Positions 1 to 64,000 of a stretch of 64,000 bases of DNA are shown piece after piece. A program made the translations under genes and the position numbers. Where the stretch lies: positions 1-64,000 of the forward strand of contig CAITYF010000031.1 in the NCBI GenBank assembly GCA_903896545.1, in the 5' to 3' direction. The notes beneath the pieces were generated by a model, which ran no database searches, was not told where the DNA came from, and was given only the letters and a program-made list of their open reading frames with translations. Source of the DNA: an uncultured Myxococcales bacterium. Lineage in GTDB: Bacteria; Myxococcota_A; UBA9042. The stretch's first letter is position 1. Every line of letters begins with the position of its first letter.

Positions 1-351
1 GCCCGGCCTGGTTTCTGTGGGCTACCCCGCTCCCCCCGGCGCGCGCCGAGGCTCCCGAAGAGCATCGCGCCCGACACGCGCGACAACTGGTATTCGCAGA
101 TTCCCAACTTTTGCCGCGGATCTTTTTACGCTGGCCGCAAAATACTTCCGCCCCGGCCAACGTGAAAGCGCAGCGGCCCCAGTCCCAGCCCCCGAACAAG
201 AGCGGCCAGCCGCACGAGCATCGCTGCAAAACCGCATTCTTACGGGCTTTGTCCACCAGCAGTCCCGCCAGGGACATCTTGACCTGTAGGCGCGGACTTC
301 AGTCCGGGCCGCCCCCAACACGCGGCCAACTCTCCGCTGCGAGACCCTTCG
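1..351. other. left-edge stretch with no confident gene
   Basis: Nothing here is recognisable as a known gene. On the minus strand a frame is open from an ATG at 277 to the window edge (about 92 codons, with several Cys and Trp), preceded by AGGTCAAG. It could be the start of a truncated gene or chance in GC-rich DNA. A short inverted repeat (CGGACT-TC-AGTCCG, 293-306) lies between this and the downstream tandem repeat and may be part of a dispersed intergenic repeat. Confidence 0.3.
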
Positions 352-427
352 GACCTGCTCCGTGACCCCGCCGACCTGCTCCGCGCCCCCGCCGACCTGC
401 TCCGCGCCCCCGCCGACCTGCTCCAAG
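352..427. repeat. 21-bp tandem repeat, about 3.6 copies
   Basis: Copies begin at 352, 373, 394 and 415, each with GACCTGCTCC followed by a C/G-rich tail; the last copy is partial. The period is exactly 21 bp. On the minus strand the array could encode a seven-residue EQVGGGA-like repeat, but it lies beyond the stop codon of the SDR gene at 444 and no protein context supports translation. It is best treated as a small intergenic minisatellite. Confidence 0.75.
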
Positions 428-443
428 CCGTTCCAGCCCCAGT

Positions 444-1976
444 TCACCAATCCGTCTCCATGTAATCCTTCAAGAACTTTCCCCACACGTGCTCGCCCGT
501 CCGAATCCCGTGGATAATCGGGTCCACAATCCGCGCGCCGCCGTCGACGATGTCGAGCGGTGGGTGGAAATGCTGCTCCACGCTCTTTTTCGCCGCGATG
601 TGCGCGGGGTCCTCGTCGTTGATCCAGCCCGTGTCCACGCTGTTCATGTGGATACCCGCCGCGTGGTAATCCGCCGCCGAGGTCCGCGTCATCATGTTCA
701 GCGCCGCCTTCGCCATGTTCGTGTGCGGGTGGCGGGTCGTCTTCAGCTTCCGGTAAAACTGCCCTTCCATCGCGGAAACATTCACGATGTGCTTGTCGCG
801 CTCCGGCGTCGCCAGCATCAGCGGCTTCAACCGCGCGTTCAGTACGAACGGCGCCACGGCGTTGATCAGCTGCGTCTCCAGCAGCTCCACCGACGACACT
901 TCGTCCAGCTGCAGCCGCCACGAGTTCCTGTCGCGCAAGTCCACCTGCTGCAGGTCCTGGTCCAGCTGCCCTTGCGGGAACAGGTGGTGCTGCGGCGTCT
1001 GCTCGTCCGGCAACAGTGCGGCCTGCGACATCTCTGCCGCGTGCGTCAGGCCCGGCGTGTGCGTGCGCGCCAGGAGCGCCTGCGGATTGGCGTCCGGCAG
1101 AATGTGATACCCGCGCAGCCCCTCATAGTTGCCCAACAGCTTCTGCACGGGCTCCGGCAAGTGCGCCAACTCGGTCGTCTCCAGCTCCATCATGTGCCGG
1201 TAGAATTCCGGCGGGCGGCGCACCGTCTGGCACGCGTTGTTGACGATGAAGTCCAGCCGATGGCGCGTCGTCATGATGTGGTGGCAGAACGCCTCCACGC
1301 TCGGCGTGTGCCGCAAGTCCAGCCCAAAGATCTCCAGTCGATGCCCCCAGTCGGCAAAGTCCGCTTCCTGGGCATAGCGCATGGCAGAATCGCGCGGAAA
1401 GCGCGTTGTGACGATCAGTTCCGCGCCCGCCCGCAGCAGCTTGATACCCGCCTGATAGCCAATCTTCACGCGTCCGCCCGTGAGCAGCGCGACGCGCCCA
1501 CGCAAATCGGCCATTTCTGTGCGCTTCTTGAAGTTGAACTCCGCGCACGGCGGGCACAGCTGGTCGTAAAACGGGTGGATCTGCGTGTATTTCTGCTTGC
1601 ACACGTAGCAGTGCTGCAGGTCGCGGGTCTCGCGCTGTTCGTCGTCGTCGATCTCGTCCTCAATCGGCGCTTCGGGCGGGAACACGTTGGGCGTGATGAA
1701 CACCGGCTTGGACCGCAACACGCGAATTCCCGCTTCTGCGCGCAAGTTCTGGTCGGCGGCCACGCGCTCGTTCTTGCGCCGCCGGTTGCGCGTCTTCGCT
1801 TCGCGCCGTCTTTGGTCCAAGTCCGGGCAAAACACGTCGCCGGCCGCGTTGGTCAAGCGGGCGCGTTCTTCCGCATCCAGGCCACGCATCAAGTCGCGGT
1901 CGGAAGCCAAGCGCTCCAGCAGGATCGTTGCCGCGCGGAACTGTTCCGCAAGAGATTCTGTTTCGTCCATCGTCAT
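444..1976 (-). CDS. SDR-family oxidoreductase with an N-terminal zinc-ribbon-like extension
   Basis: This is a 510-residue protein. Residues 1-155 form a charged extension with two Cys pairs (C123-x2-C126 and C141-x2-C144), probably a small zinc site. Residues 160-510 are a short-chain dehydrogenase: a variant nucleotide motif TGGRVKIG (166-173), the VNNA motif, and a catalytic-type Ser in NVSAMEG. The position four residues before the active-site Lys, normally Tyr, is Thr in HTNMAK, and Ser-to-Lys spacing is longer than usual. It may therefore use another residue (a Tyr lies seven residues after the Ser) or be a non-classical SDR. Substrate unknown. It starts 3 bp after the upstream PNGase-like gene, so the two are probably cotranscribed. 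Confidence 0.85.
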   Translation of the reverse strand: MTMDETESLAEQFRAATILLERLASDRDLMRGLDAEERARLTNAAGDVFCPDLDQRRREAKTRNRRRKNERVAADQNLRAEAGIRVLRSKPVFITPNVFPPEAPIEDEIDDDEQRETRDLQHCYVCKQKYTQIHPFYDQLCPPCAEFNFKKRTEMADLRGRVALLTGGRVKIGYQAGIKLLRAGAELIVTTRFPRDSAMRYAQEADFADWGHRLEIFGLDLRHTPSVEAFCHHIMTTRHRLDFIVNNACQTVRRPPEFYRHMMELETTELAHLPEPVQKLLGNYEGLRGYHILPDANPQALLARTHTPGLTHAAEMSQAALLPDEQTPQHHLFPQGQLDQDLQQVDLRDRNSWRLQLDEVSSVELLETQLINAVAPFVLNARLKPLMLATPERDKHIVNVSAMEGQFYRKLKTTRHPHTNMAKAALNMMTRTSAADYHAAGIHMNSVDTGWINDEDPAHIAAKKSVEQHFHPPLDIVDGGARIVDPIIHGIRTGEHVWGKFLKDYMETDW

Positions 1977-1979
1977 GCG

Positions 1980-3686
1980 CTACTCGTACACCACAAGCCA
2001 AACGGCCCCATCAATGTTTGCACTGCCATCTGGCGGGGTCTTGCCCGCGAACTGCCCATGATAACTCAACGACGGCGTCGTGTTCGTGATGGCGTCCGAA
2101 AGGTCCACGACCCACGGGTCCACTTGCATGCCCGGACACCAGCCGCCGCGGCCAAACCACCACGTGCCGCCCTGATTCGGCGTCATGCCCTTGCTCATGT
2201 TCGGCATGCACTTGCTCGACGTTCCCGCCTCCTTGTGCTCTTTTTTCCACGTCTTGCCGCCCACTTCAAAGACATGCTGGTGGTTGCAGAACTCCGCGCA
2301 CGAGGTTCCCGCGTCCGCGCCGTGACCGGTAATCAGCGCCCAGAGTTCCACCTTCTTCGCTGTCGACGGCACGTTCACTTTCTGATCCGGATGCAGCGCG
2401 TCGTACTTGCTGTTGAACCCGCCGCCGTCCCACAGCTTGGTCACCGTCTTGGGCTGCATGCCCTTGTTGCGGTTGACGAACCGCAGCGACAGGAACGTCG
2501 AGGTCGGCTGCACGTTCCACGACGGCGCCCATTCCCAGTGCAGGTGCTGCGTGCCGCCTTTGCGCAGGTAGACAAGCATCGGCGTCGCATCGACGACCCA
2601 GCGCGTCTCGCGGTGGTAGCTCGTGATGAACCGCGCGATCTCCAAGTCCTTGCCGTTCTCATCGCGCACCGCCAACCACGCGATGTAGTCCCACGCCCCG
2701 CAGTTGCCAGGCTCCGGCTTGGCCGGTTCCGGGCAGCGCATCTCCACTTCGATCTCCAGCGTGTCGTAGCCCGCGAGCTTGTCCGCCGTCGTCAACGTCA
2801 CGTCGGCTTCCGCGAACTGCGACAGCACTTCCCCCTTGAACACCGGCACCACCAGCGCGTCTTCACCCACGCGCGCATCCGCCCGCGTCGCTTCGCCGTT
2901 GTACATCACCGCCTCGTGCGCCGCGTAGGCCAGGTTCGCCTTGTACGGCCACACCTTCTGCGGGTCCGCACCCGCGATCGGCCGCGTCACGTCCGCGAGC
3001 ATCCCAAAACCGCGAATGCGCTGCGCGCGGTCGATGCCAAAGCCAATCGCGCCGTGCCCTTTCAGCACCGTCGCCGGCCAGGCATCCAGCTCCTGCACAC
3101 GCTTGGCCACGACGTGCAGGTGCGCTTTCCAGAACGTCCCGTCTTCTTCGGGCAGCGAACTCAGGTACGTGTCCACGCGCGTTTGCATCTCGTCGATCGC
3201 GGTCTGCGCGTCGGCCGCGGCCTGCCGCGACATGAAGAAATAGTGCACGTTCTTGGGCGACGCCTTCACCAGATTCTTCAGATCGGCCGTCCAAATCGAC
3301 GTCGCGTCGAGGTCTGAAACCGGGATCGTGTCCGGCACAAAGAGATACGTCTCACAGCCCAACCAATTCGCCTTGAAGTTCCAGTCCGTGCCGTCGGTCA
3401 TGGGCAACGTAAAGTCCTCGGCCAGATCGTGGCGCAACTTTCCATAGGGTCCATCGGCAAAAGCCCGCGCCGACCACCCGCCATCGACGCAAGCTTGCGG
3501 CGGCGTGAAGACGTCGGTCTGGACGTCCGCGCCTGTGTCCACTGCGGACACGTCGTCTGTCGCCGTGACCTCCGTTCCTTGCGCATCGGTGAGGGCGACG
3601 TCCGCGGCAGCGTCATCGGCCGACGTGGCGGGCGTGCTGCAGGCCAGAAGCAAAGAAAGGAAGCAAACGGCGTGACGAACGGACAT
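1980..3686 (-). CDS. secreted PNGase F-like lipoprotein (putative peptide:N-glycanase)
   Basis: This is a 568-residue protein with a lipoprotein signal (LLLAC, Cys about residue 16) and an acidic Asp/Ala/Thr tether up to about residue 55. The C-terminal half resembles the PNGase F fold: a conserved Asp in CGAWDYIAW (about 329-337), a CAEFCNHQH segment (about 464) and a GGTWWFGRGGWCPG motif (about 508-521) typical of the second jelly-roll domain. PNGase F removes N-glycans from asparagine in glycoproteins, so an outer-surface role on foreign glycoproteins is plausible. The middle region (about 60-280) is not recognised. Activity is inferred; the other catalytic acids were not individually confirmed. 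It is divergent from the membrane-protein gene at 3874. Confidence 0.75.
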   Translation of the reverse strand: MSVRHAVCFLSLLLACSTPATSADDAAADVALTDAQGTEVTATDDVSAVDTGADVQTDVFTPPQACVDGGWSARAFADGPYGKLRHDLAEDFTLPMTDGTDWNFKANWLGCETYLFVPDTIPVSDLDATSIWTADLKNLVKASPKNVHYFFMSRQAAADAQTAIDEMQTRVDTYLSSLPEEDGTFWKAHLHVVAKRVQELDAWPATVLKGHGAIGFGIDRAQRIRGFGMLADVTRPIAGADPQKVWPYKANLAYAAHEAVMYNGEATRADARVGEDALVVPVFKGEVLSQFAEADVTLTTADKLAGYDTLEIEVEMRCPEPAKPEPGNCGAWDYIAWLAVRDENGKDLEIARFITSYHRETRWVVDATPMLVYLRKGGTQHLHWEWAPSWNVQPTSTFLSLRFVNRNKGMQPKTVTKLWDGGGFNSKYDALHPDQKVNVPSTAKKVELWALITGHGADAGTSCAEFCNHQHVFEVGGKTWKKEHKEAGTSSKCMPNMSKGMTPNQGGTWWFGRGGWCPGMQVDPWVVDLSDAITNTTPSLSYHGQFAGKTPPDGSANIDGAVWLVVYE

Positions 3687-3873
3687 CGGAGCTCCTCAGG
3701 GCGCATGCGGGCAACAGCCGCAACGGCGCCACGATACGGCATCGTGGGGCAGTTCGGCAAACCGTTTTCCTCGGCCAGCGTGGCTTGACCGCTGCGGGCG
3801 ACGGACGCACAGTTGCCACATTGCGGTCCCGTCCGCCAGCCATCACACAGCCCCGTTCCAAAGGCGTCTTCTC

Positions 3874-5538
3874 ATGGCCAAGGCCAAGCCTCGCAGCGCT
3901 CCGCACGCCGTCGCGCCGTTGTTGCCGGCGTCCCGCGCGGACCGCTGGACAGCGCTGGTGCTGCTCCTCGGCGGGTTCTTGCTGTACCACCGGATCGAAG
4001 TGTTCTCCGGCCTGGAAATGCAAATCGGCGGCGGTGCCGATCCACGCCTCATCCACACGGTCTGCGAACACTGGCTGCAGGTCTTTGGCGGCCACGCCGA
4101 CGTCGCTTCCCCGCACATTTTCTGGCCCCAACAGGGCACGCTCGGCTACACCGACGCGATGTTCGCCCACGGCGCGCTCTACGCGCTGGCCCGCTGCCTC
4201 GGCGTCGAGATGTTCCAAGCCTACAACTTCATGCTGCTGAGCATCGACGCACTGAACCTCGCCGCCACTTTCGCCCTACTCCGTGTGGGGCTGCGCGTTC
4301 GCATGCCCGCCGCTGCCTTCGGCGCCGTGGTTTTCGCGCTCAACAGCGCCAAGCTTTCGCAAATCGGCCACGCCCAGCTCCAGGCGCTCTTCCCTCTGCC
4401 GATCGCGCTTTTGGCGCTTATTCTTCTGGCGCGCCGACCACGGTTGTCGTGGCCCACGTTCGCGCTCGGCGCGGTCTTTGGCGGCTGCATCGCTCTGGAA
4501 ATCTGGAGCAGCTACTACAACGGCTGGTTCTTCTGCTTCTGGCTGCTGATCGCTGGAATTCTCGCGCTCGCCCAGCGGGAAACCCGGGGAACCGCGCTGG
4601 CAACGCTGCGTTTACACTGGCCTGCGCTGCTCGTCGCTCTCGCCGTGCTTGATGTGGCGCTGCTGCCGTTTGCGCGCATTTACCAACCCGTGGCGGAACA
4701 ACTCGGCATGCGCGACTACGACGAAGTGCGCGCGATGCTCCCCCAGCCGCTCTCGTACTTCAGCATGGGCGAGGCGTCGCTCGTTTGGGGCTGGCTGCCC
4801 AAAGTCTTCCCGCAGTTCAACGCGTTGCCGACGCCTTGGGAGCACCGCATGGGCATTGGCCTCGTGCCGGTGCTGGCATTTGTGGCAGCGCTCGCGGTGA
4901 CGTCGCGCGCCGTGCTGCGGCGGAACGCGAGCGTCGCAGATCGCTGGCTCCTGCTTCTGATCGCGTCGGCCCTGGTGTTCCTTCTCCTGCCCATCCGCCT
5001 GGGCAACGACTCGCTGTGGCGCTGGTTCTTTGACAACTTTCCCGGTGCCGGCGCGCTGCGTTCGGTCACACGCATCATGCTGGTCGCGGCGCTGCCTCTT
5101 GCGCTGATCGCTGCGATGTTGGCCGATCGGTTGCTGCAACGCGCGCAAACGAGCGTGTGGCGCACCGCGTGGGTGTCGGCCCTCGCTGCGTTGGCCGTCT
5201 TCGGCATCGTGGAACAAACGCGCAAGCTGCCGGGTCACATTCCCGCCGAAGAACGCGCGCGAATCGCTGAAATCGCTGGGCAAATCACCTCGCGCCCCTG
5301 CGTCGCGTTCGTGGTGAAGACCACGTCCACAGGACCAGAATCGGAGATCGATCTGCAAACCATGGCGATGCTGGCGGCGATGCGAACCGGCGTGCCCACC
5401 TTGAATGGCTACAGCGGCAAGTATCCCTACGGCTGGGACTTGGAGAAAATGCGCGCGCCCGGTTACCCCGACCGCATTCGCGAATGGCTGATGCGCAACC
5501 ACGAGTCAGCGCGGATCTGTGTGGCGACGGTCAAGTAG
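3874..5538 (+). CDS. multi-spanning membrane protein, glycosyltransferase-like architecture
   Basis: This is a 554-residue protein with a short basic N-terminus and roughly ten hydrophobic segments spread over residues 25-460, followed by a soluble C-terminal part. A periplasmic-type loop after the first helix (about 45-90) contains acidic and aromatic residues. This layout resembles GT-C or dolichol-phosphate-type sugar transferases and YfhO-like proteins, but no specific catalytic motif was recognised, so the function is left open. The ATG at 3874 follows an AAAGG stretch. The gene ends 12 bp from the convergent VWA gene. Confidence 0.75.
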   Translation: MAKAKPRSAPHAVAPLLPASRADRWTALVLLLGGFLLYHRIEVFSGLEMQIGGGADPRLIHTVCEHWLQVFGGHADVASPHIFWPQQGTLGYTDAMFAHGALYALARCLGVEMFQAYNFMLLSIDALNLAATFALLRVGLRVRMPAAAFGAVVFALNSAKLSQIGHAQLQALFPLPIALLALILLARRPRLSWPTFALGAVFGGCIALEIWSSYYNGWFFCFWLLIAGILALAQRETRGTALATLRLHWPALLVALAVLDVALLPFARIYQPVAEQLGMRDYDEVRAMLPQPLSYFSMGEASLVWGWLPKVFPQFNALPTPWEHRMGIGLVPVLAFVAALAVTSRAVLRRNASVADRWLLLLIASALVFLLLPIRLGNDSLWRWFFDNFPGAGALRSVTRIMLVAALPLALIAAMLADRLLQRAQTSVWRTAWVSALAALAVFGIVEQTRKLPGHIPAEERARIAEIAGQITSRPCVAFVVKTTSTGPESEIDLQTMAMLAAMRTGVPTLNGYSGKYPYGWDLEKMRAPGYPDRIREWLMRNHESARICVATVK

Positions 5539-5550
5539 CGACCCGCGCTC

Positions 5551-6582
5551 CTACTTCACCACGTACCGCACCGTGATCTTCGTCCCCGGCGCCGGCGCGT
5601 GAACAAACCGCAGCGTCCGGTCCGCCAGTGTCCAGGTCAAGGACGAATCGGGGGGCGCAACCGTCAGCTCCACCGTTTCCGGTACCGGCGTGGCGCTAAG
5701 CACCGCGAATTTGATGCCCTCGCGGACGCGCTTGCCAATGGATGCCAGCGTTGGGCCGTAGTCCGTCGCGCAAATGCTGCCAGTTTCGCCATTGGTCTTT
5801 GCCGCGAACTCGGCTAGCACTTCTCCGTAGTGACCACCCAGCGTCTCGTGCGCCGCGTAGCACGCCTTGTCGCCGGGCTGCACGATCACTGCAAAGCCAG
5901 TCAGCACCTTTTGCGCGCCAAAGGCGTCGGCAACCGCCGCAATGACCGCTTCAGGACGGTCCACGTCTGTGCTGCCGGAACTGCCTTCATCCTCATCCGA
6001 TAGAACGATCACGACCAAGTCTGCATCGGCACGGAAGAATCCAGCATTCACGTCATCGCGTTTGCCCACAGCCTGAATCGTCGCGCGCAACGGCCTTTCG
6101 TCCGTGGACGGGCAGTCGGCCTGACACGTCCATGTCTCGTCACGGACGATCGCGTTGGCAAAGAGCTGTGGGGCATTGGGCATCGCTGTCGTCAGGAAGC
6201 GCTGATGCACCGCCGGAAAGTCGAGTAACGCGCCTTTCAAGCCAAACGTTCCGTCTGACACGTCCGTCGTCGTGATGCCGATTTGCCAGTCGATCTTGGC
6301 CAGGCCGCTGAGGAATTCCTTCAGTCGATCCGCCAACCGCTGCTGGGCGTTGCGCATGGAATCCGAGTTGTCGTCGACAAAAAGCACATCCACGCGCGCC
6401 CGGGTCTCGAACTCGTCAAAACGAAACAGGTCTTCTTCTCGGCCATCTGCCAGCTTGTGACTTTCCGATGCCGTTGCTTTCGCTTCCTGCGGCGTGTCAG
6501 CGGTGCTCACGTCAGAGCACGCGGCAAGCGCCGACCACACCGCCAACAGCAGAACGACTTGCAACCGACCGGTGATGCACAT
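5551..6582 (-). CDS. VWA-domain lipoprotein
   Basis: The ATG at 6582 is chosen because GAGGTGG lies just upstream and it gives a clean lipoprotein signal (MCITGR... ending LAAC); an ATG at 6651 would hide that signal. The 343-residue product has a von Willebrand A-like domain: VDVLFVDDNSDSM carries a DxSxS metal-ion site (DNSDS), and a later VVIVLSDEDEG segment matches the usual second acidic strand. VWA domains bind protein ligands through a divalent metal. The last ~80 residues form a beta-rich tail ending in a KITVRYVVK strand. Related VWA lipoproteins are common in predatory and social deltaproteobacteria. Partner unknown. Confidence 0.8.
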   Translation of the reverse strand: MCITGRLQVVLLLAVWSALAACSDVSTADTPQEAKATASESHKLADGREEDLFRFDEFETRARVDVLFVDDNSDSMRNAQQRLADRLKEFLSGLAKIDWQIGITTTDVSDGTFGLKGALLDFPAVHQRFLTTAMPNAPQLFANAIVRDETWTCQADCPSTDERPLRATIQAVGKRDDVNAGFFRADADLVVIVLSDEDEGSSGSTDVDRPEAVIAAVADAFGAQKVLTGFAVIVQPGDKACYAAHETLGGHYGEVLAEFAAKTNGETGSICATDYGPTLASIGKRVREGIKFAVLSATPVPETVELTVAPPDSSLTWTLADRTLRFVHAPAPGTKITVRYVVK

Positions 6583-6657
6583 GACCCACCTCAGGAGCGA
6601 ACTGTTCAACGCCAGTATGTCGCCATTTTGCGCCAAAGGGATCAAGCGCACAAGTCG

Positions 6658-7545
6658 TCACGGGAAGTCGGACTGCACCGGTCGCGTCCCATTGAGGCGT
6701 CCCAGCACCAACGGCAGCAGCGTCTGCGCGGCTTGCGCGTTGCCGCGCGGGCTAAAATGCGGGTCGCCTTCCAAACGCTCAAACTTGTTCGCACCGGTCT
6801 TGCGAACTTCCGCGCCACCGCGCTGTGCGATCGCCACAAGCTCTTCATTGGCCCGATCCGGCACGCCTTCGGTCCAAATCAGAACGGGCACGTGTGCTTC
6901 GCGCGCCAACTGCAAGAAGGTCGCCAAGTCGCGCGTGTACGCTGGGTAGTCCGACACGAAGTTGAAGCGCACCAGCAGCCACGCGCGCGCCAAACCGGAG
7001 AACTGCAGCGCCTTCAGAAAGGCGGGCGTGAGGCGCATCGGCACCAAGCTGTCATTGCGGCTGAGCTGCAGCACCACCAGGTCCGGCTGCAACGGCAACA
7101 CTTGCGTCGGCAGCTGGCCGAGGAAGTCCGCCATCGCGTAGCCAGGCACGCCGCCGTTCCACACCTCCACGTCGGTTTGCGTCAGCGCCGCTTGGAGTTG
7201 CACCGGCAGCGCATCCGCGTCGTTCACGCCGATGCCAAACGTCACCGAGTCACCCATCAGCACCACGCGCCGCACCCCGGCGGTCTTCGCCAACGGCCGT
7301 TCCGGCCCGCGCAGCCCCAGGTGGTTCGTGTGCACCTGCGTCGCGCTTGCATCGCGCCAGAGCGTCCACGTCGTCGCGAGGTTCGGTGCCAGTCGATAGT
7401 ACGGCGGCGTCTCGCGTCCCGTCAGTTCGATCAGCCCACGCAAGCTCGCCGCAGGCCGCGTCAGCAGCGTCCACAGCAGCAACTGGTCGAGCAGCAGCAC
7501 GGCCAACAGCAACTTCACCAACCGCTTCCACCGCGAGGACGGCAT
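6658..7545 (-). CDS. membrane-anchored SGNH/GDSL hydrolase
   Basis: This is a 295-residue protein with an N-terminal hydrophobic anchor (about residues 8-28). The catalytic blocks of the SGNH fold are visible: MGDSVTFG (Ser block), NGGVPGY (Gly block), LSRNDS (Asn block) and DPHFSPRGN (Asp-His block). Enzymes of this fold are esterases, lipases or O-acetyl esterases, often acting on cell-wall or exported glycans; the substrate cannot be read from sequence. The ATG follows directly on the stop of the upstream small gene (TAG then ATG), so the pair is translationally coupled. Confidence 0.85.
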   Translation of the reverse strand: MPSSRWKRLVKLLLAVLLLDQLLLWTLLTRPAASLRGLIELTGRETPPYYRLAPNLATTWTLWRDASATQVHTNHLGLRGPERPLAKTAGVRRVVLMGDSVTFGIGVNDADALPVQLQAALTQTDVEVWNGGVPGYAMADFLGQLPTQVLPLQPDLVVLQLSRNDSLVPMRLTPAFLKALQFSGLARAWLLVRFNFVSDYPAYTRDLATFLQLAREAHVPVLIWTEGVPDRANEELVAIAQRGGAEVRKTGANKFERLEGDPHFSPRGNAQAAQTLLPLVLGRLNGTRPVQSDFP

Positions 7546-7845
7546 CTACTGCGCGCCCCCCGACCGAAGCAGCGCGTCGTTGAAGTTCCCCTTCGGTCGA
7601 ATCAGCACCTTATGCTCCGGTGGCCGCGCCGCCGTTGACGACACATCGCTCGGCATTTCCCTGACGGCCACAGTGATCTCGCCAGCGCGTTCGTGAAACT
7701 CCACAGTCCGCTTTTTTCCCTTGCTCTTGGCCGTCGGCACCGACTTGACCGCCTTGGTGGGCACCTTCACGGGCTTCCTCGGTGGATCCGCCGCGCCAAG
7801 TTGCGGCAACAGCACGAGCACGGCGCACACAAGCAGCTTCTTCAC
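7546..7845 (-). CDS. small secreted basic protein of unknown function
   Basis: The GTG at 7845 is preferred: GGAG lies upstream and it opens a signal peptide (KKLLVCAVLVLLPQLGAADPP). A longer frame reaching 7992 would bury this signal. The mature part (about 75 residues) starts Lys/Pro-rich, followed by a short region with VEFHERAGEITVAVREMP and FNDALLRSGG. No family recognised. It directly precedes the SGNH hydrolase on the same transcript and may be its periplasmic partner, but that is inference from position only. Confidence 0.6.
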   Translation of the reverse strand: MKKLLVCAVLVLLPQLGAADPPRKPVKVPTKAVKSVPTAKSKGKKRTVEFHERAGEITVAVREMPSDVSSTAARPPEHKVLIRPKGNFNDALLRSGGAQ

Positions 7846-7959
7846 GTGACGCTCCGACCGCGCAAAAAGTTGCGTGAGCCGATCTTCACCGGGTTGCGTG
7901 TGCGGTTCAAGTGCTTTCTGCGTCGTGGTACCGCGCTGCGTGCGCTCCAGACAGTTGTG

Positions 7960-7973
7960 AAAACCTAGGTTTT
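7960..7973. promoter_or_regulatory. perfect 14-bp palindrome, possible operator
   Basis: AAAACCTAGGTTTT is identical to its reverse complement and is AT-rich against a GC-rich background. It lies in the divergent region between the small secreted gene (start 7845) and the RIC-like gene (start 8068). A TTGACA hexamer follows at 8000-8005 with only a weak -10 (around 8023-8029). A dimeric repressor or activator site is plausible; it does not match FNR or NsrR consensus sites that I know. Confidence 0.4.
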
Positions 7974-8067
7974 GCTGCGCGACTTCAGGCAAAAACGACT
8001 TGACATTTGAGGACTTTTGCGACTAGTGAGCAATCACGCCGTTCGACGCGGTGGGAAGGCTGTTGAC

Positions 8068-8754
8068 ATGACCCAGAGCGCCCCGCATTCAGTTGCACCG
8101 ACCACCGTGGTGCAGCTTCTGCGCACGTATCCGGCCGCTGCATGCGTGCTGGAGCGCCACAAAATCGACTTCTTGTGCCGTGGCAACGAGACTCTGGAAC
8201 AAGCCTGTATCGCCGCCGGCGTGACACTGCCCGTGCTCATCGACGAGATCGACGTCGCCAACCGGACGGTGCGGCTCGACTGGTCCAATCTGCCAGCGCC
8301 CGTGTTGTGCGACGCGATCGAGGCGCGCTTTCACGTGCCACTAGCCGATGAACTGCCCCGCCTTCAGGCAGTGGCTGAGCGCGTGCTGATGGTTCACGGC
8401 GAGACGGACGGGGCCACGCTGCAGCCGATCGCGCACACGCTGGATCAAATTGTCGGCGATCTGGTACCCCACATGGCGGCGGAAGAGGAAGAAGTGTTTC
8501 CGCTGATCCGTGACGGCCAAGGTCGCGAGGCGGTCGCGTTCATTCGCGCCACGCAGCGCGAGCACGACACGCTCAGCACGTTGCTGACGTTGCTGCACCG
8601 GCAAACCAACGGCTTCACGCCGCCTCTGCACGCGGGTCCACAATGGCGTGCGCTGTACAAAGGGCTCGCGGATCTGGAAGCCGAAACGCGTGAGCACATT
8701 CGGATGGAAGATGAGGTCTTGACTGGCGTGCTGACCGCAGCGTCACAGTTCTAG
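8068..8754 (+). CDS. RIC/ScdA/YtfE-type iron-sulfur cluster repair di-iron protein
   Basis: The start is ATG 8068 with GGGAAGG upstream; a TTG at 8017 is less likely. The 228-residue product has an N-terminal ScdA_N-like domain (about 12-70) with the Cys-containing HKIDFLCRG motif. A hemerythrin-like region follows: an FHVPL...LP helix, a VHGE block, HMAAEEEEVFP, a REHDTL block and EHIRMEDEVL. The His and Glu residues fit a di-iron site. Proteins of this family restore Fe-S clusters damaged by nitric oxide or oxidants. The first HHE helix is less conserved than in YtfE (usually HxxHR), so iron ligation should be checked. A lone palindrome upstream may carry its regulation. Confidence 0.85.
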   Translation: MTQSAPHSVAPTTVVQLLRTYPAAACVLERHKIDFLCRGNETLEQACIAAGVTLPVLIDEIDVANRTVRLDWSNLPAPVLCDAIEARFHVPLADELPRLQAVAERVLMVHGETDGATLQPIAHTLDQIVGDLVPHMAAEEEEVFPLIRDGQGREAVAFIRATQREHDTLSTLLTLLHRQTNGFTPPLHAGPQWRALYKGLADLEAETREHIRMEDEVLTGVLTAASQF

Positions 8755-8863
8755 ACAGGACGATCTTTGTCCAACAGCGCGCTCTGTGGATCGAATCGCT
8801 CTCGGACTCGACCGCGCGCACACGTCTCCGTCTGCGCGCCACGGATCGAGAAAGGGTCCAGGG

Positions 8864-9046
8864 TTGACGACTGTGCCCAAGCTCATCGGCGATCGCCTGC
8901 AGACGCTGAGCGCCAAGGCGGCCAAGCCGATCTACGCGCGCATTTACGCGGATGCGTCGATCCTCGCCGCGAACTACGCGCGTATTGCGGCCGGTCAGCA
9001 AGAGTTACGCGTCGCAGCGTCTGCTACTTACCAAATGGGATCGTAA
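8864..9046 (+). CDS. possible small protein, unknown
   Basis: This frame runs from a TTG at 8864 (AAAGGGTCCAGGG upstream) to a TAA at 9046, about 60 residues, with an alternative GTG at 8873. The translation is alanine-rich and helical-looking, ending ATYQMGS. It overlaps the end of the convergent gene by 23 bp. No family recognised. It could be real or an accident of composition; nothing else occupies 8755-9023. Confidence 0.3.
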   Translation: MTTVPKLIGDRLQTLSAKAAKPIYARIYADASILAANYARIAAGQQELRVAASATYQMGS

Positions 9047-10940
9047 TACCCACCGTGACCGCCTTGTCCTCCGGACGGTAGCCCACGACGATCGGCACGC
9101 CTTTGAACTGCACGCCCGCTTCGAGCCACGCGCCGCGCTCGCGGTCGGTCAGGCCGGCGCGCTGCGGGTCGTCAAAGCCGTAGCGCGCGCCGCCAATCAG
9201 CGACAAGTCGTGGCCAATCGGGTACGCGCCCTGGATGCCCGTGACGTTGCCGCGAAGCGCGTCGCGTTCAAACGTGGTCTTGCTGGTGCCGCGGAGCATC
9301 AGTTGTCCGAGTTGGGCCTGCACCAGCACGTCGAGCTCCTGCGTCGGCGCATCGCCGCCGTAATTCCGCTTGTAGTCGACGAGGAATGCGTTGAACGAGT
9401 CTTTGCTCTGGAAGCCGAACTGCACGGCCAACTGCTGCAACTTCGCGTCCGTGAGGTCGACCGTCGCCGAGCCCTTGGCCGAGAATTCGCCCGATTTCTT
9501 CTCGACCGATCCGGTCAACGTGCTTGACCCGTGCTCGCGCAGCATCGCATCCAGCGTCACTTTCAGGTCGTCCGGCGTCTGTAACGCCATGCCGGCACCT
9601 GCGGACGCGCCCGCCGTCGAGTCGTAGGCAGCCGATCCGTGCGCCTCGCCTGTCGCCCTGCCCGCCGTGAACTTCTGCGTGCCTTTGACTTCCGCGCTTT
9701 GGTGTCCGTCGCTGCCGTCGCTCACGTTCGCGTCGAAGGTTTGCTTGTCGCCGACCACGCTCACGCCCATCGTCTGCACGGTGGACGACGCGCCGCCCTT
9801 CTGTTCGTGATGAAGCCCGCGCATGACGGAAACGCCGCCGTCGAACTTCTGCAGCGCGTCCACGCCGATCGACAAATCGCCAGTGGACGTGTCGTACTTT
9901 GCGTCCGCCGTCACGTTCTTCGTGTCGCTGCCGATCGTCACCTTCGCGTCTGCCAGCGTCGTCGTGTTGCTGCCCGACTGCCGCGTCTGCTGGACGCCCG
10001 CCGCCACCGTCAGCCCGTCGCCTTTGTACTCGCCCGCGGTCTTCAACACGAGCTTGTCGCCCTGCACCGTCGCGTCCGCCGTCAGCGACTTGTGCGAATC
10101 GCCCACTTTGCCACTGACCGCGTGCGTGTCCGCCGCGCCGTTCTCGCCTTTTTGGAAGCTGTACGTCAGCGCCGCTGCGACGTCGCCCTTCTTCCAGTCC
10201 ACGCCGAGGTGCGCGCTCTTGACCGCGATGTCGCGCAGCTTGTTGAGGTTCAGCCCGGCGTTCACGGACGTCGTGTCGGTCAGCTGAAATTTCTGCTGCA
10301 GTTCGGGAATCGACGCGTTGCTCGCAACGGCGCCTGCTGCGGCCAAGAGCGCCAAGCCGACGACCGCGGCAGGATTGCCTTCAAACCACTGGCTGACTTT
10401 GACCGCGAATGCCTTTCCGTCATCACCTGCCAGCCAGCCGTCCGCCTCGCCTTTCGCCCAGTCGGCGAGCGCGCCGGCAAACTGCTTCACCGCTTCGGCT
10501 TCAGACGCTTCGTCGATGATCTGCGCGCCGTCCACGGTGTGAATGGCGCCCACGCCAGCCTGCGCCGCCGCGTCCAGACCTTTGCTGCCCAGCGCCATGA
10601 TCTTGTCGGCCGCGAGTTCCTTCGACACAAGCTCGTACAGCTTGCCGCCAAGTGCGGTGCCCAAAAGCGCTTGGTAACTCGCGCGCGCCGCCGCAGCCCG
10701 CGCCTTTTCAGCGGCCGCAGGGTCAGCCGCAGCAGGCGCAACGGCAGCGCGACCGCCAGCGTAGTCCAGCGTAGCCGGGTCAGCAGGTGCGCCTGAACCA
10801 CCTGGTGCCACTGCCGCACGTCCCTGAGCATAGGTCATCTGCCCTACGCGGGCGCTACCCGATGCGGGCGCTGCCTTTGGCGCGGCGGCAGGTGCGGTTG
10901 ACGGTTGTGGAACGGCTGGTTTTGCGGCTTGCTGAACCAT
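9024..10940 (-). CDS. beta-rich protein of unknown function with doubled YAxGRAAVAP motif
   Basis: The likely start is ATG 10940, giving 638 residues; longer frames would run into the divergent lipoprotein gene. Residues 1-85 are Ala/Pro-rich and contain two copies of a Y-A-x-G-R-A-A-V-A-P motif. Residues ~85-190 look helical, and a hydrophobic stretch follows (about 195-215, AVVGLALLAAAGAVA). The C-terminal ~420 residues are repetitive Gly/Thr/Asp-rich alternating strands ending VTVGITIPFG, as in an outer-membrane barrel or beta-solenoid. There is no signal peptide at this start, which is odd for a barrel. Function not recognised; an exported toxin or surface protein using a non-Sec route is one possibility. 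Confidence 0.7.
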   Translation of the reverse strand: MVQQAAKPAVPQPSTAPAAAPKAAPASGSARVGQMTYAQGRAAVAPGGSGAPADPATLDYAGGRAAVAPAAADPAAAEKARAAAARASYQALLGTALGGKLYELVSKELAADKIMALGSKGLDAAAQAGVGAIHTVDGAQIIDEASEAEAVKQFAGALADWAKGEADGWLAGDDGKAFAVKVSQWFEGNPAAVVGLALLAAAGAVASNASIPELQQKFQLTDTTSVNAGLNLNKLRDIAVKSAHLGVDWKKGDVAAALTYSFQKGENGAADTHAVSGKVGDSHKSLTADATVQGDKLVLKTAGEYKGDGLTVAAGVQQTRQSGSNTTTLADAKVTIGSDTKNVTADAKYDTSTGDLSIGVDALQKFDGGVSVMRGLHHEQKGGASSTVQTMGVSVVGDKQTFDANVSDGSDGHQSAEVKGTQKFTAGRATGEAHGSAAYDSTAGASAGAGMALQTPDDLKVTLDAMLREHGSSTLTGSVEKKSGEFSAKGSATVDLTDAKLQQLAVQFGFQSKDSFNAFLVDYKRNYGGDAPTQELDVLVQAQLGQLMLRGTSKTTFERDALRGNVTGIQGAYPIGHDLSLIGGARYGFDDPQRAGLTDRERGAWLEAGVQFKGVPIVVGYRPEDKAVTVGITIPFGK

Positions 10941-11086
10941 GGCCAAAGTGTCCGCTTCGCCCTGACTGCGGTCAAGGCGCACCACCGCGCCGGGGTCTGT
11001 GCGCCCCGGAGTTTGCCAATTGACGCGGGCTTCACGTGCGGGCACAGTCGCAACTGCGGGTGCGGAAGCCCGAACGGCGGAATTCC

Positions 11087-12298
11087 ATGATGCGGTTGAA
11101 TTGGACGCGCTTGTGCGCGACGGCGGCGCTCTGTGCGCTTGTGGCTTGTGGCACCTCGACGACGACAACGGCCGACGACACGGTCGACGCCATCGATGAC
11201 GCGACGGGAGCGGACACGGCCGCCGTTGACGCAATCGACGCGGCTGCGGACGCCACGAGTGTTTCACCTCTAACCTGGCCCGTCGGCAAGGACGGTCCTT
11301 TCGCGTGTGGTTTGCGCATCCTGCAGATCACCTACAAGCTGCCGGGCAACTTCGGCGAGCGCACCATTCCCCTCTTCGTTTGGTACCCGGCAACGCAAGC
11401 GGTCGGCGAGCATCCGTCGTACCTGGGGGCGTTTGACGACCCGAATTCGTGGCTGGACGCGCCGCTGGCGCCGTCTGTCTACGCCGGTGGCTACCCGCTC
11501 CTTGTGCACTCGCACGGCTTTGAAGGGTTCGCCGGCAATTCCGCCGCGTTCATGTGCCATATCGCGTCGCACGGCTGGGTGGCACTCGCGCCAGAACACG
11601 TTGGGAACACGCTGATTGACACGCCGACGCCATTGCCTCTGCTGAACTGGCTGCACCGTCCGCTCGACATTTCCGCGGCGCTCGACTGGGCCAAGGCGCC
11701 CCCGACAAGCGATCCGCTCGCAGGGCATCTGGACTTGAAGCACGTCGGCATGAGCGGCCACAGTTTTGGCACGTACACCGTTTGGGCCTCGGCGGGCGCG
11801 ACGTTTGACACGGCCAAAATTGCCGCCGACTGCAAGAACAACCGCTGGCCCGACTGCACACCGGAACTCATCGCGGCGTTCTCCGGCAAGCTCTCGGACG
11901 ACCGCCCGCTCACGTTCATCAACCTCGCGGGCGACGGCAGCGACTTGCTTCCCCCCAGCGGCAAAAACGCGGTCAAGCGCACGGTTTTGCAGATGAACGG
12001 CACGTTGAACGACTCCGGTGAAACGGGGCTCTTCAAGGACGTCACCGGCGTGGACCTCACGTGGGTTGACGTCGAAGGCGGCTGCCACCAACTCTACGGC
12101 CTTGGCAACACGATCAACGGCGGTCCGGAGTGCAAGGTTCTGGACGATCAGGCGGGCTTTGCCCTGGTCAAGCCGTGGTTCCTCGCGTGGCTGCGTTATC
12201 AAGTGTTGGCCGATCGCACTGCGGAAGTCACAGGAATCGTGACGGGAACAACGAGTGTTTCGCCGCTTGTGAAGTTTCAGCACAAAGCGCCGCAATAG
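11087..12298 (+). CDS. alpha/beta-hydrolase lipoprotein (PAF-acetylhydrolase-like)
   Basis: ATG 11087 (or the next ATG at 11090) follows GGCGG and opens a lipoprotein signal (CALVAC) with an acidic Asp/Ala tether. The ~403-residue product has an alpha/beta-hydrolase core: a VHSHGFEG oxyanion-type segment, the nucleophile elbow GHSFG, and a late His in VEGGCHQLYG that could complete the triad. It resembles platelet-activating-factor acetylhydrolase and dienelactone-hydrolase-like esterases. The substrate is unknown. It is divergent from the beta-rich gene, with 146 bp between start codons. Confidence 0.8.
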   Translation: MMRLNWTRLCATAALCALVACGTSTTTTADDTVDAIDDATGADTAAVDAIDAAADATSVSPLTWPVGKDGPFACGLRILQITYKLPGNFGERTIPLFVWYPATQAVGEHPSYLGAFDDPNSWLDAPLAPSVYAGGYPLLVHSHGFEGFAGNSAAFMCHIASHGWVALAPEHVGNTLIDTPTPLPLLNWLHRPLDISAALDWAKAPPTSDPLAGHLDLKHVGMSGHSFGTYTVWASAGATFDTAKIAADCKNNRWPDCTPELIAAFSGKLSDDRPLTFINLAGDGSDLLPPSGKNAVKRTVLQMNGTLNDSGETGLFKDVTGVDLTWVDVEGGCHQLYGLGNTINGGPECKVLDDQAGFALVKPWFLAWLRYQVLADRTAEVTGIVTGTTSVSPLVKFQHKAPQ

Positions 12299-12322
12299 CC
12301 GCCACGCCCGCGCCCGCGCTAC

Positions 12323-12943
12323 ATTCGCGTCAGGCCGCAGCGCCTCGTCACTCCGCTCCTGCTGATCGCCCTGAGCGTGCTGCTGTTCCTCACGTGACCC
12401 CTGGACCTCATCCACTTCGACTCCAACCGCGCCCTGCTCATGGCGCGCGATTGCTTCGAGCCCGGCCGCTGCGACGGTCACGGTCCGCCGACTTCCTTTG
12501 CGGGTCTCTTCCAAGGCGTCCTGTGGACGAATACGCTCGGTCTCGCGCGCCTCGTACGCCTGATGCCGCGGACGATCGGCCTGCTGCTGATTGGGCTCCA
12601 CATGCTGGTTATCGCGGCGACGGCGCGGCGGTTTCGCGCGGAGGGTCCGCTCCTTGTGCTCTGGTTGGGCGTTGGCGCCAGCTTCATTTTGCCCGTGGTG
12701 CTGTGGTCGCCGACGCTGTTTCTTCCTGCCATGATCCTGACAACCTGGCTGACGCTTGAGTGGCTCGAACAGCCTCGCTGGCCTCTGGCGCTGGGCGTTG
12801 GCCTCCTGGTTTCGCCGGGCGCTTGGTCGGGTACGCGGGCGTTCCTGCCGCGTCATCCAGAGCGTGTTGACGCGGCGGTGGCGATTCTGGCCGCGTTGGG
12901 GCTGCTAATTCTGCTCCTTTCGGCATGGCGCGTTGCGCGTTGA
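12323..12943 (+). pseudogene. broken membrane-protein gene (in-frame TGA, lost start)
   Basis: One frame reads from about 12323 through a hydrophobic segment (PLLLIALSVLLFLT) into a TGA at 12395-12397. It then continues in the same frame with PLDLIHFDSNRALLMARDC, a segment resembling the first loop of multi-spanning GT-C-like membrane proteins, and further hydrophobic helices to the stop at 12943. A TGG (Trp) to TGA change is the simplest explanation. There is no good start codon upstream, and the ~205-codon total is far shorter than the usual 450-600. An ATG at 12440 could still express a 167-residue fragment. I read it as a decayed gene. Confidence 0.6.
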
Positions 12944-12965
12944 CACCCACCGCCCGTCGGCCACA

Positions 12966-13916
12966 ATGCCTGCCGCGACATCTCACGTCGCCCGCAGGCC
13001 AACTGTGATCGACGATCCGCTTTTTGAAGATGCCGTCCTCTACTTTCAGGCCCTGCAGGACCGCATCGTGGCGGCACTGGAACGGGTCGACGGCGGCACT
13101 TTTCGTCGGGACGACTGGACGCGCGAGGAACCCGCCGCGGAAGGTCCCGCACTTGGCGGCTACGGTCGCACGCGCGTGTTGGATGGCGGCCACGTGCTGG
13201 AACGCGCCGGCGTCAACTTCAGCCACGTCCACGGACGATTCACGCCGCAATTCGCTGCAACGCTCCCGGGCGAAGGTTTGGAGTTTCGCGCGGCAGGCAT
13301 CTCGCTCGTCCTGCACCCGCGCAACCCATTCGCGCCGACCGTGCACATGAACTACCGCCGCTTGGCTCGCACCTCCGGGGGCTGGTTTGGTGGCGGCGCG
13401 GATCTGACGCCCACCTATTTCAACCGCGCAGACGCACAGCACTTTCACCAGACCTATCGCGAGGCCTGCGCGCCTTTTTCGGACGTCGTCGATTGGCGCG
13501 CACTCAAGGCGGAATGCGACCGCTACTTCTACATTCCGCATCGTCAGGAATCGCGCGGCGTGGGCGGTATTTTCTTTGACCACAAACAGGACCACCCGGA
13601 GCGGATGTTCGACTTCGTGAAGACCGCCGGCGACGCTTTCCTGCCGTCGTGGCTGCCGATCCTGCAAGAACACCGCAACGATCCGTACAATGAAGCGCAG
13701 CGGCACTGGCAATTGCTGCGTCGGGGGCGCTACGTCGAGTTCAATCTCGTCGTGGATCGCGGCACGATTTTTGGCCTGAAGACCGGTGGCCGCATTGAAT
13801 CGATCCTGATGTCGCTGCCTGCCGAGGCGCGGTGGGCGTATGATGTGCAGCCGGAGCTGGGGTCGCCGGAAGCCGAGATGCAGCAGGTGTTGCGTCATGG
13901 TTTTGCGCCGACGTAG
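12966..13916 (+). CDS. hemF: oxygen-dependent coproporphyrinogen III oxidase
   Basis: This is a 316-residue protein from ATG 12966, a length normal for HemF. Diagnostic segments are visible: VHMNYRR, GGWFGGGADLTP, an HFHQTYREAC helix, YFYIPHRQESRGVGGIFFD, and the C-terminal RGRYVEFNLVVDRGTIFGL and GRIESILMSLP blocks. The enzyme oxidatively decarboxylates coproporphyrinogen III to protoporphyrinogen IX using O2 in haem synthesis. Its presence implies at least facultative aerobic growth and fits the c-type cytochromes elsewhere in the window. No haem neighbours are seen; it follows the broken membrane-protein gene. Confidence 0.95.
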   Translation: MPAATSHVARRPTVIDDPLFEDAVLYFQALQDRIVAALERVDGGTFRRDDWTREEPAAEGPALGGYGRTRVLDGGHVLERAGVNFSHVHGRFTPQFAATLPGEGLEFRAAGISLVLHPRNPFAPTVHMNYRRLARTSGGWFGGGADLTPTYFNRADAQHFHQTYREACAPFSDVVDWRALKAECDRYFYIPHRQESRGVGGIFFDHKQDHPERMFDFVKTAGDAFLPSWLPILQEHRNDPYNEAQRHWQLLRRGRYVEFNLVVDRGTIFGLKTGGRIESILMSLPAEARWAYDVQPELGSPEAEMQQVLRHGFAPT

Positions 13917-14240
13917 GCGATGGGGTGGGCGATGCAGCGCGCGAGCGGTTTTCTTTGCCACGTGTTCCGGCCACTTCCATGCGGAACCGGGAATCCGGTA
14001 CCCAAGGTGCACCGCGGTCGCGTGCCGTTTTTGCGAGGACACTTGAGAAACGAGGCCGTGAGTTGGAGAGCGAACAGCATCGCGAACGTCAAAAGCGCGA
14101 CGACCGAGGTTCGATGGCGTGAAGTTCTCCTGTCGCTGAATTGTGCGAGCGACACGGACTCTTGTGCGTCGCAAGGCCTGACCAACTGGGTCGAGCGGGC
14201 TCAGGCGACCGAGGCGGCTTCTGCCGCGGGCAAGCCGTAG
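13917..14240. other. 324-bp gap without recognised gene
   Basis: Both strands carry open frames, but none resembles a known protein or has a convincing ribosome site. The stretch leads into the M20 peptidase gene and probably holds its promoter; no clear -35/-10 pair was found. Confidence 0.4.
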
Positions 14241-15674
14241 ATGCGCCGCCTTTTGCCAGTGCTGGCGCTCCTGGTGTGTGCATGTGCCACGATTCCGCGC
14301 GCGGATCTGGGCACGTCGCCTCCTGAATTTGCAACGTTTCGCGACGCCGTGAAGACTCCAGACGCAGGTGATGAGGCGATTCGGCTCTTGAGCGGCTACT
14401 TGCAAGTCGACACGTCCAATCCTCCAGGCAACGAAACGCTCGGCGCGAAGTACCTCGCGGGAATCCTCGAAAAGGAGGGGATTGCGAGCGAAATCGTCGA
14501 ATTCGCACCGGGTCGAGGGTCGCTCATGGCGCGCCTCAAGGGCAACGGCACAGAGAAGCCGCTGTGTTTGCTCTCCCACTTGGACGTCGTGCCCGCCGAG
14601 GCCAAGAACTGGCAGCAGCCGCCGTTTTCCGGCCTCATCGACAAGGACGGGATGATCTGGGGCCGCGGGGCGCTGGACATGAAGGGCATGGGGCTTCTGG
14701 AGACGCTGACGCTGGTCTGGCTGAAGCGCCTCCACGTCCCGCTCAAGCGCGACGTGATTCTTTTGGCGGTGGGCGACGAGGAAGTCGACAACCGCGGCAT
14801 GTTGCACGTCGTGGAGAAGTACTGGACGCAGATCGGTTGTTCGCACGTCGTCAATGAAGGCGGCATGGGCATTCGCGACGCGATGACGCCGGGCCAGACG
14901 ATCTACGCGATTTCGGTGGCGGAAAAGGGCCTGCTGTGGCTCAAGATGATCGCGCACGGCAAAGCGGGGCACGGGTCGACGCCGATTCCAGGACGTGCGC
15001 CTGAACGCCTCCTGAAAGCGCTGGACAAGATCCGCGCGCGGCATCCGCCCGCGATCTGGCACGACTCGATGCGGGAAACGCTGGCGCAGGTGGGCCACGA
15101 CGTCGGCGGCGTGACGGGCTACGTGCTCAAGCGGCCGACACTGCAAAATTGGCTGGCGGAAGGTCAGCTGATGGCCAATCCGGGACCGGCGGCGGCGATG
15201 ACAGATACCGTGAACATCACCGGCTTTGGCGGCGCCGACGAGCCCAACGTGGTGCCGGCGGACGTGTGGGCGCATCTGGATTGCCGTCTGCTGCCGGGGC
15301 ACAAGCCGCTGGATCTGTTGGCGGACCTGCAGAAGCTCGTGGACGATCCGAACATCCGCTTTGAGGTGCTGCACAAGGCGGACGCCAACGAGTCGCCGTG
15401 GGACGATCCGTTCTACCGCGCGCTGGCGCGTCACGCCGTTGCCGGAAAACAGAACGCTGTGGCTGGCCCAGTGCTCTCGCCGGGCTTCACCGATTCACTG
15501 CACTTGCGGCCGTTGGGTGCGCGCGCGTACGGCTTTGTGCCATTTGCCACGACTCAGGCAGAAACCGGTTCGATGCACGGTGAAAACGAGCGCGTGTCGA
15601 GCGAGAACGTCCGCGATGGCTTGCACGTGCTGTTCTCCGCGGTTGTGGACGTTGCAGCGACTTCGGGAAACTGA
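14241..15674 (+). CDS. M20-family metallopeptidase lipoprotein
   Basis: This is a 477-residue protein with a lipoprotein signal (LLVCAC, Cys15). Metal-binding motifs of the M20 family (ArgE/DapE/CPG2) are present: SHLDVVP (H113, D115), GRGALDMKG (D146), GDEEVDNRG (E180-E181), and a late His in LSPGFTDSLHLR. A dimerisation lid sits near 230-340 (HGKAGHGSTP). Enzymes of this type cleave terminal amino acids or acyl groups from small peptides using two zinc ions. The lipid anchor suggests periplasmic scavenging. One base separates its stop from the next start, so it is coupled to the outer-membrane barrel gene. Confidence 0.9.
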   Translation: MRRLLPVLALLVCACATIPRADLGTSPPEFATFRDAVKTPDAGDEAIRLLSGYLQVDTSNPPGNETLGAKYLAGILEKEGIASEIVEFAPGRGSLMARLKGNGTEKPLCLLSHLDVVPAEAKNWQQPPFSGLIDKDGMIWGRGALDMKGMGLLETLTLVWLKRLHVPLKRDVILLAVGDEEVDNRGMLHVVEKYWTQIGCSHVVNEGGMGIRDAMTPGQTIYAISVAEKGLLWLKMIAHGKAGHGSTPIPGRAPERLLKALDKIRARHPPAIWHDSMRETLAQVGHDVGGVTGYVLKRPTLQNWLAEGQLMANPGPAAAMTDTVNITGFGGADEPNVVPADVWAHLDCRLLPGHKPLDLLADLQKLVDDPNIRFEVLHKADANESPWDDPFYRALARHAVAGKQNAVAGPVLSPGFTDSLHLRPLGARAYGFVPFATTQAETGSMHGENERVSSENVRDGLHVLFSAVVDVAATSGN

Positions 15675-15675
15675 G

Positions 15676-16977
15676 ATGGCGCGACTTCTGCTCCTTCTGC
15701 TTCTCGTGAGCGCGCCAGCGTTTGCCGAGGAAACCGCGCCGTTGCCCGCCGAGGCGACCGAAACCGTGCAATTCCCCGTTCGCATCGACCGCATCGAGGT
15801 CCACGGGCTCAAGCGCACCCACCTGTACGTCGTTCTGCGCGAATTGCCGTTCAAGGCAGGTCAACTCATCGACGAAGCGACGTGGAAGTTTGCCGCAACG
15901 CGCCTGTGGAACGTGACGCTCTTCAACCAGGTGCACGCACGGATCGAGCGCGTGTCGAAGTCCGGTGAAGTGGTCGCGCATTTCGACGTCGAGGAAAACT
16001 GGACGCTGAACCCGCTGTTTTCCTTTGCTGCAGGTGGCAATGCAGCGTGGTTGCGCGTGGGCGCATCGGACAACAACCTGGCCGGGCGTTTCCTGGAAAT
16101 GGGCGCGCAATACGAACGTTTCGGCGCGTACAACGGCTTCCAAGCGTGGGTGCGCGATCCGCGGTTCCTGAATCGGCGCTTGGATTGGGTCGTCATCGTC
16201 GACCGCTTGGTTCGCCCGCGCCCGGATTTTGCCGACCGCCGATTGCGGATGGGCTCGGAGGTGAATGGTCTCGCCTGGAACGACCGCCTGCGGCTGACCG
16301 CGAAAGTCGAGGCGCTGTACGACGTGCTGTTGCCGCTGGATTCCCGGCCCGATGACGCCCCACCGCTTCCCGCCGACGCCCCCCAGCCGCCGCCCGAACG
16401 GAGCGCGTGGTCGATTCTGACGGAATGGGGCGCGCGGCTGGGTCGCGTCGACACGGTGCGCGTGCGTCAGCAAGGCGTGAGTCTGGAGGTACGGCAGACG
16501 GTGGTGGCGACGCTTGACGCACAAAAATCCGGTTTTGCCCAAGGCTGGCTGGAACTGCTCGCGCTGCAGACCCTGGGCGATCGCTGGAATCTCGCCGGTC
16601 GTTTCCAAATGGGCACGCAAGGCGACGCACCGGACTACCTGAATTTCTACCTCGGCGGGCTGACCGTCGTGCGCGGCTACGTCGACAACTTCGTGCGCAC
16701 ACACCGCTACGCGTTGTTCAATGCCGAAGCGCGCTACGTCGCCTACGACTCCTCCTGGATCGCGCTCGTCGCCGCAGGTTTTGTGGACGGTGCCGTCGCA
16801 GAACGCGTCGCGGGTGGCGTGCGTCCGATGCTGGCGAGCGGCGCGGGCATGCGCTTTCTGCTGCCGTGGATGGTCAAGACGGGTCTGCGTGTCGACGTCG
16901 CCGTGCCGCTCCTGGCCGCGACGTGTTCAAGTGGCTTCTGCCCGAACCTCAGCGTTGGCGTTTTCCAGTTCTTTTGA
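15676..16977 (+). CDS. Omp85-like outer-membrane protein with one POTRA domain
   Basis: The start is ATG 15676, directly after the preceding TGA, giving 433 residues with a signal peptide (LLLLLLLVSAPAFAEE). Residues ~35-110 form a single POTRA-like domain (RIEVHGLKRTHLYVVLREL...). The rest alternates amphipathic strands, includes VVRGY (about residue 333) like the conserved VRGF/Y loop of Omp85 barrels, and ends in GVFQFF with a terminal Phe, as recognised by the BAM machinery. One POTRA is fewer than BamA (five) and resembles TamA- or patatin-linked Omp85 proteins. Coupling to a peptidase lipoprotein hints at export or surface display. Confidence 0.8.
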   Translation: MARLLLLLLLVSAPAFAEETAPLPAEATETVQFPVRIDRIEVHGLKRTHLYVVLRELPFKAGQLIDEATWKFAATRLWNVTLFNQVHARIERVSKSGEVVAHFDVEENWTLNPLFSFAAGGNAAWLRVGASDNNLAGRFLEMGAQYERFGAYNGFQAWVRDPRFLNRRLDWVVIVDRLVRPRPDFADRRLRMGSEVNGLAWNDRLRLTAKVEALYDVLLPLDSRPDDAPPLPADAPQPPPERSAWSILTEWGARLGRVDTVRVRQQGVSLEVRQTVVATLDAQKSGFAQGWLELLALQTLGDRWNLAGRFQMGTQGDAPDYLNFYLGGLTVVRGYVDNFVRTHRYALFNAEARYVAYDSSWIALVAAGFVDGAVAERVAGGVRPMLASGAGMRFLLPWMVKTGLRVDVAVPLLAATCSSGFCPNLSVGVFQFF

Positions 16978-17047
16978 GAGTTGTGGGCGCGTCGGAGACA
17001 ACCTCCGCGCGGCGAACGCGACACCGTGCGATGCGCCCCGACTCGGT

Positions 17048-17791
17048 CTACCGCGCAGCCAGCCACGCTTCAATGAACTCACACCAGCCCAAGCCGCCGA
17101 CGGCGTCGGTGCGCCAGTCCGGCGCGTGGCGCAACTGCAAACGCGCGGTTTCCGCCGTGCCGACCGTGACGCCAAAGCGGTTCGCGCGCCACAGGCCTTC
17201 GTCGTTGTGCGAGTCGCCGATCGTCGCGATCTCGTGGGCCGCCACGCCCCAGCGCGCGGCGATCTTCAGCACCGCCTCGCCTTTGTCCGGCACGTGGGCG
17301 CTCAAGTGAATGTGCACGCTTGACCAGATCAACTCCACGCCCTGCACCGCCGCGCGACGTTGAAGTTCAGCGACCTCCGCGTCCGTCCGCCCGTCGCGCT
17401 CGAAGGCCAAATCGCCTTCACGGGCGAAGGCATCGGCCGTCGGCCGCAGCGCCTTCTTGCCGGCAATCTGTTGCGCGACGTCGTGCAGGTGTTCGGTCGG
17501 CCGCGGCGGGACCAACAGTTCCGGCGGCTCATCAGGAATCAGAAGACGCGCGCCATTTTCAGCGATCGCCCAGGTCGCGTGCGGCAGGTAGCGCGCCAGC
17601 CCCAACGCCTCGCCCGACGAGCGACCGGTGACCAGAAGCACGCGCAGGCCGGCATCATGCGCCCGCTCCCAAGCGCGCAGAACCGGCAGGGCGATGCGAC
17701 CCGCAACGGTCATCGTCCCATCGATATCGGTCGCGAGCATACGGATCGCCGTCAACTGTGGGCGCGGCAACGAGGAAAGCGGTTGGGTCAT
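17048..17791 (-). CDS. HAD-superfamily phosphatase (Cof-like)
   Basis: This is a 247-residue protein with HAD motifs: DIDGT (D22 nucleophile, D24 acid/base), LLVTGRS (motif II), the Lys of PDKGEAV (motif III) and GDSHND (motif IV, about 192-197). The C2-type cap between motifs II and III is in the right place for phosphoglycolate, sucrose or mannosyl-3-phosphoglycerate phosphatases. Substrate unknown. Its ATG overlaps the TGA of the upstream giant gene by 4 bp, so the pair is translationally coupled even though their functions look unrelated. Confidence 0.85.
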   Translation of the reverse strand: MTQPLSSLPRPQLTAIRMLATDIDGTMTVAGRIALPVLRAWERAHDAGLRVLLVTGRSSGEALGLARYLPHATWAIAENGARLLIPDEPPELLVPPRPTEHLHDVAQQIAGKKALRPTADAFAREGDLAFERDGRTDAEVAELQRRAAVQGVELIWSSVHIHLSAHVPDKGEAVLKIAARWGVAAHEIATIGDSHNDEGLWRANRFGVTVGTAETARLQLRHAPDWRTDAVGGLGWCEFIEAWLAAR

Positions 17792-20700
17792 GGCAATTGG
17801 ATGCGCGCGACGAGTTCTTTGCCGCCGAAAGATCCGACGACATAGATCGATTTGGTCGCAGCGTCACGCCAAATCTTGTTGGCCTGCGTGTTGGCGATGT
17901 TCGCGCCGCAGTCGACCAAGCCGGGGAGCACGAGCTGGTTCCACGTCCACAAACCACTGGCTGCGTCAAAGATGCCGTGCAGTACAAAGACTTGCCGGCA
18001 GTTGCTGGAGCCGCCCGACGGACCGTAGAACTCGCCCGTTGCCCAGCCGTCGTTGTTGCTCAAGTAGACGCTCTTGACGTCATATTGCGTGCTCCACGCG
18101 TTGGCGCCGGGAACCACGGGCGTCTGCTGGGTCCACACGCCATTGTCGAAGCTCCAGAGCGTGCCCTGCGTACCGCCGACGAGCAGGTGGCCCGGACCGG
18201 TGCCGTGGATCGTCCGGTAGCTGCCCTGGCCCAAGCCGGTGCCAATGGAGACGACGCGGTCGACCGTGGAAACCGGCGTGTTCACGTACGCTTCACCCGA
18301 ATACGTAAAATCCACGCCGTCGCATGGGACGCCGACACTGCCATCCCAAACGGCGACGGCAGACTTGGTCGGCGACTGGCCGTTGTCGCCGATGTAGCCG
18401 GCAAAGTAGATGGCGGCGTCGCTCGCGGCGTACACGTCGCTCACGGTCATGGGCACCTGCTTGTCGCACTGGGTCGGGCTGGTCGTGATCATCAGCCGTG
18501 AGATGGTGCTCAAGTTGCCACCGACCAACTGCATCCAGCCAGCGTTGCTCTGGAATTCCGCGCTGCTGTTACCGCCGCCGCCAAACACGAACGTGGCGCC
18601 GCCAGCGATGGGGAACGCGTCGACCGCGTTCAGCGCGCGGGTCAATGTGGGCACGGTGACGGGCGTGAACGGCACGTAGGACGTCAAGCCGGGGATCATC
18701 ATCGCCGGCACGTTGTCGCCTACGCCGCCGACGGCAATCACGTCGCGCAGGTCGTTCATTTTTGACTTGGCGACGCCAAAGTAGCCGGCATTGCTGATCG
18801 TCAAAGTCGTGCCGTCGATGCCGCGGATGTCGCCTTGAGTCGCCGCGCCGGTGAACGAGTTGTCCCAGCCGCTGGCGAAAAGGCCGACAGCGTTTGCGTC
18901 GATGCTGGTCAGCGCACCCTGGGTCGCTGGGCTCGGATCGCCAACTTTCACCTCAAAACCGGTGCACGTCTGTTCCGCGCAGAAGGGTGACAGAAGCGAA
19001 GCGTTGCCCGGCGTGCACGTCGCGCCCCACGCCTTGGTCGTGTTGCTGCAGCCTGTCGCGCCGACGCAGGCGTCGAGCGTGCAGCTGATGCCGTCGTCGC
19101 AGTTCTTCGCGCCGGGCAAGATGCACTGTCCGGACGTGCACGCGCCGACCGCTGTGTATTTCAGGCCGCTGCAGGTGTTGCCGCCGCAAGCGGTGCCGTT
19201 GGTAACCTTCTTCGTCTGACACCCGTCGCCCGGATCGCAGGAATCCACGGTGCACGGATTTCCGTCGTCGCACACGACCGTCGTACCGGCCTTGCACGTG
19301 CCGCCGCTGCAGACGTCACCCGTCGTACACCTGTTGCCGTCTTTGCAGCTGGCCGTGTTGTTCGTGTACTTGCAGCCCGACGTGGGGTCGCAGCTGTCGT
19401 TTGTACAGCCATTCTGATCAGTGCAATTCTTCGTCGCGCCGCCGACGCAAACGCCCTTCACGCACGCGTCTGGACTGCCCGTCGAGCCGGTACAGACATT
19501 GCCGTCCGAGCACGCGCCGCTGGTCATCGGCGCCCAGATGCAGCCCTTCGCCGGGTCGCAGCTGTCCACTGTGCAGCTGTTGTTGTCGTCGCACCCCATC
19601 GGCGTCGCGCCGGCGCAAACGCCTGCGGTGCACACGTCGTCGATGGTGCACGCGTTGCCGTCGCTGCAGCCGGTTCCGCTGGCTGGCTGGTATTGGCAGC
19701 CTACAACTGGATCGCAGCCCAGGCTCAGCGTGCACGCGCCGCCGTCTGCACAGGTCGCCACGGTGCCGACGCAGGCTCCCGAAATGCACGCGTCGCCAGT
19801 CGAGCAGACGTTGCCATCGTCGCACTGCGCGGTGTTGAATGGGTGCAAGCAGCCGCTGAGACCGTTGCACAGGTCATCGGTGCACGCGTTGGCGTCGTCG
19901 CACAATTCAGGCGGCGGCGCGCTGCCGCAGACCCCGGCGGAGCACGTGGCAGCGCCCTGGAACGTCAAGCCAGTGCAGCCTTGGCTCGAACAGGAAGCAC
20001 CGTCGGCGAGCAACGTGTGTTTGCAGCCGCCCAAGCCGTCGCAGCCGTCGGTTGTGCACGGGTTGGCGTCGTCGCACGGGTTGACCGCGGCGCCGCACTT
20101 GCCGTCTGCGCACACGTCGCCCGTCGTGCACTGTGAGCCGTCGTCGCACGGCGCTGTGTTGTTGCTGAACGCGCAGCCGGATTTGGCGTTACACGCGTCC
20201 GTGGTGCACGCGTTCTTGTCGTCACAGACCAGCGCACTGCCGGCTTGGCACGTGCCACCGGCGCACGCGTCGCCTACGGTGCAAACGCTGCCGTCGTCGC
20301 ATGCTTTGCCGCCGAGGACCGGCGTGTGCGTGCAGCCGTCCGCGGCGGAGCAGGCGTCGTCGGTGCACACGTTCTGGTCGCTGCAACTGGGTGCGGGGCC
20401 GCCGACGCAGACACCGAGCGCGCAGGTGTCGTCCGCCGTGCACGGGTTGCCATCGCTGCATGCGACTGCATTGGTCTGGTGTGAGCAGCCAGAGAGCGGC
20501 GAGCAGAAGTCATCGGTGCAGGCGTTCTTGTCGTCGCAATCGACGGGCGCGGCCAGCAACTGGCAGCTGCCAGCGGCGCACGTGCCGCCCTTCCCGAGGA
20601 CGAGCCCAACGCACCCGGCCGAAGCGCACAACGCGCCGTCCGTCGTCGCTGCGTGTTGGCAACCGCCACTGGGGTCGCACGCGTCGACCGAGCACAAGTT

Positions 20701-23010
20701 GCCGTCGTCGCAGTTGGATGCCGCGCCGGGCAGGCAGACTCCGCCGCCGCAAACGTCGCCCACCGTGCACAGGTTGCCGTCGCTGCACGCGGCGGTGTTG
20801 GCGGTGTGTGTGCAGCCTACGGACGGGTCGCAGGCATCGTCGGTGCACAGCGTGTTGTCGGCGCAGCTCAGTTGGCCACCTGGCACGCAAACGCCGCTCA
20901 AACAAGTGTTCGCGGCGTTGTGTACGAGCCCGCTGCACGACGCGTCGGCGCACACGTCGCCGTCCGCCTTGGGGCTGTGCGTGCAGCCACTGAAGGCGTC
21001 GCACGCGTCCCAGGTGCAACCGTCCTGGTCGTCGCACGCGTTGACTGCCCCTGGCACGCACGAGCCGTCCCCGCAGTGGTCGCCGGTGGTACAGGCGTTG
21101 CCGTCCGAACAGGGCGCCACGTTCGCGTTGTGCTGGCACGTCCCGGTCGCATCGCAGCTGTCGTCGGTGCACGCATTCTGATCGTCGCAGGCCATCGCCG
21201 CGCCGACGCACGTGACACCGGAGCAGACGTCGTCTGTGGTGCACGGATTGCCGTCGTCGCACGGACCGGTGATCAGGCCGTGCGCGCACACTTTGCCACC
21301 GCCCGCGCCAGCATCGCAGCCGTCCAGCGTGCAAGGATTGGCGTCGTCGCACGCGTTGACCGTCACGCCCGTGCAAACGCCGCCGCCGCAGACGTCGTTC
21401 TGCGTACACGCGCTGCCGTCATCGCACGTCGCCGCGTTTGCTGTGTGCGCGCAGCCGTTCGCGCCCGTGGTCGCGGTCGGATCACAGGCGTCGTCGGTGC
21501 ACGTGTTGGCGTCATCGCAGTTGACCGGCGCGCCCGCCTTGCAAACGCCACCAGCGCAGACGTCCCCCGTGGTGCACGCGTTCCCGTCTGCACACGGCGA
21601 GTAGTTGGCCACGTGTACGCACCCGCCGTCGCCGGGATTGCAGGCGTCGTTCGTGCAGACGTTGTCGTCGTCGCACGTGGTGAGCGCGCCCGGCAAGCAG
21701 ATCCCGCCCAAACAGGTGTCACCCACCGTGCACGCGTTGCCGTCCTGACACGCCTTGCCGGCGCCCGCGGCTTTGACCGAGCACTTGCCGTTGACGCACG
21801 CTTCCTCTGTGCACGTGTTGAAGTCATAGCAGTCGGCGTTGGACCCGCACGAGCACGTGCTGATGTTGCCCGTGCAAACGCCCGCCTTGCAGACGTGGTC
21901 CGTGCTGCAGCTGATGCCGTCGTCGCACTTGACCGTGTTGGGCGTGTGCGTGCAGCCCACGTCGGACAGGCAGATATCGTCGGTGCACAGGTTGCCGTCG
22001 TCGCACGATTGCTTGGCACCGGGGATGCAGCTGCCGCCGTCACACGCGTCGTTCACCGTGCAGGTGTTGCCGTCGCTGCAGGTCACGTTGCCTGGCAGCG
22101 CGGCAGCGACGCAGCAACCCGCGGCGCACACGTCCTTGGTGCACGGATTCTTGTCATCGCACTGCGCGTCGGCGGTGCAGCCACAGCCTGGCGTGCCGAC
22201 GCACTGACCCGCAAAGCACGTGTCGCCCTGGGTCAGCGCGTTCCCGTCGTCGCACGTCACAGCGTTGGGTTGGAACACGCAGTCGCCGGTCTTCGCGTCG
22301 CACTTGTCTTCCGTGCACCCGTTGCCATCCGCGCACAGCTTCAAGGCGCCCGCGGTGCACTTGCCGCCGGCGCAAACGTCGCCCAGCGTGCACGTGTTGC
22401 CGTCGGTGCACGGCGCCGTGTTGTTGGCGAACTGACAGCCGGTTTTGATGTCGCAGATATCCGTCGTGCACGCGTTGCCGTCGTCACACGTCAGCGCGCC
22501 ACCGGTGCCGCACTTGCCATTCTTGCATGCGTCGTTGAGTGTGCAGCCATCGCCGTCATCACACGGTCCGCCGTCGTTGTTGCTGTAGACGCAGCCGCTG
22601 GCCGGATTGCAGCTGTCGATTGTGCACGTGTTCTTGTCGTCGCAATCGACCTGCTTGGATCCTACGCAGCCGTCCTTGCCGCACAGGTCCTGAGTGGTAC
22701 ACGGATTGCCGTCGTCGCAGCCCTTGTCCAGAATCGGCGAATGCGTGCACGTACTGCCTTCGCACTGGTCGGACGTGCAGGGATTGCTGTCGTTGCAGCC
22801 TTTGCTGCAGCCCGTGTCAGGTCCGAGATGCGTATCTGGAGCGTCCTCAGCCGCCACGACGCCATCGGGCGTTTCCGTCGTGACCGTCTCACCACATTGG
22901 GTCGTGCCCAGCAACAAGACGCTGAGGCCAACAACAACGCGCAGCACAGTCCAAGCCTGCGTGGAAAAGAACCGCCGGAACTGTCGCGCGCAGAACCACA
23001 TCAAGCGCAC
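17788..23010 (-). CDS. giant cysteine-repeat surface lipoprotein
   Basis: This is a 1740-residue protein. The N-terminus has a hydrophobic signal ending LLLGTTQCGE, a poor lipobox but followed by an acidic tether like the other lipoproteins here. Residues ~67-1332 hold about 24 units of ~50 residues, each of two half-modules: C-D-D-x-N-x-C-T-x-D-x-C then C-x-D-G-N-x-C-T-x-G-D-x-C-x-x-G-x-C. Acidic Asp/Asn positions between cysteines suggest calcium-stabilised, disulfide-knotted rods. The last ~400 residues are Gly/Val-rich with WSFDNGVW-like blades, resembling a beta-propeller. A long stalk presenting a head domain is the natural reading. No enzyme activity is evident. It overlaps the HAD gene by 4 bp. 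Confidence 0.9.
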   Translation of the reverse strand: MRLMWFCARQFRRFFSTQAWTVLRVVVGLSVLLLGTTQCGETVTTETPDGVVAAEDAPDTHLGPDTGCSKGCNDSNPCTSDQCEGSTCTHSPILDKGCDDGNPCTTQDLCGKDGCVGSKQVDCDDKNTCTIDSCNPASGCVYSNNDGGPCDDGDGCTLNDACKNGKCGTGGALTCDDGNACTTDICDIKTGCQFANNTAPCTDGNTCTLGDVCAGGKCTAGALKLCADGNGCTEDKCDAKTGDCVFQPNAVTCDDGNALTQGDTCFAGQCVGTPGCGCTADAQCDDKNPCTKDVCAAGCCVAAALPGNVTCSDGNTCTVNDACDGGSCIPGAKQSCDDGNLCTDDICLSDVGCTHTPNTVKCDDGISCSTDHVCKAGVCTGNISTCSCGSNADCYDFNTCTEEACVNGKCSVKAAGAGKACQDGNACTVGDTCLGGICLPGALTTCDDDNVCTNDACNPGDGGCVHVANYSPCADGNACTTGDVCAGGVCKAGAPVNCDDANTCTDDACDPTATTGANGCAHTANAATCDDGSACTQNDVCGGGVCTGVTVNACDDANPCTLDGCDAGAGGGKVCAHGLITGPCDDGNPCTTDDVCSGVTCVGAAMACDDQNACTDDSCDATGTCQHNANVAPCSDGNACTTGDHCGDGSCVPGAVNACDDQDGCTWDACDAFSGCTHSPKADGDVCADASCSGLVHNAANTCLSGVCVPGGQLSCADNTLCTDDACDPSVGCTHTANTAACSDGNLCTVGDVCGGGVCLPGAASNCDDGNLCSVDACDPSGGCQHAATTDGALCASAGCVGLVLGKGGTCAAGSCQLLAAPVDCDDKNACTDDFCSPLSGCSHQTNAVACSDGNPCTADDTCALGVCVGGPAPSCSDQNVCTDDACSAADGCTHTPVLGGKACDDGSVCTVGDACAGGTCQAGSALVCDDKNACTTDACNAKSGCAFSNNTAPCDDGSQCTTGDVCADGKCGAAVNPCDDANPCTTDGCDGLGGCKHTLLADGASCSSQGCTGLTFQGAATCSAGVCGSAPPPELCDDANACTDDLCNGLSGCLHPFNTAQCDDGNVCSTGDACISGACVGTVATCADGGACTLSLGCDPVVGCQYQPASGTGCSDGNACTIDDVCTAGVCAGATPMGCDDNNSCTVDSCDPAKGCIWAPMTSGACSDGNVCTGSTGSPDACVKGVCVGGATKNCTDQNGCTNDSCDPTSGCKYTNNTASCKDGNRCTTGDVCSGGTCKAGTTVVCDDGNPCTVDSCDPGDGCQTKKVTNGTACGGNTCSGLKYTAVGACTSGQCILPGAKNCDDGISCTLDACVGATGCSNTTKAWGATCTPGNASLLSPFCAEQTCTGFEVKVGDPSPATQGALTSIDANAVGLFASGWDNSFTGAATQGDIRGIDGTTLTISNAGYFGVAKSKMNDLRDVIAVGGVGDNVPAMMIPGLTSYVPFTPVTVPTLTRALNAVDAFPIAGGATFVFGGGGNSSAEFQSNAGWMQLVGGNLSTISRLMITTSPTQCDKQVPMTVSDVYAASDAAIYFAGYIGDNGQSPTKSAVAVWDGSVGVPCDGVDFTYSGEAYVNTPVSTVDRVVSIGTGLGQGSYRTIHGTGPGHLLVGGTQGTLWSFDNGVWTQQTPVVPGANAWSTQYDVKSVYLSNNDGWATGEFYGPSGGSSNCRQVFVLHGIFDAASGLWTWNQLVLPGLVDCGANIANTQANKIWRDAATKSIYVVGSFGGKELVARIQLP
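19015..22812 (-). repeat. coding tandem repeats of ~155 bp (Cys-rich half-modules)
   Basis: This is the DNA of the ~24 protein units described for the 1740-residue gene. The units are diverged at nucleotide level, so they are older duplications rather than a fresh array. Several units carry a longer second half with a CSGLV- or CTGLT-type insert. Strong codon bias gives long meaningless open frames on the opposite strand. Confidence 0.85.
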
Positions 23011-23120
23011 CCAAATCGCCCAGCGGAAGAATCCGCCGCCATTAGGATAGCAGGGTCGGGGGATGCTTTGCCAGCGATCGCGTGCGAATCATGTAGACTT
23101 GTGAGGGCGCCGTGCACACG

Positions 23121-24062
23121 CTAAGCGAGCGGTTCGGTGCTCTCTACGTCCGGCGTGTCGGTCGCGTCCGCCGAGGGCGGCAGCATGCGGGTCAACAGCC
23201 CCATCGGCAGGTATGGCAGGCCACTGAGCAATTGCTGCAAGTGCTTGAGCGCCAAACCATTTCTGCGCTGGACTTTGCGCGCGAGGATCAGCTCGTTTTT
23301 GAGCGAGTGCTCCAAGCCGGTCAACTCGGTCACCGTCACTTGATAACCGAACGCCTCCAACACGTGCGCACGGATCACGTTGGTCAGGTTGGCGCCGAAC
23401 TCGCGGCGGTGGATGGGATGCCGCCACAACGCGCCCGCAGGTGCATGAACCGCCGTTCCGGCGAGTAACCGCGCGATCTCGGCTTGGCAACACGGCACCA
23501 CGGCAATGACCGAAGCGCCGGCGCGGATACCGAGCTCAATGGCATCGTCCGTCGCCGTGTCGCAGGCGTGCAACGCAACCACGGCGTCGACTGGACGATC
23601 GTGCCACACCGGCGGCTTGTCCGCTTCGACATGCGGCACGAGATCGGCGACCGCCATTTCCTCGTAGACCATCCGCGGGTAGTTCAGCAGCGCGGCGCGT
23701 TCACGGGCGCGGGCCACCAAATCCGCGCGCACTTCCACGTTCAGCACGGTGCCGCGCTCGCTCGGCTTGCACCAAAGCTCGTACAGGACAAAGCCGAGGT
23801 AGCCGTTGCCCGCGCCGGCGTCGACAATCAGCGGATCGCGATCGTCGGCGAAGAGCCGCTCCAGGTCGGGCGTCAGCAGGTTCGCCAAGTGATTGATCTG
23901 CTTGAGCTTACGCCGCGAGTCAGCGTTCAACTGGCCGTCCCGCGTCAGAATGTGCAGCTGTTTGAGGAGTTCGGTCGACTGTTCAGGCAGCAATTCGCGC
24001 TGAACACGGGCGGCGGGAATCGACTGGCGCGATTTCTCCGCGATCTGCTTTTTGTTTTTCAA
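23121..24062 (-). CDS. class I SAM-dependent methyltransferase (Methyltransf_32-like)
   Basis: This is a 313-residue protein. Residues ~85-100 hold the SAM motif IVDAGAGNGYLG; later come VVALHACDTATDDAI and VVPCCQAEI, a combination seen in a methyltransferase group related to METTL25/GSTCD proteins. Substrate unknown, possibly RNA or protein. The start is a TTG at 24062 overlapping the TGA of the upstream transporter gene (TTGA); AAGG lies about 11 bases before. The Lys-rich opening (KNKKQ) is compatible with this start. Confidence 0.8.
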   Translation of the reverse strand: MKNKKQIAEKSRQSIPAARVQRELLPEQSTELLKQLHILTRDGQLNADSRRKLKQINHLANLLTPDLERLFADDRDPLIVDAGAGNGYLGFVLYELWCKPSERGTVLNVEVRADLVARARERAALLNYPRMVYEEMAVADLVPHVEADKPPVWHDRPVDAVVALHACDTATDDAIELGIRAGASVIAVVPCCQAEIARLLAGTAVHAPAGALWRHPIHRREFGANLTNVIRAHVLEAFGYQVTVTELTGLEHSLKNELILARKVQRRNGLALKHLQQLLSGLPYLPMGLLTRMLPPSADATDTPDVESTEPLA

Positions 24063-27000
24063 GATGCGGTCTTGCCTTGAAGCGCTGGTTTGGCTTCTGC
24101 CGCGTGCTCATTGGCAGCACGCAGCCGTTGGGTCAACACCCGAATCACACCGCGGGCGAGCGCCGGGTGCAGGTCGAGCAAATCCTGGAAGTCGTCGCGG
24201 GCGATTGCCAGCAGCTCCAGATTGGTCTGCGCCCGGCAGGAAGCCGAACGCGGCGACGCGTCCAAAAGCGCCATCTCACCGAAGCACTCTTTCACACGCA
24301 GTGAAGCGCGAAGCTCGCCGCCGTTCAGCACGCCGACTTCCCCTTCCACGATGACGTACAAGTGGTCGCCTGGATCGCCTTCCGCGAAGACCAGGTCGCC
24401 CTGCTCCACGTGGACCTGCTGCACGATGTCCGTCAGCGGCAGCAGCTGCTCGCCGCTCAGATCGCTGAACAACGGGACCGCCTTCAGCAGGAACACCATA
24501 TCCATCGGATCGCGGGCCATTTTGTCCCCCTTGGGCTGTTCCACCCACTTCCACACGCGTGCAAGCCACTGTTCTTCTTTGAGCAAGTGATTCAGGTCGA
24601 GGGTAAACTCGCCCAGCGTCATCATCGTCGCGCCGTCTGCCGGGCCCGCGAGCGCGGCATCGGCGCGCTGTTCGACCAGCGCCACGAACGGCTTCAATTC
24701 CGGTTCGGTCAGGTGCTGGTCCAGCAGTTCAATCGCGTTCGAGCGCACCCGCTGCTGCGTGCTGCGGTAGTACATGAACGCGCGGTGCATCGCGGCACGC
24801 GAGTGGAGCAGCCCCAGCAGGCGGAAGCTCCGTGTCTCGGATTGCACGCGCAACGCGCCCAGTTCGTCCTGGAAGAATTTGTGCCGCAGCGTTTGCCCCG
24901 AGGTGATGAGCTCAACGACCTGATACCGCTTCAGCCTATCGATCTCCTTGAGCAGCTGATTCGCCAGCCACGTGCGGGGCGGTCGCGGCCGCTCCGGCTC
25001 ACGCGCCATTCGCCACAGCGACTGGACCGCCGCGTCGCGCACGACGGACTCGTGCGACGGCAGCAGCTGCTGCATCAGAAAATCGCGTGCTTCGTTGGTG
25101 CCAAAGCGCTCGACCACACGAAAGAGACGCAGCTGAATCGCCGGATGCGGCGGACGCTCCGCGATCACTTCCGCGAGCGCCCCCACCAACGGAGGACCAA
25201 AACGCAGCAGCGCCTGCGACGCGGCAGGCACAAGATCCGCCTGCCCCAATGCCTTGATCAGCGGATCGATGAATTCCGGCGAGCCAATCTGCCCCATCGA
25301 CTGCACGGCGTTCAGGCGGACGTTCACGTCGAGATCGTCGATCATCGAGGCGAGGTCAAACGACGCGTCGGCGTGATAACCACCCGAAATGAACGCCGCA
25401 CGCGCGCGCCGTTCGCTGGTCTGACTGCGCAGGTCGTCGATCAACTCGCGGTGAATGCGCGACGTCACCTGCTCGCCGCCTGCGCTGCGCATCCACATGA
25501 CGGCCAAACGCGCCACGGCGAGATCGTCGTGGTGCATGAATGGCGAGACCAAAGGAATCAAGCCCTTGTCGGGGAAATGCGCCAGCAGGCGCAGGCTTTC
25601 ACGCAAGACGGGGGCTGGCTTGTCCTTGGTCATGAGTCCAAGAAGCATCTGCCTTTCCGGCTTCATGCCGAACTCGCTCATCACCTCCAGCGCGCGGCGG
25701 GCGACTTCCGGATCGGCGTTGCGCGCGGCAGGCATCAGGTCGTTCACGTCCACAGGCAGACGCAGCTCGCGGACCATTTCCAGCGCCTGATTGATCTCGG
25801 CCGGGCTCTGCGCCCGCAACCTTTGACGCGCTTCACGCAGGGCGTTTTGCTGCAACAATTCCTGCGTTTGCGGATCCGCGTCGGAATCCACGCGCCGGGC
25901 ACGTAGCCCCTCGAACAACGCGCGGCGGTAATGCGGCGCCATCGCGAGGCCCAGGAACACAACGCCCACGCACGCCAGTGATGTGCCCCAGGAAAGCGTA
26001 CCCAACTGCGCCGCGGAAGGCGCGAGCAGCAGTAGCGCAATCGAGACAGACGCCGTGCCCACGCGGTAGACCACACCGTCGATGAGGGTCTTGGCGCGCT
26101 CGCCTTTGCGTGCGTCCAACGGCATCACGAGCATCTGCATGGCGTTGCGCGTCAAAGCGAACTGGCCGATCCGTTCCATGAAAGACGTCGCGACGATGGC
26201 CCAAAATGCGTAGGGCAGTTCGTGCGTCTTGGCGACCATGTACAAAATGCTGCCGATGCCAATGATGATCGCGCTTGCAGAAATGGCGACGCCGATGCCG
26301 ACCAGCCGCACGATGCGCCCCGTGGCGACCAAAGCGACAAAGAACGCGACGGTGTTGGAAATCGCGTAGTAGGTGCCCAGAAAGCCGGCGATGGACTCTT
26401 TGTTGTGAACGTAACGCGCTTTGAGCTCGGTGGAGAACTGATAGTCCAAAATGAGCGACGCGACCTGAAGCAAGAACACCAGGAGCGCCAATCGCAACAG
26501 CAAAGGCGTGTCCGTGATGTTGCGAAACCCGCGAAGAATGTCACTGCCGCGATCCTTGCGGGCGTCCGTGGTGGGCGTGCGGGACGCTTGCGTCTGTTCG
26601 TCTGCCGCATCAGCGGTCAAACCTGTGACGGTTCGAACGATCTTCGGCACTTTCCACAGTGGCCAAGCCAGAAGGGCCAGCACCAACCAAAGCAGGTGCC
26701 GCGCTTCCATACCTTGGCGCAGGAACAGGCTGACCATGCCGCCGCCCGCCGCCGCGCCCAAGGTCGACACCGCGGCAAGCACGGGGAACAACCGCTTGCC
26801 CTGCCGGGACGGCACGAGCGCGGACATCATGTTCCAGCTTTGCAGCAAAATGAGGTTGGCAATGCCCGTGCACCAGACCAACTGCATCAGCGCGATGCCT
26901 TTGGGATGCAGCGGATAGGCCAAGTGCAAAGCGGCAAAGGAAGTCTGTGCAACGAGGAGCAAGCCGACAAATCGCCGCGTGAGCGACGTGCGCTCCATGA

Positions 27001-27283
27001 TGCCGACGTAGAGGATCGACACGAATGCGGTGAAAACCGACGAGCCGAGGAACATCCACGGCAGCATTTTGGTTTCGTGGTCGGTCAGAAAGACGGCGCG
27101 CGTGAACGTGGCGATGACGACGCTCGCCGCGGTGACGACCGCAAAAAGCGGCGCAGACTGCACGAGCACGGGCTGATCCGCGCGCTTCATGCCGAAGAGC
27201 GATCGAAGCCAACGCAGCGCCCGTTCCTGAAACGCGGGTTGCGGCGTCGGCGTCATCGATGTGGTCGTCGTAGTCTGGGTCAA
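24059..27283 (-). CDS. Npt-like nucleotide-translocase/MFS protein with HEAT repeats and cNMP-binding domain
   Basis: The TTG at 27283 is preferred: GGGAGG sits six bases upstream; ATG 27256 is the alternative. The ~1074-residue product has three parts. Residues ~35-430 contain about ten to twelve membrane spans resembling the ATP/ADP-translocase (Npt/TLC) and MFS fold. Residues ~450-900 are HEAT-like helical repeats (for example ALEVMSEFG and AVQSMGQIGS). Residues ~930-1060 are a cyclic-nucleotide-binding domain (LKAVPLFSDLSGEQL, GDLVFAEGDPGDHLYVIVEG and FGEMALLDASPRSASCRA). The phosphate-binding cassette (GEMALL...RSAS) looks intact. Ligand-gated transport or envelope sensing is inferred; the transported molecule is unknown. 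Confidence 0.85.
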   Translation of the reverse strand: MTQTTTTTSMTPTPQPAFQERALRWLRSLFGMKRADQPVLVQSAPLFAVVTAASVVIATFTRAVFLTDHETKMLPWMFLGSSVFTAFVSILYVGIMERTSLTRRFVGLLLVAQTSFAALHLAYPLHPKGIALMQLVWCTGIANLILLQSWNMMSALVPSRQGKRLFPVLAAVSTLGAAAGGGMVSLFLRQGMEARHLLWLVLALLAWPLWKVPKIVRTVTGLTADAADEQTQASRTPTTDARKDRGSDILRGFRNITDTPLLLRLALLVFLLQVASLILDYQFSTELKARYVHNKESIAGFLGTYYAISNTVAFFVALVATGRIVRLVGIGVAISASAIIIGIGSILYMVAKTHELPYAFWAIVATSFMERIGQFALTRNAMQMLVMPLDARKGERAKTLIDGVVYRVGTASVSIALLLLAPSAAQLGTLSWGTSLACVGVVFLGLAMAPHYRRALFEGLRARRVDSDADPQTQELLQQNALREARQRLRAQSPAEINQALEMVRELRLPVDVNDLMPAARNADPEVARRALEVMSEFGMKPERQMLLGLMTKDKPAPVLRESLRLLAHFPDKGLIPLVSPFMHHDDLAVARLAVMWMRSAGGEQVTSRIHRELIDDLRSQTSERRARAAFISGGYHADASFDLASMIDDLDVNVRLNAVQSMGQIGSPEFIDPLIKALGQADLVPAASQALLRFGPPLVGALAEVIAERPPHPAIQLRLFRVVERFGTNEARDFLMQQLLPSHESVVRDAAVQSLWRMAREPERPRPPRTWLANQLLKEIDRLKRYQVVELITSGQTLRHKFFQDELGALRVQSETRSFRLLGLLHSRAAMHRAFMYYRSTQQRVRSNAIELLDQHLTEPELKPFVALVEQRADAALAGPADGATMMTLGEFTLDLNHLLKEEQWLARVWKWVEQPKGDKMARDPMDMVFLLKAVPLFSDLSGEQLLPLTDIVQQVHVEQGDLVFAEGDPGDHLYVIVEGEVGVLNGGELRASLRVKECFGEMALLDASPRSASCRAQTNLELLAIARDDFQDLLDLHPALARGVIRVLTQRLRAANEHAAEAKPALQGKTAS

Positions 27284-27533
27284 ACGTGCGCCTCCCGGCG
27301 GGATAGTTGAACAGAAAGGCGGGCGCGGCGGAAGTCCCTGTCGACGATCTCGCGCCTCTTGGCGGGTAAATCGGCGGGATTGTCGGCGTCTGCCAAAGCT
27401 CCGAGGGCACGGCGAATCGCGCTTCGCTCCGCGTTCCGCGTGATCACGCGATCGCGCCCCGCTGGGTATTTTGCAGGATCGACAGCCGATGCCACACTGC
27501 GCGGAGCGCGCGCTCCCGCCGCACGAGGATTGG

Positions 27534-28028
27534 ATGATTCTGCACGATTTGGAACCGTGGCATTTTGCCATCGCAGGCGCTGGAATTGCGCTCATTACCT
27601 TGACACTGCAGGCCGTGGGCAACCGCGCGCTGGGCGTATCGACTGGCTTGGAGGAATTCTGCTCGCTGGTCAGCAAAGCGCCGTATTTCGGCCGCGCTGA
27701 ATTGCGATCGCACTGGCGCCTCGTCATGTTCGCCGGGCTCATCTGCGGCGGCTTGTTGTCGTCCGTCACCTCCGGCGCCTGGTCGCTCAGCTGGAACGCG
27801 GGCATGCTGGACACGCGCCTGCATCTCGACCACGGCAGCAAGATCGCGTGGTTTTTCGTCGGCGGCCTCCTCACGGGCGTCGGAACGCGCATGGCAGGCG
27901 GCTGCACCAGCGGTCACGGCATCTACGGCATGGCGCGCTTCCAGCCCGGTAGCTTCGCCAGCGTGCTCGCGTTCATGGCGAGCGGCATCCTCACGGCCAA
28001 CCTCCTCTGGCGCGTCATCGCACCCTAA
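27534..28028 (+). CDS. YeeE/YedE-family sulfur transporter, first half
   Basis: The ATG at 27534 has CGAGG upstream and is chosen over earlier codons. The 164-residue product has four to five hydrophobic segments and the family signature GGCTSGHGIYG (about 122-132). YeeE/YedE proteins carry thiosulfate or related sulfur compounds, with conserved Cys handling the cargo. The gene is half length and pairs with the next one, 11 bp on, so the two halves probably assemble into one channel. It is divergent from the Npt-like gene. Confidence 0.9.
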   Translation: MILHDLEPWHFAIAGAGIALITLTLQAVGNRALGVSTGLEEFCSLVSKAPYFGRAELRSHWRLVMFAGLICGGLLSSVTSGAWSLSWNAGMLDTRLHLDHGSKIAWFFVGGLLTGVGTRMAGGCTSGHGIYGMARFQPGSFASVLAFMASGILTANLLWRVIAP

Positions 28029-28039
28029 CAGGACTTTCC

Positions 28040-28483
28040 ATGGCTCTCGTTTTCGTTCTCTCCGTGGCTTTTGGTTTTCTGCTGAGCCGCAGCGGCGCCG
28101 CCGACTTCGACGTGATTCAGCAGATGTTCCTCTTTGAGTCGCCGCACATGTACGGCCTCTTGGCGGTCGGCGTCGGCCTGACCGCGCCGGGGCTCTGGCT
28201 ATTGGGTCGTTACGGTCGCACGCTCACGGGACAGCCGATTCAGCTTTCCGCCAAGCCGCTCCACGGTGGCAGCCTTCCGGGCGGTCTGCTTTTTGGCGTC
28301 GGATGGGCGATGACCGGCATGTGCCCGGGCCCCATCCTCGTCACCCTCGGCGAAGGCAAGGCCTTCGCGCTCGCGGCGCTGGCGGGCGCCATCGCGGGCA
28401 CGTGGCTGTTCGGTGCGAACTACGTGCGGATCCAACGCGTGCTCAAGCTGCCGAATCTGACGACGGGAACGGGCGCGGGTTAA
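28040..28483 (+). CDS. YeeE/YedE-family (DUF6691-type) sulfur transporter, second half
   Basis: This is a 147-residue protein with four hydrophobic segments and the signature GVGWAMTGMCPGP (about 93-105), the partner Cys motif of split YedE transporters. AGGACTTTCC lies upstream of the ATG. Split pairs of this type often sit with sulfurtransferase or beta-lactamase-like persulfide genes; none is seen here. The gene ends 29 bp from a convergent small membrane-protein gene. Confidence 0.9.
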   Translation: MALVFVLSVAFGFLLSRSGAADFDVIQQMFLFESPHMYGLLAVGVGLTAPGLWLLGRYGRTLTGQPIQLSAKPLHGGSLPGGLLFGVGWAMTGMCPGPILVTLGEGKAFALAALAGAIAGTWLFGANYVRIQRVLKLPNLTTGTGAG

Positions 28484-28512
28484 CGGTCTGTGGCCGCGTT
28501 CGCCAGCCGCCG

Positions 28513-28710
28513 TCACCCCATGAACGACTTGTAGACGCCTACAATCATCGACAGGCAAAACCACACGACGACGACCATGTAGGTCACGTACAGCGCGCCG
28601 CGAAAGACGCGGTAGAGCGGCGGTTTGGCCTCAGCGCGGGCGATGGCGGCGTCGTCCGGCGCGTGTTCCTCGTCGAGCAGCGGGGCGTCGGTGACGTCGG
28701 TCATGTCCAC
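28513..28710 (-). CDS. small single-span membrane protein
   Basis: This is a 65-residue protein: an acidic N-terminal 27 residues, then one transmembrane helix (about 38-58, ALYVTYMVVVVWFCLSMIVG) and a short tail. The ATG begins 2 bp after the stop of the PHP lipoprotein gene, so it is probably cotranslated with it. No family recognised. It may anchor or guide the lipoprotein, by position only. Confidence 0.6.
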   Translation of the reverse strand: MDMTDVTDAPLLDEEHAPDDAAIARAEAKPPLYRVFRGALYVTYMVVVVWFCLSMIVGVYKSFMG

Positions 28711-28712
28711 AC

Positions 28713-31700
28713 CTATTTGCCGCCGTGGAAGCCGAAGGTGCCGTGCATCGCGGACTTCGTCTCGGCTTCGTAGATGCTGCAGACGCCGGGGACGTCGAGT
28801 CCGCAGGTGCCCTCAGGCGTCAGGCAGACGAAGTCGATTTGGATGCTTTTGCAGTCCTTGTCCTTGCTGCCACCGGCGGTGATCTTGCCCGTGGCGCTGT
28901 CGCACGGCGCGCCGCAGAACGCGGGGTAGGCGAGCGGCGCGTCGTAGCGGCCGTTGCCATCGGCGTCGAGGAAGATGGCGCCGGTGGTCGCCATCGGGTA
29001 AATCGGGAAGAAGTCCGGGATCCGCGCAGGCGTCGAGAAAATTGCGTTAATGACCGGAAGGTTGGCGAACGCCATCGAGGCGACACGCGGCAGCTGCAGT
29101 TCACCAAATGGCACGTCGAGGTTGACCGGCCGCATCAGCGTCCAATCGGCCGTTCCGAGGGCGTTCACGGACACCCACGAATCGCGACCTGCCGGCACAT
29201 CCACGTCAAAGGTGTCATCCGCGTCGACAATGAGCGCCGTACGCGTCGCGCTCGCCGGCAGGTTGACTTCCTTGACGACGTGACCGTTCACCCAGACTTC
29301 GTAGCGGTCGACAGCAAACCACGATGGCGTTTGGATCCGCACGTGCACGCTGACTTTCGTCTTGCCCTTGGCCGCGACAACGTCGCCCGGCAAGCCACCG
29401 TCCACGCTCACTTCCACGAACGGCCCGTAGCTGGCGATCGTCTGCCCGCCGCGCAGATTCGCGGCCATTTCCTTCGGGTTGATTTGCGCCACGGAGTCGG
29501 TCGTCGAACGGATCCACGTCCGCGGCGCTCCTGGCTCGCCCTTCAACCCGTGGCTATCCGAACCGCCGACGATGCTGCGCACCAGACCGTGCTCCAGGAA
29601 ATTCGCCCAGTCTTCCATCACGCCTTCGGTGCGCGCGCACGGGCGGTCCTGATCCTGAGGCTTCAGCACCGTGTCAAAATCCTGATCGATCTGCGCCTTC
29701 GCCGCGTCGTTGAACGTGCAGAGCTTGGACAGCGTGTCGACGGTCGTGCTGCCATCCGGCTTCGCACTCTCCGCCAGCCACGCGTCGGCTTCCGCGGGCG
29801 TGCGGATCAGGATCTCACTGGACACAAACTGCGCCACGGCGATGCGGTAGCGGTGCTGGCAAGTCAGCCAGTCCGATGTCGCTTCGTCACCCGGACACTT
29901 CGCCAATGGCGAGAGCGTCAAAGCGCGATCGCTGTGTTTGGGGTCGGTCAATTCCGGGCACGCATCGTCCAAGCCGGTGGTCACGCAGGCCTCGCACGCG
30001 GCGGGGAACTCTTTGGTATCCGGATCGGGGTGACAACTCGGTCCCGGCGCGGATTTCAGATAGCAGTCGGGGCCATCCGCCGCGGCTCGAATGCCATCAG
30101 TCGGCTTCACGCTGTGCGCATGATCGATGCGATAGATGCACCGCTCAAAGATCATCACTTCCGCCGCCGTCGGCGTGTGGATCATGTCGAAGCGCTTGCC
30201 GTTGTAGAGCTCCAGCGCGTCAAAGTCGCACCCCATCGTGCGCAGCACGGGGTTCGCGTTCTCCAGGGAACTCAACGTGCGCTGCAACGAATACGCGTTC
30301 ACGCCGCCTTGCGCTGCCCAGCCGAGGAAGCCATCGCGCGGGTGCGCAACAATGGTGGACGGCTTGTCGTCCGACGTGAAGCCCGACTTCGCCAGGATGT
30401 TGTTCACGATCCCCTGACTCTGCTGGCAATACCAGTCGACCGAACCGTGCGACGGCACCGTCTCCGCGTCGTACTTGAGCGGAAAGCCGATGTAGTGACC
30501 GATTTCAAGCGTCGACACTTCCGAACCGACCACGGCCTTCAGCCACTCTTGGATGCCAAACCCGTCGATGAACGGTTGGTAGTTGGACAGCACGTCGTGA
30601 TCCGTGGACGCCACGTATTCAAGACCTTCCGCGGCGATGGTCGCCACACGGGTCGCCAGCGGCATACCGGAATCAAAGGACGGTTCGGCGTGCAGGTGGA
30701 AGTCGGTCGCAACCCAGCCTGCCGTGTTCACTTCGCGCAGCAGCGTTGCCTGGAGCGGTTTGTCGTCGCCCTCTGCCAGCGTGATTGTCTTGTTCAGGAT
30801 CGCATACTCCGGACCGTGCGAAACGACGACCTGATACGAGCCCGCCTGCAGCGGAATGTCGAACTTGCCGTCCATCGCGAAACCGAGGAACTGCACGCCG
30901 TCACCGAGGCGACCTTGGCCAAAATACGGACGCCGACCGCCATCGCGCCACAGCGGCTTACCGTCCGCGCCCAGCTGTACAACCGTCGCCTTGGCGGGCA
31001 ACGCGGCGCCTGTGCCGTCCGTCGCCGCGACGTGGACCACCGCCGGCGTCGGCAACGACGGCGCAATGACGTTCGTTTCACCGACTTTGACTTCCACTTG
31101 CACGGGATCGCCGACGACGACTTTCTTCTCGTCCATGGCGATGAACACGTAGTGCCCCGCGGGCAAGGTCGCGGAAAACGTGCCGTCCTCAACCGGGTCC
31201 AAGCCAACGTCCGCGTCGATCGCGTTCAGGACGCCGGGCGAACCATCGAGCAGGCGATTGGCGGTAATGACGTCGTCCGCCGTCTTCCAGCTCTTCTTCG
31301 GATCGGGATCACGCAGGACAAAGACCGTCGCGTTCGTTGCATTCGCGTTCGCTTCGCGCCAACGGACAAAGCCCTTGACCGTGCCGGTCGGCGTGCCGCG
31401 CCCGGAGAAGACGATGTCAGAAACGCTGCCGATGTCACCCGCGCCCACGGCGAGGTAGCGCTCAAACTCGTACACGCGGCTGTTCTGACAGGCTGTTGCG
31501 GCGGTGTTCAGCGCTTCGCAGTCCGCAGGCGCGCCCGCGGCGGTGCAGTCACGCGTGAAGTCGCACTGTAGGCTGGCCGTGACAAACGCGGTTGCCGCCG
31601 ACGTGAAGACCGGCACGAGCACGACAGGATCCTTGTCTGTGCCTTTGATCTTCTTGGAGAAATACGCGTAGCTGACGTCTCCGCCGGCTGCCGAGACAAA

Positions 31701-32741
31701 ATCAAAGCTGAGCGGATGCGCAAACAGGTCGATGTTGGCAAAAAGCCCGTCCCAAATCGGCTTTTCTTCGTCAAAGCCGTGTCCCGGCACGAAGATGTCG
31801 TTCTGGTTGCCGAAGAAGACAAAGTCGCCCGCGCCCACGCCTGCTCGCTTGACCTGCGGGGCCGCGCCCACCGCCGAGTCGCCCAAGATGATGCCAAAGA
31901 CCGACTCGGAACCGTTGGAGTACTCCATCGGCAACGAGTCCGAGCAGTCGCACGTTTCACAGCCGTAGGCGTCAAACTGGTGGGCGATCTGGCCGTTGGC
32001 GTCGCACTTCTTGGCGCCGCAGCCCAAGTCTGCGAACGACTTGCACACGCAGATCGACTTGCCGTCGCTGCCCGGTGCGCACTTCATGTTCGGCGATTCA
32101 CACGCGGAGTCGTCTTTGCACGTACGGCCAGCGACGTCGTTGTGCTCCGTTGCCGCTTCCGCGTCCATGATGACCCAAGTCTTCATGCGGACAAAGGATT
32201 CACCCGGCTGAACGGTGTAGTCGGTGCGAAAATGCACGGCGGTTTTCGGGTCGGAATACAGCGCCGCCAGCGCGGTTTTGTCGCGGCGTAGAATGCCCAG
32301 GCCGTCAAACAGGAACATGCCGACGCCTTCCACGCGCACGGTGGCTTCCTTGCCGTTGCTGCCATCGCTCAAAACGGTGACCTGCGTGCCGATCGGCGCA
32401 GGGACGAGCAAGTTGGCGAACGGGAAGATTTCCGCGAAGCGGTCGCGACCTTGACCGGATGGAAAGCGCGAGTCGCTGCGGCGAATGTCCGCGTCCACGA
32501 GGCTGCCGCCATAGATGCCGGGACCCCAGGAGCGTTCCACGCCCAAGATTGCCACGCGGATCTTGTCGTTTTCCAAAACAAAATCGCCGGTGTCTGCGTA
32601 CGCCACGGGACCGCCGACGAGCTCGTTGCGGTTGGCGGCTTGATGCGCGCGCAAAAGCGACGTGTCGGTGTTATCGCAAGCCGAAAGGATCGGCAGGCAC
32701 GCCGAGAAAACAGTCCAAAAGCAAAGTAGCGAACGGGACAT
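28713..32741 (-). CDS. large PHP-domain lipoprotein (CehA/McbA-like metallohydrolase)
   Basis: This is a 1342-residue protein with a lipoprotein signal (PILSACDN, Cys about residue 22, Asp at +2). The N-terminal third is unassigned apart from a Cys-rich patch (about 208-275). Beta-sandwich, carboxypeptidase-regulatory-like segments follow (about 465-660). A PHP metal site starts at FHLHAEPSFDSG (about 680), continues with STDHD and GSEVST, and ends with GGSDSHG (about 1058). PHP domains hydrolyse phosphoesters or, in CehA/McbA, carbamate-type esters, using two or three metals. Location is outside the cytoplasm; Asp at +2 would in E. coli favour the inner membrane, but the rule may differ here. 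Confidence 0.8.
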   Translation of the reverse strand: MSRSLLCFWTVFSACLPILSACDNTDTSLLRAHQAANRNELVGGPVAYADTGDFVLENDKIRVAILGVERSWGPGIYGGSLVDADIRRSDSRFPSGQGRDRFAEIFPFANLLVPAPIGTQVTVLSDGSNGKEATVRVEGVGMFLFDGLGILRRDKTALAALYSDPKTAVHFRTDYTVQPGESFVRMKTWVIMDAEAATEHNDVAGRTCKDDSACESPNMKCAPGSDGKSICVCKSFADLGCGAKKCDANGQIAHQFDAYGCETCDCSDSLPMEYSNGSESVFGIILGDSAVGAAPQVKRAGVGAGDFVFFGNQNDIFVPGHGFDEEKPIWDGLFANIDLFAHPLSFDFVSAAGGDVSYAYFSKKIKGTDKDPVVLVPVFTSAATAFVTASLQCDFTRDCTAAGAPADCEALNTAATACQNSRVYEFERYLAVGAGDIGSVSDIVFSGRGTPTGTVKGFVRWREANANATNATVFVLRDPDPKKSWKTADDVITANRLLDGSPGVLNAIDADVGLDPVEDGTFSATLPAGHYVFIAMDEKKVVVGDPVQVEVKVGETNVIAPSLPTPAVVHVAATDGTGAALPAKATVVQLGADGKPLWRDGGRRPYFGQGRLGDGVQFLGFAMDGKFDIPLQAGSYQVVVSHGPEYAILNKTITLAEGDDKPLQATLLREVNTAGWVATDFHLHAEPSFDSGMPLATRVATIAAEGLEYVASTDHDVLSNYQPFIDGFGIQEWLKAVVGSEVSTLEIGHYIGFPLKYDAETVPSHGSVDWYCQQSQGIVNNILAKSGFTSDDKPSTIVAHPRDGFLGWAAQGGVNAYSLQRTLSSLENANPVLRTMGCDFDALELYNGKRFDMIHTPTAAEVMIFERCIYRIDHAHSVKPTDGIRAAADGPDCYLKSAPGPSCHPDPDTKEFPAACEACVTTGLDDACPELTDPKHSDRALTLSPLAKCPGDEATSDWLTCQHRYRIAVAQFVSSEILIRTPAEADAWLAESAKPDGSTTVDTLSKLCTFNDAAKAQIDQDFDTVLKPQDQDRPCARTEGVMEDWANFLEHGLVRSIVGGSDSHGLKGEPGAPRTWIRSTTDSVAQINPKEMAANLRGGQTIASYGPFVEVSVDGGLPGDVVAAKGKTKVSVHVRIQTPSWFAVDRYEVWVNGHVVKEVNLPASATRTALIVDADDTFDVDVPAGRDSWVSVNALGTADWTLMRPVNLDVPFGELQLPRVASMAFANLPVINAIFSTPARIPDFFPIYPMATTGAIFLDADGNGRYDAPLAYPAFCGAPCDSATGKITAGGSKDKDCKSIQIDFVCLTPEGTCGLDVPGVCSIYEAETKSAMHGTFGFHGGK

Positions 32742-32756
32742 TGCGGCCTCCCTCGG

Positions 32757-34175
32757 CTACAGCTTGATCTGGAACTGCGCGAACAGAACGTCGTCTTTCA
32801 ACGCCGGCGTCGTGGACTGCTGGCGGTGATCGAACTGCAGCTGCACCCGCGCGCGATTGCCGGGAAGCTGGGCGCCGAGCGAGCCGGAAATCACCGTCTC
32901 GTCGTGGTTGTCCTTGATGTCCGTGTTCGGGTCGATCAGTTCGACGCGCGCCGCAGCGTTGAAGCGCATGAACGTGTAGCCCAGCTCACCGATGAACGCC
33001 GAACGCTTCACAGTCGCCGGAATCGTCGACGCAACGGTCGGCAGCACCTTGGGCGACGCGGAATCCATGAGGTATTCCACCAGCACGTGCGCGCCGTGCG
33101 ATTTCAAGTGGATGTCCGCGCTGCCCGCCCACGAGGTCGTGCCGCCCGCGTCGTTGTAATAGCCGCCCGCGCCGATCTCGAAGCGGAACTTTTCCTTGTT
33201 GTTGCGGCCCGCGGCCTGCTCGCCGAGCGAACCCAGCGGCTCCGCCTGCACGCGGCCAACGACGCTGTAGCCGCGCGTGCGGTTGCCGTTCGCGCCAAGG
33301 TAAAGGAATGAGTTGGACTCGATGCCGCCGAAGTACGTGCCGCGCTCAAACGAGTTGTACGCGCCCGCCCACCACTGGATGCCGCCGAGTTCGTAGTTGC
33401 CGTGCAACGAGGCGCCAACCTGATAAAACGGCGCCATCGCGTCGACCGACTTGGGCCGCTGCGCCAACGCCTGATCGCCAGAACCGAGCATGCCAAAGCG
33501 CGAGAACGGCACGAGCTGCGCGCCAACCTTGAGCTCTTCATGCTTGAGGAAATGCAGCGAGACATTTGCCTGATGCACCGCCGAGCCACCCTTGGCGATG
33601 TCCGCCAGATCCGTCGACAGTGCCCACGTGATGCGCTCGGAGATGTGACCACCGACGCCGATGCGCGCGCGGCGCAGAATGAAGTTGCCGGGGCTCTCGA
33701 CCACATCGCCATTGGCGAGTTGGGCGTCGCTGCCCGCAAAGAGACCAATCTGCGTCTGAATCAACGCGTGCGGGCGCAGCACTTCCGCCCATGCAAACGG
33801 ACCGCGGCGGCCCTTCTTGCCGTTACGCTCCTGGTCGCAGTCCTTGCCGTCGCACGGCTTCGCGTCGCCTTTCTTGCCGTCGCAATCCGGGCAATCGCCT
33901 TTTTTGCCATTGCAGTCCGCGCAATCGCCCTGCTTGCCTTGGTCTTTGCCTCCGTCACAATCGTCGCAGTCCTCGTCGTCGTCACAACAGCCTTCGTGGT
34001 CGTCGCAGTCTGGGCAATCGCCCTTCTTGCCGTCACACGGCGCGGCTTCTGCGCCTCCCGGTGCGGTGGCCTTGACTGCCTCGGCTGGGGCGGCTCCCGG
34101 AGCTGCCGGTTCGTCGGCAAAAGCGGGTAGAGCGAAGAGAGCGGCGGTGAGAATCGAGGTCAGGACTTGCTTCAT
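32757..34175 (-). CDS. outer-membrane porin (OprP/O-like) with Cys/Asp-rich N-terminal repeats
   Basis: ATG 34175 follows CCGGAGG and gives a signal peptide (SILTAALFALPAFADE); 472 residues in all. Residues ~45-120 carry repeated GDCPDCDGKKGD-type units plus a CCDDDEDCDDC patch, an unusual segment for a porin and a likely metal-binding or disulfide-rich region facing the periplasm. Residues ~130-472 are beta-strands with FILRRARIGVGG and ending AQFQIKL, matching phosphate-selective-porin-like barrels. Cargo unknown. It is divergent from endonuclease III. Confidence 0.75.
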   Translation of the reverse strand: MKQVLTSILTAALFALPAFADEPAAPGAAPAEAVKATAPGGAEAAPCDGKKGDCPDCDDHEGCCDDDEDCDDCDGGKDQGKQGDCADCNGKKGDCPDCDGKKGDAKPCDGKDCDQERNGKKGRRGPFAWAEVLRPHALIQTQIGLFAGSDAQLANGDVVESPGNFILRRARIGVGGHISERITWALSTDLADIAKGGSAVHQANVSLHFLKHEELKVGAQLVPFSRFGMLGSGDQALAQRPKSVDAMAPFYQVGASLHGNYELGGIQWWAGAYNSFERGTYFGGIESNSFLYLGANGNRTRGYSVVGRVQAEPLGSLGEQAAGRNNKEKFRFEIGAGGYYNDAGGTTSWAGSADIHLKSHGAHVLVEYLMDSASPKVLPTVASTIPATVKRSAFIGELGYTFMRFNAAARVELIDPNTDIKDNHDETVISGSLGAQLPGNRARVQLQFDHRQQSTTPALKDDVLFAQFQIKL

Positions 34176-34270
34176 AGACGGTAGCCTCCGGTTAGCCGGC
34201 CGCGAGTGTAGCACGTTGGCGGCGGGGCGAAAGTCGGGCAGGATGCCGCAGCACGCCGCAGGACGATTCG

Positions 34271-34909
34271 ATGACACAAACGCAACACACGCCCGAACTG
34301 GCCAAAAAGTGTCAGAAGATCCAGCGCATTTTGGACGCAACCATCGGCAGTCCAGACGTGCCTTTGGACCACAGCGATCCGTACACGTTGCTTGTCGCCG
34401 TGCTCCTCAGCGCGCAGTGCACCGACGTGCGGGTGAACCAAGTGACGCCGCAGCTTTTTGCGTTGGCGCAGACGCCGCACGCCATGGCGCTGCAGAGCGT
34501 GGAAGTTGTGCGCGCGATCATTCGACCTTGCGGGCTGTCTCCGCAGAAGGCAGCGGCGATCGTCGGGCTCTCGCAGATTCTGTGCGCGGAGCATGACGGC
34601 CACGTGCCCAACGACATCGAAGCGTTGGAGCGCCTGCCAGGCGTGGGCCACAAGACCGCGCAGGTCGTTCTGGCACAGTCGTTCGGTGTGCCGACTTTCC
34701 CCGTCGACACGCACATTCACCGGCTCGCGACGCGCTGGCGCCTCACTTCTGGATCGTCCGTCACCCAGACCGAGCGCGACTTGAAAGCGCTCTTTCCCCG
34801 CGAGCACTGGAACAAGTTACACTTGCAGATCATCTGGTTTGGCCGGAAGTTCTGCCCCGCCCGCGGACACGATCCGTCAGGCTGCCCGATCTGTTCGTGG
34901 GCGGCCTAA
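34271..34909 (+). CDS. nth: endonuclease III (DNA glycosylase/AP lyase)
   Basis: This is a 212-residue protein with the HhH-GPD fold: LLSAQCTD, the helix-hairpin-helix LPGVGHKTA with catalytic K128, and D146 in VDTHIHRLA. It excises oxidised pyrimidines and cleaves the strand in base-excision repair. The C-terminal cluster loop is atypical: only C195, C205 and C208 are present (C-x9-C-x2-C) where E. coli Nth has C-x6-C-x2-C-x5-C, so the [4Fe-4S] cluster may be absent or altered. All other catalytic features are normal. Confidence 0.92.
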   Translation: MTQTQHTPELAKKCQKIQRILDATIGSPDVPLDHSDPYTLLVAVLLSAQCTDVRVNQVTPQLFALAQTPHAMALQSVEVVRAIIRPCGLSPQKAAAIVGLSQILCAEHDGHVPNDIEALERLPGVGHKTAQVVLAQSFGVPTFPVDTHIHRLATRWRLTSGSSVTQTERDLKALFPREHWNKLHLQIIWFGRKFCPARGHDPSGCPICSWAA

Positions 34910-34978
34910 GACTGGCGTGATGATCGAGGCAGCAGCCGCACCATGACCTGGCTGCGAAAACGATTTCTCGCCGGGCGA

Positions 34979-35287
34979 TCACTCGTCGCCATCGTCATCG
35001 CCGCCCAGATCGCTCGTTGACGCAGACGGTTCAGGCTCCGCGGCCGCTGCCGTCGTGGTCGGCGTCTCTTCTTCTGCCTTGGGCTTGGCTTCGTCCGTTT
35101 CTGCGGCGGCCGTTGGCGCAGTAGCCACGGAGGAGCCTGCAGGCACCGCGCTCCAGGCGACCGGCGTTCCCCATGGATCGACGTAAACGCCCTCTTCTTC
35201 CTGCGGCACCACCTGCTGTTGCGTCGCGGCACATGCCGAAGTCGCCAACAACGCCACCATGCCCACCCGTTTCAGCCACTGCACCAT
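34979..35287 (-). CDS. small lipoprotein, unknown
   Basis: This is a 102-residue protein. ATG 35287 follows GAGGTGG and opens a lipoprotein signal (LLATSAC, Cys about 19). A short EEEGVYVDPWGTPVAW segment follows, then a low-complexity Ala/Thr/Glu/Pro tail ending in acidic GDDDGDE. No domain recognised; probably a tethered envelope peptide. It ends 70 bp from the convergent nth stop. Confidence 0.6.
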   Translation of the reverse strand: MVQWLKRVGMVALLATSACAATQQQVVPQEEEGVYVDPWGTPVAWSAVPAGSSVATAPTAAAETDEAKPKAEEETPTTTAAAAEPEPSASTSDLGGDDDGDE

Positions 35288-35383
35288 CGTCCACCTCACG
35301 TTCGTCAGTCTCGCCATGTCGGGCTGCCTGTCAACCCGAACACCAGTTGCGTCCAATCCATTGCGCTGCCACTCTGCGCCGCC

Positions 35384-36646
35384 ATGACGCGGCACGTGCC
35401 TCACAGTCTGTTCGTCTCCCAGCGGTTTTTGCCGCGGCTCGTTCTGCTCGCCGGGCTGCTTTTGTTTCAGACGCACGGCTTGGCCCATCCGATTGATGAA
35501 GTGCGGTCGAATGCGATTTTGGAGCTGAGCACCGAGGATCGTCAGCATTTTCAGTGGACTGTGCTGCTCGGACGCGAGCACTTGAACGAGTACGCGAACC
35601 TCCTCCGCAACATGGGGCAGCCGCCGAGCGGTGATCGCGTCGCGCTGGCCAGAACCGTCGAACACGCGTTTGCGATGGACGGTTGCACGATACAGCCGCT
35701 GCCCGCACCGGCCGCTGGACAACCGGATCCGCGCTTCTCCGAGCGGGAGAACGGCGCGTGGATCGCCCTGCATTTCGCCGTGACCTGCCAGCAACCAATC
35801 ACCGAGTTGACCGTGCGGCGCTTGGGCTATTCCGCCGCCAAGACGCGAACGACGCTCTACGTGGCCGTTTCCGTTCCGGGGCAGGAGCCTGTGCGCGCGC
35901 TGATTCCGCCGTCTGCGGAAGCGATGAGCGTGCCCTTGAATGGTGAACCGGCGCGGATGCTGGGCGCACCCGTTCAGCGCAAATCGGCGGCAAGGGACAC
36001 AGCGCCGGGCGTGCTGCCGAGCGAGACGATGTCGGCCGCGCAGCTGGCGCAGGCCCGCGCTGAGCCCACATTTCATCCGCCGCCCGCGGCGATGCTCGTC
36101 GCGTGGGCACGGGAAGGTGCGCTGCACTTGGCGACCGGTCCTGATCACCTCCTCTTTCTGCTCACCCTCGTCGTCGCGTCGCCGGGACTGTTGACGTTGC
36201 TCGCAGCTGTCACCGCTTTCTCTCTTGGCCATTTGACCAGCATGACGCTCGCCCTGCTTTTGCATTGGCCCGCGCCGCCTTGGGTCGACGTTGCGATCGG
36301 CCTGACGATCATGACCGCCGCGTTTCGCGCCCGGCAGCTGCGGACCTCGCGCCTCGCCGGTTTATCGCTCCTGACAGCGGCCTTCGGCCTCATTCACGGC
36401 CTTGGTTTTGGCAACGGTCTGCAACACCTGGTGGCCGGCTACGATCAACTTCTGTGGCCTCTGGTGAGTTTTGGCCTCGGACTGGACGCCGCGCAGGTCA
36501 CTTGGGTGCTACTCTGCACGGCGCTCTGGCGCGGGTTCTTGCGACTCACGCCCGATCGCGAACGCACACAGCGCTGGAGCGCCCACGTCCTCATGCTCGC
36601 CGGCCTCGTTTTTGCCGTGTGGGCCAGTGTCGGAGAAGTCCCATGA
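35384..36646 (+). CDS. HupE/UreJ_2-family membrane protein
   Basis: ATG 35384 gives 420 residues; earlier codons only extend into the divergent promoter region. A signal-like helix (PRLVLLAGLLLFQTHGLAHP) is followed by a ~200-residue extracytoplasmic part, then about seven membrane spans. Family marks are GPDHLLFLLTL (about 254), FSLGHLTSMTLAL and FGLIHGLGFGNG. The His-rich spans resemble nickel/cobalt permeases of the HupE type, but this long form is usually called only HupE/UreJ. Its stop overlaps the start of the RNA methyltransferase by 4 bp (ATGA). Confidence 0.85.
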   Translation: MTRHVPHSLFVSQRFLPRLVLLAGLLLFQTHGLAHPIDEVRSNAILELSTEDRQHFQWTVLLGREHLNEYANLLRNMGQPPSGDRVALARTVEHAFAMDGCTIQPLPAPAAGQPDPRFSERENGAWIALHFAVTCQQPITELTVRRLGYSAAKTRTTLYVAVSVPGQEPVRALIPPSAEAMSVPLNGEPARMLGAPVQRKSAARDTAPGVLPSETMSAAQLAQARAEPTFHPPPAAMLVAWAREGALHLATGPDHLLFLLTLVVASPGLLTLLAAVTAFSLGHLTSMTLALLLHWPAPPWVDVAIGLTIMTAAFRARQLRTSRLAGLSLLTAAFGLIHGLGFGNGLQHLVAGYDQLLWPLVSFGLGLDAAQVTWVLLCTALWRGFLRLTPDRERTQRWSAHVLMLAGLVFAVWASVGEVP

Positions 36647-38070
36647 AGCACCATCGCCCGCGCCTTATCACCGGAGAAGTTTGGCCCGGTAGCGTCCTGC
36701 GCTTGGCGGAAGCCGACGGCGCGCATGTGGAAGTCGAGACGCCCGATGGCCCCGTCGTCGTGCGTGTTCCAGGCGCGGTTCCCGGCGATCAACTCTTTGT
36801 GCGCATCGGTCACGTGGGCCAGCACATGGCGTGGGGCAAGATCGAGCGACTCGACGAACCTTCCCACGATCGCATCGAACCGCCCTGCCCGGTCGTGCTG
36901 CGTTGCGGCGGCTGTCCGTGGCAGATGGTGACGTTGGACGCGCAGCAGCGGACCAAGCAGGCAGAACTGCAGGAACGTTTGGGCGCGTTGACCGCCAACG
37001 CGACGTGGCATCCTTGGCAGCCACACCAGCGCGCAACGGGCTATCGAACCCGCGCGCTGATGATGACGCGACGCGTGCACGGGCGCCTCCTGCTCGGCTT
37101 CTTTGCTGCGGGGACGGACGATCTGGTCGCCGTCGACCAATGCATCGTGCAACATCCAAAGGTCGAGCGCGTCCTGCATGACGTTCGCGAAGTACTCGAT
37201 CATTCGGGGATTACGACCTGGCGCGACGCACAACGGCCCGGTCAGTTGCGCGCGGTCCTCTTCCGTCTTGATCCCCGGCAAAATGACGGCATTTTGACGC
37301 TCGTGGTGACCCACGATGCCGGACTGGCGCCGATTGCCGCGCAGTTGATGGAGATTCCCGGCATTTCTGGCGTCTTCGCCAACATTCAGCAAGCAGCAGG
37401 CGGGGCCGTGCTCGGTCTGGAAACCCGGCATCTGGTCGGCGCGACGACGCAGACGGTGCAATTGGCCAAAACGACTTTGGAGCTGGGCGCCACGGCTTTC
37501 CTGCAAACGCGGCACGACGCGGCCGAGGCGATCGTGTCGACGCTGCAGAAGTTCCTCCCCGAGCACGTGGCGCATCTGGTCGATCTGTACGCTGGCATTG
37601 GCGTTTTTGGTCTGGCGCTCCGAGAGCGGGCGGAACGGGTGACGCTTGTGGAACGTGATGGTTCTGCGGTCGCGGACGCGCAGGCGAACATCGCGCGTCT
37701 GGGTGTCAAGAACCTGACCGTCGTCGGCGAATCGGCAGAGACGTTTGCGCCGAAGTTGGCCGCGGTGAAAGCGGACGCCATCGTCCTCGATCCGCCGCGA
37801 GCGGGGTGCACGCCGACGATCCTCGACGCACTCGCGGCCGCGTCGACGTGCACGCATCTCGTCTACGTCTCCTGCAACGGCACGTCGCTGGCCCGCGATC
37901 TGGCTGTCCTCGCAGCCCAAGGCTGGCAGATCACCGACGTGGCACCCGTGGACATGTTCCCGCATACGCCGCATGCCGAGTGGATTGTGCGCCTGGTGCG
38001 GGAAGCCAAGCCGGCTATTCGCAAGCCGCGGGCGGCGAAGCCTCCCAAGACCCAGAGCGCGCCGGAGTAG
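36643..38070 (+). CDS. TrmA/RlmC/RlmD-family RNA (uracil-5-)-methyltransferase
   Basis: This is a 475-residue protein from ATG 36643, overlapping the HupE-like gene. An N-terminal TRAM-like OB domain precedes a cluster motif PPCPVVLRCGGCPWQ (C-x5-C-x2-C) with a fourth Cys in VDQCIVQHP. The methyltransferase core has VDLYAGIGVFGLAL (SAM binding), VLDPPRAGC and the catalytic Cys in YVSCNGTSLARD. These enzymes make m5U in 23S rRNA (for example U1939 or U747) or in tRNA; which target cannot be fixed from sequence, so no symbol is given. Confidence 0.92.
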   Translation: MKHHRPRLITGEVWPGSVLRLAEADGAHVEVETPDGPVVVRVPGAVPGDQLFVRIGHVGQHMAWGKIERLDEPSHDRIEPPCPVVLRCGGCPWQMVTLDAQQRTKQAELQERLGALTANATWHPWQPHQRATGYRTRALMMTRRVHGRLLLGFFAAGTDDLVAVDQCIVQHPKVERVLHDVREVLDHSGITTWRDAQRPGQLRAVLFRLDPRQNDGILTLVVTHDAGLAPIAAQLMEIPGISGVFANIQQAAGGAVLGLETRHLVGATTQTVQLAKTTLELGATAFLQTRHDAAEAIVSTLQKFLPEHVAHLVDLYAGIGVFGLALRERAERVTLVERDGSAVADAQANIARLGVKNLTVVGESAETFAPKLAAVKADAIVLDPPRAGCTPTILDALAAASTCTHLVYVSCNGTSLARDLAVLAAQGWQITDVAPVDMFPHTPHAEWIVRLVREAKPAIRKPRAAKPPKTQSAPE

Positions 38071-38169
38071 GCGCTTCTTTCGGCTCAGTGGACGTCGCTT
38101 GCGTCTAGTCCATGCACCGTTTACTTTAGGGCCACGGCATCCTGCCGCCTCAACTCTGCGGATTTCAAC

Positions 38170-38949
38170 ATGCGCTTTGGCCCTTCTCTGATGGTTTTCT
38201 TTGCTCTGGCGGCTGCCGGATGCAGTTCGACAACGGCAAGTTCGGGCGACGCCGCGGCAACCACAGACGTGGAAAGCGCAGACGTTGGGCTGTCTCTTGA
38301 CGCGGCCAAAGGCGATGCGGCGGGCACGGATCTGGCGGACGTCACGGTTGGCAAAGACGCCGCGGAAGGCACGGACGCCGAGGCGCTCAAGGATGCGGAG
38401 TGGGTCGACGTTCAAGAAACGCCCGACGTCCCACCGGCGCTGGACATCGTCGACGTGCCGCCCGTGAAGGACGTCCCGCCCGCGCCGGATATCCAGGTGA
38501 CGCCTGACGTGCCGCAGCCCCAGGATACCGGACCCGCCGCAAACGAGGGCGGGTGCCCTTCTGGATTGAAATGGCTGACCGGTTCATGGCCGGGCACAGA
38601 CCTCATGGAACCGGGGCTGGCTTGCATCGACTGCCACCAAAAGAAGGGGCCGAAGTTCAGCATCGCTGGCACCGTCGACCCCGGTTTCCACACCGACGAC
38701 GCGTGCGGCGGGGTCAGCGGCATCAAGGTGGAGATCACCGGGGCGGACGGCAAGGTCTTGACGCTCACGACAAACTTCGCAGGCAATTTCAAGTCTTCTG
38801 ACGCAGTTGCGCTCCCGTACACGGCCCGCGTCATCGACGCCAACGGCAAGGAACGCAAGATGTACGCCGAGCAAACCGACGGCGACTGCAACATGTGCCA
38901 CTCGCAGGCTGGAATCAACGGCGCACCGGGCCGAATCCGCGTACCCTGA
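38170..38949 (+). CDS. lipoprotein with two CxxCH motifs
   Basis: This is a 259-residue protein: lipoprotein signal (LAAAGC, Cys18), a ~100-residue acidic tether rich in Asp/Val/Pro, then a ~130-residue folded part. It has two c-type haem motifs, CIDCH (152-156) and CNMCH (240-244), separated by a beta-rich segment with GVKVEI-like strands and TNFAGNFKSSD. The haem sites bracket the domain at its two ends. It could be a surface diheme electron carrier, but only two motifs are present and the distal ligands are unclear. The next gene starts 17 bp on. Confidence 0.75.
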   Translation: MRFGPSLMVFFALAAAGCSSTTASSGDAAATTDVESADVGLSLDAAKGDAAGTDLADVTVGKDAAEGTDAEALKDAEWVDVQETPDVPPALDIVDVPPVKDVPPAPDIQVTPDVPQPQDTGPAANEGGCPSGLKWLTGSWPGTDLMEPGLACIDCHQKKGPKFSIAGTVDPGFHTDDACGGVSGIKVEITGADGKVLTLTTNFAGNFKSSDAVALPYTARVIDANGKERKMYAEQTDGDCNMCHSQAGINGAPGRIRVP

Positions 38950-38966
38950 ACAACTTGGAGGCGCTC

Positions 38967-40124
38967 ATGCGCGCACTTTTCTTGTGTCTTCTTGCGACGG
39001 CCTGCACCACGGCGACGACGCCCGACGCACAGGATTTCCACGAGGCGTGGGACCAGGGCGTGGGTGCGTACGTCGGGCTCGCGCAGACCGCGACGCAGAC
39101 GACGGCGGACGGCGTCACAACCTACGAGTTCGATACCAAGTCCGGACCGATGTGCCTGCGCGGCGACCCGTTCCGCATGGCCGTGCGCGACCAGAAAAGT
39201 GACGACCTGCTGATTTTTCTGCAAGGCGGCGGCGCGTGCTGGTCGACGTTCTGCCTGGCGATTCAAAAAGCGCCAGCGGGAATTCCGCACTTGGACGTGC
39301 TGGCACCGGACAAGGCCACAAACCCGTTTCGCGCGTGGAATCAGGTTTACCTGCCCTACTGCGACGGGTCCATGTTCGCTGGCGAAGCGGACGCGGATGA
39401 CAACGGCGACGGCAAGTTGGACCGGCAACAGCACGGACTGCGCAACCTGACGGCAGCGTTGGACGTTGCGCTCAAACAGTTCCCGCACCCCAAGCGAATC
39501 GCGCTGGTGGGCTCGTCGGGCGGCGGTTTTGGCACGATTCCGGCGGTCCTGCTTGTACGCAAATTGTGGCCGGATCCCGAAATTCTGGTCGTGCAAGACA
39601 GCGGAACCGGCACGGGCAAGGAGGGCGATCCCGCGTTTCTGGCCAAGTTGATCAGCGAATTCAAGGTGCAGCGCTTCTTTGCGCCGTCGTGTTCAGGCTG
39701 CATGGAAAGCGCGCACCTGACGCCGCTTTTGGATTGGGAACTCGCGCGCGATCCCAAGCTGCGCGTTGCGGCATTCTCCAGCTACAACGACAGCATCATG
39801 TCGTCGGTGTTCCTGAAGGTGGCGCCGGAGAATTTCAAAAAAGGCCTGTTGGAAGCGACAACGCCGCTACACACCGCCTACCCGGATCGCTACAAGCGGT
39901 TTCTGATGAGCGGCACGATGCACACGACGATGCTGGGCGATGCTTCGGGGCTGGTGGGCAATGACCTGACGGCCGTGACGCTGCCGCCCGATGCGCTGGA
40001 GGCGCTGGGGACGATTATTCTGGGGCACATCGACGAGACGAAGATTGGGGATGTGACAATGGCTGCTTGGCTGGCGGCGGCGGTGGAAAATGGTGCCGGC
40101 TGGCAGGAGCTTTTGGATAAGTAG
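38967..40124 (+). CDS. pectinacetylesterase/Notum-family lipoprotein
   Basis: ATG 38967 has TTGGAGG upstream; the 385-residue product has a lipoprotein signal (LLATAC, Cys13). The family motifs are FLQGGGACWS (oxyanion region), VYLPYCDGS and the nucleophile GSSGGGFG, with a late His likely in SGTMHTT. Relatives deacetylate pectin or, in animals, remove palmitoleate from Wnt; a bacterial member probably deacylates sugars or lipids outside the cell. It is probably cotranscribed with the CxxCH lipoprotein. A strong hairpin follows at 40155. Confidence 0.85.
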   Translation: MRALFLCLLATACTTATTPDAQDFHEAWDQGVGAYVGLAQTATQTTADGVTTYEFDTKSGPMCLRGDPFRMAVRDQKSDDLLIFLQGGGACWSTFCLAIQKAPAGIPHLDVLAPDKATNPFRAWNQVYLPYCDGSMFAGEADADDNGDGKLDRQQHGLRNLTAALDVALKQFPHPKRIALVGSSGGGFGTIPAVLLVRKLWPDPEILVVQDSGTGTGKEGDPAFLAKLISEFKVQRFFAPSCSGCMESAHLTPLLDWELARDPKLRVAAFSSYNDSIMSSVFLKVAPENFKKGLLEATTPLHTAYPDRYKRFLMSGTMHTTMLGDASGLVGNDLTAVTLPPDALEALGTIILGHIDETKIGDVTMAAWLAAAVENGAGWQELLDK

Positions 40125-40154
40125 CTGCGGGGCCGGCGCCGCGGGCTCGCCGGA

Positions 40155-40181
40155 TCTGAGGGAAACGAAGTTTCCCTCAGA
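40155..40181. terminator. perfect 12-bp inverted repeat between convergent genes
   Basis: TCTGAGGGAAAC (40155-40166), a three-base loop GAA, and its exact complement (40170-40181). It lies between the stops of the pectinacetylesterase gene and the opposite-strand lipoprotein gene, so it can work as a bidirectional terminator. There is no T-tract, so Rho-dependent or simply mRNA-stabilising roles are also possible. Confidence 0.6.
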
Positions 40182-40352
40182 CTCCCTTCCTGAGGGCGCG
40201 CAGCGGCTCAGTGAATGGGGATCGGCGCCATAGCGCCTCCTAGAAGGCTTTCGTTTTGGACCGGAAGTTGGACGGCGTGGATCGCATTCTCGGCGTGCGG
40301 GGCCCCGATACGCGCCGCTCCGAGGCGATCGGTACCGCGCCTCGGCCGTGCT

Positions 40353-41528
40353 TCAACTGCCGCCGCAGGCTTGTGGAACGGAGCCGGTGACTTTGTTGGC
40401 GGTGAAGGTCGCGGTCAGGCACATCGCGGGCTGACCCGCGTCCGACTTGCAACTGTACTTCAAACCGGCGTCGCCCGCGAATGCCGAGAGCAGCACACCG
40501 AAGCTTTGCCAGTTGTTGCCGCACCCACCGCAGGCGGGGTCTTGATACGACGGATCGGGTGTCGCACACACATCCGACGATTGCCCAGGCGTTGTCTGAC
40601 AGACGCAGATCTTGCTCAACGCATCTTCAGCGATCGACGCCGACGCAACGGTTCCGTTCGCGATCGCGCTACAGTCCGCAGCTAGCGTGCCGCTAAGCAT
40701 CGCGCCGCGAATCGGCAGCGTGTCGTCGATACCGAGACTCGGCTTCGCCAAGTAGCCGCAGGTTTTGGGGTGCTGCTCCGAGCCTTGGTAGACGTTGAGG
40801 GAACCTGCGTCGGAATCGAGCAGCGCACACCCCTTGCGCTTCTGGTGGATCAAGGTTGCCGTCGCCGGCAGAAGGCACGGTTCCTGTGTCGAACCGACCC
40901 GCGCCGCATCGACAACCTCCCAAGTCACGTCCGCCGCGCTGACGTCAGCTACGCGCAGAAGGAGGTTCAACTCGAAGGCGTCGATGTCGGACTGCCACAG
41001 GCTGTTCAAGACCGGCACGATGGCAAAATCTGGATCGCCATCGACGGTGGTGAACTGCCAAGTCGAGACCCGGAAATAGTCGCCAACCGTCAAGCAACCG
41101 CACGCGTCGGCCCCCGTGTTGACGTCGATGACGACTGCCGTATCCGCCTTGCTCGTGTCTTTGGTAAGCGCGTCTGTGCCCACGGCATCGGCCACGAGGC
41201 CATCACTCCCGGAGACCGTGTCCTGCGTGCCGGAGACCGCAGTGCAGACGAACGCGCCGCCTGCGCTCGTGCAGGCCGAACCGACGGCGCATTCATCGAC
41301 GGTGGTCCAGGCTTTGGTCACGGCATCGCAGCGGAGGTGTGCGCTGTGACCGTTCGCGACGCCGCACGCGCCCGCCTGCGTGGCCGGGGCGCAAGTCTGC
41401 CCAGCGATCGGCACGTTTGGATTCGCACCACCACTGTTTGTCGTGTTGCTACAGCCGCTTCCCCACGCAAGTGCTGCAACGAAGACCGCGAGATGAAGAC
41501 GACCACCAGATCCGTGCACTGAACTCAT
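40353..41528 (-). CDS. lipoprotein of unknown function
   Basis: ATG 41528 follows CGGGGGC and gives a lipoprotein signal ending AWGSGC. The 391-residue product has a Cys-containing N-terminal part (about 26-90: QTCAPATQAGACG... DECAVGSACTSAGG), an Asp/Thr tether (about 95-140) and a C-terminal region with paired cysteines (KICVCQTT, DPACGGCGNNW). No domain recognised. The four-Cys N-terminal module resembles the short disulfide modules of other surface proteins here. Confidence 0.7.
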   Translation of the reverse strand: MSSVHGSGGRLHLAVFVAALAWGSGCSNTTNSGGANPNVPIAGQTCAPATQAGACGVANGHSAHLRCDAVTKAWTTVDECAVGSACTSAGGAFVCTAVSGTQDTVSGSDGLVADAVGTDALTKDTSKADTAVVIDVNTGADACGCLTVGDYFRVSTWQFTTVDGDPDFAIVPVLNSLWQSDIDAFELNLLLRVADVSAADVTWEVVDAARVGSTQEPCLLPATATLIHQKRKGCALLDSDAGSLNVYQGSEQHPKTCGYLAKPSLGIDDTLPIRGAMLSGTLAADCSAIANGTVASASIAEDALSKICVCQTTPGQSSDVCATPDPSYQDPACGGCGNNWQSFGVLLSAFAGDAGLKYSCKSDAGQPAMCLTATFTANKVTGSVPQACGGS

Positions 41529-41681
41529 GATGCCCCCGGTATGTCCGAACAACGCTGAAGGCAGTCTGAGAGCGCTACCCGCTGTTCGTCAAGCCAAAGC
41601 GCAACATTCAACGCCACGGACCACGAGCTCGCCCATTCCGCGTCTTCGTCGACCAACTGCCTCACACACCGACGCTCGCAC

Positions 41682-43205
41682 TCACCGCAGCGCCAAGTAA
41701 AAGGCCCCGCCGTCGCGATACACCAACAGCAAAATCCGTCCCTTTACCGTCGTCATCGCCTTCTGGAACTCCGCCACCGACTGCACCGGATGCCGATTCA
41801 CTTCCAGCACGACGTCACCCGGCTGCAAGCCCGCGCGCGCCGCCGGGGTCTGATCCGCCACGTCCGTCACCACGACGCCCTGACCAATCTGCGGTGGCAA
41901 CTCGTACTTCTGCCGCGCTTGGTCGTCGATAGGCGCCACCGTCAACCCGTCCAGCGCGCCCGTGCTCAGCTTTTTGGGTGCCTGCGCGTCCGGGGCTTCG
42001 CCCAGCACGACGTCGATCGTCACCGGCTTGCCGTCGCGCAGCACCGCCGCCTGCAGCTTCGTCCCCGCCGCGTGCATGCCGACGACCGCACGCAGACGCC
42101 GCGGCGAATCCATCACTTGATCGCCCAGCTTCTGCACGATGTCGCCGCGCTTGAGTCCCGCTTTATCGGCTGGTCCACCCGGCTGCACGTCCGAAACGAG
42201 CACGCCTGCGCCTTGCAGATGGAATTCCTGCTGCAATTCTTCGGTCATCTCCTGAATGCCCACGCCCAGGAAGCCGCGCGACACCTTGCCATTCTTCAGC
42301 ACGCTGTCCATCACGCTGCGCGCCATGTTCGCCGGGATCGCAAAGCCAATGCCCTGACTGCCGCCCGACTTGCTGAAGATCGCCGTGTTGATGCCGACCA
42401 ATTCTCCGCGCAAGTTCACCAGCGCGCCACCCGAATTGCCCGGATTGATCGCCGCGTCCGTCTGGATAAAGTCCTCGTAGTCCACGATCCGCAAGTCTGC
42501 GCGGCCCTTGGCCGACACAATGCCCATCGTCACCGTCTGGCTCAGCCCGAACGGGCTGCCGATCGCCAACACCACTTCACCCAGCCGCAATTTCTCCGTT
42601 TCCGCCAGCGGCAGCGCCTTCAAGCCTTCCACTTTGCCTTCCAGGCGCAGCACCGCGACGTCCGAACGCGGGTCCGTACCCACCACTTTCGCAATCACTT
42701 CGCGGCCATCGCTCAGCTTCACCTTGATGGTCGTCGCGCCATCGATCACGTGGTTGTTGGTCAGGATCACGCCGTCGCTCGACACAATCACGCCAGATCC
42801 GAGGCTGTTGGCGCGCTCTACCTGTTTGTCGCCACCGTCGCCGCGATCGGGCACGCGCATGCCCCAGAACCGCCGCATCATGTCCTCGGGCGACATCTGT
42901 TCGCGCACTTGCACCATTTTGGTCGTGGAAATGTTCACCACGCTCTGCACGGCCAACTCGGCCACGTCGGACACAATCGTGAGGCTGTTACCCTCGGCGG
43001 TCTGCGTCAACGCGGGTCGCGCCACGGGAGGCGCAGCGGGCACGTCCAACTGCGGCGCGGCCAGCACACGCGGCTGGTCAGCCTGCACCGGCGGCGTCAC
43101 GCCAAAGCGCCACGCGGCAAAGATTGCGGCGAGAATCGTCAGCACCGCCAGCCAGCGGCGCGAGAGGAAAGCGTGAAAGCGATGAGAGATGGGGTGGTCG
43201 TTCAT
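41682..43205 (-). CDS. DegP/HtrA-family periplasmic serine protease
   Basis: ATG 43205 follows AGGAGATT; 507 residues. A signal anchor (about 18-34) precedes a trypsin-like domain with the triad H152 (TNNHVIDGA), D182 (DPRSDVAVL) and S258 (NPGNSGGAL). Two PDZ domains follow (about 305-400 and 410-507, with GGPADKAGLKRGDIV and TPAARAGLQPGDVV). It degrades or chaperones misfolded envelope proteins. It is not adjacent to a sigma-E or two-component gene; control is not visible. It is divergent from the acyl-CoA dehydrogenase gene. Confidence 0.95.
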   Translation of the reverse strand: MNDHPISHRFHAFLSRRWLAVLTILAAIFAAWRFGVTPPVQADQPRVLAAPQLDVPAAPPVARPALTQTAEGNSLTIVSDVAELAVQSVVNISTTKMVQVREQMSPEDMMRRFWGMRVPDRGDGGDKQVERANSLGSGVIVSSDGVILTNNHVIDGATTIKVKLSDGREVIAKVVGTDPRSDVAVLRLEGKVEGLKALPLAETEKLRLGEVVLAIGSPFGLSQTVTMGIVSAKGRADLRIVDYEDFIQTDAAINPGNSGGALVNLRGELVGINTAIFSKSGGSQGIGFAIPANMARSVMDSVLKNGKVSRGFLGVGIQEMTEELQQEFHLQGAGVLVSDVQPGGPADKAGLKRGDIVQKLGDQVMDSPRRLRAVVGMHAAGTKLQAAVLRDGKPVTIDVVLGEAPDAQAPKKLSTGALDGLTVAPIDDQARQKYELPPQIGQGVVVTDVADQTPAARAGLQPGDVVLEVNRHPVQSVAEFQKAMTTVKGRILLLVYRDGGAFYLALR

Positions 43206-43379
43206 CGGAATCTCCTGAGAAGTTGACGCCACGATAATCTGCGTCCGCGGCGCAGCAAGGGGCGTCGGTCCTCTCTGAACGCCGGAGCGCGACAATTTAT
43301 TCTCCGAGGGCAGCCGGTTGCCGCGCTGCATCAGCGGGCGTAGATTGCAGCCGCGCCTTGTGCGCACCCGAGGCAGATC

Positions 43380-44612
43380 ATGAATTTCGAGGCGTCAGCC
43401 AAGTCCCAAGAGTATCTCAAGCGCGTGCAAGCCTTCATGGAGCAACACATTACGCCGATCGAGACGGCGTACTGGCAAAAGATCGAGGCCGCGCACTGGG
43501 GTGGCGATTGGACGCAGTGGCAGATTCCGCCGGAGTTGGACGCGCTGCGCGCGCTGGCCAAGTCCCAAGGGCTGTGGAACCTGTTTCTGCCCGACGCTGA
43601 GCTGGGCGCGGGCCTCACCACGCTCGAATACGCGCCGATCGCCGAGCACACGGGACGTTCCTTTTTGGCGCCCCTGGTCTTCAACTGCAACGCGCCTGAT
43701 TCCGGCAACATGGGCGTGCTCTGGATGTACGGCACGCAAGCGCAAAAAGACGCGTGGTTGAAGCCGCTTCTTGCGGGTGAAATTCGCTCCGTGTTCGCGA
43801 TGACGGAGCCCGACGTGGCCTCGTCCGACGCGACGAACATGCAAGCGACTGCGGTGGTGGACGGCGATCAAGTCGTCCTGAACGGCAAGAAATGGTGGAC
43901 GAGCGGTTTGGGTGATCCGCAGGCCAAGATCGCGATTTTCATGGCGCATACGCCGGATCCGCAAAAAGATCGCCACCATCAGCATTCGATGGTTCTGGTG
44001 CCGCTGGATACGCCGGGCGTGAAGATCCAGCGCATGGTCCCGGTTTTTGGCGAGTACGACGCGCCGCACGGCCACGGCGAAGTGCATTTTCACGACGTGC
44101 GCGTGCCGCTGACCAACATCATCAAAGGTCCCGGCGCGGGTTTTGAGATCGCGCAAGGCAGGCTTGGTCCCGGCCGCATTCACCATTGCATGCGCTGCAT
44201 TGGCGCGGCGGAACTGGCGCTGGAACTGATGATCGACCGCGGCATGACGCGCACCGCGTTTCACAAGCCGCTCCTGAACCTGGGCGGCAACCGCGAGCGT
44301 GTGGCGGAAGCGCGAATTGCCATCGATCAGGCGCGGCTTCTGACGCTCTTTGCGGCGTGGAAGGTCGACCAGGTGGGGCCGCTGGAAGCGCTGACGGAAG
44401 TCTCGGCGATCAAGGTCGTGGCGCCCAACGTGCTGCAAAAAATCGTGGACGACGCCATCCAAATCCACGGCGGCGCAGGCGTTTCCCGCGATACGCCGCT
44501 GACGGGGCTGTTTGCGATGGCCCGCTCGCTGCGGCTGGCGGATGGTCCGGATGAAGTGCACAAGGGCCTGATCGCGCGCGTGGAGCTGATGAAGCGCGGG
44601 TACTTCAAGTAG
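43380..44612 (+). CDS. acyl-CoA dehydrogenase
   Basis: This is a 410-residue protein with the ACAD fold: FAMTEPDVASSDATN (FAD/substrate strand), LNGKKWWTSG, and the C-terminal IQIHGGAGVSRDTPL followed by RSLRLADGPDEVHKG. It is closest in layout to ACAD10/11-type or CaiA-like dehydrogenases, with FAD as cofactor. Chain-length specificity cannot be read. ATG 43380 follows CGAGGCAGATC. No beta-oxidation partners are seen nearby; electrons would go to an ETF encoded elsewhere. Confidence 0.9.
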   Translation: MNFEASAKSQEYLKRVQAFMEQHITPIETAYWQKIEAAHWGGDWTQWQIPPELDALRALAKSQGLWNLFLPDAELGAGLTTLEYAPIAEHTGRSFLAPLVFNCNAPDSGNMGVLWMYGTQAQKDAWLKPLLAGEIRSVFAMTEPDVASSDATNMQATAVVDGDQVVLNGKKWWTSGLGDPQAKIAIFMAHTPDPQKDRHHQHSMVLVPLDTPGVKIQRMVPVFGEYDAPHGHGEVHFHDVRVPLTNIIKGPGAGFEIAQGRLGPGRIHHCMRCIGAAELALELMIDRGMTRTAFHKPLLNLGGNRERVAEARIAIDQARLLTLFAAWKVDQVGPLEALTEVSAIKVVAPNVLQKIVDDAIQIHGGAGVSRDTPLTGLFAMARSLRLADGPDEVHKGLIARVELMKRGYFK

Positions 44613-44616
44613 CTTG

Positions 44617-44652
44617 TGTGGGATTTTCCACCGCATGTGGAGATTTCCTACA
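44617..44652 (+). terminator. hairpin just after the acyl-CoA dehydrogenase stop
   Basis: Outer arms TGTGGGA (44617-44623) and TCCTACA (44646-44652, with a G-T pair) and inner arms TCCAC (44627-44631) and GTGGA (44637-44641) enclose a five-base loop. It begins five bases after the stop codon. No T-tract follows, so termination strength is uncertain. Confidence 0.4.
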
Positions 44653-44813
44653 GTCGGTTCGAGCGGTCGCCGATCCGGCGGCGCACTTTGTAGAGACAAA
44701 CGCTCGACTTGCAAGTGATCCAAGCGATGGCACGTTTCTTGCTTCCTCTGCAGCTGAAGGTGGAGGAGCGCGACGCTTGCCACCGACTGGGCGCGTGCCG
44801 TCGAGGTCTGCTG

Positions 44814-47795
44814 ATGCTTACAATTCAACGGTTTCTGGCGTTTCTGGTGGTTTTCGCGGGTGTGCTGACGGCGCCGCGTGCGTGGGCGATATGCATCGCG
44901 CAGAGCGCGGGTCTGGACTGGAGCATTCCGGCGGACGGCGCCAAGGACGTGCCGACCAACGTGACGCTGTGGCTGGGAATTCGCGTGATGGTGGGCGGTT
45001 TTAGCACAGAGCCGTGGACGGTGACGCTGGACGGCGTGGAACTGCCGCATTCGAGTTCGGCGGATCCGTCCGTGGCGATGCAGTTCAAGCTGCCGCAGCC
45101 GCTGGCACCGCACACGCACCACGTCGTGCACTTGGCGTATCCGGGCGTGAAGAGCCAGCCCAGCGAGCTGCCTTTTGACGCGACGATCGCATTCGACACC
45201 GGCGCGGGACCTGACCTGAGCGTGCCGGTTCCGCCACAGATCAGCGGTTTTATCGAGGACGCGCAGGTCAAACCGGCGACGGGAACCTGCGCGCTCTCGC
45301 TTTTTGCGCCTTACTGCTTGGACACCGGCGGCGCAATGTGGCGCACCTTGACGACCGACGCCACGCCCGCCGCGTGGATCGTGCGTTTCCACGACGGCAA
45401 GTACCCCGTCGTCTCGGCAACAAGCTGCACGCCCAAGGCGTGGTACATGTCTGAAAGCGTGGAATATTACGCCACGCCCGGCGACGGCTGCTGGAAAGTC
45501 GAGGCGATCGACAGCGTCGGACGCGTCTCGCCAAGCACGATCGTCTGCAAACCCGGGAGCGGCTCTGATGCGGGCAGCTTGAGCGACGACGTCAGCGGCA
45601 CGGTCATCGAGACGCCCCCACCGAGCAGCTCCAGCGGCTGCACGGCGGGAAACAGCAGTAGCGGCGGCTGGTTGGCAATCTGGGCGAGCCTCGCAGCGAT
45701 CGCGGTGCGGCGGTTCAAGGCGCGCCGGATGTGGCTCGTGAGCGTCGCAGTCTTGGCGGGTTGCGGAACCGCGAGCACGGAAAACAGCGAGGGCAGCGAC
45801 GTCATCGGGCAGAACGATTCGGTGGACGCAGACTCGGCGCCAGATGGCGGTCTCGCCGACGCCGGCACGGACGCTTCATCGGCCACGGACGCAGACGTCA
45901 TCGAAGACGCCGATTCAGGCACCTCCGACGCCGAATTCGGGGTCGACGTAGGCAGTTCTGACGCGTGGACAACGTGCCCGCCCGAACCCGACTTCAACCA
46001 AGCCAAGTGCGCGGGCACTTTACACTGCACGTACGGGCAGGAGTGTTGCTGCGGCGAATGCCACCCATCCACGCAGTGCGAGTGTAACGGCGGCGTCTTG
46101 TGGTGCGGCGCGACGGACGCGTGCTTCATGCCCCAGTGCTCGGACGGCTGCGGCTTTCAGCAGTACAACACCCCCAGCGGCTGCCAATCCTGCGACGCGA
46201 TTCAAACCGAATTGCCCGTCGCGCTCGCCGCTGCCATCACACCTTTTGACGGCTGCAGCGGCTCAAGCGACTGCGCCAGCGTCGACGCGTTCGTCGGCTG
46301 CGGCGGCAATTGTCCGTTCGCCTTGGCCAGCGACCAGACCACAACCGGCGCCAACGCGCTCAGTCAAGCCGCCATCGGCTGGTGCGGCGGGTACGGCAGT
46401 TTTGGTTGCGGCATCAACTGCCCGCAGGCCGGCAAGCCCGCGTGCGTACAAGGCCACTGCAAGCTGGTCGGCATTTGCGACCCGCAAGTCGCGCCCACAG
46501 GCAGCGCGTGCGACGACGGCGACGCCTGCACCAGCGGCGACGTGTGCACCGGACCCGGAAAGTGCGCGGGCACAACGGTGAACTGCGACGACGGGAACGT
46601 CTGCACGGCAGAAATCTGCCTAAAGGACACCGGCTGCCACTACGCGCCGACTGCGGGCGCGTGTTCCAGCAACGTCGCGTGCAGCCTCGGCGGCTCATGT
46701 AGCGCGGGCAAATGCTTGGACGGCGGTGCGACGGGCTGGACAGTGACGCTGCCCAAGCCGGAATCGGGGCTGGACGGCGCGCTGACGCAAATGGCGGATG
46801 GCTCGTACGTGATTGCCCACGCGGTGCTGAACCAACCGATCGCGCGGGTGATTCACGTGGATACGGCGGGCAAAGTGCTGTGGGACAATGCGGATGTGGC
46901 GACCGGCTACGCCTCGGACGTGCGCGGGCTGGAGGATGGAAGCGTGCTCGTCGCGGGCCATTTGCCGGCAGGTCAGTGGCCCGACGGGAAGGCGGTGCTG
47001 TGGCGTCTGGACGTGGCGGGCAAGCTGACCCAGACGACGGAGATTCCCGCGTCGTTGCCGGGCAACGTGCGGCTCGCGGTGCGACCGGAAGGCGGCGCGG
47101 TGGTGACGGGGTCGTTTCAGCCCGCGCTGGTCAACGCTTGGAACGCGTTCGTCGCGCGCGTGGACGCGTCCGGCACGCTGCTGGGCAAGACCGACTTGGG
47201 CGAGGTCGGCAACTACGGGTATCAGACGTATCCGGCGGCGCACACCGGCAGCATCGGCGTGCTGACCTCCAAGACCATGCCAGACGGACTGACCGACGCG
47301 CGTTTCGTGCGTTTGGACGCAACAGGCGTTGTGCAAGTTGACGTGCCCGTGCTGCCCGCGCCGACGAACGACCAGCCCACCGGACTGCTCGCCCTCGCCG
47401 ACGGCTTTCTGGGCGCGATGGGCACGATGGACTACCAAAAGGGCGGCAGCAAAGTGCCAAGCGCCGTAGTGTTTCGCCTGAACGACGCAGGCGCGGTCGT
47501 GTGGCAGAAGTCGCTGACGCTCATGGGCGCGTGGCTGGCACCCGAAGGCGCGGGCTTGCTGGTCGGCGGTTGGACGGACGGCGGTTCGGCGCAAGCGGTG
47601 ATGCACGTTTCTCAGCTGAGCGCGGACGGCATTCTCACCGGCGACGTAACGCTGCCGGGCAGCGCGCTGGGCAACGGCGCGGTCTGGCTGGCGTCCGCAG
47701 GCAACGGAAGCCCGCTCTTTGCGGCGGTGACCGGAAGCGGCGCGCAGGTGAAGGTGATTCGCGTGTTGCCGCCGGGGAGCGCCTGCACCCCGTGA
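44814..47795 (+). CDS. fused surface-protein gene: MYXO-CTERM-tailed protein joined to a Cys-rich lipoprotein
   Basis: One frame of 993 residues looks like two genes without a stop between them. Part 1 (1-305) has a signal peptide (FLAFLVVFAGVLTAPRAWA), an Ig-like segment (DVPTNVTLWL...) and a tail GCTAGNSSSGG + hydrophobic helix + RRFKARR, the layout of a MYXO-CTERM sorting signal. Part 2 (306-993) opens with MWLVSVAVLAGC, a full lipoprotein signal, then an acidic tether, Cys-rich modules (about 385-640) like those of the giant gene, and a ~350-residue beta-propeller-like end (VDTAGKVLWDN repeats). ATG 45729 could start part 2 alone; AAGG lies upstream. Start ATG 44814 follows GAGG. Confidence 0.75.
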   Translation: MLTIQRFLAFLVVFAGVLTAPRAWAICIAQSAGLDWSIPADGAKDVPTNVTLWLGIRVMVGGFSTEPWTVTLDGVELPHSSSADPSVAMQFKLPQPLAPHTHHVVHLAYPGVKSQPSELPFDATIAFDTGAGPDLSVPVPPQISGFIEDAQVKPATGTCALSLFAPYCLDTGGAMWRTLTTDATPAAWIVRFHDGKYPVVSATSCTPKAWYMSESVEYYATPGDGCWKVEAIDSVGRVSPSTIVCKPGSGSDAGSLSDDVSGTVIETPPPSSSSGCTAGNSSSGGWLAIWASLAAIAVRRFKARRMWLVSVAVLAGCGTASTENSEGSDVIGQNDSVDADSAPDGGLADAGTDASSATDADVIEDADSGTSDAEFGVDVGSSDAWTTCPPEPDFNQAKCAGTLHCTYGQECCCGECHPSTQCECNGGVLWCGATDACFMPQCSDGCGFQQYNTPSGCQSCDAIQTELPVALAAAITPFDGCSGSSDCASVDAFVGCGGNCPFALASDQTTTGANALSQAAIGWCGGYGSFGCGINCPQAGKPACVQGHCKLVGICDPQVAPTGSACDDGDACTSGDVCTGPGKCAGTTVNCDDGNVCTAEICLKDTGCHYAPTAGACSSNVACSLGGSCSAGKCLDGGATGWTVTLPKPESGLDGALTQMADGSYVIAHAVLNQPIARVIHVDTAGKVLWDNADVATGYASDVRGLEDGSVLVAGHLPAGQWPDGKAVLWRLDVAGKLTQTTEIPASLPGNVRLAVRPEGGAVVTGSFQPALVNAWNAFVARVDASGTLLGKTDLGEVGNYGYQTYPAAHTGSIGVLTSKTMPDGLTDARFVRLDATGVVQVDVPVLPAPTNDQPTGLLALADGFLGAMGTMDYQKGGSKVPSAVVFRLNDAGAVVWQKSLTLMGAWLAPEGAGLLVGGWTDGGSAQAVMHVSQLSADGILTGDVTLPGSALGNGAVWLASAGNGSPLFAAVTGSGAQVKVIRVLPPGSACTP
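45636..45728 (+). other. internal MYXO-CTERM-type sorting signal
   Basis: Residues 275-305 of the fused frame: Gly-Cys, a short Ser/Gly linker, a hydrophobic helix (WLAIWASLAAIAV) and a basic end (RRFKARR). Such signals normally sit at the very C-terminus and are processed at the Cys for surface anchoring. Here the frame continues into another protein. Confidence 0.65.
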
Positions 47796-47909
47796 CCGAA
47801 GCGTGAGAGCGCACGTCCTCCACCTGTATTCAGTCAACCAGCATCTTGACCCCACGTCCTCGATAGGCACACTCACCCTCGCCGCTGCTGGCGGCGCAAC
47901 GAGGCCGCG

Positions 47910-48539
47910 ATGTCCTGGCTCATGTCTGCCATCTACGACCGCTTCATGGCGGCGTCCGAGGAAGCTTGTTTGGCCGAGTGGCGGCACGCGCTGCTGGCGG
48001 ACCTGTCGGGCGCGGTGTTGGAGGTTGGCGCCGGCACGGGCGCGAATCTGGCGCACTACCCGGCGAGCGTGACGCGCTTGACGCTGAGCGAACCCGACCC
48101 GCGCATGTCGCGCCAGCTGCGAACGCGCTTGGAGGCCGCGCCGCGTGGCGCAACCGAAGTGGTCGACGCCGACGTGGTCGCGCTGCCCTTTCCCGACGCC
48201 CATTTTGACGCTGTCGTCGCCACGCTGTTGCTGTGCTCGGTGCCGTCGCAAGCGCTCGCGCTGGCGGAGATCCGTCGCGTGTTGCGACCCGGCGGCGCTT
48301 TCGTCTTTCTGGAGCACGTCGCAGCGCCCAAAGGCACTTCGCGGCGGTTGTGGCAAGGACGTGTCGAGCCGCTCTGGAAGCACGTCGCGGGCAACTGCCA
48401 CGTCACGCGTGAAACGCAAGACGCCATCTCCGCCGCCGGGCTGGACGTCGGCGATGTGACCGCGCAGAGCATGCGACGCGCCCTGCCCATCTTGCGTCCC
48501 ACCATTCGCGGCATCGCGCGTCGCCCCGTTTCCAATTGA
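47910..48539 (+). CDS. class I SAM-dependent methyltransferase (UbiE/METTL7-like)
   Basis: This is a 209-residue protein: VLEVGAGTGANLAHY (SAM motif I, about 36-50), LSEPDPRM (ribose-binding acid), DADVVALPFPDAHFDAV and a VLRPGGAFVFLEHV post-motif. It resembles small-molecule or thiol methyltransferases of the Methyltransf_11 group. Substrate unknown. The next methyltransferase gene starts 14 bp after this stop, so they form an operon. Confidence 0.85.
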   Translation: MSWLMSAIYDRFMAASEEACLAEWRHALLADLSGAVLEVGAGTGANLAHYPASVTRLTLSEPDPRMSRQLRTRLEAAPRGATEVVDADVVALPFPDAHFDAVVATLLLCSVPSQALALAEIRRVLRPGGAFVFLEHVAAPKGTSRRLWQGRVEPLWKHVAGNCHVTRETQDAISAAGLDVGDVTAQSMRRALPILRPTIRGIARRPVSN

Positions 48540-48553
48540 AGGAGCAGCGCGCC

Positions 48554-49288
48554 ATGACGGACGTTTTCCACCACTATGACGCGCACTTGGGGCCCATTTA
48601 CACCTGGATGCTGGGGGATCTTGCTGCGGCGCTCGCTGGCGCACGTGCCGACCTGAACCGCGTGGGAATCGCGGCGCGAGCGGGCGCCTTGGCGGTTGAC
48701 TTGGGCGCGGGTCCGGGCGTGTACGCCATTCCACTCGCGGAGCTGGGCTACACGGTGCTGGCTATCGACGCCTGCGCTGGTCTGCTCAACGAACTGACCA
48801 CACATGCGGGCAACCTGCCGATTCAGCCGATCCTGGACGACCTCGCACAGTTTCGCCGCCATCTGACTGCGTCGCCCGACGTCGTGCTCTGTATGGGCGA
48901 CACGCTGACGCACCTGCCGTCGCACGCTGTGGTCGAGGCGCTTGTCGCCGACGTCGCCGCCGCGCTTGCACCAGGCGGCACATTCGTCGCCACGTTTCGC
49001 GATTACTCCGGAGCGCTTCTGGAGGGCCCAGCGCGGTTCATCCCGGTTCGCAGCGATGAAGACCGCATTCTGACTTGCTTTCTGGAAGCCGAAACCGCCA
49101 CGCTCCGCGTGCACGACTTGCTGCATCAGCGGGTCGAAGGGCAGTGGCGGCAAACCGTGAGCGCCTACCGCAAGCTGCGGATTTCCCCGAAGTCGCTGCA
49201 GGAGTCGCTGCAAACCGCGGGGCTGACGACGACCGTGGAACCGGGGCCGCGTGGGATGATTCTGGTTGTTGGCCAGCGGGTTCCCTGA
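48554..49288 (+). CDS. class I SAM-dependent methyltransferase
   Basis: This is a 244-residue protein from ATG 48554, with AAGGAG upstream; a TTG at 48536 is less likely. Motif I AVDLGAGPGVYAIPLAELG, then VLAIDACAGLL and VVLCMGDTLTHL. It resembles small-molecule methyltransferases (Methyltransf_25/11). It shares little beyond the fold with its upstream neighbour, so the pair probably methylates successive or different substrates rather than being a recent duplication. Confidence 0.85.
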   Translation: MTDVFHHYDAHLGPIYTWMLGDLAAALAGARADLNRVGIAARAGALAVDLGAGPGVYAIPLAELGYTVLAIDACAGLLNELTTHAGNLPIQPILDDLAQFRRHLTASPDVVLCMGDTLTHLPSHAVVEALVADVAAALAPGGTFVATFRDYSGALLEGPARFIPVRSDEDRILTCFLEAETATLRVHDLLHQRVEGQWRQTVSAYRKLRISPKSLQESLQTAGLTTTVEPGPRGMILVVGQRVP

Positions 49289-49424
49289 GCGCCCCGTAGA
49301 CGCGTGACCAGGCGCACGGATGCTCCCAGCGAGTGAGAACCCTATCTGTCACGTCGGCCCTTGCGCTCCCGCCAGCATCATGCGATGACACCTCCGGGGT
49401 CTTACAACCGGGGGAGAAATCGAT

Positions 49425-50312
49425 ATGCAAGCAAGCTTGTTCACAACTGTTTTTTTGCCTTTGGCGCTCGCCGTCATCATGCTGGGTTTGGGGCTCAGCC
49501 TGACGAAAGACGACTTCAAACGGGTGCTCGTCTACCCGCGCGCGGTGTTCGTCGGTCTGCTCGCGCAGATGGTGCTGCTGCCCGCAGTGGCCTATGGTCT
49601 CGCAAAAGCTCTGGAGTTGCCGCCTGAACTGGCGGTGGGTCTCATGTTGCTGGCGGCGTCGCCGGGGGGAGCCACCGCCAATCTGTTCAGCCACCTCGCG
49701 CACGGGGATGTCGCGCTCAACATCACGTTGACGGCGACCAACAGCCTCTTTTCGCTCTTCACCCTGCCGCTTTACATCCAGTGGTCGTTGCACGCATTTC
49801 TGGGCGAAGAAAAGGCAATTCCGCTGCAGTCAAGCAAGGTGGTTTCCGTCGTGCTGATCATCTTGATTCCCGTGCTCATCGGCATGGCGATTCGCAAGAA
49901 GAACGCTGCGTTGGCGACCCGACTGGACAAGCCCGTGCGGATCATTTCAGCGCTGTTCCTGTTTTCCATTATCGGCGCGACGATTGTGAACGAGGGCGAC
50001 AATTTGTGGACGATGTTCCGCGTCGCTGGCGTCGCCGCGCTTGTGTTCAATCTGGCGAGCATGACCGTCGGCTACGTGTTGCCGCGGGTGTTTCAGGTGC
50101 CCGACCGGCAGGCCGTCGCAATCGGCATGGAAATCGGCATTCACAACGGGACGCTGGCGATCACGATTGCGTCAACGCTGTTGGGCAATCCCAAGATGGC
50201 CATTGCGCCGGCGATTTACAGCCTCATCATGTTTGTGACGGCGACGTTGTTTGGGCTGTGGGCGGCGAAGCGGATCGCGAAGTCACCGGACGCGCCCGAA
50301 ACTGTCGCTTAA
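49425..50312 (+). CDS. bile acid:sodium symporter (BASS/SBF) family transporter
   Basis: This is a 295-residue protein with nine to ten membrane spans and no soluble domain. Family marks are MLGLGLSLTKDDF, LAASPGGATANLFSHLAHGD and GMEIGIHNGTLAI in the crossing region that binds sodium. Bacterial BASS carriers move organic acids such as pantoate, 2-keto acids or bile acids; the cargo here is unknown. GGGGGAG lies upstream of the ATG. It converges on msrBA with 16 bp between. Confidence 0.9.
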   Translation: MQASLFTTVFLPLALAVIMLGLGLSLTKDDFKRVLVYPRAVFVGLLAQMVLLPAVAYGLAKALELPPELAVGLMLLAASPGGATANLFSHLAHGDVALNITLTATNSLFSLFTLPLYIQWSLHAFLGEEKAIPLQSSKVVSVVLIILIPVLIGMAIRKKNAALATRLDKPVRIISALFLFSIIGATIVNEGDNLWTMFRVAGVAALVFNLASMTVGYVLPRVFQVPDRQAVAIGMEIGIHNGTLAITIASTLLGNPKMAIAPAIYSLIMFVTATLFGLWAAKRIAKSPDAPETVA

Positions 50313-50328
50313 CGAGTCGGAATTGCCC

Positions 50329-51357
50329 TCAAAGCTCGCAGGTCCCGCCGTGCTTCTCGTGGTAGTCCTGGTGGTACTCTTCCGCGGGCCAGAACGGCTT
50401 CGCCGCTTCTACCGTCGTCACAATCGACCGCCCTGCAAGCCGCGGCTGCTTGCTGAGTTCGCGGAGGAACGTCTCCGCCGTGCGCTTTTGCTCCGCGTCC
50501 GCTGCGAACACCACGCTGCGGTACTGCGTGCCCACGTCCGGCCCCTGCTGGTTAAGCGTCGTCGGGTCGATCTTCGCAAAGAGCACCTCCAGCAAGTGCC
50601 GGTAGGTCACGCGGTCCGCGTCAAACAGCACCTCCACCGACTCCGCGTGTCCCGTGTCGCCGCTGCTCACCTCGTGGTACCCCGGCCGCGCCTTCCGACC
50701 GCCCATGTAGCCGGACGTCGCCTCGATGACACCCGGCGTCCGCTGCATGATGTCCTCCACGCCCCAGAAGCAGCCGCCGGCGAAGTACGCCTTCTGCAGG
50801 TTCACCGGCTGCGACTGCGCCGGCAGCGGCTGACCATCCGGGATGAAGATCAGCGCCGCGCTGTTCAGGCAATAGCGCCGACCGGTCGGCCGCGGACCGT
50901 CGTCAAACACGTGGCCCAGATGCCCGCCCGACCGCGCGTCCAGAATCTCCACGCGCTCCATTCCGCCCGAATTGTCCGGTTTCTCGATAACGTGGTCCGG
51001 ATCAAAGGGCGCAAAGAAGCTCGGCCACCCCGTGCCAGATTCAAACTTGGCCGCCGACCGAAACAGCGGCAGACCGCCCAGCGCCGACACGTAGACACCC
51101 GACTTTTTGTTCTCCAACAGGCCACCGCAAAACGGCGGCTCCGTTCCCGCCTTCAGCAGCACGTTGCGCTGCTCTTGCGTCAGCCCCTTGGCCAGCCGCG
51201 CGACTTCAGCAGGCTGCATTGGCGTCACGTCGTAACCCGCCGCGCTGATTTTGCGGTGGACGTACGGGCTCGTCGGCGGTGCCGCCTGCGCTTCCGGCAC
51301 GTGCTGACACGCGGCGACGCAGAGACCCAGACCCAGAAACAGCTGACGCATCACCAT
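50329..51357 (-). CDS. bifunctional methionine sulfoxide reductase MsrB-MsrA lipoprotein
   Basis: ATG 51357 follows AGGAG and opens a lipoprotein signal (LCVAAC, Cys17); 342 residues. The N-terminal half is MsrB (GTEPPFCGG, SGTGWPSFF, GHLGHVF and the catalytic RYCLNS). The C-terminal half is MsrA (YFAGGCFWGVE with its catalytic Cys, then PGYHEVSSGDTGHAE). Together they reduce both R and S methionine sulfoxide in exported proteins. The order B-A is the reverse of PilB-type fusions such as Neisseria MsrAB. Periplasmic repair fits its lipoprotein signal. Confidence 0.93.
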   Translation of the reverse strand: MVMRQLFLGLGLCVAACQHVPEAQAAPPTSPYVHRKISAAGYDVTPMQPAEVARLAKGLTQEQRNVLLKAGTEPPFCGGLLENKKSGVYVSALGGLPLFRSAAKFESGTGWPSFFAPFDPDHVIEKPDNSGGMERVEILDARSGGHLGHVFDDGPRPTGRRYCLNSAALIFIPDGQPLPAQSQPVNLQKAYFAGGCFWGVEDIMQRTPGVIEATSGYMGGRKARPGYHEVSSGDTGHAESVEVLFDADRVTYRHLLEVLFAKIDPTTLNQQGPDVGTQYRSVVFAADAEQKRTAETFLRELSKQPRLAGRSIVTTVEAAKPFWPAEEYHQDYHEKHGGTCEL

Positions 51358-51519
51358 CGCGAACTCCTGTTGCGCGCGTAGAGCCCTGAGGTCCGCGCGC
51401 CAGCCAAGTCTCAGGACCATTCCCGGACTGGCAAGCGCGAGCAACACAAGCTCGCTTCGCTGCTGCAATTTTTGGGCACCCGCAAGAACGCCACGGATTC
51501 AACCGCGCGGCGTCTGCCG

Positions 51520-52149
51520 TTATTCCGGACGCGTCAACGCCAGGCGTTTTTGCTTCACAAGACGCATCAGGGTGCGGCGCATCACCGGTTGCTCGCGGGC
51601 GGTAAAGCCAATTTGCCACGGCGGCGGCCACACGCGCGGCTTCTTGTTCATGATGGACGCCGCCTCTGTGCTGTGCGCCAGTCCCAGAACGTGCCCCAGT
51701 TCATGCGCGAGCACCCAACGCATCCCGGTTTGTGACTCAATGACCCAGACCGCTTCGCCCGCGCGCCACGTCACGCCTTTTCGCACCGCGTTCGGGTCCG
51801 CCGCATCCGCCAGATGGCGCACGACGAACCACCGGAGCGGCGTCTGCTTGCCCAGTTTGCCCAGTTGATTGCGCTGCGTCACGGTGTCGATCTGCGCCAG
51901 TTCTTCGCCCAAAGTGTGAATGGCAACGACCTGAACGCCCGCGCCGATCGCTGCCAGCCGGTCGTTCGCCACCTCCAACTGCGTCTCCAGCCACGCGACA
52001 TCGTCGAACTGTGGCGGTAGCCAGAGGTCCAACGCGATGCAAGTCGCGCGTTTCGGCGGGCATTTTGGCAACGCAACGGGCATCAGCGCGCACGCCGCCG
52101 AACTGAACAGCAGTGAAAGCAAGGGCAGCAACGGCAGGAAGCGCAACAT
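51520..52149 (-). CDS. matrixin-like metalloprotease (metzincin), exported
   Basis: This is a 209-residue protein with a lipoprotein-type signal (LLFSSAAC, Cys20). The zinc motif HELGHVLGLAH (H149, E150, H153, H159) and the Met-turn ASIMNKK (M167) define a metzincin, closest to matrixins (M10A). There is no propeptide cysteine switch that I can see, and the domain is minimal. It probably cleaves proteins in the envelope or outside; substrate unknown. It is divergent from the aconitase-family gene. Confidence 0.85.
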   Translation of the reverse strand: MLRFLPLLPLLSLLFSSAACALMPVALPKCPPKRATCIALDLWLPPQFDDVAWLETQLEVANDRLAAIGAGVQVVAIHTLGEELAQIDTVTQRNQLGKLGKQTPLRWFVVRHLADAADPNAVRKGVTWRAGEAVWVIESQTGMRWVLAHELGHVLGLAHSTEAASIMNKKPRVWPPPWQIGFTAREQPVMRRTLMRLVKQKRLALTRPE

Positions 52150-52266
52150 CAGCGCCCGATCCTACCCCAGAATCGTCGCCGGTGCGCCCCTGTGCCACAC
52201 AGGCCGTCCGTGCTAAAGTCCGCCCGCCCGCGCGACGGGCCCTTCCTGCCTCATTGCGAGAACCCC

Positions 52267-54252
52267 ATGACCGACCCGCACTTGCAGCACGTGACCCTTC
52301 CTGACGGCCGCCCCGCCGTTCGCTTCACTGGGCGCTTTTTGTTCCTCTACGAGGACATCGAGCTCGTCCGCCGCCAGATCGCCGGCGAGAATCTGCCCTG
52401 GGATCCGACGCTGCCGCTGATCGACAACATCTCGACCGACGAAATCACGCCAGGCTGGGTCTGCTTCTACTTTGACGAAACGCTCGGCGAGTACTCGCTC
52501 ATCGGCCTGCGCGGCGGCGCGATCGAGAAAGACAGCATCAAAACCGGTGACTTCGCAGTCATCGTCAGCGGCAAGTCCAAGGGCTGCGGCTCCTCGCGGG
52601 AAACCGCGCCGTTTTCCGAGCAAGCCGCAGGCGTCCGCCTCGTCATCGCCCAGACGATTGAGAAGATCTACCGCCAGAATAGCCAGAACATTGGTCTTTT
52701 GACGTCGAACGACTTCAGCCTCATCGGCCGCATTCAGGCCGGCGAGGCAATCGCGCTGGATGAATTTGTCACAGGTCTCGACCCAGTTGCGACGGAAATC
52801 GTCACGCGCGGCGGCATTTTTGCTTACAACACAGCGCGTTTGAACGGCGAAGTCGAGCCACCGCAGACCACGACGGCGCCGCGGCCGATGACGCTGGTCG
52901 AGAAGATCATCGCCAGGAAGGTCATCGTCGACGCCAAGTCGGGTCAACTGGGCGTGCCCGCGGTCAAGCCCGGCGACGCGGTTTTTGTACGCAGCGACGT
53001 GCGTTTTTCCCACGATTACACAACGGCGATGGCGCAGGTTGCGTTCAAGCTGGGCGTAGGAAAGGACGCCAAAGTCACCGATGCTTCGAGCATCTTTGCG
53101 TTTCGCGACCACTTGACGTTCCTCAGCCGCGTGATGTCGGACAAGCACAAAGCGATGGGTTTGCAGGAGCAGGCGGGGCAACTCGCGATCATTCAGCGTG
53201 AATTCTGCGCTGAGCAAGGCATTCGCCTCTACGACGAAGCCAAGGACGGTTCGGGCAGCGAGGCGATCTGCCACAACGCAATCCTGGAAGACATTGCGAT
53301 GCCGGGCGACATCGTCGTCGGCACCGACTCGCACACCTGCACGGCGGGCGCCATCGGCACCTTCGCGTTTGGCGTCGGCAGCACGGACATGGCCAACACT
53401 TGGTACACCAAGGACATTCGCGTGTCCGTGCCGGAGACGGTGCGCTTCCACGTGACCGGCACCTTGAAGCCGGGCATCGCCGCCAAGGACATCATCTTGC
53501 GCATCATGGCGACGCCGTTCATCAAAGACGGCAAAGCGATCGGCAAGGTGCTGGAATTCTGCGGTCCCGGCGTGGAAGCGCTGTCGATGGACGAGCGCGC
53601 GACCTTGGCGAACATGGCGGTGGAAGCGGGCGCGACGACCGGTGTCATCGCGGCAGACGCGGCGGTGATTGAGTACCTGAAGCGCGCGCGCCCCGGTGTG
53701 GACACTTCGAGCGTGGAGTTCCTGCGCAGCGATCCGGATGCCGAGTACCTGGCGAGCTTTGAGATCGACCTCAATCTCCTCGACCTGATGGTCGCCACGC
53801 CGGGTGACCCGCGCAATGGCATTCCGCTGAAGGACTTGGGGGCGCACGTCGCCATTCAGGTCGCCTACGGCGGTTCCTGCACCGGCGGCAAGATGGCGGA
53901 CATGGACATGTACGCTTCGGTCCTGCGAACGGCGGTCGACAAGGGTCTGAAGGTCGCGGATGGCGTGCAACTCTACATCCAGTACGGCAGCCAAAAAATC
54001 AAGGAATACGCGGTCAAGCAAGGCTACCCGGCGATTTTCGCCGCGGCCGGCGCCAACGTCATCGATCCGAGCTGCGGCGCCTGCATCAACGCGGGTCCCG
54101 GCGTGTCGACGCGTCCCGACCAGATCACCGTGAGCGCCATTAACCGCAACTTCCCCGGTCGTTCGGGGCCCGGCAAGGTCTACCTGGCCAGTCCTTTGGT
54201 TGTAGCGGCTTCCGCGGTGAAAGGGTACATTGCCTCCCCGGATGAGTTGTAG
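52267..54252 (+). CDS. aconitase/isopropylmalate-dehydratase-family fusion, swivel domain first
   Basis: ATG 52267 gives 661 residues. Residues ~1-190 are the small-subunit (LeuD-like swivel) domain with GKSKGCGSSRETAPF (102-116); residues ~215-661 are the large catalytic part. Cluster cysteines are in GTDSHTCTAGAIG (about 358) and SCGACINAGPG (602 and 605), with AICHN and FCGPG blocks. The enzyme isomerises a hydroxy-acid through a [4Fe-4S] centre; 3-isopropylmalate, citrate, homocitrate or another substrate cannot be separated by eye. Fused small-then-large order is less usual than the separate leuC/leuD genes or the large-then-small order of AcnA. Confidence 0.85.
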   Translation: MTDPHLQHVTLPDGRPAVRFTGRFLFLYEDIELVRRQIAGENLPWDPTLPLIDNISTDEITPGWVCFYFDETLGEYSLIGLRGGAIEKDSIKTGDFAVIVSGKSKGCGSSRETAPFSEQAAGVRLVIAQTIEKIYRQNSQNIGLLTSNDFSLIGRIQAGEAIALDEFVTGLDPVATEIVTRGGIFAYNTARLNGEVEPPQTTTAPRPMTLVEKIIARKVIVDAKSGQLGVPAVKPGDAVFVRSDVRFSHDYTTAMAQVAFKLGVGKDAKVTDASSIFAFRDHLTFLSRVMSDKHKAMGLQEQAGQLAIIQREFCAEQGIRLYDEAKDGSGSEAICHNAILEDIAMPGDIVVGTDSHTCTAGAIGTFAFGVGSTDMANTWYTKDIRVSVPETVRFHVTGTLKPGIAAKDIILRIMATPFIKDGKAIGKVLEFCGPGVEALSMDERATLANMAVEAGATTGVIAADAAVIEYLKRARPGVDTSSVEFLRSDPDAEYLASFEIDLNLLDLMVATPGDPRNGIPLKDLGAHVAIQVAYGGSCTGGKMADMDMYASVLRTAVDKGLKVADGVQLYIQYGSQKIKEYAVKQGYPAIFAAAGANVIDPSCGACINAGPGVSTRPDQITVSAINRNFPGRSGPGKVYLASPLVVAASAVKGYIASPDEL

Positions 54253-54285
54253 CCCGCCGTTCGCGCGGGACCAAGGGAGTTGCCA

Positions 54286-55290
54286 GTGAAAGTCGCGCAC
54301 TTGCTGACCTGGGGAGCCTCGCTCCTCGCTGCCAACGTGTTCGCCGTCGGCCTACCCGCAGCGGCGACGACAACCGCGGTGGAAACCGACTCGCCCGAAG
54401 CGATGGAAGCCCAAGGCGAAGCACTCTTCGCGACAGGCAAGTACGGCGATGCAGCGGCTTGGTTTGGCATGGCCGCCGACGCAGCGCCAACGGCGGAACG
54501 TTTCTGGCGTCTGGCGATGGCGAAGCTCGGCGGGGGAGACTTGCTTGGCGCGCTGGTCGCCGTGGATCAGACGCTGCAGCGGGATTCGCAGCATCCGGGG
54601 GCCATCAAGACGCGGCCTTTGCTCGCGCAATGGGTGAGAAACCGCGGGGCGAGCGGAACGGCCGTTCCCATGGTGCCCGTCGGACGTTCGATCCGCATGG
54701 CAGTGCTACAAGCGCTGGTCGATGGCGACGACGTGCTGGCGCGGCAGTTACTACCGCTTTGGCGATCTGGCCCCGAAAAAGGCGTGGTCGCGGAACTGGT
54801 GCAGGCTGAATTGTGGCTGCGCGACAACCGTCTAGCGGACGCGGACAAGGTGCTGCGGGCGATTCTGGCGAAGAAGCCGGGGCACCCAGGGGCGCTGAAG
54901 GCGCTCGCGGAGGTCGTCATTCTGCGCGGCGAGTTCCAGCAAGCGCGGGCCATGCTCAACCTGCCAGTGGTCCGTCAAGCCAACGGCGAGGATCCAAACG
55001 CGGACCTGTACCGGTTCATGTTGCGGCGTCGCGGTGAATGGCAACAGCAGCTGCGGATGGCCGTCGATCCGGGGGTCAAACCGCTGCCAGCCCTGAGTCA
55101 ACAGCTGGCCGAAATGACGCCGCCGCCCGAGGAGCCACCTCCTCCTCCTCCGCCGCCGCCGCCGGAACCGGTCAAGGTGAAGCCAAGCAAGCATCACGCC
55201 AAGGACTTGCACCGCCCGGCCGTCCCCAAGGCGCTGATGACCAGGGTGCAGAAGTCGGCGACCAAGAAAGCCAAAAAGTCGGGTAAGTAG
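54286..55290 (+). CDS. TPR-like exported protein with proline-rich and basic C-terminus
   Basis: The GTG at 54286 sits six bases after AAGGGAG; 334 residues. A signal peptide (SLLAANVFAVGLPAAAT) precedes two helical repeat pairs resembling tetratricopeptide repeats (GEALFATGKYGDAAAWFGMA and the LADADKVLRAILAKKP region). The end has a long proline run (about 275-297) followed by a Lys-rich tail. TPRs bind other proteins; a periplasmic scaffold is likely. It lies between the aconitase-family and deaminase genes; no functional link is clear. Confidence 0.65.
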   Translation: MKVAHLLTWGASLLAANVFAVGLPAAATTTAVETDSPEAMEAQGEALFATGKYGDAAAWFGMAADAAPTAERFWRLAMAKLGGGDLLGALVAVDQTLQRDSQHPGAIKTRPLLAQWVRNRGASGTAVPMVPVGRSIRMAVLQALVDGDDVLARQLLPLWRSGPEKGVVAELVQAELWLRDNRLADADKVLRAILAKKPGHPGALKALAEVVILRGEFQQARAMLNLPVVRQANGEDPNADLYRFMLRRRGEWQQQLRMAVDPGVKPLPALSQQLAEMTPPPEEPPPPPPPPPPEPVKVKPSKHHAKDLHRPAVPKALMTRVQKSATKKAKKSGK

Positions 55291-55296
55291 CCGCCC

Positions 55297-56505
55297 ATGA
55301 CCAACGATCACGTGCAGGGGGCTGTACGCGGCGCGGTGCTGTTGCCCCACGCCGACGGCCGCGTCGAATGGCTGCCGCACGCGGAGGTGACGTGGCACGC
55401 CGGGCGCATCGTCGAGGTCCGCGCGCTGCCCATGCCGCCACCCAGTGACGCGCCGCTGCTGCTGCCCGGCTTCGTCGACCTGCACTGCCATTGGCCGCAG
55501 TCACACGTGCGTGGACAGTTCGCGGGGCAGCTGTTGCCCTGGCTGCGCGAGTCGATTTGGCCCGCTGAAGCCGCCTTCCGCGACGGCGAGATTGCCGAGC
55601 GACGCGCGCGACAGTTCTTCCTCGACGTCACGCGCGCTGGAACCTGCGCCGGGCTCTTTTTTGGCGCGCCGTTTGCCGAGTCCACGCCGATTTTTCTGCA
55701 GGCCACGCCGCGCGGCTTCTGGGAAGGTCCGGCGATCATGACGCAGAACGCGCCGACGGAGCTGCTGCGTCCGGCGACGGAGACGCTGGCGATGCTGCAA
55801 GCGCTGAACAATCCGCGCGTTTCGATCGCGCCGCGGTTCGCACCCAACGTCGACGTGCTTGGGCTCGACGCGTGTGGGCACCTCGCGCAGCACATGCGCT
55901 GGCCGGTGCAAAGTCACCTGTCCGAGAACGAGGCGGAAATCGCCTGGGTCCGCGCGCTCTTCCCCGAGGCGCTCGACTACACGGATGTCTACGACCGCGC
56001 CGGGCTGCTCGGTCCGCGCACGATGCTGGCGCACGGCGTGCATCTGGAGGTGCGCGAATTGGCGCGTCTCGGCGCGACGGGTACGTGGATTGCGCACTGT
56101 CCAACCAGCAACGAGGCGCTGCATTCCGGGCGCATGCCGCTGGAGAAACTGCGGGCGGCGGGCGTGCCGTGGGTGCTGGCAACCGATGTGGGCGCGGGCC
56201 CCAGCCTCAGCCAATTGCACGTGATGCAGCGTTTCCTCATCACGCATGCGGGACTTGCGGACGTCACAGCGTGTGAAGCCCTGGCACGTGCGACGGCAAT
56301 TCCCGGCGCGTGGCTTACGCAGTTCGATTCGACGCTGCAAGGCTTGGGAACTTTGGAAATCGGCGCGCCTGCGCACATCGTCTCTGTGCCGCGTCCAGAC
56401 GCGCAGGATCCCGAATCCGTCCTGCGCGCCCTCCTCTCGCCTGCCGACGGCCACTTCGAGTCGACGCCGCTCTCGGTCACGCTGTGGGGCAAACGCCTAT
56501 TTTGA
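55297..56505 (+). CDS. guaD: guanine deaminase (amidohydrolase family)
   Basis: This is a 402-residue protein. The metal motif FVDLHCHWPQ (H63, H65), QSHLSENEAEIAWV, VLAHGVHL, HCPTSN and ATDVGAGPSLSQLHVM match guanine deaminases closely. It turns guanine into xanthine and ammonia in purine salvage. ATG 55297 lies just after the TPR-gene stop. Its 3' end overlaps the convergent lipoprotein gene by 9 bp, leaving no room for a terminator there. Confidence 0.88.
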   Translation: MTNDHVQGAVRGAVLLPHADGRVEWLPHAEVTWHAGRIVEVRALPMPPPSDAPLLLPGFVDLHCHWPQSHVRGQFAGQLLPWLRESIWPAEAAFRDGEIAERRARQFFLDVTRAGTCAGLFFGAPFAESTPIFLQATPRGFWEGPAIMTQNAPTELLRPATETLAMLQALNNPRVSIAPRFAPNVDVLGLDACGHLAQHMRWPVQSHLSENEAEIAWVRALFPEALDYTDVYDRAGLLGPRTMLAHGVHLEVRELARLGATGTWIAHCPTSNEALHSGRMPLEKLRAAGVPWVLATDVGAGPSLSQLHVMQRFLITHAGLADVTACEALARATAIPGAWLTQFDSTLQGLGTLEIGAPAHIVSVPRPDAQDPESVLRALLSPADGHFESTPLSVTLWGKRLF

Positions 56506-57018
56506 CGGTTCTTTCGTCGCGCCGCAGAACGTATTGATGCCGTCGATAATCGTATCTTCCGGCGCGGTCGCCTTCTTGATTTCCGCCTCGGCGTTCGCCG
56601 CGTCGGTCTGCGCCTTGGCGGCATCCGCCTGCGCGGCTTCCGGGTTCGTCGCTGCCAGCTTTTGCGCCGCGCCAATCTTTTCCGTCACAGCAACCATGTC
56701 CTTGAACGCCTTGGACGAACCCGCACACATCGTCTGGTAATCGGCTGCGAACTTCTTGAGCTCCGGCGTCTCGATCTCCAGCTTCTTCACATCGGCGGCG
56801 CCAGCTTCAACTTCGGCAGCCATCGCCGTGAACGCCTTCGCGCCCACCTCCAGTGACGCGTCTGCCGGCATGTCGTCGGAAAGCTTGCGCACCTTGGTCG
56901 TATGCGGGTTGATGGCCTCGATCAGCGACTTGCATTCGGCCTGCTTCTTGGCCTCCGCACAACCAGAGAGCGCGAGACCTGCCGCGAGCGCGACGGAGAG
57001 AAGAGTCGTGAGTTTCAT
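56497..57018 (-). CDS. small lipoprotein, helical, unknown
   Basis: This is a 173-residue protein. ATG 57018 follows GGAGG; lipoprotein signal ending ALSGC (Cys20). The rest is strongly helical with heptad-like Ala/Lys/Glu patterns and a Cys pair (C29 and a late FCGA), probably a coiled-coil domain. No family recognised; the layout resembles small periplasmic helical lipoproteins. It ends inside the convergent guaD gene. Confidence 0.7.
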   Translation of the reverse strand: MKLTTLLSVALAAGLALSGCAEAKKQAECKSLIEAINPHTTKVRKLSDDMPADASLEVGAKAFTAMAAEVEAGAADVKKLEIETPELKKFAADYQTMCAGSSKAFKDMVAVTEKIGAAQKLAATNPEAAQADAAKAQTDAANAEAEIKKATAPEDTIIDGINTFCGATKEPSK

Positions 57019-57333
57019 AGGACCTCCGGCGCGCCAAAGCAGCACCTGATGGATGAAGGGAACGTCGCGCAGCGTGCGAGGCGCCACGGAATCAGAGTCC
57101 ACGCGCGGTCGAAGGTCAATGGCCGCTCGGCCGCAATTGTCACGCAAACGCAACGTTGCACGCGCGGTGGCGAGTCGAGCGATTTCTGATGACGCGCGAG
57201 CGCTGGGCTGGGCACGTCACGCGCGGGTCACGGCACGCCTTTTCCCGCTCCCGCAAGCGTTGACGCCAAGGCCAAAATCGAGTCTCCTACGCCAGTCGAC
57301 GTGGCCCACCTAAGCCACAGGGAGACTCACCAA
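57019..57333. promoter_or_regulatory. 315-bp divergent region before the aldolase gene
   Basis: No gene was recognised. It must carry the promoters of the lipoprotein gene (leftward) and the aldolase gene (rightward). A TTGACG at 57260-57265 with TCCTAC about 19 bp on is the best rightward candidate, but both boxes are weak. Confidence 0.3.
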
Positions 57334-58260
57334 ATGGCACTCACTCCTCGCGTCAAGAAGATCCTCTCGTGGTACCAGAGCGACAACCCCGGCACGCGCG
57401 CGAACCTCGTGCGGATGTTGAATCACGGCAAGCTCAAGGGCACCGGCAAAATGGTGATTCTGCCGGTGGATCAGGGCTTTGAGCACGGACCGGCCCGCTC
57501 GTTCGCACCCAATGCGCCGGGCTACGACCCAACCTACCACTTTGAACTGGCGCTCAAGGCTGGCTGCAACGCGTACGCGGCGCCGCTCGGTTTTCTGGAA
57601 GCGGGCGCGGCAGAATACGCGGGGCAGATTCCGCTCATCTTGAAGCTGAACAACTCGGATAGCCTGGGCGGTCCGTCGGATCCGTGCTCGGCGATTACCG
57701 GGTCGGTCGATGAAGCGCTGCGCCTCGGTTGTGCGGCGATCGGCTATACGATTTACCCCGGCTCGAACAACCGCAACACGATGTACCAGGACCTGCGCGA
57801 GCTGACCGAAGAGGCCAAGCGCAAAGGCCTCGTCGTCGTCACGTGGTCGTACCCGCGCGGCAGCAAGCTGTCCAAGGAAGGCGAGACCGGCATCGACGTC
57901 GCCGCCTACGCCGCGCAGATCGCCGCGCAGTTGGGTTCGCACATCATCAAGGTGAAGCCGCCGACCGCGCACATCGAGCAGGACGCCGCGCGCAAGGTCT
58001 ACGAGAAGTACAACATCCCCGTCGCCACGTTGACCGAGCGCGTGCAGCACGTCGTTCAGTCCGCGTTCGGCGGTCGCCGCATCGTCATCTTCTCCGGTGG
58101 CGAGGCGAAGGGCACGGAAGCGGTCCTCGAAGAAATTCGCGCCATCGCCGCGGGCGGTGCGTTCGGCTCGATCATGGGTCGCAACGCCTTCCAGCGTCCG
58201 GAAGCCGAGGCCCTCGCGCTCCTCAATCAGGTCATGGCGATCTACCGCGACGCGCCGTAA
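57334..58260 (+). CDS. archaeal-type class I fructose-bisphosphate aldolase
   Basis: This is a 308-residue protein from ATG 57334, with GGGAG upstream. Features of the DhnA/FbaB group are ILPVDQGFEHGP, NNRNTMYQDL, the Schiff-base Lys in HIIKVKPPTA, IVIFSGGEAKG and GSIMGRNAFQR. It cleaves or forms fructose 1,6-bisphosphate in glycolysis or gluconeogenesis without a metal. The EamA transporter gene starts 3 bp after its stop, so they are cotranscribed. Confidence 0.93.
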   Translation: MALTPRVKKILSWYQSDNPGTRANLVRMLNHGKLKGTGKMVILPVDQGFEHGPARSFAPNAPGYDPTYHFELALKAGCNAYAAPLGFLEAGAAEYAGQIPLILKLNNSDSLGGPSDPCSAITGSVDEALRLGCAAIGYTIYPGSNNRNTMYQDLRELTEEAKRKGLVVVTWSYPRGSKLSKEGETGIDVAAYAAQIAAQLGSHIIKVKPPTAHIEQDAARKVYEKYNIPVATLTERVQHVVQSAFGGRRIVIFSGGEAKGTEAVLEEIRAIAAGGAFGSIMGRNAFQRPEAEALALLNQVMAIYRDAP

Positions 58261-58263
58261 GCG

Positions 58264-59088
58264 ATGCCAAAGATCCAGGGGTCCGCAGCCATCCTGCTGG
58301 CAGCCCTGCTCTGGTCATCGGGCGGCCTCTTCATCAAGTGGATTCCGTTGCCCGCACTTGCGGTTGCGGGCGGTCGCGCGGCCGTCACATCGGTGTTTTA
58401 CCTCCTCGTGTTGCGGCCAAAGCTGCGGCAGGCGCGCCTGTCCACTGCGTTGGCTTACGCGTGCATGATCATGACGTTCGTCGCGGCCAATAAGGCAACG
58501 ACCGCGGCGAGCGCTGTGCTCCTGCAGTACACCGGCACCGCCTGGGTGCTCATGGCCGGCTACAGGTTCTTCGGCGAGCGCGTCACCAAAATCGACGTCG
58601 TCGCCGTCGTCGGGTGCCTCGGCGGCATGGCGCTGTGCCTCCTCGATGACGCCGTCGGCATCACCTGGCAAGGCAACGCGCTCGCCGCGATTTCCGGTGT
58701 GTTTTTTGCCATGGCAGTCATCCTGATGCGCCGCGACGCACAAGTCGGCAGCGATTCGGCGCAGGCGTCCATCACCGTTGGCAACTTCATCGGCGCGGCG
58801 GTCGGCTTGAGCTTGGGCGGCGCGGATCTGGTGCACGGACTCGGCTGGCAGCCTGTCGCTGGGCTTTTGTGGCTCGGCTTGCTGCAAATGGGTGCGTCGT
58901 ACCTGCTGTTTCTGCGCGGGTTGCGAACGGTGACCGCGTCGACGGCGAGCCTCCTGTCCCTTCTGGAGCCCGCCGTCAGTCCGATGTGGGTATGGCTCGG
59001 CACCGGCGAGCGTCCCGGCGTCGCGACCTTGGCGGGCGGCGCGCTGATGCTGGGTTCGTTGGCGGCACGGGCGCTGCTGCAGCGGTAA
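58264..59088 (+). CDS. EamA/DMT-superfamily transporter
   Basis: This is a 274-residue protein with ten predicted spans in two five-helix halves, typical of EamA proteins (SAAILLAALLWSSGGLFIKW at the start; SLLSLLEPAVSPMWVW in the second half). Members export amino acids or other metabolites; cargo unknown. It is transcribed with the aldolase gene. Confidence 0.88.
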   Translation: MPKIQGSAAILLAALLWSSGGLFIKWIPLPALAVAGGRAAVTSVFYLLVLRPKLRQARLSTALAYACMIMTFVAANKATTAASAVLLQYTGTAWVLMAGYRFFGERVTKIDVVAVVGCLGGMALCLLDDAVGITWQGNALAAISGVFFAMAVILMRRDAQVGSDSAQASITVGNFIGAAVGLSLGGADLVHGLGWQPVAGLLWLGLLQMGASYLLFLRGLRTVTASTASLLSLLEPAVSPMWVWLGTGERPGVATLAGGALMLGSLAARALLQR

Positions 59089-59137
59089 CGCGCGCGGCGC
59101 GGTCAAGGTCCACGTCTTTTGCCCGCGAACTGTGCGC

Positions 59138-59190
59138 AAAAAAAAACCGCCGTGCCGCGTTCCTGGCAGACCAGAAGCGCGGCACGCGGT
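59138..59190 (-). terminator. intrinsic terminator of the NrfD operon
   Basis: Read on the minus strand: arms 59178-59190 and 59146-59159 pair (CGCGGCACG with CGTGCCGCG plus CGG/CCG, one bulged base) around an 18-base loop, followed by a run of nine T (59146-59138). This is a textbook Rho-independent terminator placed 32 bp after the stop of the last gene of the cytochrome/FeS/NrfD operon. Confidence 0.85.
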
Positions 59191-59221
59191 TGCCCCAACT
59201 CTTTCACTGCCCAACGCGTCG

Positions 59222-59446
59222 TCACGCGGTCTCTTCGGCCACTTCTTCGCCTGGCGGCAGATGCTGCGCCTTGACCTGAATCGAGACCGTGCGTCCCTTC
59301 AGCGCGGCGGCCTGCTTTTCAGCCGCAGCAGTGAACTGATTGCCCTTCGCCAACGGCAACGCAAGGATCGCCAGTGCGAGGATAATGAGCGCCGGCGCGA
59401 AGAACACCATACTCATGGCCCATTCTTGCAAATAATTCCAGTTCAT
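59222..59446 (-). CDS. small membrane subunit of the NrfD operon
   Basis: This is a 74-residue protein. ATG 59446 follows GGAGGG. One transmembrane helix (about 12-34, MVFFAPALIILALAILALPL) and a soluble tail. It is the last gene of the operon and probably a small integral subunit of the NrfD complex. No family recognised. Confidence 0.7.
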   Translation of the reverse strand: MNWNYLQEWAMSMVFFAPALIILALAILALPLAKGNQFTAAAEKQAAALKGRTVSIQVKAQHLPPGEEVAEETA

Positions 59447-59580
59447 ATCGCCCTCCACTTCCACATCCCCGCCATAGCCGCGGCGAGGCCCGCCCGCAGG
59501 CGGTACTTGTGTTAGTCGAATGCCCCCCCGGACATTCCTCCCCAAACAGACGCGGAATCAGCCCCTTCGTCGGACAGACT

Positions 59581-60855
59581 TCACGCGCCCACGTGCGCCC
59601 CGTGCGCATCGTCAGTATCGGCACCAGCGGTCGGGGCAGAGCCATCCGGCTTTGCGACGAGCTTGCCAAGCGCCACAGGAATCGCGACCTTGATCATCAC
59701 CGTGAAGGCCAGAAAGCCCATGCCGAAGATGCCAGCGGCGACCTGAACTTCATGCGCGGTCGGCGTGTACGCATAGATTTCGCCGAGAGTGTCCGGCGTC
59801 AAGCCGGGGATGACCAAGCCAATGCCCTTTTCGATGTACACACCGATGTAGAGCAACACACAACCCACGTTGAGCGTGAAGAAGTTCTTGCGCGTCGCCG
59901 GGACGATGAAGAGCACCAGCGCGATGACGGTCGAAATCACGCTCGTCCAGGCATACAAGCCAAGACCACGCGCTTCACCGACGCCGAAGAACAGGTATTC
60001 GGTGTGAATGAGGTGGTGCGTGTCGCTGTAGAACTCCTTGAACACTTCCGCGACGAGGAAGAACAAGTTCAACGCGATCGCATAAGCCATGAGTTCTGCG
60101 ATCTTCCAGATGGCCTCGTTCTTGATCTGGAGGCCAGCGGTCTTACGCAGGATTTGCAGCAGAATCAGGATGATGGCCGGACCAGAGCAAAACGCGGAAG
60201 CCAGAAAGCGCGGCGCCAGAATCGAGGCGTTCCAATACGGACGACCGGCGAGGCCGCTGTAAAGGAACGCAGTGACCGTGTGAATGCTGACTGCGGCGGG
60301 GATCGACAGCAGCACGAGCGGCACGACGATGTTGGCATTGGGCTTGCGACCAAAGAACGCCGAATAGAGCATGTGCGAAACGATGGTGACGTTCAGCACC
60401 AGGTACATGTTGAGCACCATCACGTCCCAGGACAGCAACGATCTCGGAAAGTTGGGTGAACCGATAATCGGCATCAAGTGAAAGACGCGGTCGGGGCGTC
60501 CCACGTCCACGCTGACGAAGCCGAGACACATGATGATGGCGGCAATGGCCAGAAGTTCGCCGATGATGGCGATCTCGTAGATGGGCCCCCAGTGATACAC
60601 GTACGCGGGAATGACGAGCACCACCGCGGCCGCAGCAACGCCGACCATGAACGTGAAGTTGCCGATGTAGAAGCCCCACATCACCTGGTCGCGCATGCCC
60701 GTGAGAATCAAGCCTTCCTGGTACTGGTGCGCGTAGCCCCAGCCGCCATAGCCGATGAGACACAGGAGGAACGCGATCCACGCGTAGTAGGTCGGCCCGC
60801 CCTTCAAGGCGTAGCGCGCGGCACCGGTGAGAAACTGAAGCAAATGCTTAAACAT
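59581..60855 (-). CDS. NrfD/PsrC-family quinone-interacting membrane subunit
   Basis: This is a 424-residue protein with nine to ten membrane spans (for example MVGVAAAAVVLVIPAY and EIAIIGELLAIAAIIMCLGFVS). NrfD-family marks include SWDVMVLNMYL and SIHTVTAFLYSGLAGRP. These subunits exchange electrons with quinones in complexes such as ACIII, Hmc, Qrc and polysulfide reductase. ATG 60855 follows CCGGAGG. It pairs with the upstream FeS gene, whose ferredoxin-like domain would take or give the electrons. Confidence 0.92.
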   Translation of the reverse strand: MFKHLLQFLTGAARYALKGGPTYYAWIAFLLCLIGYGGWGYAHQYQEGLILTGMRDQVMWGFYIGNFTFMVGVAAAAVVLVIPAYVYHWGPIYEIAIIGELLAIAAIIMCLGFVSVDVGRPDRVFHLMPIIGSPNFPRSLLSWDVMVLNMYLVLNVTIVSHMLYSAFFGRKPNANIVVPLVLLSIPAAVSIHTVTAFLYSGLAGRPYWNASILAPRFLASAFCSGPAIILILLQILRKTAGLQIKNEAIWKIAELMAYAIALNLFFLVAEVFKEFYSDTHHLIHTEYLFFGVGEARGLGLYAWTSVISTVIALVLFIVPATRKNFFTLNVGCVLLYIGVYIEKGIGLVIPGLTPDTLGEIYAYTPTAHEVQVAAGIFGMGFLAFTVMIKVAIPVALGKLVAKPDGSAPTAGADTDDAHGAHVGA

Positions 60856-60874
60856 GAACGACCTCCGGTGCCGA

Positions 60875-61939
60875 TCAGATGCCGAAGAAGTAGAAGAACT
60901 TCGGTCGAGTGTTGAGATCTTCCTTCAGAATGAAGACGCGCTTGCTTTCCAGCACGGCGCGAATCTCGCTCTTGGGGTCCAACATGTTGCCGAACTTGCG
61001 CGCGCCCACGGGGCAGATCTCGACGCAGGCCGGGTAACGGCCTTCGCGGGTGCGCTGGATGCAGAACGTGCACTTTTCGACGACGCCTTTGGGGCGCGGG
61101 CGATTGCCCAGCACGTGTGTGTTCGGGTTGAGCTGATCCGCCGGCAAGTTGGGTTCCGCCCAGTTGAAGCGGCGCGCGCCGTACGGACAGGCGACCATGC
61201 AGTACCGGCAGCCGATGCACCATTCGTAGTCGATGACCACGATGCCGTCGGGCTCTTTCCACGTCGCCTGAACGGGGCAAACCTTCACACACGGCGGGTT
61301 CTCACACTGCTGGCATTGCACCGGCATGTAGAAGTGGCCTTCGCGCGGCACTTCCGCCGGATTGTAGTACGGGTTGGCGTCGGAGAGGTCGATGCCTTTC
61401 TCCTTCTCCATTTCCAGCACCCTGATCCAGTGGATCGGGTTGTTGTGCTCGCCTTCCGGCGTCGGGCGCGACTGGTTGTTCTCTTTGACGCAGGCGTGCA
61501 CACAACGGCGGCAGCCAATGCAGCGCGAAAGGTCCAGCGCGTAGCCAAATTTCACGCCTTCCGCAGCTGGGGTCGCGCGGACTTCGACGTTCTTCTTGAA
61601 CTGCTTCTTGTAGTCTGCTTCCAGCCGTTTGATGAGTTGCTTCAGCTCCGGCTGCGTCATTTCCCGCAGACGGTGGGCCGTAAACTTCTCCAGCTCTTCC
61701 GTGCTGCAAGCCGCTGCCGTCGCTGCACCTGCGACGATCGCGCTGTGCTTCATGAAATTGCGACGACTCATGGACAGCTTGCGCGCTGCCTCGTCGTCGG
61801 TCAGTTCTTCAGCCGCTTCATGCCCGTGGTCGTGGCCGTGATGCGGAGCGGTTTCTTCAACCGTCTCCTGCTTCTTGGCGCAACCGCCGGTCTTTCCGCC
61901 ACAGCTGCAGGCGTGCGTTTCTGGTTTCTCGGTCAACAT
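60875..61939 (-). CDS. Tat-exported 4x[4Fe-4S] ferredoxin-like subunit
   Basis: ATG 61939 is preferred (GGAGG five bases upstream); 354 residues. A Cys/His-rich lead (C11, C13, C20 and HHGHDHGH) precedes a twin-arginine signal SRRNFMK (R59-R60), an unusually late position. The rest carries four cluster motifs: CIGCRRCVHAC, CQQCENPPCVKVC, CIGCRYCMVAC and a split fourth, CTFC with CVEIC. It is the electron wire between the tetraheme cytochrome and the NrfD subunit, on the periplasmic side. Confidence 0.92.
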   Translation of the reverse strand: MLTEKPETHACSCGGKTGGCAKKQETVEETAPHHGHDHGHEAAEELTDDEAARKLSMSRRNFMKHSAIVAGAATAAACSTEELEKFTAHRLREMTQPELKQLIKRLEADYKKQFKKNVEVRATPAAEGVKFGYALDLSRCIGCRRCVHACVKENNQSRPTPEGEHNNPIHWIRVLEMEKEKGIDLSDANPYYNPAEVPREGHFYMPVQCQQCENPPCVKVCPVQATWKEPDGIVVIDYEWCIGCRYCMVACPYGARRFNWAEPNLPADQLNPNTHVLGNRPRPKGVVEKCTFCIQRTREGRYPACVEICPVGARKFGNMLDPKSEIRAVLESKRVFILKEDLNTRPKFFYFFGI

Positions 61940-61964
61940 AACGTCCTCCGTGCGTTCCATCGGT

Positions 61965-62615
61965 TCAGCGAATCAAGGTCGGGCGCACGGGCGGCGCCTC
62001 CGGCTTGAGAGGCTTGAAGTGCGGCGAGTGCGGGTTGTGGCAGTGGACGCAGAGCAAGTACTGCTTCTCACCGTCCCACATCCCGGTCCGCTTGCCGTGG
62101 ATGCCCGACTTCCAATCGCGGTATTGCGTGCCATGGCACTGACCGCACAACCGGTACGACTCATCAAACGTGATCGTCACACCGCTCGCGAGGTGCAGAA
62201 AATCGCGGTTGTCCTTGTTGTGGCAATCCAAGCACCAGCGATTGGCCTCATCGTGGTGCAAGTGGATATTCGTGTGCTCTTCTTTCAGCTCACGACGCAC
62301 CGGATTTGGCACCTGCGCTTCGTGGCAGTCCTGACACGGCCACAGCTCTTTGGACAGCGGCGGCTTGGGCACCGCGAAGCCCTTGGGCTCCTCCTTCACG
62401 CTGTGGATCGGGTCCGGCGGAAGCCCATTCTGCGGGGGCGGCAGCGTCGCAGGACCCGTGTGAACCGGATCCGGCGAGTCGATGGCAGCTTTGCCCGCTG
62501 GCGCCGATTGACAACTGCCCACCATCGCAACCGCTAGCGGCGCAACCAGAAAGGCGCGGAGAAGCGGCTCGAACCGCGACAGGAAGTAATTTTTTGGCGA
62601 CACAGCGGCGGCCAT
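61965..62615 (-). CDS. tetraheme c-type cytochrome subunit
   Basis: ATG 62615 follows GAGG; a TTG at 62639 is less likely. 216 residues. An N-terminal helix ending MVGSC (Cys35) suggests a lipoprotein or anchor. Four CxxCH sites lie at 94-98, 128-132, 157-161 and 189-193, with extra His residues (for example HTNIHLHH) as distal ligands. It would pass electrons between the FeS/NrfD pair and other periplasmic cytochromes. It is the first gene after the sigma-54 promoter. Confidence 0.9.
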   Translation of the reverse strand: MAAAVSPKNYFLSRFEPLLRAFLVAPLAVAMVGSCQSAPAGKAAIDSPDPVHTGPATLPPPQNGLPPDPIHSVKEEPKGFAVPKPPLSKELWPCQDCHEAQVPNPVRRELKEEHTNIHLHHDEANRWCLDCHNKDNRDFLHLASGVTITFDESYRLCGQCHGTQYRDWKSGIHGKRTGMWDGEKQYLLCVHCHNPHSPHFKPLKPEAPPVRPTLIR

Positions 62616-62659
62616 GATTGTCCTCGTGCCCGGTATCAACAGCGGGCTGCGCTGGAGAT

Positions 62660-62677
62660 AAGCATCAAACGTGCCAA
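62660..62677 (-). promoter_or_regulatory. sigma-54 (-24/-12) promoter
   Basis: Read on the minus strand: TTGGCACGTTTGATGCTT. The -24 GG (62675-62674) and -12 GC (62663-62662) are ten bases apart, as required, and the -24 box is perfect; the -12 box is ATGC instead of TTGC. Transcription would begin near 62650, about 35 bp before the cytochrome ATG at 62615. The neighbouring gene encodes a sigma-54 activator. Confidence 0.8.
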
Positions 62678-62724
62678 GTCTGAGACAATCTGCATAAGGC
62701 GCGCAGAATCATCACTTTGAGCCA

Positions 62725-62785
62725 TTTGACAGATTGTCAGGCACAACGTGACAACCTGACAGATTGGCAGGCACGATCTGTCAAA
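62725..62785. promoter_or_regulatory. upstream repeats, likely activator (enhancer) sites
   Basis: TGACAGATTGTCAGGCAC (62727-62744) recurs as TGACAGATTGGCAGGCAC (62757-62774), 17 of 18 bases the same and exactly 30 bp apart. The first contains the palindrome TGACA-GAT-TGTCA. The outer ends TTTGACAGATT (62725-62735) and GATCTGTCAAA (62775-62785) are inverted copies with one mismatch. They lie 50-110 bp upstream of the sigma-54 promoter, the usual place for NtrC-family sites. Confidence 0.7.
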
Positions 62786-62847
62786 GATGAAGATTAGCCT
62801 GAAACATCATGCGATTACACGCCATGACGAATTGACATCCGTGGCAG

Positions 62848-64000
62848 TCAGCCGTCGGCTTCCAGTCCATAGTCGCTGAGCTTCCGATAGAGGGTCCGCT
62901 CACTGATGCCGAGCACGGACGCTGCCTGATGCCGATTACCGCCAACTGTCTGTAAAACCGAGATAATATGGTCCCGCTCCAGCGACTCCAGCGTCCGCAT
63001 GACCGCAGTTTCCTGTCGACGCGTGCCTCGGACATGCCGCGGCAGGTCCTCCACCTCGATGACCTCGCCCGTGGCCAGTACGGCAGCCGCCTCAACCGCG
63101 TGGAGAAGCTCGCGCACATTGCCCGGCCAATGCCACGCCTGCAGCCGCGCCATCGCTTCGGCCGAAATCCGCCGTTGCAGCCCATAACGCGCGTCAATGC
63201 GGGCGAGGAAGTGCCGCGCCAAGGTCGGAATGTCCTCGACGCGGTCCCGCAGCGGGGGCATCTCGACGTGCAGCGTGCCAAGTCGGTAGTACAAATCGCT
63301 GCGGAACTGCCCGCGCGCAATCATCTCCTCCAGATTGCGGTTGGTTGCGGCGACAAGGCGAGCGTCCACGTGGATCTCACGCGTACCGCCCACGTGCCGG
63401 AAGCAGCCGGTTTCCAGCACGCGCAGCAGCTTTTGTTGCAGACCCAAGCTCAGATCGCCGATTTCATCCAGGAACATCGTGCCGCCGTCGGCGACTTCAA
63501 AGAGCCCGTGCTTGCGTTCGGTCGCCCCTGTGTAGGCCCCTTTTTCGTGGCCAAAAAGCTCGCTGTGCAGCAGGTCATCGTGCAGCGTCGTGCAGTCCAC
63601 CACGACGAAGGGCTGACTCTTGCGCGGGCTGCCTTCGTGCACGCGACGCGCAACGACTTCCTTGCCCACGCCGGTCTCACCCAGAATCAGGACGCTGGCT
63701 TCGCTCGCCGCCACACGTTCAATCAGCACGCGGGCCTTTTCAAACGCGGCGCTGGAGCCGATGAACGCGCTTGTCGACGGTGGCGGTTGGAGGCCCGTAC
63801 GCAGAATCTCGTTGCGCTCGACCAGACGGCGGCGCTCCAGCGCCTTGTCGATGACCACGCGCAACTCTTTGATCGAACACGGCTTGGCGACGTAGTCGTA
63901 GGCACCGGCGCGCATCGCCGCGATCGCAGTGTCGATCGTCCCATGGCCTGTGAGCACGATCGCCTCGGTCTGGGGCGAGACGACCCGCAGGCGCTTCAAC
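62848..64000 (-). CDS. NtrC-family sigma-54-dependent response regulator (partial)
   Basis: Only the last ~383 residues are in the window; the start lies beyond position 64000. Visible parts are the end of a receiver domain (TEAIVLTGHG, DYVAKPCS with the conserved Lys), an AAA+ domain with Walker A GETGVGKE, the sigma-54 loop GAYTGA (Tyr in place of the usual Phe), Walker B GGTMFLDEIGD and an arginine-finger region FRSDLYYRL, and a Fis-type HTH at the end (NRHQAASVLGISERTLYRKL). It probably binds the repeats at 62725-62785 to activate the NrfD operon. The partner kinase is expected just upstream. Confidence 0.92.
   Translation of the reverse strand, partial: LKRLRVVSPQTEAIVLTGHGTIDTAIAAMRAGAYDYVAKPCSIKELRVVIDKALERRRLVERNEILRTGLQPPPSTSAFIGSSAAFEKARVLIERVAASEASVLILGETGVGKEVVARRVHEGSPRKSQPFVVVDCTTLHDDLLHSELFGHEKGAYTGATERKHGLFEVADGGTMFLDEIGDLSLGLQQKLLRVLETGCFRHVGGTREIHVDARLVAATNRNLEEMIARGQFRSDLYYRLGTLHVEMPPLRDRVEDIPTLARHFLARIDARYGLQRRISAEAMARLQAWHWPGNVRELLHAVEAAAVLATGEVIEVEDLPRHVRGTRRQETAVMRTLESLERDHIISVLQTVGGNRHQAASVLGISERTLYRKLSDYGLEADG

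Follow-up and report, generated by a model that had tools for sequence, protein, structure and literature searches.

Paired bacterial surface proteins usually come from two genes, and in FbcH (cytochrome b/c1) one chain is cut at an internal signal peptide, with the second part released by signal peptidase; to our knowledge, the first part of FbcH has neither a sorting tag nor a lipid anchor. In Myxococcus xanthus, MXAN_5598 carries an internal MYXO-CTERM motif before an OmpA barrel, and the article describing it (Guo, Haft and Wall, mBio 2025, PMC11980579) suggests that two genes may have fused, proposes continued processing of the N-terminal part and calls internal MYXO-CTERM motifs rare. 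That article also reports that cleavage of the MYXO-CTERM of TraA by MrtX needs a conserved Cys, and that the traA and traB ORFs overlap and hence are two genes.

We analyzed a stretch of 64,000 nucleotides from an uncultured Myxococcales bacterium (contig CAITYF010000031.1; hereafter, the window). One of its frames resembles MXAN_5598 in encoding a large exported region, an internal MYXO-CTERM and then a second envelope protein in frame; however, the second part of MXAN_5598 forms a beta-barrel in the outer membrane and carries OmpA domains, whereas that of the window protein is a predicted lipoprotein with a lipobox. Profile searches of its C-half found no OmpA or barrel family. Elsewhere in the same genome, OmpA is present in loci L083 and L085. 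In traA/traB, as at this locus, a MYXO-CTERM protein is encoded next to a second envelope protein, but traA and traB are overlapping ORFs, while the window frame has no stop at all. At another locus of this genome (L046), a MYXO-CTERM gene overlaps a lipoprotein gene by ATGA. Searches of the literature on MYXO-CTERM and myxosortase, on polyproteins with signal peptidase and on internal lipoboxes found no MYXO-CTERM-lipoprotein fusion in the literature covered. Against that literature, an internal MYXO-CTERM before OmpA is already known, and what looks new is the variant with a lipoprotein and the fact that it recurs.

The initial annotation had placed a MYXO-CTERM-like tail directly before an ATG at 45729 that opens a lipoprotein signal, and the coordinates, frame and junction are as it described: the 993 codons hold no stop from the tail (aa 275-305) to that ATG (aa 306). 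The frame is open upstream as far as a TTG at 44709. The fused frame is common to the window and a MAG of the same genus (CAIPXZ01, here G003), at 74% protein identity. Its parts are as follows, with signals judged by eye rather than by a signal-peptide predictor.

44814..47795, + strand: fused ORF of 993 aa, ATG start; same unbroken frame in G003
44814..44888, + strand: N-terminal export signal MLTIQRFLAFLVVFAGVLTAPRAWA, aa 1-25; cleavage site placed by eye from the sequence
44889..45551, + strand: exported domain 1 (aa 26-246), without a Pfam family and with 81% identity to the G003 copy
45552..45632, + strand: linker, aa 247-273
45636..45728, + strand: MYXO-CTERM-like tail, aa 275-305, made up of a GC signature (Cys276 at 45639-45641), a helix (286-298) and the basic cluster RRFKARR
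45708..45728, + strand: basic loop RRFKARR (RRFRTRK in G003), which closes the MYXO-CTERM tail and would also be the n-region of the second signal
45729..45764, + strand: lipoprotein signal MWLVSVAVLAGC, aa 306-317; lipobox LAGC, Cys317 at 45762-45764
45765..45965, + strand: acidic, fast-evolving tether, aa 318-384; dN/dS about 1.0, 24% identity
45966..46733, + strand: Cys-rich lipoprotein region, aa 385-640; YGQECCCG and CDDG-type repeats; stand-alone lipoprotein relatives
46734..47792, + strand: C-terminal repeat region, aa 641-993; beta-propeller-like by the look of its repeats only

Residues 275-305 indeed form a MYXO-CTERM-like tail, in that GCTAGN, the helix and RRFKARR follow one another in the expected order, which is kept in G003, although the score stays below the family cut-off. 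TIGR03901, the sole NCBIfam family listed for this tail, gives 11.9 bits inside the N-half and 16.3 bits for the tail alone, against a curated cut-off of 20, and the orthologous G003 tail scores 20.0 bits, exactly at the cut-off. Eight of the 10 scored fused tails reach 20 bits; those of the window and of L180 fall short. Besides its score, the window tail differs from TIGR03901 proteins in being internal, with 688 residues following it instead of a C terminus. The second signal, in turn, shares with lipoproteins handled by Lgt and LspA a hydrophobic stretch, a LAG-C lipobox (VSVAVLAG-C, identical in G003) and an acidic tether after the Cys, so that the ATG next after the tail does open a lipoprotein signal as first annotated. 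It differs from them in lying 305 residues into the frame and in having no basic residue of its own: MWLVSVAVLAGC (aa 306-317) holds no K or R, whereas K/R precede the hydrophobic stretch in the 12 stand-alone loci read by eye (the start of L099 being uncertain), and its nearest upstream basic residues lie within the MYXO-CTERM-like tail. An 11-residue hydropathy scan exceeded a mean of 1.9 only at the N-terminal export signal, which is the strongest hydrophobic segment of the protein, at the tail helix (286-298) and at the lipoprotein signal (306-318). Neither half matched a Pfam family at cut-off; PF00526 matched the Cys-rich region below its cut-off, and delta_60_rpt matched the C-terminal repeats far below its own. 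AlphaFold2, run on the two-sequence alignment, gave no usable model (mean pLDDT, 30.9).

Comparison with G003 bears on whether the junction is real and whether its signals matter. The draft genome that contains the window consists of 272 contigs, and an assembly or sequencing error could have removed a stop or shifted the frame; yet the junction is equally uninterrupted in CAIPXZ01, a genome diverged to 74% protein identity, and similar junctions occur in 20 genomes, so we rule out a base error at this site and give the explanation by artifact virtually no weight. G003 preserves Cys276 together with the basic cluster and lipobox within its fused frame. The 12-residue lipoprotein signal is identical at 12 of 12 positions (dN/dS about 0.05), and the tether after it drifts freely (dN/dS 1.03). 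For the tail (aa 274-305), dN/dS is about 0.33, and the linker before it is as conserved (0.28), so that the tail is not distinct on that side. A relative with the fused frame and an eroded tail, named at the outset as counter-evidence, is thus not what G003 presents, since its tail is kept. An out-of-frame TGA, at which a shift of frame could terminate the first gene, lies 10 bases past the A of ATG 45729, in G003 too; its conservation is expected because it falls inside conserved codons for WLVSV.

The halves differ in their distribution. The C-half, or its Cys-rich module, has relatives that are stand-alone lipoproteins in 12 other loci read, some of these matches being partial. By contrast, of 377 genomes of the phylum, the 375 besides those of the window and G003 gave no strong match to the N-half, and the sole match of a two-peptide-pattern scan of genome contigs was the G003 contig. 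Stand-alone relatives of the C-half would fit a recent stop loss after which the tail persists within the joined protein as a relic without function, but the arrangement is common to two diverged species, and both the tail (about 0.33) and the lipoprotein signal (0.05) evolve under constraint, which makes such a relic very improbable.

Of the three readings put forward in the initial annotation (a lost stop, an internal start and a processed polyprotein split at the sorting Cys), the last fits best, given that both signals are kept in G003 and the layout recurs. Judged from the sequence, we consider it fairly probable that one precursor is processed into two surface proteins. The chain would be exported from its N terminus; the MYXO-CTERM helix would stop transfer, so that a short basic loop stays cytoplasmic; and the helix of the lipoprotein signal would re-enter the membrane as a hairpin, with the same basic loop as its n-region. 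We infer that a myxosortase would cut at Cys276 and leave domain 1 anchored at its C terminus, while Cys317 would be lipidated by Lgt and, after LspA cleavage just upstream of it, anchor domain 2 by the N terminus. The helix-loop-helix between the two cuts would be discarded, and the process would yield, in a 1:1 ratio, a pair of lipid-anchored proteins with opposite polarity. This scheme assumes that Lgt and LspA accept an internal signal behind another helix. The genome offers candidates for these enzymes. In addition to the Cys signature, helix and basic cluster, the locus shares with the myxosortase pathway a protein of the myxosortase core (NF040914) encoded in its genome at L093:1504-2508:-, which scores 109.5 bits (cut-off, 100), falls short of the cut-offs set for the subfamilies MrtP, MrtC and MrtX, and contains readable EExxxR and HxxxN motifs. 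Lgt scores 167 bits (cut-off, 118.9), and LspA sits at its cut-off of 73.95, with 73.9 bits, or 74.7 with neighbours.

Alternatively, the lipoprotein might be made separately from ATG 45729 or GTG 45705, the first protein being C-terminally extended or lost by read-through. Met306 is kept in both species, and codon 298 is GTG (45705) in the window and TTG in G003, a position from which translation would provide a basic n-region. The SD energy at ATG 45729 (-6.2) is joint second among the 13 in-frame ATGs and as good as that of the presumed starts of two neighbouring genes (43380 and 47910; both weaker, at -5.9). Yet this value lies within the in-frame background, with 18% of in-frame window positions as good (46% for the G003 internal start, at -4.0), compared with -6.3 to -10.5 at 11 stand-alone starts (GGAGG is present at 7 of them). 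By itself, the SD test discriminates only weakly, because -6.2 is near the weakest stand-alone start and beats both neighbouring genes. Among 29 similar lipoprotein-type junctions, 20 have some ATG, GTG or TTG nearby (ATG in 7) and 9 have none in the start zone, whereas only 2 of 20 Sec-type junctions have none (ATG in 6), so that the start-codon test says little for the latter; in both sets, the counts cover ATG, GTG and TTG and leave out rarer starts such as CTG and any codon less than about 9 to 11 residues from the cut site. Strong SD-like energies (-12.0 in L180 and -11.9 in L197) belong to a TTG or GTG that lies in frame within the hydrophobic stretch. Moreover, the full-length product would still arise, there being no stop. 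Overall, SD energies and start codons lend an internal start little support, even with Met306 kept, and we regard it as unlikely.

The layout is not confined to this gene and is also seen elsewhere in the phylum. We found 29 MYXO-CTERM-to-lipoprotein fusions in 20 genomes, using models built on such junctions and then picking by hand, which documents recurrence and not frequency. Two of the 40 regions, L193 (a tail without Cys) and L194 (the other contig end of the L195 gene), were dropped, and L304 and L328 are two more lipoprotein fusions outside the 29. The last basic residue lies 11 to 20 aa from the lipobox Cys across the set. The fusions comprise about 15 unrelated N-half groups, such group counts being upper bounds since the C-piece of L195 is only 15 residues long and the N-pieces from L206, L274 and L298 are about 100 each. 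When all three frames after 84 ordinary MYXO-CTERM tails were scanned (252 windows), a lipobox-signal detector fired in 4, as opposed to 28 of the 29 selected fusions; L175 and L224, missed by simple detectors, were called fused by eye. With the junction kept in a second species, this contrast shows that the fused layout is more than chance. Among 90 strong MYXO-CTERM matches not picked for fusion, 5 continue into a second signal (a sixth run-on, L277, extends 42 residues with no signal and was dropped), as do 4 of 27 plausible tails in the genome of the window (33 matches, from which L064, L065, L067, L071, L096 and L097 were judged implausible and removed). The view that all three readings were unusual was consequently too strong. 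About 50 second-signal cases were read overall, whereas PMC11980579 calls internal motifs rare.

As the layout recurs in many gene pairs without visible relationship, it is tempting to generalize. We lean, somewhat beyond an even chance, toward a class in Myxococcota in which one frame carries an internal MYXO-CTERM and then a second signal of lipoprotein or Sec type, with an arginine loop that may serve both; myxosortase together with LspA (or signal peptidase I) would yield two oppositely anchored proteins in fixed ratio, and such frames may have arisen repeatedly from gene pairs. If true, a CTERM protease and LspA acting on one precursor would supply two lipid-anchored partners 1:1 and deliver them jointly, all from a compact design, and myxosortase would gain a new kind of test, because the part released behind the internal tag would be a traceable lipoprotein. 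Annotation tools that seek MYXO-CTERM only at chain ends, or lipoprotein signals only at starts, would miss such proteins.

It could also be that neither or only one cut is made, leaving the domains joined via the membrane hairpin as a single anchored protein. The continuous frame and the weak MYXO-CTERM score of the window tail would suit such an uncut or half-cut protein; against it, the tether drifts whereas both Cys residues and the entire lipobox are retained, and in G036 the two halves of a sister family (L180 type) are separate genes, the N-half closing with a terminal MYXO-CTERM and the C-half carrying a lipoprotein signal of its own. We judge this outcome improbable and retain the processed precursor as the preferred reading. 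As for the lost stop, that reading stands only for an older gene fusion and not for a recent event, given the frame common to two species at 74% identity. The L180-type family, which also speaks for the processed precursor, is fused in 8 genomes (one case extending across a contig break, where fusion is presumed), and its halves are two separate genes in G023 as well as in G036.

The frame at 44814-47795 (forward strand) stays open for 993 codons and comprises the following parts of the window protein:

Residues 1-25, forward strand: export signal.
Residues 26-246, forward strand: domain without a known family, followed by a linker.
Residues 275-305, forward strand: tail GCTAGNSSSGGWLAIWASLAAIAVRRFKARR, MYXO-CTERM-like by its layout.
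Residues 306-317, forward strand: second signal MWLVSVAVLAGC, directly after the tail with no stop codon between.
After residue 317, forward strand: acidic tether, then a Cys-rich protein with a terminal repeat region.

In an 11-residue scan, mean hydropathy exceeded 1.9 in just three places, namely the two signals and the helix of the tail. On TIGR03901, the MYXO-CTERM family model, the tail scored 11.9 bits within the N-half and 16.3 bits alone, both below the curated 20, and the orthologous tail of a second species reached 20.0 bits. The Cys-rich module (CTYGQECCCGxC; window 45966-46200), for which no Pfam match at cut-off was found in the window protein, also stands behind several otherwise unlike lipoprotein signals in the same class (L104-L107, relatives of the C-half).

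The second species is represented by G003, an uncultured Myxococcales MAG of the same genus (contig CAIPXZ010000414.1), in which a whole-protein search of 52 genomes found both halves in a single open frame at 74% identity to the window protein. This one-frame copy rules out a sequence or assembly error as the cause of the fused frame. Both proteins keep the two cysteines as well as the basic cluster and lipobox. A codon comparison between them, whose segment values are rough because the segments are short, placed the first signal at a dN/dS of 0.84, domain 1 at 0.34, the linker ahead of the tail at 0.28, the tail itself (not distinct from that linker) at 0.33 and the tether at 1.03; the remaining parts had 0.27 and 0.22. 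The lipoprotein signal stood at 0.05, with 12 of 12 residues identical despite a pS of 0.47; the selection contrast across the lipobox cysteine, Cys317, is sharp.

Judging from these sequence features, the window precursor most likely works by one-chain export, a hairpin and two cuts. Both halves would be exported as a single chain and would form a hairpin with its basic loop on the cytoplasmic side; a myxosortase would cut at Cys276, the signature cysteine of the tail, while Cys317 would be lipidated and LspA would cut there. The own genome encodes a myxosortase-core protein that carries the motifs EExxxR and HxxxN and scores above the core cut-off and below those of the named subfamilies, together with an LspA right at its cut-off and Lgt. 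MrtX has been found to cut MYXO-CTERM, for which the conserved Cys is required, and the same report presents MYXO-CTERM lipidation as so far only a proposal (PMC11980579). At G000:C103:41938-43293 of the own genome, an LspA gene is followed about 400 bases on by a second Lgt-like gene on the same strand (113 bits, cut-off 118.9), the main Lgt lying on C261. This second gene is a candidate for the MYXO-CTERM acyl-transferase.

The chief alternative, raised in the initial annotation, is that the lipoprotein starts internally at ATG 45729. The anti-Shine-Dalgarno duplex energy of this ATG is -6.2, a value reached or bettered by 18% of in-frame positions, and that of its G003 counterpart is -4.0, reached or bettered by 46%; the alternative GTG 45705 (-3.3) and its TTG counterpart in G003 (-1.7) are worse. 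Stand-alone C-half starts range from -6.3 to -10.5 (n = 11), the fused gene's own start, ATG 44814, has -7.1, and position 49425 has -9.3, but the presumed neighbour gene starts at 43380 and 47910 reach only -5.9 each. Since ATG 45729 is unremarkable but two neighbouring starts are no better, Shine-Dalgarno energy leans against the internal start without deciding the matter.

Run against the own genome, TIGR03901 had 33 matches at E ≤ 10, of which 14 lay above cut-off; the window tail was not one of the 33. Four of the 27 tails judged plausible (L044, L053, L063 and L066) are followed by a Sec-type second signal, and with the window included a second signal follows 5 of 28. EGF, DUF4215, TSP3 or fn3 domains precede the tail in these four frames, and OmpA lies behind it in two. 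The four own-genome frames that combine an internal MYXO-CTERM with a Sec-type second signal (L082, L083, L084 and L085, on C56, C175, C153 and C159) span 623 to 3122 codons; the two that end in OmpA share the layout of Myxococcus xanthus MXAN_5598, a protein reported in a vesicle proteome (PMC4158809). The internal-MYXO-CTERM fusion as a kind is already known. Our literature search found neither the lipoprotein version nor the shared basic loop, nor recurrence on this scale, a claim limited by the founding in silico study lying outside its coverage.

Across the phylum, we surveyed 90 strong TIGR03901 matches from a 112-genome search (30 best-per-genome loci and 60 of about 120 other matches listed, about every second). 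The tail ends the frame within 20 residues in 83, at 21-40 in one, and runs on in six, with a Sec-type signal in L224, L243 and L270, a lipoprotein signal in L274 and L298, and none in L277; these tails are high-scoring, and weaker ones may show another run-on rate. Searching 52 class genomes with the window junction yielded 28 further loci, seven with a second signal (L113, L119, L120, L128, L132, L135 and L136), and a profile built from five junctions gave many more candidates in 377 genomes. Forty regions hand-picked from both searches, in which the match continued without a stop, comprised 25 MYXO-CTERM-to-lipoprotein fusions, 13 MYXO-CTERM-to-Sec-signal fusions, one doubtful case (L193) and one duplicate (L194, another contig end of a gene that was counted before). 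In L132 (G020:C482), the tail and a Sec-type signal precede a further kind of downstream partner, a protein with CxxCH in the printed stretch that may bind haem.

Together with the window, G003, L274 and L298, the lipoprotein fusions number 29 in 20 genomes. The last basic residue lies 11-20 residues from the Cys in all of them, and the zone required for an internal start holds ATG in 7, any of ATG, GTG or TTG in 20, and none in 9. The lipobox detector recovers 28 of the 29; in 252 three-frame control windows past 84 ordinary tails it fired four times, and the Sec detector five times. By blastp, the N-halves form 16 groups and the C-halves 19 (about 15 and 18 are safer counts, some pieces being short), and this multiplicity points to many separate origins, although old kinship could be hidden.

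As for the window fusion itself, the N-half matched strongly only in the two species among 377 phylum genomes (at most six candidates scored per genome), with weak matches in ten other genomes (E 2e-5 to 8e-4). The C-half has 12 other relatives that we read: the match covers more than 600 residues in L098-L101, 160-320 in L102, L103, L108 and L109, and only the Cys-rich module (53-94) in L104-L107. By eye, all 12 open with their own lipoprotein signal, K/R preceding the hydrophobic stretch (the L099 start is uncertain), and no terminal MYXO-CTERM tail was found in the printed same-strand frames upstream of them (only 305 bases for L100). Given these separate lipoproteins and an N-half with strong matches in the two species only, the fusion looks specific to the window lineage and seems to predate the divergence of the two species.

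The pair of halves typified by L180 shows the fusion step directly. It occupies one frame in G008, G013, G020, G035, G050 and G051; G028 has most of both halves together at a contig end, and the G010 gene looks split across two contig ends. In G023 the two halves are on separate contigs: the C-half carries a signal of its own, and the N-half closes with a Cys-helix-basic tail and a stop. In G036 (L325, C135:1-9000) they are separate same-strand genes, the N-half with a terminal MYXO-CTERM and the C-half bearing a lipoprotein signal of its own with K/R; the C-half comes first and a 748-codon frame lies between, so that fusion may have required a rearrangement. Separate, overlapping and fused states coexist. 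In the own genome, a lipoprotein gene lies 39 to 51 bases downstream of a MYXO-CTERM gene at L045, and at L046 (G000:C51:91199-94282) the stop of a MYXO-CTERM gene and the start of a lipoprotein gene (MKLLKKMAARAVLLWPLAC...) share an ATGA overlap, a possible half-way state from gene pair to fusion.
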